Virus record (IMG/VR): IMGVR_UViG_3300042731_006195
Location: 1 to 24,298 of that record
DNA length: 24,298 bases
Reading direction: 5' to 3' (one strand)
From: a virus
A program made the translations under genes and the position numbers. A model generated the notes under the pieces. The model saw only the letters and a program-made list of their open reading frames with translations. It had not been told where the DNA came from and searched no databases. Below, one piece after another: positions 1 through 24,298 of this stretch. Positions within the stretch are counted from its first letter, which is position 1. Each line of letters starts with the position of its first letter.

Positions 1-2
1 CC

Positions 3-164
3 TCCAATTCTCTGTTGGTCCGTGAGGTGGTCATGCACGAGTTGGCCCATGTGGCTGACCGCTCTGGCCACTATCATCACCACAATACAGAATGGCGGGT
101 TTGGTGCCGCCGTTTCGGAATCGAAAAGCCGAATATGTGCATTCGGTTGGTAAAAGACCAGTAG
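3..164 (+). CDS. SprT-like zinc metallopeptidase, C-terminal fragment (5' end outside window)
   Basis: The open frame enters from the left edge and ends at TAG 162-164, giving 53 visible residues. It contains HELAHVAD, an HExxH zinc-binding and catalytic motif, followed about 13 residues later by a short HHHNTEW segment and then WCRRFGI. In SprT/Spartan-type metallopeptidases the third zinc ligand is a His in an 'HGxxW/F' segment downstream of HExxH, and this spacing and ending fit. Family members cleave proteins, including DNA-protein crosslinks; in phages their target is usually unknown. The N-terminal part is missing, so domain completeness cannot be judged. The next small gene starts 8 bases after the stop, so this is probably the upstream member of the same transcription unit. 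Another HExxH peptidase family remains possible. Confidence 0.72.
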   Translation, partial: SNSLLVREVVMHELAHVADRSGHYHHHNTEWRVWCRRFGIEKPNMCIRLVKDQ

Positions 165-172
165 GGGGTTGC

Positions 173-277
173 ATGTTTGAAATCGCCCTGATATACTGTT
201 TGGTTCATTACTTGGGCCGTGCCGGACGCCTGAAGAAAGAGGCCCGGCGAGCCCGCCGCAATAGCAGGAGGTTCTGA
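173..277 (+). CDS. Small basic hypothetical protein with hydrophobic N-terminus (34 aa)
   Basis: ATG at 173 is preceded by a purine-rich AGGGGG about 5 bases upstream, and the frame ends at TGA 275-277, which overlaps the next ATG at 277 (TGATG), typical of translational coupling. The N-terminal half (MFEIALIYCLVHYLG) is hydrophobic and could form a short membrane-associated helix. The C-terminal half is very rich in Lys and Arg. The frame stays open upstream to an ATG at 92, but that start lies inside the metallopeptidase gene and has no visible ribosome site, so 173 is preferred. I do not recognise a family; the call rests on the ribosome site and the coupled stop/start. Confidence 0.45.
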   Translation: MFEIALIYCLVHYLGRAGRLKKEARRARRNSRRF

Positions 278-678
278 TGGTATTCCGTATCGACAAGAAG
301 GCCAAGCGCAAGGCCGCTTGGAAGAAGTTCCGCAAGGCCCGCAACACCTTGCTTCAGATGAAGCGGGCCCTGGCCAACAAGTTCTTCAAGCGCCGCCGGA
401 TCATCGACAAGGAAGTGGCCCAGGCCATGCACGAGCCGCTCCAACCCGGGAGCCTGGCCAAGCAGATGGAGAAGCAGACCGGTGTCCGTCCCAACACGGC
501 CGTCACGGCTCGCGGGACGCACAAGCTCTCCAAGGATGCGCAGGAGCCCAAGGGAAACCCCTTCCAGAGGGCCACGGACAACCAGGGCAAGGCCAGGGGC
601 TGGTTCAAGCGCCTCACAGACCGCGCCCTTCGTCGCATGAGAAAGGATCCGGCGATTCGTAGGATGAATAAATCCTAA
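277..678 (+). CDS. Highly basic hypothetical protein (133 aa)
   Basis: ATG at 277 follows AGGAGG with a 5-6 base spacer (GCAGGAGGTTCTGATG), a near-ideal ribosome site. The protein is extremely basic, with Lys/Arg-dense stretches at both ends (residues 6-45 and 100-133) around a more polar middle. There is no signal peptide, membrane segment, Cys cluster or recognisable enzyme motif. The charge suggests nucleic acid binding, but that is inference only. It sits just upstream of the primase-helicase gene, separated by about 60 bases that hold a GCGTATCATA element. An antisense frame of similar length spans the same bases but lacks a ribosome site and is treated as a shadow. Confidence 0.6.
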   Translation: MVFRIDKKAKRKAAWKKFRKARNTLLQMKRALANKFFKRRRIIDKEVAQAMHEPLQPGSLAKQMEKQTGVRPNTAVTARGTHKLSKDAQEPKGNPFQRATDNQGKARGWFKRLTDRALRRMRKDPAIRRMNKS

Positions 679-704
679 AATCTCCAACTACTTTCCCCTC
701 GGCC

Positions 705-714
705 GCGTATCATA
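705..714 (+). promoter_or_regulatory. Candidate promoter element GCGTATCATA upstream of the primase-helicase
   Basis: The element lies in the roughly 60-base gap before the primase-helicase gene. The same ten bases occur at 8352-8361, before the SSB-like gene, and a close variant occurs at 19465. TATCAT resembles a -10 box, but no convincing -35 box sits 16-18 bases upstream of this copy, so a phage-specific or extended -10 promoter, or another protein-binding site, is possible. Confidence 0.42.
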
Positions 715-737
715 GTGCAAGGCGAGGAGTTCCGTCA

Positions 738-3380
738 ATGAATCCGCTCACAGTAGGTATACAACCACGACAGGTGGTGTGCCGAGCCAAGGTGCTCGAC
801 TTTTCAGAGTTGCCGCAGGACAAGCTGCCGCATATCTTCGAGCCCAAGCCTCTGCACGACGCCATGTTGTATGAGTTCTCGGACGACGATTACCATTTCG
901 TAACATACTTCGTCCCGGGTGAGGAAGTTTGGCCGGCCATGGCCAAGAACGTGTTGGGCCTGGTGCATCAGCAGGGAGGGGAGATCCTCACCCAGTTGCT
1001 GGTCCTGGACCTTGACACTGAACCTCACGAAGAGTGGACACCAGAGACCTTGGACTCCTTCGGGAATGACATGGGACGGATCCTCAATGACCCGTCCTTG
1101 CCCAAGCCTGCCTACCTTTACACGACCGCCAAGGGTGCTCGGATGGTGTTCATCCTGGAGCGCCCGGTCCCTGTCGAGGAGGGGGAGCCCCTTCACAGGG
1201 GCTTGTGTCAACTGTTCAGTTCAGCCCTCCGGGATTCCGTCGTGGACGTGGATCCTGGATCCAACTGGGAGAGGTGCTTTCGCCTGCCCCGGGTCAAGCG
1301 TGGAGACACGAACACCTGGGAGCAGAGCTACTTCCATTTCCTCGCCTCGCCCAACGAGCGCCTATCCCTGGACGCCATCGAGCCGGTCGGCCCCAAGGCA
1401 TGCACCTTGGGCGGGATCCCGGAGGAGCTGGACCTCCCCATGCCGACACCAGAGGAGGTCAAGGACATCCTTACGGTGAAGCGGCTTAACAACCGGGTCC
1501 AGTCTTCTTGGTATAAGTTCGCCAAACAGCGCCTCAAGGGCAGAGATGCCTACGGTCCCTGTTTTGAGGACGAGGATCCTCCACCCCCAGGCCAACGAGA
1601 CACGGCCATCCAGAAGACGGTGGGCTGCATCGTAGGTATGATGGTGCCGGTTGAAGAGGCCAGTCCGGAGAAGTGCTATGCCCTGCTTTACGATTGGGTC
1701 AGCAAGATCCATCCAAGTGAGTGCAAGATGCCGCCGGATGAAAACCTCTGGCGTGCTGTCCTCAAATACTGGGCCAAGGAGAAGGCCAAGTATGACCACG
1801 AAAAGGCAGTTACTGAGGCCGAGGCAGAGGAGAAGATAGACAGCATCGTGCAGGGCATGAGGGACTGGTGCGGGCCGCTCAAGCGCATCACTGATGCGAA
1901 CGAGGCTCGGCAGTATGCTCTGCGGCGCCTGCTGGCTTTCAACGGTAAAACTACCGATGTGTATATCATGCAGCCGAATGGTTACTACAGCTCGGTGCCG
2001 GTTTCTCATGTCAATCTGAGGGCTGCGATCCTAGACAGACACATGGAGGATCTGATAGGGCTCCAGCGCATGGACGGGGATCGAGTGATAGAGTTGCGAC
2101 CCAGTGATCTCCTGGAGACCTACGGTGTTGCCTTTGGAGTAGAGAGGGCCAGGATCGGAGTCAAGGGCACGCATCTCTCTGAGGAAGGATGCGACGGTGG
2201 GCTGGCTATCGTGCATGGTGTAGCCAGGCTGAACTCAGACTTGAAGCCCAAGTTCCACCCCGAGGTAGATGTGTGGTTGAGGAAGCTGTTCGGCTCGGAG
2301 CGCTACTTCGAGGCAGAGCAGTGGATAGCCAACGCTTTGTGTATCGACGAGGGCATGCCTATATGCGCTTTGTCGATGTGCGGTCCGCCCTCTGCTGGTA
2401 AGAAGATGTTCGCCCAGGGCTTGGCAGAGTGCATAGACACGTTCCCGGAGTCGGCCGCCGGGGCTGAGGTCTTTGGCAAGTTTACCAACTCTCTTCGGCA
2501 CGCGCCCTTCATTGTGATCGATGAGGGCCTGCCCAACTTCAGCCCCAACTCAGGCTTGCCAGCGCTGGCCGACACCTTCCGGCGTTTCGTGTCAGGAGAT
2601 CCGGTGAGGGTGGAGGAGAAATACAGGCCCACCATTGTCATGAAATGCCCCTACCGGGTGATCTTCACCTCCAACAACCCAGACACCGTGGAGCAGCTCG
2701 CCGGGACCAAGGGCATGTCCTCCGATGATGTGGCGGCCCTGGGGCTGAGGCTCCTGCACTTCACCTTGAACAACGATGCTGCTGCATACCTAATGCAGTT
2801 GGGCGGAAGGGCCTACACTGGGCGTGAGGGAGCAAAGTGGATTTGCAGTGACCACAGCTTCGACGACTCCGACTTCATTGTGGCACGGCACATGCTGTGG
2901 ATCATGGCCAACAAGCTCAAGCCGCAGTTGCGAGGGAATCGCCTTCTGGTGGAAGGTAATCCTGAGGCTGATATCCTGGCCGAGCTGAGGGTGAACACCG
3001 GCAATGGCACGGAGATCCTCACAGCAATCATGTCCGTGATAGAGGCGACCCAAAAGGCTGCCTTTACTGGGTATGCCGAGGATGCAGAGGGGGCCTACAT
3101 CACCACCAAGGAGGTGATGGACCAATACGGCCGCCGCACCGGCAAGCAGATCAACTCCCGCCACGTTAACACGTTCGTCCGTAAATTCAGCGTGAATGGT
3201 GCTCCCGTCCGCCGTGAGTTCCTCCTGGCTTCCGGGAAGACCTCTGGGCGCATGATGTGGTGGTGGCTTGATGAGGATCTTTTGGTCCAGGAATGTGAAC
3301 GCATTGGTATCCCCTGTCGCCACCTGTTGGAGCGTAGGGACATCAGATTGGAGGCCCGACATGGCGACGGATCGAAGTAA
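738..3380 (+). CDS. Primase-polymerase/helicase fusion protein (AEP-like primase plus SF3/D5-like helicase), 880 aa
   Basis: This is probably the replicative primase and helicase in one polypeptide. The N-terminal third carries archaeo-eukaryotic primase-like signatures: LLVLDLDTE with metal-binding D91 and D93, a TTAKGARMVF segment near 130-138, and VVDVDPGSNWERCFRLPR near 168-185, the acidic/arginine region typical of prim-pol proteins. The C-terminal half is a P-loop ATPase: Walker A GPPSAGKK at 549-556, Walker B FIVIDEG with D595 and E596, and a sensor-1-like FTSNNP with Asn at 646-647, as in SF3/D5-type (DUF5906-like) helicases. The ribosome site is GGCGAGGAG with an 8-base spacer. It overlaps the ligase gene by 20 bases. 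The primase half is more diverged than the ATPase half and its assignment is less sure. A candidate promoter element precedes it. Confidence 0.82.
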   Translation: MNPLTVGIQPRQVVCRAKVLDFSELPQDKLPHIFEPKPLHDAMLYEFSDDDYHFVTYFVPGEEVWPAMAKNVLGLVHQQGGEILTQLLVLDLDTEPHEEWTPETLDSFGNDMGRILNDPSLPKPAYLYTTAKGARMVFILERPVPVEEGEPLHRGLCQLFSSALRDSVVDVDPGSNWERCFRLPRVKRGDTNTWEQSYFHFLASPNERLSLDAIEPVGPKACTLGGIPEELDLPMPTPEEVKDILTVKRLNNRVQSSWYKFAKQRLKGRDAYGPCFEDEDPPPPGQRDTAIQKTVGCIVGMMVPVEEASPEKCYALLYDWVSKIHPSECKMPPDENLWRAVLKYWAKEKAKYDHEKAVTEAEAEEKIDSIVQGMRDWCGPLKRITDANEARQYALRRLLAFNGKTTDVYIMQPNGYYSSVPVSHVNLRAAILDRHMEDLIGLQRMDGDRVIELRPSDLLETYGVAFGVERARIGVKGTHLSEEGCDGGLAIVHGVARLNSDLKPKFHPEVDVWLRKLFGSERYFEAEQWIANALCIDEGMPICALSMCGPPSAGKKMFAQGLAECIDTFPESAAGAEVFGKFTNSLRHAPFIVIDEGLPNFSPNSGLPALADTFRRFVSGDPVRVEEKYRPTIVMKCPYRVIFTSNNPDTVEQLAGTKGMSSDDVAALGLRLLHFTLNNDAAAYLMQLGGRAYTGREGAKWICSDHSFDDSDFIVARHMLWIMANKLKPQLRGNRLLVEGNPEADILAELRVNTGNGTEILTAIMSVIEATQKAAFTGYAEDAEGAYITTKEVMDQYGRRTGKQINSRHVNTFVRKFSVNGAPVRREFLLASGKTSGRMMWWWLDEDLLVQECERIGIPCRHLLERRDIRLEARHGDGSK

Positions 3381-4233
3381 GAAAACCCAGGCAAGGGGAA
3401 AAGCTGCCGAAGAGTTTGTGACGCTGGCCAAGGTCTACAACCCCAAAACACATGTAGTTGGCGAGACCAAGGGCCGGCAAGTGGACCTCACGGGATGGGG
3501 CATCCACGAGAAGCTCGATGGCGTGCGTGCTCGCTGGCACCAGGGGCAGCTCCTCTCCCGCAGCCAGAAGCCTTTCCCGGTCCCGGAGGATATCGTGCGG
3601 GAGTTGGAGGACTACTTAGGCAGCATGGAGGCAGATGGAGAGATCCTATGCCCGGCCGAGGGCTTCCAGAGGGGAGTGTCCTTGGTCCGCAACAGCAAGA
3701 CCACGGCCGAGGAGTGGCGCCGGCTGCTGGAGTTCCGCGTCTTTGATGTGGTGGCCGAGGGGGATTACTACAGCCGGATGGTGGACCCGTTCTTGGGCGC
3801 CAGATACTGGCCGGACTGGCTGACCGCTGGGACCTGGTTGGCTGACATTGAGCGCGAGGAGGACATTTTCCTGTGGCTGGAGAAGGTCACCGCCAAGGGA
3901 GGCGAGGGCTTGATCCTGCGGGACCACAATGCGCCCTACACCTTCGGGCGCAAGGCCGGCTCCCTGCTCAAGGTCAAGAAGTTCATCGACACCGAGGCCC
4001 AGGTGGTGGGCCATCAGCCCGGCGAGGGAAAGCACGAGGGCCGCCTGGGCGCTTTGGTGTGCCTGCTGGAGGGCGAGGACGGCATCACCTTCAAGATCGG
4101 CACCGGCTTCACCGATGAGGTCCGGGCCAACCCGCCGGCCATCGGGTCTATTATCACCTGCCGGTTCTTCGAGTATACCAATGACGGGGCTCCCCGTTTC
4201 CCGGTCTTTGTAGGAGTCCGCGACTATGAGTAA
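3361..4233 (+). CDS. ATP-dependent DNA ligase (290 aa)
   Basis: It seals nicks in DNA using ATP through a lysine-AMP intermediate. The ordered nucleotidyltransferase motifs are clear: motif I EKLDGVR with nucleophile K51, motif III MEADGEIL (E94), motif IIIa FRVFDVV (125-131), motif IV EGLILRD (E182) and motif V LLKVKKF (K204, K206). An OB-fold follows (about 211-290), with the GEGKHEGRLGAL turn often seen in small viral ligases. At 290 residues it is a minimal phage-type ligase without extra domains. Several upstream in-frame starts exist, but ATG 3361 is chosen because GGAGG lies 7-8 bases before it and the motifs are all downstream. It overlaps the primase-helicase stop and the nuclease start, so translation is probably coupled. 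Confidence 0.95.
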   Translation: MATDRSKKTQARGKAAEEFVTLAKVYNPKTHVVGETKGRQVDLTGWGIHEKLDGVRARWHQGQLLSRSQKPFPVPEDIVRELEDYLGSMEADGEILCPAEGFQRGVSLVRNSKTTAEEWRRLLEFRVFDVVAEGDYYSRMVDPFLGARYWPDWLTAGTWLADIEREEDIFLWLEKVTAKGGEGLILRDHNAPYTFGRKAGSLLKVKKFIDTEAQVVGHQPGEGKHEGRLGALVCLLEGEDGITFKIGTGFTDEVRANPPAIGSIITCRFFEYTNDGAPRFPVFVGVRDYE

Positions 4234-5863
4234 GAAAGACCTTTGGATCAGCGTCTCACAGATCAAAGACTTCATGCGCTGTCAGCGCTTGTGGGTCCTC
4301 ACCCGCATGTGGAAGATTCCCACAATCAAAAAGGCCAAGGTCTTTGGCATGGGGAACATCCTGCACGCCGTATTCGAGCGGTGGTTGGACGCAGACGACA
4401 CCGGACGCAATCCAAAGACCGGGGAGGTCGTGGAGTTGTATCCGGAGGGGTGGCGGACGTGGACTGAGAAAGACGGCACCGGCGGCACCATCACTGACGA
4501 TGAGGCCAAGCTGATCCAGCTCCATGTAGAGAATGCTATCGAGAAGGGCATCCTAGTCAGGCGCACCGGTCGTGAAACCGAGGCCGAGATGAAGCGCAAG
4601 CTCATCGAAGGGGTAATCCTGATTGGGTATATAGACCTGCTGATTACGGCCGAGTTTGAGCTACAGGATCACAAGACCTGTAAGTCCAAGCGGTATGCCC
4701 TGAGCGCAGCCAAGCTGGCCAAGGATGTGCAGGTCCTGACCTACGCCCATGAGTTGGTGATGCGTCTGCTGGAGGAAGAGGGATACAACGAGTCGAATCT
4801 CCCCGAGCGTATCAACCTGGTCCACAATCAATTTTCCAAGGATCCTGCTGACCCGTGGTGCCGTTCAATGGTGGCTAAAGAAGATGGGGAAGTAGGAGTC
4901 AGTCTCCAGTCCATTCGGAATAACTGGGAAATGCTCAAAGCCATTGCCATGCAAATGAAAAAGCTGGCAGAAAACGTGAAAAAGAACTATCCCGATCCCA
5001 AGGATTGGAGTAAAATAGAAGGACCGAAAGACGTAGATGCTTGCAACGCCTACGGTGGTTGTCCTTTTATGCCGGTATGTGTCCGGCGGGAGCGACTGTC
5101 GGACTACATCAAGCGGGTAGAGCAGGCCAACGCCCTCCAGGGCAAAACATTATCCCAAAGGAGTCAAAACATGAGTTTCTTCACCGACAAGATGAACCAG
5201 GCCAGTGCCAAGACCGATCCTCCGGCCCAGGAGCCAGCCCAGGAGCAGGCCCCGGTGGAAGAAGGGAAGAAGCTCTCTTTCCACGAGAAGATGATGCTGG
5301 CGGCCAAGAAGAAGAAGAAGCAGGAGCAGGCCGAGGAGGCCCCTCCGGCCGCCCAGGAGCCCGCCAGCGAGCCCGCGCCGGAAGCCCCGGCCGAGGAGAC
5401 CCAGGAGGCCGCGCCGGCCCAGGAGAAGCCCGCCAAGCCCGCCGTGAACCGTTTCCGTCCGGTTACCAAGACCCCGGCCGAGCGGAAGGAGGCTGTCGAG
5501 GCCGCCACCAAGCCCCAGGAGAAGCCCAAGGCCAAGGCCGAGCCCAAGAAGGCCGGCCGGAAGCGCTCGGGCTTCATCCTCTGCATCAACTGCGTCCCGC
5601 AGCCCGGCGGCACCAAGAAGGTCACCAGCTTGGCCAATGCTGTCGAGGAGGCCGAGCAGGCCATCGCCGAGAGGCTCGGGGCCCCGTCGTTTGCCCAGGC
5701 CGATGTCTGGCAGCGCAAGGACCTGATCAAGGCCGCTGCTCCGGAGCTGGCCGAGAGCCTGGGCACCTCTTTCGTGGTGGCCCGCGACGGCACCATGGAT
5801 GAGAAGGCGTGGATCGAGGCCCTCTCCCGCCACGCCTACGACATTATCTACGGCCTCAGGTAG
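4226..5863 (+). CDS. Fe-S cluster PD-(D/E)XK nuclease (RecB/Cas4/AddB-like) with long Pro/Ala/Glu/Lys-rich extension, 545 aa
   Basis: Residues 1-300 form a RecB-family nuclease: SQIKDFMRCQRLW (8-23), a GNILHAVFE helix with H47, GYID (D137), QDHK (D148, K150) and the QxxxY motif Q169-Y173. Four cysteines, C19 and C273-x5-C279-x5-C285, match the Fe-S arrangement of Cas4- and AddB-like nucleases that bracket the nuclease fold. The likely role is DNA end processing during replication or recombination. From residue 316 the protein changes: a low-complexity P/A/E/K-rich stretch (about 330-450) leads into an unrecognised compact domain (about 455-545) beginning near GFILCINC. An in-frame ATG at residue 316 has its own strong ribosome site, so the 3' part may also be made separately. 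The gene overlaps the ligase stop by 8 bases. Confidence 0.85.
   Translation: MSKKDLWISVSQIKDFMRCQRLWVLTRMWKIPTIKKAKVFGMGNILHAVFERWLDADDTGRNPKTGEVVELYPEGWRTWTEKDGTGGTITDDEAKLIQLHVENAIEKGILVRRTGRETEAEMKRKLIEGVILIGYIDLLITAEFELQDHKTCKSKRYALSAAKLAKDVQVLTYAHELVMRLLEEEGYNESNLPERINLVHNQFSKDPADPWCRSMVAKEDGEVGVSLQSIRNNWEMLKAIAMQMKKLAENVKKNYPDPKDWSKIEGPKDVDACNAYGGCPFMPVCVRRERLSDYIKRVEQANALQGKTLSQRSQNMSFFTDKMNQASAKTDPPAQEPAQEQAPVEEGKKLSFHEKMMLAAKKKKKQEQAEEAPPAAQEPASEPAPEAPAEETQEAAPAQEKPAKPAVNRFRPVTKTPAERKEAVEAATKPQEKPKAKAEPKKAGRKRSGFILCINCVPQPGGTKKVTSLANAVEEAEQAIAERLGAPSFAQADVWQRKDLIKAAAPELAESLGTSFVVARDGTMDEKAWIEALSRHAYDIIYGLR
5157..5173 (+). promoter_or_regulatory. Internal ribosome binding site and in-frame start inside the nuclease gene
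   Basis: AAAGGAG at 5157-5163 lies 7 bases before ATG 5171, which is in the nuclease reading frame (residue 316). The position coincides with the junction between the nuclease domain and the low-complexity C-terminal region. Initiation here would give a 230-residue product ending at 5863. The site is stronger than that of several real genes in the window, but whether it is used cannot be seen. Confidence 0.5.
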
Positions 5864-6075
5864 TGGACGCCCAGGACCGCAGGGTCCGAAAGCTGATTTG
5901 CGACCTCCATGAGGCCATGGCTGAACTCACGACCGAGACGCTGTGGCCCATGGAGGACCTCGACTCCGCAGAGGAGCAGGCCGCACATCGTTCGGACATG
6001 ATCAAGGCCGCGTTTAAGGTGCGCGGCTTGGCAGACAAGATGGCAGGAGTCTTACAGGATGAGCAAGAGGAGTAG
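5863..6075 (+). CDS. Small helical hypothetical protein (70 aa)
   Basis: GTG at 5863 overlaps the nuclease stop (TAGTG), and the frame ends at TAG 6073-6075 within the start of the helicase gene. The protein is acidic, Glu/Ala-rich and predicted by eye to be all helical, without Cys, membrane or catalytic motifs. An ATG at 5809 in the same frame would add 18 residues but lies inside the nuclease gene with no ribosome site; GTG 5863 has only a weak AGG upstream, so its translation probably depends on coupling. The function is unknown; its place between nuclease and helicase suggests an accessory role in DNA processing (inference). Confidence 0.5.
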   Translation: MDAQDRRVRKLICDLHEAMAELTTETLWPMEDLDSAEEQAAHRSDMIKAAFKVRGLADKMAGVLQDEQEE

Positions 6076-8200
6076 GATGTCTGGGTTCATGGCTGCGGCC
6101 AAGCGGTTCGTTGAGAACCAGCGGCCGACGCCAGAGATCCCTCCTCGCTCTCCTGTCTCTCCAGAATACCAGAAGAAGCAATCCGAGTTGATGGCCAAAC
6201 TGAAGCGAGGCCGCAAGTCCACCACCCTCGGAGATGCCGAGCTGCGGCGCATCTTGGACCTTCCTCTCATTGCTGGCTTCACTGAAGACAAGCTCGACAG
6301 CATAAACCGGCAGGTGCTTTACGCTGAGTGGTATAACAAAGGCTGGCGCCTTTTCCCAGAACAAGCCAGGGCCTTGTGGGACTATGACCACTATGGAGGC
6401 GGGTTTTTTCCTATCGGGGTAGGAGGCGGGAAGACCCTCATCACGCTCAAGATTGCCCACATTGCCTACGTGAACGGGGCCCGGAAGATCATGCTCATGG
6501 TGCCGCCGGACGTGTTCAGCCAGCTCACCCAGCACGATATCTCCTGGGCCCGTCAGCGAACCTCCCTGGGCGTCCCGTTTCACATCCTTGGAGGTCGGTC
6601 CCTGGCACAAAGAGAAAAGCTGGTGTTGTCTGACAGGCCAGGTTGCTACATTACCCCTTACTCCTTGATGTCCACCCGTGACACCGACCTGATCCTGGAG
6701 GGAGTGGCGCCAGAGTTGTTCATCTGCGATGAGGTTCACTACCTCAAGAACAAGAATGCGGCGCGAACCAGGCGGGTCATGAGCTTCATCGCAAAACACA
6801 ATCCCCAAATGGTGGCCCTGTCCGGGACCATCACCAACAAGTCCATCATGGACTACCATCACCTGATCCGCACCTGCTTGGCCGAGGGGTGTCCCTTACC
6901 TCGTAGTCCGCAAATGGCCGAGGACTGGGGCATGATCATAGATGCGGACGCTGAATACTTGGGCTTTGATGAAACCAAGGCCCTGCACCCGCTTCTCAAT
7001 TGGGCGAAGGATCATTTCCCCAAAGAGAAGTTCCCGATGACTATCTCGGGTTTTCGGAGCGCCTACCGTCACCGATTGAACACTGCCCCAGGAGTAGTGT
7101 CCTCCCCCGACACGGATTTGGGTGTCGGCCTTCTGGTGGAGAACACACCTCCAGCGAATGCAGAGAAGGTCAGTGGTTTCGTCACGCTTCAGGAGTTGAT
7201 GGAGAAGGTTGACAAGGCTTTTCTCACTCCCAACGATGACGAGATTGAACACGCCATGCTCAAGTGGAAGTGGTTGTATGAACTGACAGCAGGCTTCTAC
7301 AACCAGCTTGAGTGGCCGACCGTGGAGAAGTTAGCGAAAGACCGTAAATGGTCTCAAACGGAAGCAGCTCAGGCACTGCTTCGGGCCCAGGAGTATCACA
7401 GGGCGCTTCAAGATTACCGCCGGGAGCTGCGATCTTTTCTCCAGCATTGCCCTCCTCGTGGGATCGATACTCCCATGCTGGTCGGGGCATCAATCTACAG
7501 AGACGGCAGCAAGCGGGTAGGGAAGGTCCTGGCGGCCTTGTGGGACCGCTGCAAGGAGCTGGAATGGGAGCAGATGCCCGAGCGGGAGAAGACGGCCGTG
7601 CGGGTTTGCGACTACAAGATACAAGCCGCTCTGTCGTGGGCCAAGTCTCTCAAGGGCAACACCGGCGGGATCGTGTGGGTTCATCACAAAGAGATGGGTA
7701 AGTGGGCCTACGAATCATTGAAAGAGGCCGGCTTCGACGCAGTGGCCTGCCCTGCGGGTAAGGCTGGAGATGCTCGTATTCGTGACGTGGCCAATGCCAA
7801 CAAAATTTGCGTGGCCTCCATGCCCGGCCACGGCACCGGCAAGAACCTCCAGCATTTCCATGAAGTGCATTTCCTGCAATGGCCCAAACCGGCACATACA
7901 GCAGAGCAGGTCCTGGGGCGTCCGCATCGACCAGGGCAAAAAGCTGATCAAGTTCGAGTAAATTGCTCGCGCATCAATGAGTTTGACCATATACTATTTG
8001 CAGCCACGTTGAATGATGCGGTCTACCGCTCCCAGACAACCGGCAAGCGTGACAAATTACTTTTGGCGAGCTACAGCCCGATGCCGAAGATTTACTCTTC
8101 AGAGTTTCTGCACGAGCAGGGCATGGAGAATAAGCGTCTGGACAAGGCTCAAAGAGAAATGATGCAGGACAGATTTGGAGAGCAAGATGGGCAACAATGA
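6059..8200 (+). CDS. SNF2-like superfamily 2 DNA helicase/translocase (713 aa)
   Basis: This is an ATP-driven DNA translocase with both RecA-like lobes. Lobe 1 has LFPEQARALW (Q102, Q-motif-like), Walker A GVGGGKT at 120-126, MLMVPP (motif Ia), motif II FICDEVHYLKN (DEVH, 224-227) and motif III ALSGT (253-257). Lobe 2 ends in motif VI, QVLGRPHRPGQ, with Q617, R621 and R624, the signature of SNF2-type proteins. The first 90 residues are basic and polar, without a recognised domain. Phage members of this family are proposed to act in replication, recombination or replication-fork handling. ATG 6059 has AGGAG 9 bases upstream; ATG 6077, closer to another AGGAG, is an alternative start. It overlaps both neighbours, in keeping with one operon. 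Confidence 0.9.
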   Translation: MSKRSRMSGFMAAAKRFVENQRPTPEIPPRSPVSPEYQKKQSELMAKLKRGRKSTTLGDAELRRILDLPLIAGFTEDKLDSINRQVLYAEWYNKGWRLFPEQARALWDYDHYGGGFFPIGVGGGKTLITLKIAHIAYVNGARKIMLMVPPDVFSQLTQHDISWARQRTSLGVPFHILGGRSLAQREKLVLSDRPGCYITPYSLMSTRDTDLILEGVAPELFICDEVHYLKNKNAARTRRVMSFIAKHNPQMVALSGTITNKSIMDYHHLIRTCLAEGCPLPRSPQMAEDWGMIIDADAEYLGFDETKALHPLLNWAKDHFPKEKFPMTISGFRSAYRHRLNTAPGVVSSPDTDLGVGLLVENTPPANAEKVSGFVTLQELMEKVDKAFLTPNDDEIEHAMLKWKWLYELTAGFYNQLEWPTVEKLAKDRKWSQTEAAQALLRAQEYHRALQDYRRELRSFLQHCPPRGIDTPMLVGASIYRDGSKRVGKVLAALWDRCKELEWEQMPEREKTAVRVCDYKIQAALSWAKSLKGNTGGIVWVHHKEMGKWAYESLKEAGFDAVACPAGKAGDARIRDVANANKICVASMPGHGTGKNLQHFHEVHFLQWPKPAHTAEQVLGRPHRPGQKADQVRVNCSRINEFDHILFAATLNDAVYRSQTTGKRDKLLLASYSPMPKIYSSEFLHEQGMENKRLDKAQREMMQDRFGEQDGQQ

Positions 8201-8345
8201 CGAGTATTGGAATCGGATCAAAGAGGAGTGCGATGAGTTCGACTCGACCATCGACCGCCCCCACCTGCGCTCCGATTGGGCCAGGCAGGAGGGAGAGGAC
8301 TCCCCTCCTCGAAAAATTTCTCAAAAAGATTTGGACGAGGACTAG
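8187..8345 (+). CDS. Small acidic hypothetical protein (52 aa)
   Basis: ATG 8187 has GGAG 7 bases upstream (TTTGGAGAGCAAGATG) and overlaps the helicase stop by 14 bases; the frame ends at TAG 8343-8345. The product starts MGNNDEYWNRIKEECDEF and is rich in Asp and Glu throughout, with a single Cys and no recognisable motif. It precedes the promoter-like element of the SSB-like gene. Strong acidity in a tiny phage protein can mean DNA mimicry or a host-factor inhibitor, but nothing specific supports that here. The call rests on the ribosome site and the coupling geometry. Confidence 0.55.
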   Translation: MGNNDEYWNRIKEECDEFDSTIDRPHLRSDWARQEGEDSPPRKISQKDLDED

Positions 8346-8361
8346 CCCCCAGCGTATCATA
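8331..8361 (+). promoter_or_regulatory. Candidate sigma70-like promoter for the SSB-like gene
   Basis: TTGGAC (8331-8336) and TATCAT (8355-8360) are separated by 18 bases and resemble -35 and -10 boxes. The -10 region is part of GCGTATCATA (8352-8361), identical to the element at 705-714. It precedes a roughly 60-base A-rich leader and the ribosome site AAGGAG of the gene at 8424. A separate promoter is reasonable for an SSB-like protein, which is needed in large amounts. Confidence 0.5.
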
Positions 8362-8423
8362 CAAAGCGCGTAAGTGAAACGAACTGAAAAAACCAAACGA
8401 AACAAGAAACAAGGAGCGCAATC

Positions 8424-8972
8424 ATGAGTATGTTCAAGGGTGTCGAGAAGGCAAAGGTGTCCCGCTCGGCCAACTATGCCCGCCCTGGTCGTTACATCGC
8501 CTTCGTCCGGAAGGTGGAGACCGGCAAGAACCGCAAGAAGGAAGGTTTCGCCGTCGTCAACCTGGTGTGCCTGATGGACCTGTCCGAGGGCACGGTGGAC
8601 AACCCTCACCGCCCTGGCGAGGAGTTCAGCGACATGATGATGGAGAAGTTCGACAGCTTCCTGGGCAACTTCAAGGGCATGGTCACGGCGCTGACCGGCT
8701 ATCCTGAGGATCAGATCACCCAGGAGGTCTGCGAATACGTCACCAGCGAGGACCAGCCCCTGGCCGGCCTGGTGGTCGAGATGGAGAACATCGAGCGGCA
8801 GACCAAGGAGTCCACGCCCGAGAACCCCCGGTTCTACACGATGAAGAACTACCGCAGGGTCCTCACGATGGACGAGATCGAGAAGACGCTGGACCCCGAA
8901 TCGCTGCCGAGGCTGCTCACTGGGGCCGAGCTGGAGTATCTGGGAGGGAAGGAGCAGGGCTCCGAGTCCTGA
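8424..8972 (+). CDS. SSB-like / OB-fold DNA-binding protein candidate (182 aa)
   Basis: ATG 8424 follows AAGGAG with an 8-base spacer. The protein has a basic N-terminal segment (KGVEKAKVSRSANYARPGRYIAF) leading into alternating hydrophobic strands, with an acidic C-terminal third ending in SES. That layout is common in phage single-stranded-DNA-binding and DUF669-like proteins, which coat ssDNA during replication. There is no enzyme motif. Position supports the call: it sits between the helicase and polymerase genes, has its own candidate promoter and is followed at once by a structured RNA and strong terminator, giving a mono-cistronic transcript as expected for an abundant protein. Sequence similarity to known SSBs is not obvious by eye, so the name stays tentative. 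Confidence 0.5.
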   Translation: MSMFKGVEKAKVSRSANYARPGRYIAFVRKVETGKNRKKEGFAVVNLVCLMDLSEGTVDNPHRPGEEFSDMMMEKFDSFLGNFKGMVTALTGYPEDQITQEVCEYVTSEDQPLAGLVVEMENIERQTKESTPENPRFYTMKNYRRVLTMDEIEKTLDPESLPRLLTGAELEYLGGKEQGSES

Positions 8973-8986
8973 GCCTTCTGGAGCAT

Positions 8987-9046
8987 CGACTAGATCGGTG
9001 TAGCCCGGTAGGCCACCCAAAATAGGCTACCAGCCACCGACAGTCG
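8987..9046 (+). ncRNA. Candidate structured RNA in the 3' region of the SSB-like transcript
   Basis: Nested helices can be drawn by hand: CGACT 8987-8991 with AGTCG 9042-9046; TCGGTG 8995-9000 with CACCGA 9035-9040; TAGCC 9001-9005 with GGCTA 9025-9029; and a small inner GGT/ACC hairpin (9007-9009 with 9015-9017). All listed pairs are Watson-Crick. Asymmetric internal loops lie at 8992-8994/9041 and 9030-9034. It starts 15 bases after the SSB-like stop codon and ends one base before the terminator stem, so the RNA 8987-9085 could exist as a separate small RNA or as a 3' UTR element. It lacks tRNA consensus features. Confidence 0.5.
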
Positions 9047-9047
9047 C

Positions 9048-9085
9048 ACGCCCCTGGGGCCACATTCCCCAGGGGCGTTCTTTTT
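9048..9085 (+). terminator. Strong rho-independent terminator after the SSB-like gene
   Basis: A perfect 12-base inverted repeat, ACGCCCCTGGGG (9048-9059) and CCCCAGGGGCGT (9067-9078), with a 7-base loop, is followed by TCTTTTT. It should end transcription from the 8331-8361 promoter. The zinc-ribbon gene starts 13 bases after the T-run, so downstream expression needs read-through or a promoter not seen here. Confidence 0.93.
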
Positions 9086-9098
9086 ACTGGAGAATACG

Positions 9099-9350
9099 AT
9101 GCCGCTATATGACTACAAGTGCAAGGCGTGCGGAGAGAAGGTGGCCATCGTCCACGGAATGGAGGATGAGCGGGCGAGGAAATGCCCGGCCTGCGGTGAG
9201 GAGGCTCTGGTGCGAATCATCCTGGCTACACCCATCCTCTTCAACGGGAGCTTTCCTGGTAACGACATAAAGCTCCGCAAAGAACATGAGCAGATGCGGA
9301 TCGACGGGGCCAAGCAAAACAAGGACGCAGAGCGTGACCTCAAGAGCTAA
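9099..9350 (+). CDS. FmdB-like zinc-ribbon protein (83 aa)
   Basis: The N-terminus MPLYDYKCKACG with C8/C11 and the later C29-P-A-C32 make a CxxC-x17-CxxC zinc ribbon of the FmdB/CxxC_CxxC_SSSS type, which usually starts with exactly this 'MPxYDYxC..CG' pattern. Members are small nucleic-acid- or protein-binding modules of uncertain function, often annotated as putative regulators. Residues 40-83 form a polar tail without motifs. The ribosome site is CTGGAG 6 bases before ATG 9099. The gene begins right after the strong terminator and ends overlapping the next zinc-ribbon frame by 17 bases. Confidence 0.85.
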   Translation: MPLYDYKCKACGEKVAIVHGMEDERARKCPACGEEALVRIILATPILFNGSFPGNDIKLRKEHEQMRIDGAKQNKDAERDLKS

Positions 9351-9564
9351 ATTCTTTTGTGTGAACGAAACTTGCGGGTATACTACCTATGCTTGCAGCA
9401 GCGTTCGCAGCACCTGCTGCCCCTGGTGTCAGCAATCCCATGCTCTTGTGAGAGAGGATTTGTTAAGCGATGAAGAACGAGGGTTTCTTAAACTGCCCAC
9501 GGCATGCGATTATTGGCAAGACGATAGTGGCGATGGATACGGAGACGCATCTGATATCGGCTGA
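9334..9564 (+). CDS. Second small zinc-ribbon-like protein overlapping the polymerase gene (76 aa)
   Basis: GTG 9334 has AAGGA 8 bases upstream. The frame crosses the 119-base gap between the FmdB-like and polymerase genes and runs on to TGA 9562-9564, overlapping the polymerase start by 95 bases. Cysteines C9-x4-C14-G-Y and C29-P-W-C32 form a rubredoxin/zinc-ribbon-like pair of knuckles, and the C-terminus is strongly acidic (DYWQDDSGDGYGDASDIG). Without this gene the gap would be unusually long for this tightly packed stretch. An alternative start is ATG 9286, inside the FmdB-like gene. The long dual-coding overlap argues for caution: either both are real or the polymerase starts later (for example ATG 9530). 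No specific function can be given. Confidence 0.45.
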   Translation: MTSRAKFFCVNETCGYTTYACSSVRSTCCPWCQQSHALVREDLLSDEERGFLKLPTACDYWQDDSGDGYGDASDIG

Positions 9565-11689
9565 GGCGGTCAGCCCACCGGTCGTGTGTGTCTCCTTGGC
9601 AGTGCGTGAAACGCCTGACCACATCGATGGCATCCTCCTGGCTGCCCACGAGCAGGCCACTGAGGACATGCTCAAGGCACTCCTGACGGATGACGAGGTG
9701 GTCCTGGTGGGTCATCGCATGTCCTACGACCTGGGGGTCATCCACACAACCTGGCCGCAGCTCACTCCCCTGGTGTGGGACAAGCTGGCCAAGGGCCTGG
9801 TCACGGACACGGCCATCCGGGAGAAGCTGCTCAACCTCTCCACCTTGGGGGACGTAGACAATACCCCTACCCCCGGCGGCAAGCCCCAACGAGTTGACTA
9901 TTCCCTGGCGGCCCTGGGCATGAACTACCTCGGGATCGACCGCTCAGACGAGAAGGAGGGTGAGGACATCTGGCGCCTTCGCTACGGTGAGCTGGCCGGC
10001 GTGCCCATCTCCGAGTATCCCCAGGAAGCCTACCAGTATGCGGTGGACGACGCCATCGAAACGCTGATGGTGTGGGAGGCGCAGGAACAGAGGATCGGTA
10101 ACGTCACCGCCGGCCCCGGCAGTTGCAATACTCATGAGTTCCAGACCGCCGTGGACTATGCGCTCAGGCGCATGACCATGAACGGGGTTAGGGTCGATGA
10201 GCAGTATCGGCAGGAACTCATGGACGAGCTGGACGAGGAGATGAGCGAGGAAAACCTCAAGCTCCTGGTCCAGTCTGGCATTATGCGCCCGAGCCAACCC
10301 GCCCGGCCACACGCCAACCAAAAGAAGCGTGTGAGGGAGGTCTTCCCCAACCTGGGCGTGGATTGGAACAGCAAGACTTGGTGGGATCGCCCGTGGGACG
10401 CGGAGGACCTGGAGATCCTGCGGGCCGAGGGCGTGAAGATCACCAAGCCCAAGAAGTCATCCATATGCGAGGAGGTCCTGCACTCCATCATTGAGTCTGT
10501 GTGCGAGGAGAACAACATCGAGGTCAAGAAGACCGAGACCGACCGGACCGCCGCTGACGCGGATTTCCTCAAAGAGATTGCCCACCTGGATCCGATCCTG
10601 GAGCAATACAAACACCGGCAAGAGCTGGCCCGCTTGTGGGGCACCGAGCTGCCGAAGATCGCGGCGCCCAGGATCCACCCCAACTTCGATATACTGAAGG
10701 AAACCGGCCGCACCAGTTCAAAGGGGAATAAAAAAGGCAAGATGATGGAGCCCTACCCTTCGACCAACATCCAGCAGGTCGATCCCCGGGCCCGTAATTG
10801 CTTCATCCCGGATGATGGTTGCGTGTTCACCTCTGTGGATTACTCGGCCCTGGAGCTGGTCAGTGTGGCCCAGCGGACTTACTCCCTCTTCGGTCACTCC
10901 GTCCATCGGGACAAGGTGCTGGCCGGCTACGACCTGCACGCCTTCCTGGGCAGTCAGCTCGCCTTCCACCTGGACGATGAGTTCGCCAACTACTGCGAAG
11001 ACTGCTCCTCCATGGATGAGGTTTACGAACGCTTCATTGAACTGAAGGATGGCCCGGAGGAACAACAGGAGTTCTTTGAGCACTGGCGAAAGTTCGCCAA
11101 GCCTACTGGCCTGGGCTACCCTGGTGGCCTGGGGGCCAAGACCTTCATCACCTATGCCGCCGGCACCTATGGAGTGCATGTGGATGAGGACACGGCCAAG
11201 GACCTGAAGGAGATTTGGCTGAGCGTATATTCCGAGATGGTGGACTTCTTCAAGTGGATCAATACCGAGGCCGTGGACCCAACCGACGACAGTCTCTACT
11301 GCTACGAGACGCCCTTGGGAATGTGGCGGGCCAGGGCCCATTACTGTGCCGCAGCCAACGGCACGGCCATGCAGAGCCCTTCTGCTGAGGGTGCAAAGCT
11401 GGCCGTCTTCAGAGTCATGCGTGCCTGTGACGACCCTCAGGACGCCCTCTACGGCGCCCAGCCGTGGGCCTTCATCCATGATGAGTTGATGGTGCAGATC
11501 CCGGAGGACGAGAACATGGCAGTCCGTGCCGAGCGCGTGGGCCAGCTCATGGTGGAGGCCATGTCCGTGGTTTTCCCGGATGTCCCAATTGAGGCAGAGC
11601 CTGCGTTGATGCGCCGTTGGGACAAGAAAGCCAAAACAGTTCGAGACAGGTCTGGCCGATTAATGGTCTGGACACCAAAGGAGAAATGA
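9470..11689 (+). CDS. Family A DNA polymerase with 3'-5' exonuclease domain (739 aa)
   Basis: This is the replicative polymerase of the phage. The proofreading exonuclease shows Exo I IVAMDTET (D23, E25), Exo II GHRMSYDL (D87) and Exo III YAVDD (Y190, D194). The polymerase domain has motif A DYSALEL (D457, E462), motif B with R540, K544 and L548 in RKFAKPTGLGYPGGLG, and motif C FIHDELM (H670, D671, E672). Motif B departs from E. coli PolI: the 762-equivalent Phe is Leu, and the usual YG is replaced by GG after a GYP insert-like change. There is no 5'-3' exonuclease domain. ATG 9470 is chosen because the first exonuclease strand needs the preceding residues; its ribosome site GAGAGAGGA is 11 bases away. 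The stop overlaps the next gene (TGATG). Confidence 0.94.
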   Translation: MKNEGFLNCPRHAIIGKTIVAMDTETHLISAEAVSPPVVCVSLAVRETPDHIDGILLAAHEQATEDMLKALLTDDEVVLVGHRMSYDLGVIHTTWPQLTPLVWDKLAKGLVTDTAIREKLLNLSTLGDVDNTPTPGGKPQRVDYSLAALGMNYLGIDRSDEKEGEDIWRLRYGELAGVPISEYPQEAYQYAVDDAIETLMVWEAQEQRIGNVTAGPGSCNTHEFQTAVDYALRRMTMNGVRVDEQYRQELMDELDEEMSEENLKLLVQSGIMRPSQPARPHANQKKRVREVFPNLGVDWNSKTWWDRPWDAEDLEILRAEGVKITKPKKSSICEEVLHSIIESVCEENNIEVKKTETDRTAADADFLKEIAHLDPILEQYKHRQELARLWGTELPKIAAPRIHPNFDILKETGRTSSKGNKKGKMMEPYPSTNIQQVDPRARNCFIPDDGCVFTSVDYSALELVSVAQRTYSLFGHSVHRDKVLAGYDLHAFLGSQLAFHLDDEFANYCEDCSSMDEVYERFIELKDGPEEQQEFFEHWRKFAKPTGLGYPGGLGAKTFITYAAGTYGVHVDEDTAKDLKEIWLSVYSEMVDFFKWINTEAVDPTDDSLYCYETPLGMWRARAHYCAAANGTAMQSPSAEGAKLAVFRVMRACDDPQDALYGAQPWAFIHDELMVQIPEDENMAVRAERVGQLMVEAMSVVFPDVPIEAEPALMRRWDKKAKTVRDRSGRLMVWTPKEK

Positions 11690-11964
11690 TGGCAACCTTG
11701 ACAAAACCTGAGTTGGGGGTTACTATTGATTTGACTGGAGTGACGAGATTTCGAGTGGCGATCCCTCGCTACTCCAATCAAGTTCCAGAGGAGGATCAAA
11801 GGTTCTCGGTGGTGGCCGTGTTTTCGTCCCGAGAGGAGACAGTGATGAAGGAGTTCGATTGGGACAGGGCAAACCTGTTCGCTCTCCAGCTCACTCAACA
11901 CATCATCAACGAGGGTGTCGATGTGACCATTCACGAAGACACCGGGAGCATCGTGCCGGCATGA
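11689..11964 (+). CDS. Hypothetical protein (91 aa)
   Basis: ATG 11689 overlaps the polymerase stop (TGATG), with AAAGGAG 5 bases upstream; an adjacent ATG at 11686 is the alternative start. The frame ends in ATGA with the next gene. The product alternates short beta-like hydrophobic segments (VTIDLTGVTRFRVAI, FSVVAVFSS) with a C-terminal helix and an acidic end, and looks like a small alpha/beta domain. There are no Cys, membrane or catalytic motifs, and I do not recognise a family. Tight coupling on both sides places it in the polymerase to DUF5664 unit. Confidence 0.65.
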   Translation: MATLTKPELGVTIDLTGVTRFRVAIPRYSNQVPEEDQRFSVVAVFSSREETVMKEFDWDRANLFALQLTQHIINEGVDVTIHEDTGSIVPA

Positions 11965-12578
11965 GCAAGACACCCAAATACAATTACAACCGTGACGTGA
12001 GCGACCCACGAGAGGCCGCCAGGTTCGACGAGGGCAAGCCTAAGATGGAGCTGGTCCCGTGGACTATCATCAAGGCCCTGGCTTGTGTCTTCGGCTTCGG
12101 GCTGGAGAAATACGGCCCGTGGAATTGGGCCAAAGGCTTCCCTTGGCTTCAGCCATACGCCTCCCTGATGCGCCACCTGGAGCGGTGGCATGAGGGGGAG
12201 GATCTGGATGATGAGTCCGGCCTGCCTCATCTCTACCACGCAGCGGCCAACATCGCCATGCTCATCGAGTTCGCAGAGAAGGGCAAAGGGGTGGACAACC
12301 GCCGGCACGTCATTGAGGCAGAATGGGAGCGCCAGAAGAAAGAACTGGAGGCAAGCCAGAAGGAGCCAGAGCCCAAGGCCGAGGAGAAGCCCAAGGCCGA
12401 GGAGAAGCCCAAGGCCGAGGAGAAGCCCAAGGCCGAGGAGAAGCCCAAGGCCGAGGAGCACCCTGGCTGCAATCATTGCAAGCATTGGTATGGTTTTGCG
12501 GAGGGGGCTTGGTGTGATCTTGGGCACACTCTCGGCATCGGAGACACCTGCAAGGATTTCACAAGGAATCAGCCATGA
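11961..12578 (+). CDS. DUF5664 / dATP-dGTP diphosphohydrolase-like protein with KAEEKP repeat linker and Cys4 tail (205 aa)
   Basis: Residues 15-110 match the phage DUF5664 pattern: ARFDEGKPKMELVPW, GLEKYGPWNWAKG, then RHLERWHEGEDLDDESGLPHLYH with conserved acidic residues and histidines, as in MazG-like all-alpha nucleotide pyrophosphohydrolases. The family is annotated as dATP/dGTP diphosphohydrolase N-terminal, so a role in shaping the purine dNTP pool is plausible but not proven here. A charged helix (112-135) leads into five KAEEKP-type repeats (139-166), then a putative zinc site, C170-x2-C173-x11-C185-x11-C197. The N-terminal domain is the known part; the repeat and Cys4 tail look like an addition. 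ATG 11961 overlaps the previous stop (ATGA), and the stop overlaps the next start likewise. Confidence 0.75.
   Translation: MSKTPKYNYNRDVSDPREAARFDEGKPKMELVPWTIIKALACVFGFGLEKYGPWNWAKGFPWLQPYASLMRHLERWHEGEDLDDESGLPHLYHAAANIAMLIEFAEKGKGVDNRRHVIEAEWERQKKELEASQKEPEPKAEEKPKAEEKPKAEEKPKAEEKPKAEEHPGCNHCKHWYGFAEGAWCDLGHTLGIGDTCKDFTRNQP
12371..12460 (+). repeat. In-frame 18-base tandem repeat, five copies
   Basis: Five consecutive copies of an 18-base unit beginning GCCCAAGGCCGAGGAGAA lie at 12371, 12389, 12407, 12425 and 12443; only the last two bases of the final copy differ (CA instead of AA). They encode a Lys/Ala/Glu/Pro linker inside the DUF5664 gene. Near identity implies recent expansion, and copy number probably varies between related phages by slippage or recombination. 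Confidence 0.97.
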
Positions 12579-13141
12579 AAGCCGTCGTCGTTGGTCTCGG
12601 TCAGTCCGCTCACGATGCCCGCAGGGCCCTGGAGGAGTGCTACACTGTCGGGGTCAATGACGTGGCCAGTTTCCATCAACCGAACGAGTTGTTGATACTG
12701 GACCGGCGCGGGCGGTTCACCGAAAAGAGGCAGGTCCACATCTCCTGCACCCGGGCCGCCAGGCTCTGGTCTCCTTACGAGGAGTGGCAGAAGGTCCTCC
12801 CTGACGTGCCCTTCCGGCAGATCCGCACCCTGAAGTATTCCAAAGTCGATCCCTACCCATGGGGAGACGACGTGGTGGCCACCTTTTTGACCTCCCCAAT
12901 CGCCGGCATAGCCCTGGCCTACAACCTGGGCGCCACGGAGATCGGGGTGATCGGCATGGACCTGCTGCCGGATCACCACATGCACGTAAACGCCGGGCGC
13001 ATCAACCACGTCCTGGGCTGCATTCATGAAGACTTCAGTAAGCGAGGCAGGAAGCTGTTCAATTGCTCGCCCATTGCTCAGATAACATCCCTTCCGTATA
13101 GGGACATCTACGAAATGAGGGAAGATGAAGATTGCATTTAA
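12575..13141 (+). CDS. Rossmann-like MptE/DUF115 or GT42-type protein, putative glycosyltransferase (188 aa)
   Basis: The N-terminus MKAVVVGLGQSAHDA is a nucleotide-binding-like beta strand plus Gly-rich loop. It is followed by CYTVGVNDVASF, ELLILD, then SPIAGIALAYNLGATEIGVIGMDLL. The 'A..LAYNLGATEIGVIGMDL' segment is characteristic of the fold shared by DUF115/MptE-like proteins and GT42 sialyltransferases, where the 'G-x-D' end contributes to the active site. I therefore infer a nucleotide-sugar-dependent transferase or relative; the exact family is uncertain. At 188 residues it is shorter than typical GT42 enzymes. The ribosome site is AAGGA 7 bases before ATG 12575. It opens the glycan cassette and overlaps both neighbours. 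Confidence 0.5.
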   Translation: MKAVVVGLGQSAHDARRALEECYTVGVNDVASFHQPNELLILDRRGRFTEKRQVHISCTRAARLWSPYEEWQKVLPDVPFRQIRTLKYSKVDPYPWGDDVVATFLTSPIAGIALAYNLGATEIGVIGMDLLPDHHMHVNAGRINHVLGCIHEDFSKRGRKLFNCSPIAQITSLPYRDIYEMREDEDCI

Positions 13142-13700
13142 AAAGACGGCGGAAAATCACTTGAAGCGGTGCAAGGAGGCCCGTGTAGCTACCGGCCTGC
13201 ATCTGGACTACCTCCGCGAGCTGGCTGGTTCTGTGATGAATGTGGTGGAGCTGGGCGTGAATCGTGGTGCCTCCACTGTAGCCCTGGCTTTGGGCTGCCA
13301 GGGCGGCCTCACCAGCTACGAATACAACCCCACCAAATACACCCGCAAACTCAAAAGGATGCTGGGTCCTGAGTGGAAGTTGCGGATCAAGGACACCCGC
13401 ACCGTGCAGCCGGATGAGGCGCCGGAGTGTTGCCTGCTGTTCGTGGACTCTCTCCATACCCACGATCAGGTAGCCAAGGAGTTGGCAATCTTTGCCCCCA
13501 AGACCAGGCGCTATATTGTTTTTCACGATACTGTAACCTTCGGGCAGTATGGGGCTGACGGGGAAACCGGCAAGGTAGACCAATCCGTTAAAGGGATTAT
13601 GTCTGCCATCATGGAGTTTGTGCAGGTCAATCCTGAGTGGCAGCTCGTTCGCCACGTCCTCTACGGCCACGGCCTTCTGACTCTGGAGAAGCTCGGATGA
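13125..13700 (+). CDS. Class I SAM-dependent methyltransferase (Methyltransf_24-like), 191 aa
   Basis: Motif I is VVELGVNRGAST (40-51), with E42 and G48 forming the SAM-binding loop. SYEYNP (64-69) supplies the acidic residue at the end of strand 2 (E66), LLFVDSLHTHDQVAKEL (104-120) is the post-II region with D108 and H111, and YIVFHDT (130-136) ends strand 5. The DxxH and HD pattern is typical of Methyltransf_24-type enzymes that are often found in polysaccharide or antibiotic clusters and methylate small molecules or sugars. DNA methyltransferase motifs (DPPY, NPPY, PC) are absent. ATG 13125 lies in the end of the previous gene with GAGGGAAG just upstream. Given its neighbours it probably modifies a sugar or the acceptor glycan (inference). 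Confidence 0.75.
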   Translation: MKIAFKKTAENHLKRCKEARVATGLHLDYLRELAGSVMNVVELGVNRGASTVALALGCQGGLTSYEYNPTKYTRKLKRMLGPEWKLRIKDTRTVQPDEAPECCLLFVDSLHTHDQVAKELAIFAPKTRRYIVFHDTVTFGQYGADGETGKVDQSVKGIMSAIMEFVQVNPEWQLVRHVLYGHGLLTLEKLG

Positions 13701-14407
13701 AAATCTACAACCAAACCAATGTGCATTTAATCACCGCCTTGATGGGGGACTGCAAGGACCCGCTCCGGGCCCTCCCTCAAGGTGAGGGAGATGAGGACAT
13801 CCTCACCGGCACGGCCTTTGTGGACGACCAGCGTAAGGATCTGAAGGTGCCGGGCTGGAACGTGCGCACCGTGCCGTGGGGCGGCCACCCGGCGAATGTG
13901 GTGCGTCGGGTGAAGCTCGACCCGTTCAACTGCATGGAAGGAATCTACGACGGTGATGTGGTGATCTGGGCCGATGCCTCGTTCGAGATCAGCAGCATCA
14001 AGTCGTTCATGCACTGGATTCAGGATTGTGATCTGGTGGTCCTGGAGCATCCTTTCCACAAGGATTTGGTGCAGGAAGCGGTTGCCTTGTATCGTGCCAA
14101 CGACCCACAAGCTCTGCATTGGAATATGGCCCTCCGTAGCGCGGTAAAAGAGCACTACCGAGCCGGTCTCCCGGACGACATTCCCCACACTATCGGTGGG
14201 CTGTATGCTGCCCGGGTCAACGCCTACACGCGGTATTTCTTTCAGCAGTGGCAGGGGTGGTATCGTCGCTACGAGGATGATTGCCAGAGGGACCAGATCC
14301 ACATGGGCCGTGCTCTTTTCGAGTCCTGTAATAGCGTTCGCATTGAATACATACCCTGTGATTACTCCAAGGACACGAAATTCGGATTCCGTTTTCACAA
14401 GGCATAG
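13697..14407 (+). CDS. DUF616/TOD1-like glycosyltransferase candidate (236 aa)
   Basis: ATG 13697 overlaps the methyltransferase stop (ATGA), with GGAG 8 bases upstream; the frame stays open further upstream but that lies inside the methyltransferase gene. The core is YDGDVVIWADASFEISS (84-100), a strand ending in an acidic A-D-A-S, as in GT-A-like DUF616 (TOD1/MUCI70 hexosyltransferase-like) proteins, in the form 'viWxDaxxxi'. LVVLEHPFHKD, a helical region and an IHMGRALFES segment follow in the expected order. It shares this layout with the next gene, so the two may be diverged paralogues. Family assignment is by motif and order only; substrate and acceptor are unknown. Confidence 0.55.
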   Translation: MKIYNQTNVHLITALMGDCKDPLRALPQGEGDEDILTGTAFVDDQRKDLKVPGWNVRTVPWGGHPANVVRRVKLDPFNCMEGIYDGDVVIWADASFEISSIKSFMHWIQDCDLVVLEHPFHKDLVQEAVALYRANDPQALHWNMALRSAVKEHYRAGLPDDIPHTIGGLYAARVNAYTRYFFQQWQGWYRRYEDDCQRDQIHMGRALFESCNSVRIEYIPCDYSKDTKFGFRFHKA

Positions 14408-14409
14408 AC

Positions 14410-15117
14410 ATGAGAGTAGTAACAGCCCACTTCGGAGACACCGATCCCCTCTTGCAGCCCCTGGTCGTGCAGCCTGGTGTAGACTACATCTGCTTCACGG
14501 ACCGGGAGGACCTGGGTGATGGAGGGGCATGGACCTTGAAGCGCCTGGACGCCCTGGTAGACCGGCCTCCTCGTCTGCGAGCCCGCTACGTCAAGACCTG
14601 CGTCATGGGAGGGGTCTCCACGGTTTGGGTGGACGGCACCTATCAATTGAAACGAGCGCCCAAGGTCCTGTTCAATCTCCTGGGAGATCGCCAGCTCCTG
14701 GCCCTGGCTCATCCCCACCGTAACGACATCATCGAAGAGGGAGAGGCGGTGGTGTCCGGGCATGGGGTCTCCAAGGGCTGGATAGGTCGGCAGATCGATC
14801 AATACCGGACCGAAAGCTTCCCGGTTGAGGGGCCCCTCAACGGCCTCACCACGACGGGCCTGCTGGTGAGTGCCGGCGGGTGGGAGATGGCTCGCTTCGG
14901 CATGGAGTGGTTCAAGGAGATCAGGAAGTGGCAGCATCAGCGGGATCAGATGTCCGTTGACTACATGATCTGGAAGCTGGGCATCAGGGCCGGTTACCTG
15001 TTCGGTCACTATCGCAACAATCCCTATGCTCGTTACTATCGCCATGGAGGGTCCTTGGCGCCCCTACAAAACATCAATCAGTGCCGGAGGCCAGGAAGGC
15101 GGTTCGTAAATGCGTGA
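14410..15117 (+). CDS. DUF616/TOD1-like glycosyltransferase (235 aa)
   Basis: This fits the DUF616 family better than the upstream neighbour: VVTAHFGDTDPL at the N-terminus, DYICFTDRE, RLRARYVKTC (55-64, Arg-rich donor-site-like helix), STVWVDGTYQL with D75, LALAHPHRNDIIEE (97-110) and QMSVDYMIWKLG near the C-terminus. In this family the 'W-x-D' acid is the counterpart of the GT-A DxD motif, and 'aHP.R....E' is a further conserved block. The predicted activity is hexose transfer from a nucleotide sugar. The ribosome site is AAGG 7 bases before ATG 14410. The stop overlaps the next start by 8 bases. Confidence 0.7.
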   Translation: MRVVTAHFGDTDPLLQPLVVQPGVDYICFTDREDLGDGGAWTLKRLDALVDRPPRLRARYVKTCVMGGVSTVWVDGTYQLKRAPKVLFNLLGDRQLLALAHPHRNDIIEEGEAVVSGHGVSKGWIGRQIDQYRTESFPVEGPLNGLTTTGLLVSAGGWEMARFGMEWFKEIRKWQHQRDQMSVDYMIWKLGIRAGYLFGHYRNNPYARYYRHGGSLAPLQNINQCRRPGRRFVNA

Positions 15118-15835
15118 ATTGAATATGGATTATTGCATCCAGTGGTGGCAGGAACAGTTCAGCCTCCAGGACGGGCCGCGCTACAGCTTCTCCAGATTTG
15201 GAGATGGGGAGATCGCCTGCATGCTGGGCTCGGGCCCGTCCAACTGCGACAAACACCCCTACACCAAGGAGCTGGCAGAGGATCTGATCCGGGCGTTCAC
15301 TCAGCCGCACCTGCATAAGGTTGTCTATGGCATCCAGCGCATGGTGATGGAGAAAAGGGCTGCTGAGATAGCCGGACTCTTCTCCATGATCGGGGATGTG
15401 TCTATGCCGGGCATGACCGCCGGGGACGTATTCCATCACATGAGCATGCGTGGGCAGCTCAGGCCAGTCATGGACTTCATGAGCCGGAAGCCCTGGCAGG
15501 TCTGTCTTGTTGGGCCTGACCACATCCAGGCCCTTCCTTGGGTTCGTCAACACCACTACCTAAGCGCGTATGTGCATGTGCCCAAGAGAAACTGCTACTC
15601 AGAAATGGACAGGGTGCTGGAGGAGATCGAGGAAGCATACCTTCAGGGCTGCAAGTTCTTCTCCCTCTCCTGCTCTATGATGGCCGAGGTGATCATCCAT
15701 AAGGTAACCCCGGTTCTTCCGATGGCTACATTCATTGACTTCGGTTCCATGTGGGATCCCTACTGCGGGGTCCAGAGCCGCACCTACCACAAGCGCCACA
15801 CCACCGAGGAGTGGCTGGAGATGTTGAACTCATGA
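15110..15835 (+). CDS. GT-D fold (DUF1792-like) glycosyltransferase (241 aa)
   Basis: The hallmark is SFSRFGDGEIACM at 26-38, with R29, D32 and E34. 'RfGDGE' is the conserved nucleotide-sugar and metal-binding motif of the GT-D family first defined from DUF1792 proteins of bacterial glycoprotein glycan pathways. VCLVGPDHIQALPW (161-174) and FFSLSCSMMAEVIIH are further alpha/beta core elements, and FIDFGSMWDPY fits the family's C-terminal block. The likely reaction is sugar addition to a growing glycan. ATG 15110 overlaps the previous stop; ATG 15125 is an alternative. The end forms ATGA with the next gene. Confidence 0.72.
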   Translation: MRELNMDYCIQWWQEQFSLQDGPRYSFSRFGDGEIACMLGSGPSNCDKHPYTKELAEDLIRAFTQPHLHKVVYGIQRMVMEKRAAEIAGLFSMIGDVSMPGMTAGDVFHHMSMRGQLRPVMDFMSRKPWQVCLVGPDHIQALPWVRQHHYLSAYVHVPKRNCYSEMDRVLEEIEEAYLQGCKFFSLSCSMMAEVIIHKVTPVLPMATFIDFGSMWDPYCGVQSRTYHKRHTTEEWLEMLNS

Positions 15836-16602
15836 TTGCCATGGACCTCATTACCCCCACTGGGGACCGTCACGAATCCCTGTCGCTGACCTACAAATAC
15901 ATGATGGCGCAAACCCTCCTGCACAAAGGTGCCAACATCAACTGGTTCATCGTGGACGATGGCCAGACCGATGCTTGCTCTCGTGTGGTGGCCAAGCACC
16001 CGCTGGTGATGGACATCGGCAAGGGAAGACTCCAGGTGTATCATGTCAGACTGATCCACAGCCCCGCCACTGTGGGCCCGCGCAGCCTGGCCCATAATGT
16101 GATGGCGGTGATCGGACACGTCACCGCCGGCAAGATAGCCATTATCGAGGACGATGACTGCTACCCAACCACCTACCTGGAAGAACAGTGGGTGCGGCTG
16201 GAGGATGCCGATATGTCGGGAACGATCTTCCAGCGCTACTACCACCTGCCGTCCAGGAGCTATCGGATCTTCCGCAACCGTGGGTCAGCCTTCTGCTCGA
16301 CCGCCTTCACTCGCAACATGATTCCCCTGCTCCAGCAGGTCCTCCTGGACTGCTTCAACCGGAACTCCAAGGGCATCGATGCCAAGTTCTGGGAGGAGGG
16401 CAAGAAGGCCGGGGCCGTGCAGGACATCTACGAGCCGGAGCCGCACGAGCTTCAGGTGATCGGCATGAAGGGCCTCCCGGGCCGGGCCGGCATCGGTGTA
16501 GGTCACCGTCCCAAGAAGTTCCAGGCCGACCAGCAGATGCTGGTCCTCAGGGGTTGGGTTGGGGAGGACTACTTCCCGGCCTACCGGGACATGCTGGTAT
16601 GA
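15832..16602 (+). CDS. GT-A (GT2-like) glycosyltransferase (256 aa)
   Basis: The N-terminal part has the GT-A layout: DLITPTGDRHESL, INWFIVDDGQTDAC with the donor-binding V-D-D-G (41-44), and AIIEDDDCYPTTYLEE with the metal-binding acidic cluster E106-D109. A helical C-terminal half follows with two HxxK/GxGH-like stretches. GT2-type enzymes transfer a sugar from a nucleotide donor to glycan, lipid, protein or, in some phages, modified DNA bases. There is no transmembrane segment, so it is predicted to be cytosolic. ATG 15832 overlaps the GT-D stop (ATGA); the longer upstream open frame lies within the GT-D gene. The ribosome site is weak, so coupling probably drives translation. Confidence 0.8.
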   Translation: MIAMDLITPTGDRHESLSLTYKYMMAQTLLHKGANINWFIVDDGQTDACSRVVAKHPLVMDIGKGRLQVYHVRLIHSPATVGPRSLAHNVMAVIGHVTAGKIAIIEDDDCYPTTYLEEQWVRLEDADMSGTIFQRYYHLPSRSYRIFRNRGSAFCSTAFTRNMIPLLQQVLLDCFNRNSKGIDAKFWEEGKKAGAVQDIYEPEPHELQVIGMKGLPGRAGIGVGHRPKKFQADQQMLVLRGWVGEDYFPAYRDMLV

Positions 16603-17159
16603 ACATCATCGGGATAGACCCTGACTTACACCATACAGGACTGGCTCTCCTGGTGGACGGGGCCCCGGCGGCCCTCCGAATCTGCCGCGTGGAGCCCAAA
16701 TACAAGGGCCCTGACGCCGTGATTGAGATGGCGGCCCGTCTGCCCGAGGAGATCCAGCGGCTCTGTGAGGGGGCTGGAAAGGCGCCACAGGACCTGCACC
16801 GGGCGATCATCGAGGGGCAGAAAATCTACGCCGGCATCAAGCAGCATGCCCGCCCGAGCGATATCCTGATGCTCGCCCATGTAGCAGGGGCGGCCCTGGG
16901 CCTATTGAAACTCTTTACCGAGCAGGTCCTCCTACCGGAGCCCGGTCGTTGGAAGGGCACGGTCCCGAAGAAGGTTCACCAGCGTCGGCTGATCATCAAA
17001 GAGAGGTGGACGCCCAGGGAGACCAAGACTGCGGTCTATCCGGATGGACAGCCTCTGGGCCTGAAACTGGCCGCTACCCAGTGGTCCCATGTCCTGGACG
17101 CCCTGGGGCTGGCCAGATGGGGAGAGCAGCGGCATTGGATCGAGGGGAAGGTGATCTAG
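16599..17159 (+). CDS. RuvC-like Holliday junction resolvase (186 aa)
   Basis: This is an RNase H-fold nuclease of the RuvC type. It has IIGIDPDLHHTGLAL with D7 at the end of strand 1, AIIEGQ with E72, and SHVLDALGLA with H164 and D167 giving the last acid of the active site. The acid spacing and 186-residue length agree with RuvC-like phage resolvases, which cleave branched DNA formed in replication, recombination or before packaging. It is the last plus-strand gene of the left block and starts by an ATGA overlap with the glycosyltransferase, though its role links to the replication module. Its stop codon shares CTAG with the stop of the convergent minus-strand gene. Confidence 0.82.
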   Translation: MNIIGIDPDLHHTGLALLVDGAPAALRICRVEPKYKGPDAVIEMAARLPEEIQRLCEGAGKAPQDLHRAIIEGQKIYAGIKQHARPSDILMLAHVAGAALGLLKLFTEQVLLPEPGRWKGTVPKKVHQRRLIIKERWTPRETKTAVYPDGQPLGLKLAATQWSHVLDALGLARWGEQRHWIEGKVI

Positions 17160-17911
17160 GTCAGCCGCCGGGCCTTGCTGATTCCGTCCTGCGGGAAAGA
17201 GATCATGTCCACCCTGAACAGGCCCTCCAGGCCCCTCAATGATCCAATCGATCCACCAGGGCCGCTGGCCTTAACCGTCAGGCCGAAGCCACGGTAGAAT
17301 GCCTGCTCGAACTTACTGATCTCCAGCTCAAAGATTTTACCGATCAATGGTCTGAGATCGTGCTCTGCCATCTTGTAGAACAGGCGCACGCCTTTGGTGA
17401 AGAACGGATCTCCTCTCCAGGCCCGGCGTTTCTTGGTGAAGATGGCGCCGGCCTCTTTGGCCTTCTTGGCAAAGGTTTTTTTCTGCGAGGCAGAGAGGAT
17501 CCTATTAAAGCTCTTTACCTGGCTTCGTCTCTTCTCCAGCGCCGCGTCTGCCGGACGCCTCGGGTCGTTCGTGATACCTCCCTTGCGTGGGAAGAAGATG
17601 TAGATTCCATGGCGTTTACGGGTGGCCCGGTAACCATCGTGGTAGGCTTTTATCCAGTAGTGAGGCAGGGCCAGGTTGACTGAAGTGGCCCTCCGGTTGA
17701 GCCGGGTATTGGCCAGGATGGTCTTGATGGTGGATGAGGTCGTTGAATAGGAGGCGTAAAAGCGCAGCGCCCGAGCAACCAGGTAGGCGGTGGAGGCACT
17801 CATGTCCCGCTTGCTCAGGCGCCGCTTTTTCGTTTGGGTGGCGAGCAGGCGCTGGACCTCTTTACTGAGGTCGCGCCTCATCTCCCCACGGCTGTCTCCG
17901 GCGCGTGCCAC
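17156..17911 (-). CDS. Basic hypothetical protein downstream of portal, putative minor head protein (251 aa)
   Basis: Read on the minus strand, it begins with GTG at 17911 overlapping the portal stop (TAGTG). ATG at 17881 (MRRDL...), close after GGGGAG, is a good alternative that removes 10 residues. The protein is rich in Lys and Arg, especially in the first 50 residues and around 100-175, with aromatic-rich patches such as HGIYIFFPRKGG and ALPHYWIKAYHDGY. A mostly helical end is followed by a short Gly/Ser-rich stretch. No catalytic motif is recognised. Following the portal gene in the same transcript suggests a head morphogenesis or portal-associated protein (inference from position only). 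Confidence 0.55.
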   Translation of the reverse strand: MARAGDSRGEMRRDLSKEVQRLLATQTKKRRLSKRDMSASTAYLVARALRFYASYSTTSSTIKTILANTRLNRRATSVNLALPHYWIKAYHDGYRATRKRHGIYIFFPRKGGITNDPRRPADAALEKRRSQVKSFNRILSASQKKTFAKKAKEAGAIFTKKRRAWRGDPFFTKGVRLFYKMAEHDLRPLIGKIFELEISKFEQAFYRGFGLTVKASGPGGSIGSLRGLEGLFRVDMISFPQDGISKARRLT

Positions 17912-19380
17912 TAGTCTTTCAGCCCCTTCTTGGGATCGCGCTCTTTGTTCTGGGGAGCGTTCACGTCCTGGCGCATCCTGGAGACTGTATCGAGGCTCTC
18001 GACCTCCATCTCCGTGGTGATCTTCCGCAGCTCGAAGTCGCCCCGGCCCAGCTTGAGCCCGCCGTTCTTGGCGGCATTGCCCAGCGTGTTGGTGAGGGTA
18101 GTCTCAAAGATGGTCTGCTGCGGTCCGATCACCAGGGCCTGGAACGCCTTCATGGCGCTGACGATCTCGTTGGCGGCCCCGAGCTTGCCAGGGATCTGAA
18201 TGCCGGCGAGGAGCGGCGGGACGCGGTGGGCGGTCACTATCTCCAGGGCCATGGTGTCTACCTTCTGGCTGAACCCGTCATCTCCCTTGGTGTCCATGGC
18301 GAGCTTCTCAAGCTGCACCACCATGTTCTTGTCCGACAGGTTGAGGACGATGCTCTTGTGAGAGTTGCCCATGCCGACTCCGGCCTCTACCGATTCTTGG
18401 AGCTTGTTCCAGTCATCCTGGTTCAGTTTCTGACCGAGCAGGAACAACATGAACTCCGGCACGCCCCGGTTCAGGAAGAAGTCGTAGGTATGCTGATGCA
18501 GAGCCTGGAACAGCTCGATGCCGGCCACGGCTGCCAACCACTTCGGCATTCCATACCAGCGACTCTGAGCGGTGGCCTCACGGAAATGGATGACCTCTGA
18601 CACGTCATCCTTGTCCAGGTCCGGGAAGCGTTTCAGCAACTCGTCCCGGTCACCGAAGCGAGCGAAGTGTAGCTCCTGCCCGTCGCTTCCGTTGCCAGAT
18701 ATCTGGTAATGCCCCTGGTAGTTGCTCTCGATGACCGGGCGCACGTCTTTGGCTGGCAGGAAATGAAGACCGGTGATCTCGGCATTGTCTCCTCGCACCA
18801 CCTCGATGTAGCCATTTCCGGTCTGCTGATAATCCTCAGACACCTGGTTCAAGACCTGCTGGAAACTCACCTCGCACAACACATCCAGCTCCGTGGCCAC
18901 CTTGGAGTTGCGGTCCTCCTCGCGCCCGTCATCAGCCTTGTTGATGCCTTTGGCTTTCTGCGGCTCCTGGATCCCCATCTGACCAGGCTGGGCAGGGCCG
19001 GCCTGCTGCATCTCCTTCTTGGCCTTCTCGGCCTCGGCTCGATCTTTCTTCTCCTTCTCAGTGACAAACCCAAGCCCGACCAGGGCAGTGGCCTTCACGT
19101 CAATGCAGGCAGAGTGGTAGGGGTTGGCAGCCTTGAACTCCACCACCGAATCTAAGTTGAAGGGGTGGTCTTTGGTGCCCGTGTTGGGGTCCTGCTTCGA
19201 GCCGCCTTTCTTCTCTGCGGCTGGGTTCGGCATGGCCTTCATCAGGAAGTCCAGGAGAGACTCTCCTTCAGCCCTGCGATCCTCTTTGTAGAGGGGGACA
19301 TGCCGGCGGCTGATGGTCAGTTTGGTTACCGCTGCTTCCGGGCTTTCGCCACGGGGTTTTCGCTGCTTTTTCGCTGTCAT
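17911..19380 (-). CDS. Phage portal protein, HK97/PBSX XkdE-like (489 aa)
   Basis: The portal is the dodecameric ring at the capsid vertex through which DNA enters and leaves. Visible signatures are ANPYHSACIDVKATALVG near the N-terminus, DYQQTGNGYIEVVRG followed by a 'lhflPAKDVRPV' wing-type segment, VIHFREATAQSRWYGMPKW, and the C-terminal NEIVSAMKAFQALVIGPQQ block. This order is typical of PBSX/XkdE-type portals. A charged low-complexity insertion (KEKKDRAEAEKAKKEM and onward) sits in the N-terminal third. ATG at 19380 is chosen because GGAGG lies 6 bases upstream on the minus strand; the open frame extends further upstream without a ribosome site. It is unusual that portal and protease/capsid genes are on opposite strands. 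Confidence 0.85.
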   Translation of the reverse strand: MTAKKQRKPRGESPEAAVTKLTISRRHVPLYKEDRRAEGESLLDFLMKAMPNPAAEKKGGSKQDPNTGTKDHPFNLDSVVEFKAANPYHSACIDVKATALVGLGFVTEKEKKDRAEAEKAKKEMQQAGPAQPGQMGIQEPQKAKGINKADDGREEDRNSKVATELDVLCEVSFQQVLNQVSEDYQQTGNGYIEVVRGDNAEITGLHFLPAKDVRPVIESNYQGHYQISGNGSDGQELHFARFGDRDELLKRFPDLDKDDVSEVIHFREATAQSRWYGMPKWLAAVAGIELFQALHQHTYDFFLNRGVPEFMLFLLGQKLNQDDWNKLQESVEAGVGMGNSHKSIVLNLSDKNMVVQLEKLAMDTKGDDGFSQKVDTMALEIVTAHRVPPLLAGIQIPGKLGAANEIVSAMKAFQALVIGPQQTIFETTLTNTLGNAAKNGGLKLGRGDFELRKITTEMEVESLDTVSRMRQDVNAPQNKERDPKKGLKD

Positions 19381-19464
19381 CTCGTGCCTCCAGGTGAAAA
19401 TTCGATAGATGTATCCAGGGCGGCTAAAAAATCGGGAAAAGTCCCAACCGAATTGAGCCACTCC

Positions 19465-19478
19465 GCGTATCTTATACG
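19465..19478 (+). promoter_or_regulatory. Variant of the GCGTATCATA element upstream of the protease
   Basis: GCGTATCTTATACG shares GCGTATC and then TTATA with the two GCGTATCATA sites at 705 and 8352. It lies about 48 bases upstream of the protease start, in a divergent intergenic region where rightward transcription of the head operon must begin. It could act as a phage-specific promoter or regulator-binding site. The match is inexact. Confidence 0.35.
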
Positions 19479-19499
19479 TGCTACCAGCAGATTTTGTAA
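19471..19499 (-). promoter_or_regulatory. Candidate leftward sigma70-like promoter for the portal operon
   Basis: On the minus strand TTACAA (19499-19494) and TATAAG (19476-19471) are separated by exactly 17 bases. TATAAG matches the -10 consensus at five of six positions; the -35 box is weak. It would drive the portal gene starting at 19380 and overlaps the rightward GCGTATC element, so the two directions could compete. Confidence 0.4.
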
Positions 19500-19525
19500 G
19501 ACATAATCCAATTGGAGGGCAGAAA

Positions 19526-20509
19526 TTGAGGCGCATTAAGAAGGCAAAGATCACCTTCGTCAGCCTCTGCCCCAGGGGCAAGAATCAGATGCCGGTCCTG
19601 TTCAAGGACGATGGCACCTTCGAGGTTCAGACCCTGGTCAAGGAGCAGGCAGAAGGGGAACTCACCGCGCTGGTCTATGTGCCAGAGCACTCCGACAGTG
19701 ATGGGGACGTGGCCGACGCCAAGGTGATCAAGGAGATGGCTCACGACTATCTCCGCGACAGCGGCAAGGTGGATGTCCGTCACAATGGTCAGGCCCTCAC
19801 CAAAGAGCAGGGCTATGTTGCCGAGAGCTTCATCGTTCAGAAAGGCGACCCACGTTTCGAGGACATGATTGACCTCAAGGGGCGTCCCGTAGATGCAGCC
19901 GGCAGTTGGGGCATGGTAATCAAGATCGATGACCCCGAACTGCGGTCCAAATACGCCAACGGTGAATGGCAGGGCGTGTCAATGTTCGGCTTCGCGGAGC
20001 AGGTCGAGCACGTCGATAAGGAGGAGAAGGTCGATGGCCGACTGCTCCGTATACTCAAGAGCCTTATCCCTGGTATGGGAGGCTCGCAGACCCAGAAGGA
20101 AGACAGCATGGAGAATGCGGAACTCATGAAGGCACTGGAGGCCCTGACCAGCAAGGTCGATGGCCTGGTGTCGAAAGAGGCTGCCCGCGAGGCCGAGGCC
20201 GAGAAGCTGGCCAAGGCCGAGGCCGAGAAGGCCCAGGACAAGAAGATTGCCGACGTGGTGATCTCCGTCCTGAAGGAGGCAGGTCTCGTCAAGGAGTCCA
20301 AGGAGGACACCTCCCCCGAGCTGAAGAAGGCTCTGGAGGAGAAGCAGGCCCTGGAGGAGAGAATCGCCTCTCTTCAGAAGGGCTCGAAGCAGTCCACCGA
20401 GGACCAGAACCAGCCCAAGGAGATCCAGGGCCTGTCCAAGGAGGAGGCCGAAGGCTTCGCCCTGGGCGTCCAGATCGCCAAGATGGCCAACAAGGAAATG
20501 GAGGACTAA
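19526..20509 (+). CDS. XkdF-like prohead serine protease with C-terminal scaffold-like domain (327 aa)
   Basis: Prohead proteases of this type mature the capsid by cutting scaffold and shell proteins. The N-terminal 180 residues match the XkdF pattern: NQMPVLFKDDG, ALVYVPEHSDSDGDVAD, VDVRHNG with likely catalytic H86, VAESFIVQKGDPRF, SWGMVIKIDDPELRSKY and WQGVSMFGFA with likely nucleophile S152. From residue 195 the protein is Glu/Lys/Ala-rich coiled coil, as in phage scaffolds. TTG 19526 is preferred because GGAGGG lies 6 bases upstream and the conserved region starts at once; GTG 19478 in the same frame has no ribosome site. An internal ATG at 20108 could yield free scaffold, like lambda C/Nu3. 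Confidence 0.83.
   Translation: MRRIKKAKITFVSLCPRGKNQMPVLFKDDGTFEVQTLVKEQAEGELTALVYVPEHSDSDGDVADAKVIKEMAHDYLRDSGKVDVRHNGQALTKEQGYVAESFIVQKGDPRFEDMIDLKGRPVDAAGSWGMVIKIDDPELRSKYANGEWQGVSMFGFAEQVEHVDKEEKVDGRLLRILKSLIPGMGGSQTQKEDSMENAELMKALEALTSKVDGLVSKEAAREAEAEKLAKAEAEKAQDKKIADVVISVLKEAGLVKESKEDTSPELKKALEEKQALEERIASLQKGSKQSTEDQNQPKEIQGLSKEEAEGFALGVQIAKMANKEMED
20108..20509 (+). CDS. Putative separately translated scaffold protein nested in the protease gene (133 aa)
   Basis: ATG 20108 lies in the protease frame with AAGGA 7 bases upstream (GAAGGAAGACAGCATG). The product would start MENAELMKALEALTSKVDGL, a heptad-like helix typical of scaffold N-termini, followed by Glu/Lys-rich helices and a short C-terminal block (GFALGVQIAKMANKEMED). 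In phage lambda the scaffold Nu3 is made from an internal start within the protease gene C, and this layout matches. No experimental information is visible; it may be produced only by proteolysis of the fusion. Confidence 0.45.
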   Translation: MENAELMKALEALTSKVDGLVSKEAAREAEAEKLAKAEAEKAQDKKIADVVISVLKEAGLVKESKEDTSPELKKALEEKQALEERIASLQKGSKQSTEDQNQPKEIQGLSKEEAEGFALGVQIAKMANKEMED

Positions 20510-20512
20510 GCC

Positions 20513-20911
20513 ATGGCGTATGGTGATAATGAACTCCGTAATTCCGGCAGCTACGATCCCAAGATCAGGATCGGACCCGAGCACATGATCTCTGGCACCT
20601 TTGCCATCGACTCCGGCGCGGCCGAGCTGGCCCCCGGGACGCCCCTGGCCTACGACGAGGCAAACTTTGCCTGGGTCGTCTGGTCCGCGTCCGGCACCGG
20701 CGAGGTCGATGAGATCAAGGGCTTCGTCGTCGATGCGGTCCAGCTCAGCGCCACCTACCAGGTCATCGGACAGATCATGGTCTCTGGCATGATCCACTTC
20801 GACGACATTCCGGTCCCCACGGGGGAATCCAGCGCCGACCTGCGCCAGGCATGCCGCACGGATTGCCTGTCTCGTGGTCTCATCGTCCAGGGCCTCACCG
20901 ACGTTCGCTAA
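20513..20911 (+). CDS. Head decoration protein, lambda gpD-like (132 aa)
   Basis: It stabilises the expanded capsid by binding its outer surface. The sequence AELAPGTPLAYDEANFAWVVW, then GFVVDAVQLSAT, then IMVSGMIHFDDI, is the beta-rich pattern of lambda D-type decoration proteins ('tPla.d...', 'Gi...dv', 'v...G.v....'). Size is similar to lambda D, slightly longer. ATG 20513 comes 3 bases after the protease stop, with GGAGG 8 bases before it. Its position between protease and major capsid is the classical lambda order (C-Nu3-D-E). Confidence 0.72.
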   Translation: MAYGDNELRNSGSYDPKIRIGPEHMISGTFAIDSGAAELAPGTPLAYDEANFAWVVWSASGTGEVDEIKGFVVDAVQLSATYQVIGQIMVSGMIHFDDIPVPTGESSADLRQACRTDCLSRGLIVQGLTDVR

Positions 20912-20946
20912 TCGGTAACCCATAACCAGAAAGAAAGGAGCCAGTA

Positions 20947-21987
20947 ATGGCTTACAGTATCCCGGAACTCAAGTGGATGACGATGACGGCCCTGATCAAT
21001 GAGATCAAGAAGCCTCAGAGCTTCCTCACTCGTCTCCTCTTTGGCCCGCGCACCGTCGAACTGCTCGATACCGAAACTATCGAGATCGACTCCCTGACCG
21101 GTGGCGGGACCGCTGCTCCGTTCATCAAGAAGAACGGTGAGGCTCTCATGGTCGAGGGCCTCGGCGAGACCTTCAGCACTATCGAGGCTCCGAACATCAG
21201 AATCAAGCGGCCCTTCAAGCCCAGCGATCTGCTGTTCAATCGCCAGGCCGGCACGGTGATCTTCCCCGGTCAGAGCCCGATGAGCGCCATCCAAGCCAAG
21301 CTCTCCCGTGAGCTGGGCCAGATGAAGGACGACATCCAGAACTCCCTGGAGTGGATGGTGGCCCTGGCCATGCGGGGGGTCATTACCTACTCTGTCGAGG
21401 ATGAGGAGTATTTCACTCTCACCTTCGACAAGCCCGCTGGTAACACCTTCACCGAGTCGCCCCTGTGGTCCACCACCTCCTACCCGGAGGAGACCTTCCG
21501 CACGGTGAAGCGCCTGATCAACTCGGCCGTGGGCCTGGTCCCCACCGACTGCATCATGAGCCAGACTGCTGCCTCCGCGTTCATGAAGAACGCCAGGGTC
21601 CTGACCCTGCTGGACAACCGCCGGGCCAAGGCTGGCAGTGTGGACTACACCCGCGACTACTCGGAGCAGGGTGCCATCTACCTGGGTAACTTCTGCGGCA
21701 TCGACTGCTGGGAGTATGCTCGGACCATCAGCCTGAACGGCACGGATACCGCTCTGGTCCGGGCCGGCTATGCGGAGTTCGTCTGCGCCACCCCGGCCGC
21801 CGACAACAAGCTCTACTACGCCGCCATCCCGGACATGAAGGCACTCCAGGGCCGCAAGGTCAAGCAGAAAATCTTCTCCAAGAGCTGGATGGAAGAGGAC
21901 CCCAGTGTCTACTGGGCCCTGGCCCACAGCCGCCCCCTGCCGGTCCCGCGCCGGCCCGGCAGCTACGTCAGCGTCGCTGTAGTGTAA
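20947..21987 (+). CDS. Major capsid protein, lambda gpE-like (346 aa)
   Basis: This is the main shell subunit. The lambda E-family signatures are visible: LLFGPRTVELLDTETIEIDSL near residues 30-50, RPFKPSDLLFNRQAG, LEWMVALAMRGVITYSVEDEEY, then CIMSQTAASAFMKNARV, YLGNFCGIDCWEY and the C-terminal QKIFSKSWMEEDPSVYWALAHSRPLPVPRRPGS. The length (346) is close to lambda E (341). AAAGGAG with a 6-base spacer precedes ATG 20947, a strong site fitting high expression. A stable hairpin with UUCG loop follows, which would hold back read-through to the neck genes and raise the capsid to neck ratio. Confidence 0.9.
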   Translation: MAYSIPELKWMTMTALINEIKKPQSFLTRLLFGPRTVELLDTETIEIDSLTGGGTAAPFIKKNGEALMVEGLGETFSTIEAPNIRIKRPFKPSDLLFNRQAGTVIFPGQSPMSAIQAKLSRELGQMKDDIQNSLEWMVALAMRGVITYSVEDEEYFTLTFDKPAGNTFTESPLWSTTSYPEETFRTVKRLINSAVGLVPTDCIMSQTAASAFMKNARVLTLLDNRRAKAGSVDYTRDYSEQGAIYLGNFCGIDCWEYARTISLNGTDTALVRAGYAEFVCATPAADNKLYYAAIPDMKALQGRKVKQKIFSKSWMEEDPSVYWALAHSRPLPVPRRPGSYVSVAVV

Positions 21988-21993
21988 CCAACG

Positions 21994-22017
21994 AGGGGCC
22001 CCTTCGGGGGCCCCTTT
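21994..22017 (+). terminator. Rho-independent terminator or attenuator after the capsid gene
   Basis: AGGGGCCCC (21994-22002) and GGGGCCCCT (22007-22015) form a perfect 9-pair stem closed by a TTCG tetraloop. Only a short CTTT/TTTAA tail follows, so termination may be partial. It begins 7 bases after the capsid stop, fitting a role in limiting transcription of the low-copy neck genes. Confidence 0.72.
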
Positions 22018-22041
22018 AACCCCTTACCGTAGGATCAGGAA

Positions 22042-22404
22042 ATGAAGTATCGAATCAACCCCAAGGGCATCTCACTCAACCGTCCTGAGTTCATTGTGCC
22101 GGCCGTTCCTGGCAGCGTGGTGGACATGAGCGAATGTCCCCCGGATGAGGTCCGGCGCCTGCTCAAAGAGGCGATCATCGTTGACCTCTCCCACGAGGGG
22201 CCCGTTGTCGAAGCCAAGGGCGCCCGCGCCAAGACCACCCAGGTCACCAGGTTCAACCTGGATCCCGAAGGTCTCCAAGACATGGAGCTGGATGAGTTGG
22301 GAGCCCTGCTGGTCGAGCGGAACTACCCCGTGGAGTTCATCCCCGAGGACAAGGAGAAGTGCATCCGACTCCTCAGCGTCGATTTCCTGGGAGGTGAAGG
22401 GTAA
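22042..22404 (+). CDS. Hypothetical head-neck protein (120 aa)
   Basis: ATG 22042 is preceded by AGGATCAGGAA. The product (MKYRINPKGISLN...) has a short strand-rich first third, then an acidic, helical part rich in Asp and Glu (CPPDEVRRLLKEA, DMELDELGALL), and ends LSVDFLGGEG. There are no membrane or catalytic motifs. It sits first after the capsid terminator, where lambda-like phages place small head-completion or packaging proteins, but no family is recognised. Its stop TAA overlaps the next ATG (TAATG). Confidence 0.6.
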   Translation: MKYRINPKGISLNRPEFIVPAVPGSVVDMSECPPDEVRRLLKEAIIVDLSHEGPVVEAKGARAKTTQVTRFNLDPEGLQDMELDELGALLVERNYPVEFIPEDKEKCIRLLSVDFLGGEG

Positions 22405-22946
22405 TGGATCCTCTGTTCGTAGAGACTCTGGCTGATCTTCAGGCCAAAATGCGGCTGTCCAATATTCCAGACGAAGATGCTGCTGGCATGCCGGTGGACG
22501 TGGCTTCCCTCATTGAGGTGGCCGTCATGAAGGCTCGGGTCAAGCTGAGGCGTGCGCTGGGGCAGTCCCGCATCGACACGCTGCTGTCCTACGTGCAGGG
22601 CTCACCCGTTGACCCGGATACCACTCACGAGTATCTCCGAATGACTGCGGAGCTGTGTGAGGTGGACATGGTGAAGCTGGAGCTGACCTACATACTCCCC
22701 ACCATGTTCCGTGACGCATCTTCGGACGCCATCAATGTGACTCAGGAGGAAGGCGCCTTTCGGCGTGCCGACCTGGATGAGCTGCAAGATCAGCGCCATC
22801 GTTTGGAGACCGACATCAAAACCTACCTGGATGCTCTCTCGGGAGACCAGGACTTCGACGACACCAGCGTGAACCGCGCCCAATCCATTGGCCCGAAGAA
22901 CGGCCGCCGGGTAGGCCAGAGCCACCGTCGTCGCAGCAGGAGGTAA
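22404..22946 (+). CDS. Putative head-tail connector/adaptor protein (180 aa)
   Basis: ATG 22404 overlaps the previous stop (TAATG) and follows GGAGGTGAAGG. The protein is predominantly helical, with an N-terminal LADLQAKMRL helix, VASLIEVAVMKARVKLRRALG (residues 33-53, amphipathic) and LRMTAELCEVDMVKLELTYILP. It ends in a strongly basic tail (HRRRSRR). Helical proteins of this size downstream of the capsid gene are often adaptors that seat on the portal, but the sequence alone does not prove it. A basic C-terminus could contact DNA in the channel (inference). Confidence 0.5.
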   Translation: MDPLFVETLADLQAKMRLSNIPDEDAAGMPVDVASLIEVAVMKARVKLRRALGQSRIDTLLSYVQGSPVDPDTTHEYLRMTAELCEVDMVKLELTYILPTMFRDASSDAINVTQEEGAFRRADLDELQDQRHRLETDIKTYLDALSGDQDFDDTSVNRAQSIGPKNGRRVGQSHRRRSRR

Positions 22947-22948
22947 CC

Positions 22949-23365
22949 ATGGCTGCTCACATGAAACTGATCCATGACAAGCTGATCGAAGTGGCAAAAG
23001 CGGGCCCCTTCTATCCGGTCAAGGAGCTTGGTGAGACCATGACAGTGGGAACGACTGCGGTCGCGCCCAAGATATACGCCAGGGAAAGCTCCAGCTCTTT
23101 CGGGCCCGCTATCAATCATCGAACCAGGGTCCTCGACCGAGATGACTGGGAGTGGATCCTTGTGTTGAAATTCCAGACACAAGTGACCGCCGAGGCGTTC
23201 GAGGAAGCGTGGATGTCGGGTCTTCCCGTCGTTGCGTCCACGGCCGACAATCGGCAAGTCACCCTGGAACTGGTAGATGCTGCCTATGCGCATCCTGAGC
23301 GTGGGCAGCCTTCTCAAGGAACCACCATCAGCTACACCGTAAGAGCCCAGATAGGGCCCAGATAG
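22949..23365 (+). CDS. Putative neck or tail-completion protein (138 aa)
   Basis: GGAGG with a 5-base spacer precedes ATG 22949, two bases after the previous stop. The protein has a helical N-terminus (MKLIHDKLIEVAKA) and a strand-rich remainder (WEWILVLKFQTQVTAEAFEEAW, RQVTLELVDAAYAH, TISYTVRAQI). The order matches small phage tail-terminator or completion proteins (alpha/beta, about 130-150 residues) that lie just before the tail tube gene. No diagnostic motif is seen. Position and fold-like pattern are the only support. Confidence 0.45.
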   Translation: MAAHMKLIHDKLIEVAKAGPFYPVKELGETMTVGTTAVAPKIYARESSSSFGPAINHRTRVLDRDDWEWILVLKFQTQVTAEAFEEAWMSGLPVVASTADNRQVTLELVDAAYAHPERGQPSQGTTISYTVRAQIGPR

Positions 23366-23374
23366 GAGGACCGG

Positions 23375-24229
23375 ATGCCCGGACTGAATACCGCAGGAAC
23401 CCCCAACACCAACGACTACAACCTGGGTCGTGGTAAGGTCTACTTCGCCGAACTCGACAGCAACAACCAGCCGCAGGGCTTCCGCGACCTGGGCAATGCC
23501 ACCGAGTTCAACCTCAACGTCGAGTCGGAAAAACTGGAGCACTTCAGCTCCCAGGCCGGCCTGAAGACCGTGGACAAGGAGGTCGTCATCTCCCAGAAGG
23601 TCGGGCTGACCCTGACCCTCGATGAGATCAACTTCCAGAACCTCGCCCTCTTCCTGTCAGGCACGTCCGCCAGCCGCTTCAATGTCGGCGGCACGGCCAT
23701 CACTGGCAATGGCAACCTGACTGTCGTGAACCAGGGCGAATGGTATGACCTCTACTCCGGTGCTACTGGTCAGCCGGCCAGTAACGCCCAGGACGCCCGC
23801 ATCTACGATATCGGCGTGGTCACCATTGAGCCCAATGGTGGCGGCAGCGCCTACGTCGAGGGCACCGACTACACGGTTGATCGTGACCTGGGTCGGATCT
23901 TCGTCATCGAAGGCGGTGACATGGTGGCCGGCGACTACGATGTGGACGTGGCCACTTACTCCAGCTCGACCGCCAGCGTCCACGAGGTAAAGGCCCTGAC
24001 CCAGAGCGCCATCGACGGCGCCCTGAAGTTCGTGGCCATCAACCCCGCCGACGACTCCAAGATCGTGGAATACAACTTCCACCAGGTTCGGCTGGCTGCC
24101 GAGGGCGACCTGTCCCTCATTGGCGACGACTGGACCGTGATGCAGCTCACCGGCACCGCCGAGAGCAACTCCACGGCCGACACCGACAGCCCGACCCTGA
24201 CCATCATCACCAACCCGCGCCAGACCTAA
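23375..24229 (+). CDS. Putative major tail (tube) protein (284 aa)
   Basis: GGAGG with a 5-base spacer precedes ATG 23375. The N-terminal half, with NLGRGKVYFAEL, GFRDLGNATEFNLNVES, LEHFSSQAGLKTVDKEVVISQKV and LTLDEINFQNLALFLSG, is the beta-rich pattern of phage tail tube proteins, in which a strand pair and 'DkevviSqkv' loop build the hexameric ring. The C-terminal part (about 110-284) is Thr/Ser/Asp/Gly-rich and may be a surface-exposed Ig-like extension. Its size and codon use (very GC-rich, regular) fit a highly expressed virion protein. There is no sheath gene upstream, so a non-contractile tail is more likely. Confidence 0.65.
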   Translation: MPGLNTAGTPNTNDYNLGRGKVYFAELDSNNQPQGFRDLGNATEFNLNVESEKLEHFSSQAGLKTVDKEVVISQKVGLTLTLDEINFQNLALFLSGTSASRFNVGGTAITGNGNLTVVNQGEWYDLYSGATGQPASNAQDARIYDIGVVTIEPNGGGSAYVEGTDYTVDRDLGRIFVIEGGDMVAGDYDVDVATYSSSTASVHEVKALTQSAIDGALKFVAINPADDSKIVEYNFHQVRLAAEGDLSLIGDDWTVMQLTGTAESNSTADTDSPTLTIITNPRQT

Positions 24230-24255
24230 TAGGCGCACCTGAGAAGATCGAAATC

Positions 24256-24284
24256 GCCCGGGGCTGGGAGGCCCCGGGCATTTT
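24256..24284 (+). terminator. Rho-independent terminator after the tail tube gene
   Basis: GCCCGGGGC (24256-24264) and GCCCCGGGC (24271-24279) form a perfect 9-pair GC stem with a 6-base loop, followed by ATTTT. The last bases (AAGAAAGG) look like the ribosome site of a further gene beyond the window, so this is probably an intra-operon terminator that lowers expression after the abundant tube protein. Confidence 0.85.
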
Positions 24285-24298
24285 CCAGACAAGAAAGG

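Follow-up and report, generated by a model that had tools for sequence, protein, structure and literature searches.

What would a phage make with five transferase-like genes and a methyltransferase gene placed in a row, and to which molecule would the product be attached? This question is raised by a cassette of six open reading frames on one strand of the window, that is, of the whole virus record of 24,298 bp that was analysed. The record is probably a fragment, so that genes beyond its ends are out of view. Our tentative answer is that the cassette would encode a cytosolic multistep pathway for a short O-methylated glycan, most probably attached to Ser/Thr residues of a virion protein.

The six genes lie at 12575-16602, exactly where the earlier note had put them (Table 1), and each of the six starts with ATG. 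The junctions from P1/P2 to P5/P6 measure -17, -4, +2, -8 and -4 bases, and the cassette shares a 4-base overlap both with the diphosphohydrolase gene upstream and with the RuvC gene downstream, which bears out its described placement next to a nucleotide-pool gene and RuvC. The overlaps and the 2-base gap that had been read as translational chaining are real, but they are not special, since overlapping or nearly abutting ends are common to many genes of the window beyond the cassette. Because such tight packing is typical across the window, chaining alone is no evidence of a joint pathway. The portal gene of the window is found on the opposite strand, 1.3 kb from the cassette. As had been claimed, transmembrane helices are absent: none of P1 to P6 has a convincing membrane segment (Kyte-Doolittle mean over 19 residues; highest value 1.57, in P1). 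A recent arrival of the cassette, to be judged from an odd composition, was considered and rejected, as its GC and GC3 resemble those of the rest of the window. Predictions of promoters and terminators were at chance level only, no tRNA or Rfam RNA was found, and the inverted repeats flanking the minus-strand portal gene are short, imperfect pairs only.

Table 1. Genes of the cassette and neighbouring genes mentioned in the text, with positions in the window.
Gene	Position	Strand	Predicted assignment	Length or best matches
P1	12575..13141	+	Maf/MptE/GT42-superfamily transferase-like protein	188 aa
P2	13125..13700	+	SAM-dependent O-methyltransferase, Methyltransf_24/CmcI-TylF-like	191 aa
P3	13697..14407	+	divergent TOD1/MUCI70-like transferase, P4 paralogue	236 aa
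P4	14410..15117	+	TOD1/MUCI70-like glycosyltransferase	235 aa
P5	15110..15835	+	GT-D (DUF1792-fold) glycosyltransferase, motif RFGDGE	241 aa
P6	15832..16602	+	GT-A/GT2 glycosyltransferase, motif IIEDDD	256 aa
5' neighbour (context, outside pathway)	11961..12578	+	dATP/dGTP diphosphohydrolase-like	PF18909 2.8e-30, phrog_801 7e-40
3' neighbour (context)	16599..17159	+	RuvC-like Holliday junction resolvase	phrog_1770 6e-7
Nearest recognised head gene (context)	17911..19380	-	portal protein	PF04860 5e-22

The first gene product, P1, has no useful curated match in Pfam, and its profile finds nothing significant among PDB sequences, neither GT42 nor Maf. Its AlphaFold model (pLDDT 79, built on a 15-sequence alignment) matches the Maf flagellin glycosyltransferase 5mu5 (VIA Z 12.9), MptE 8sd5 (VIA Z 11.1) and the GT42 sialyltransferase CstII (VIA Z about 9.9), the last of these being also the top match in Foldseek (E 1e-5). 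Across the family of 15 relatives G.G, GVND and SP...EI...G.D are invariant, and an H is found near G.D. By its modelled fold, P1 is therefore placed in the Maf/GT42/MptE superfamily; the earlier label, MptE/GT42-like, was correct, and to it Maf can be added as another structure that matches closely. Note that P1, with its 188 residues, is much shorter than Maf with 632, that MptE is a kinase sharing the same fold, and that nonulosonate genes were not recognised in the window. P2 was called a SAM methyltransferase, which agrees with its match to Methyltransf_24 in Pfam (1.7e-7, 32.5 bits against a curated cut-off of 26.3). Its score for CmcI is slightly under the curated cut-off, and the profile of its family matches solved O-methyltransferase structures.

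P3 and P4 were both described as DUF616-like transferases. P4 is over the curated cut-off of the Pfam family PF04765, TOD1_MUCI70 (2.5e-6, 27.5 bits against 21.4). Its counterpart in the phage contig L008 matches the same family (4.6e-16), and the K, D and DQ columns are invariant among P4 relatives. The phage proteins differ from TOD1/MUCI70 in being shorter (about 235 residues), and cover part of the 314-position profile. The TOD1 profile has no match in PDB. For P3, neither PF04765 nor any other curated Pfam family was matched over its cut-off. It resembles P4 (BLASTP 8e-6, a single pairwise comparison) and the TOD1-like gene of contig L088 (phmmer 1.5e-6). Because the PF04765 match is missing and paralogy with P4 is the sole basis, we name P3 TOD1-like and not a member of TOD1/MUCI70; of the earlier pair, P4 thus stands on its Pfam match and P3 is kept on this weak paralogy.

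The AlphaFold model of P5 (pLDDT 82, built on an eight-sequence alignment) matches the DUF1792 structure 4pfx (VIA Z 17.5, rmsd 2.9 over 203 residues; Foldseek E 3e-8) and, further away, TagA/TarA (VIA Z 12.4). The profile made from 8 relatives also matches 4pfx (9.4e-6), with RYGDGE aligned to RFGDGE, and the single sequence reaches 0.018 for the GT-D-like family of Pfam, which is under the cut-off. By modelled fold, sequence profile and RFGDGE motif, P5 is assigned to GT-D/DUF1792. P6 matches PF00535, Glycos_transf_2, in Pfam (1.8e-6, 28.5 bits against a curated cut-off of 23.3), IIEDDD is invariant in the seven sequences of its family, and a profile of the family hits heparosan synthase B (2e-4) as well as the C-terminal domain of dGT1 (5hea, 0.005). 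The GT-D call from RFGDGE and the GT-A call from EDDD are thus upheld, and all five transferase-like assignments survive testing, P1 by fold and P3 by paralogy.

Where do relatives of these genes occur? A tblastn search of 50,697 phage records gave no relative of P1, P3, P5 or P6, a nucleotide search of annotated phages with the cassette DNA gave no match, and P4 found one unannotated gut contig among annotated phages. In IMG/VR, the P6 profile gave 182 confirmed stretches (best 80 of 182 kept), the P2 profile 207 stretches (best 80 of 207 kept), and the P5 profile six loci, one of which had already been found by the single-sequence scan. A scan of genome contigs with the P5-family alignment, limited to one degenerate pattern, gave no relative, from which a restriction of P5 to viruses does not follow. 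In BFVD, GT-D matches form part of longer Homavirus proteins that carry the names glycosyltransferase 2-like and methyltransferase domain-containing. Scans for relatives of other window proteins found none for the DNA polymerase and one distant locus for the capsid.

The contig L008 (46,379 bases) has the gene order P1-P2-P4-P5-X-P6, with P3 missing and an extra, unassigned gene X (L008:8355-8996). We searched 28 window proteins against all ORFs of L008 and obtained matches for P2 (7e-41; 41% identical to its cassette counterpart), P4 (3e-18), P5 (5e-23) and P6 (3e-38), with no others convincing. None of the 22 proteins compared from other parts of the window had a confident match in L008 (best 0.007). 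The counterpart of P1 is the ORF at L008:5812-6462, just before that of P2, which matches the P1 profile (hhalign probability 95, E 3e-8) and has a weak match to the MptE-like family PF01973 (0.0016, under the cut-off). Judged from these comparisons, L008 appears to be a phage otherwise unrelated to that of the window which keeps the same five-gene order. Its block has a portal gene on one side and a Mu-F-like head gene on the other.

To describe the neighbourhood of the relatives more generally, we used seeded profiles of head hallmarks (terminase, portal, capsid or protease genes). A hallmark was found in 37 of 52 non-redundant loci. Some of the seeds, however, came from these very loci, and head genes are abundant in phage genomes generally. 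The distance was at most 5 kb in 35 of the 52 loci and at most 2 kb in 28, and hallmark and relative were on the same strand in 36 of the 37; the remaining loci are fragments or have no hallmark recognisable to these seeds. Among 100 large same-strand genes within 8 kb of non-redundant loci, hand-picked from a longer list, Pfam identified 11 Phage_capsid, 12 portal, 15 protease, 8 terminase and 3 Mu_F genes, and, outside the head functions, 1 DNA_pol_A and 1 PDDEXK. This is a strong tendency of the relatives to lie close to head genes, to be read as proximity and not as enrichment over random phage genes. The head linkage of the cassette comes from these relatives, because the window's own set adjoins the nucleotide-pool gene and RuvC.

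That a glycan is assembled in several steps in the cytosol, as proposed earlier, is still the best reading, with no clear membrane segments in the six proteins. We infer the activity of the genes, their joint action on one glycan, the order of the steps, the acceptor and the sugars. Nucleotide sugars of the host would be the donors, and soluble enzymes would add one sugar at a time. P1 is a candidate for the starter transferase placing the first sugar, because flagellin glycosylation by Maf offers an analogy. P3 and P4 (TOD1-like), P5 (GT-D) and P6 (GT2) may then extend the chain, and P2 would methylate a hydroxyl of one of the sugars. By analogy with the two domains of streptococcal dGT1, P5 might act before P6: in S. 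parasanguinis, the GT-D and then the GT-A domain of dGT1 add successive sugars to the protein Fap1 (PMC5063993). The model of P5 has the fold of the DUF1792 domain of this enzyme (4pfx, Z 17.5) and the order of the P5 and P6 genes equals that of its domains; on the other hand, P5 and P6 are separate genes, and P6 is only weakly similar to 5hea (0.005), the C-terminal domain. Scans of a subset of the window proteins with Pfam and PHROGs showed neither a Gtf1/Gtf2 starter nor an SRRP acceptor nor accessory Sec genes, and the resemblance to SRRP glycosylation may be taken as "works like" only.

With relatives among head genes and the L008 block between portal and Mu-F-like genes, the weight shifts towards a virion protein as the acceptor. 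The virion-protein reading is also supported because the nearest solved folds, Maf (5mu5) and DUF1792 (4pfx), act in protein glycosylation. Against it stand the position of the cassette between a nucleotide-pool gene and RuvC and not among head genes, and the likeness of P5 to TagA/TarA and of P1 to the MptE kinase. A more far-reaching version, in which a self-contained phage pathway for protein O-glycosylation decorates head proteins and is shuffled as a module among unrelated environmental phages, which would make it a major and so far overlooked origin of methylated virion glycans, seems to us doubtful, if possible.

TagA/TarA are teichoic-acid transferases that act on lipid-linked sugars, and the match of P5 to their fold (Z 12.4) suggests that the cassette might instead alter a lipid-linked or cell-wall glycan of the host, e.g. 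to exclude other phages. The resemblance of P6 to polysaccharide-type GT2 enzymes points the same way. We consider such remodelling of the host surface unlikely: membrane proteins, flippases and lipid-carrier enzymes are missing from the cassette, and seroconversion genes are typically found near integration modules, so that the head-gene linkage of the relatives would be unexpected for them. Phage glycosyltransferases that change the serotype of the host are, however, known (PMC12619734).

The placement by replication genes had also made DNA conceivable as the acceptor, the glycan being built on a modified phage base, as known phage sets do on 5-hydroxymethylcytosine. The placement is real, as the cassette shares 4 bases with each of its neighbours among the nucleotide-pool and replication genes, and viral glycosyltransferases attaching a variety of glycans to DNA, several of them in series as is proposed here, have been published (Pyle et al. 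2024, cited in PMC12619734). The difference is that no member of the thymidylate synthase/hydroxymethylase family is present in the window, which confirms that no base hydroxymethylase is visible there. The family is likewise absent from 18 of 20 related contigs, L008 included, and was found in the other two only; note that contigs may be incomplete. There is also no PurZ-type gene in the window. With both the thymidylate synthase family and PurZ missing, a DNA acceptor becomes less likely, if still possible, and since the relatives are overwhelmingly found among head genes, we rate hypermodification of DNA as rather improbable. A Z-genome (2-aminoadenine), which the dATP/dGTP diphosphohydrolase beside a PolA-type polymerase had suggested, was rejected in the absence of a PurZ family member from the window.

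Do the six genes belong together at all? The genes might be independent sugar-active genes that drifted into a permissive site of phage genomes, each working with host enzymes on a different target. The gene composition differs strongly between loci: P6 is without any other cassette family within 6 kb in 25 of the 52 non-redundant loci, and the P2 family is found without P1, P4, P5 or P6 nearby in at least 79 loci. By eye, several of these P2 relatives belong to sugar clusters of other kinds, whose members include further transferase-like genes and NAD-dependent epimerase-like ones. That two phages without other apparent kinship share five genes in one order is difficult to reconcile with independent drift, and so is the linkage of the genes elsewhere. 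Seven loci were retrieved by P5 and by no other member of the cassette; in five of them P5 is immediately preceded by P4, and five have a P2-family gene that is fused or lies nearby. Single-ORF fusions join P4 and P6 (L010, L012), P2 and P5 (L091), and P2 and P6 (L042, L046-L049), and these three kinds of fusion therefore tie four families (P2, P4, P5, P6) together. The co-conservation that had been proposed as a check is thus found in the L008 block, the P4-P5 adjacency and the fusions, but P6 and P2 are often apart from the rest. From the sequences, the cassette is best described as a modular set whose six genes are not obligate together. This counts against the virion-protein reading as well, but we regard the complete lack of a joint pathway as distinctly improbable.

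Several methyltransferases of the CmcI/TylF group act on antibiotics or their sugars, and P2 falls into the Methyltransf_24/CmcI/TylF group, but glycosylation and methylation of a small metabolite, and not of a macromolecule, is very improbable, as the cassette has no scaffold-building enzyme and its five transferases exceed a typical tailoring set.

Virion glycosylation, to which the preferred reading of a glycan on a virion protein leads, has been demonstrated in few phages. In mycobacteriophages, glycans have been reported on capsid and tail tube subunits (Freeman et al. 2023, cited in PMC12619734 and PMC10955285). There, as here, the glycosyltransferases are phage-encoded; the present cassette differs in having five transferase-like proteins of four families together with a methyltransferase. 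If head operons of environmental phages commonly hold such modular sets of soluble enzymes, capsids may be widely sugar-coated. This, if true, would affect host recognition, stability and immune recognition, and would create blind spots in phage proteomics. Furthermore, the GT-D, Maf-like and TOD1-like enzymes of the cassette, small and soluble, would lend themselves to probing what these little-characterised families do.

Upstream of the cassette, the dATP/dGTP diphosphohydrolase-like gene (see the table) contains a perfect 18-base tandem repeat (4.9 copies, 12370-12458) that encodes KPKAEE, and the tail of its protein contains cysteine. The neighbouring PolA-type polymerase is weakly similar to DpoZ; the window contains no PurZ. 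As for the head genes, the minus strand carries the portal gene together with the one that follows it (window 17156-19380), and the protease, capsid and connector-like genes are on the plus strand. Either this head module has an unusual mixed layout or the sequence contains an assembly join here; the minus-strand segment is not flanked by long inverted repeats.

Among the IMG/VR loci with relatives of the cassette genes, L010 (8801-18609) and L012 carry a sugar cassette of about 10 kb after tail-like genes. It includes a CTP_transf_3 gene (CMP-Kdo/NeuAc synthetase type), two methyltransferases of the P2 type (O-methyltransferase), a fusion of P6 (GT2) with P4 (TOD1/MUCI70-like) and, judged by eye, a sulfotransferase-like gene. 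In L004 (7016-16847) the terminase is directly followed by a long series of small transferase-like and methyltransferase-like genes, with adjacent P1-like (Maf/MptE/GT42-like) and P6-like genes. The cassette of L087 sits between terminase and portal, separate from an additional gene that looks glycosyltransferase-like by eye (11056-11730) and is flanked by head-tail connector-like genes. In larger phages (L099, L101, L138 and L144) P2 relatives belong to a recurrent sugar cluster, which also has NAD-epimerase-like and transferase-like genes and is apparently a separate glycan pathway.

Coordinates of the diphosphohydrolase-like gene and of homing-endonuclease-like ORFs
Feature	Sequence	Position	Remark
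dATP/dGTP diphosphohydrolase-like gene	window	11961-12578 (+)	adjoins PolA-type polymerase gene
Homing-endonuclease-like ORF	L019	9447-10001	GIY-YIG or HNH look, by eye
Homing-endonuclease-like ORF	L029	11397-11852	GIY-YIG or HNH look, by eye
Homing-endonuclease-like ORF	L087	328-606	GIY-YIG or HNH look, by eye

The three homing-endonuclease-like ORFs are found inside or close to sugar cassettes, and these putative enzymes might drive the shuffling of sugar modules.
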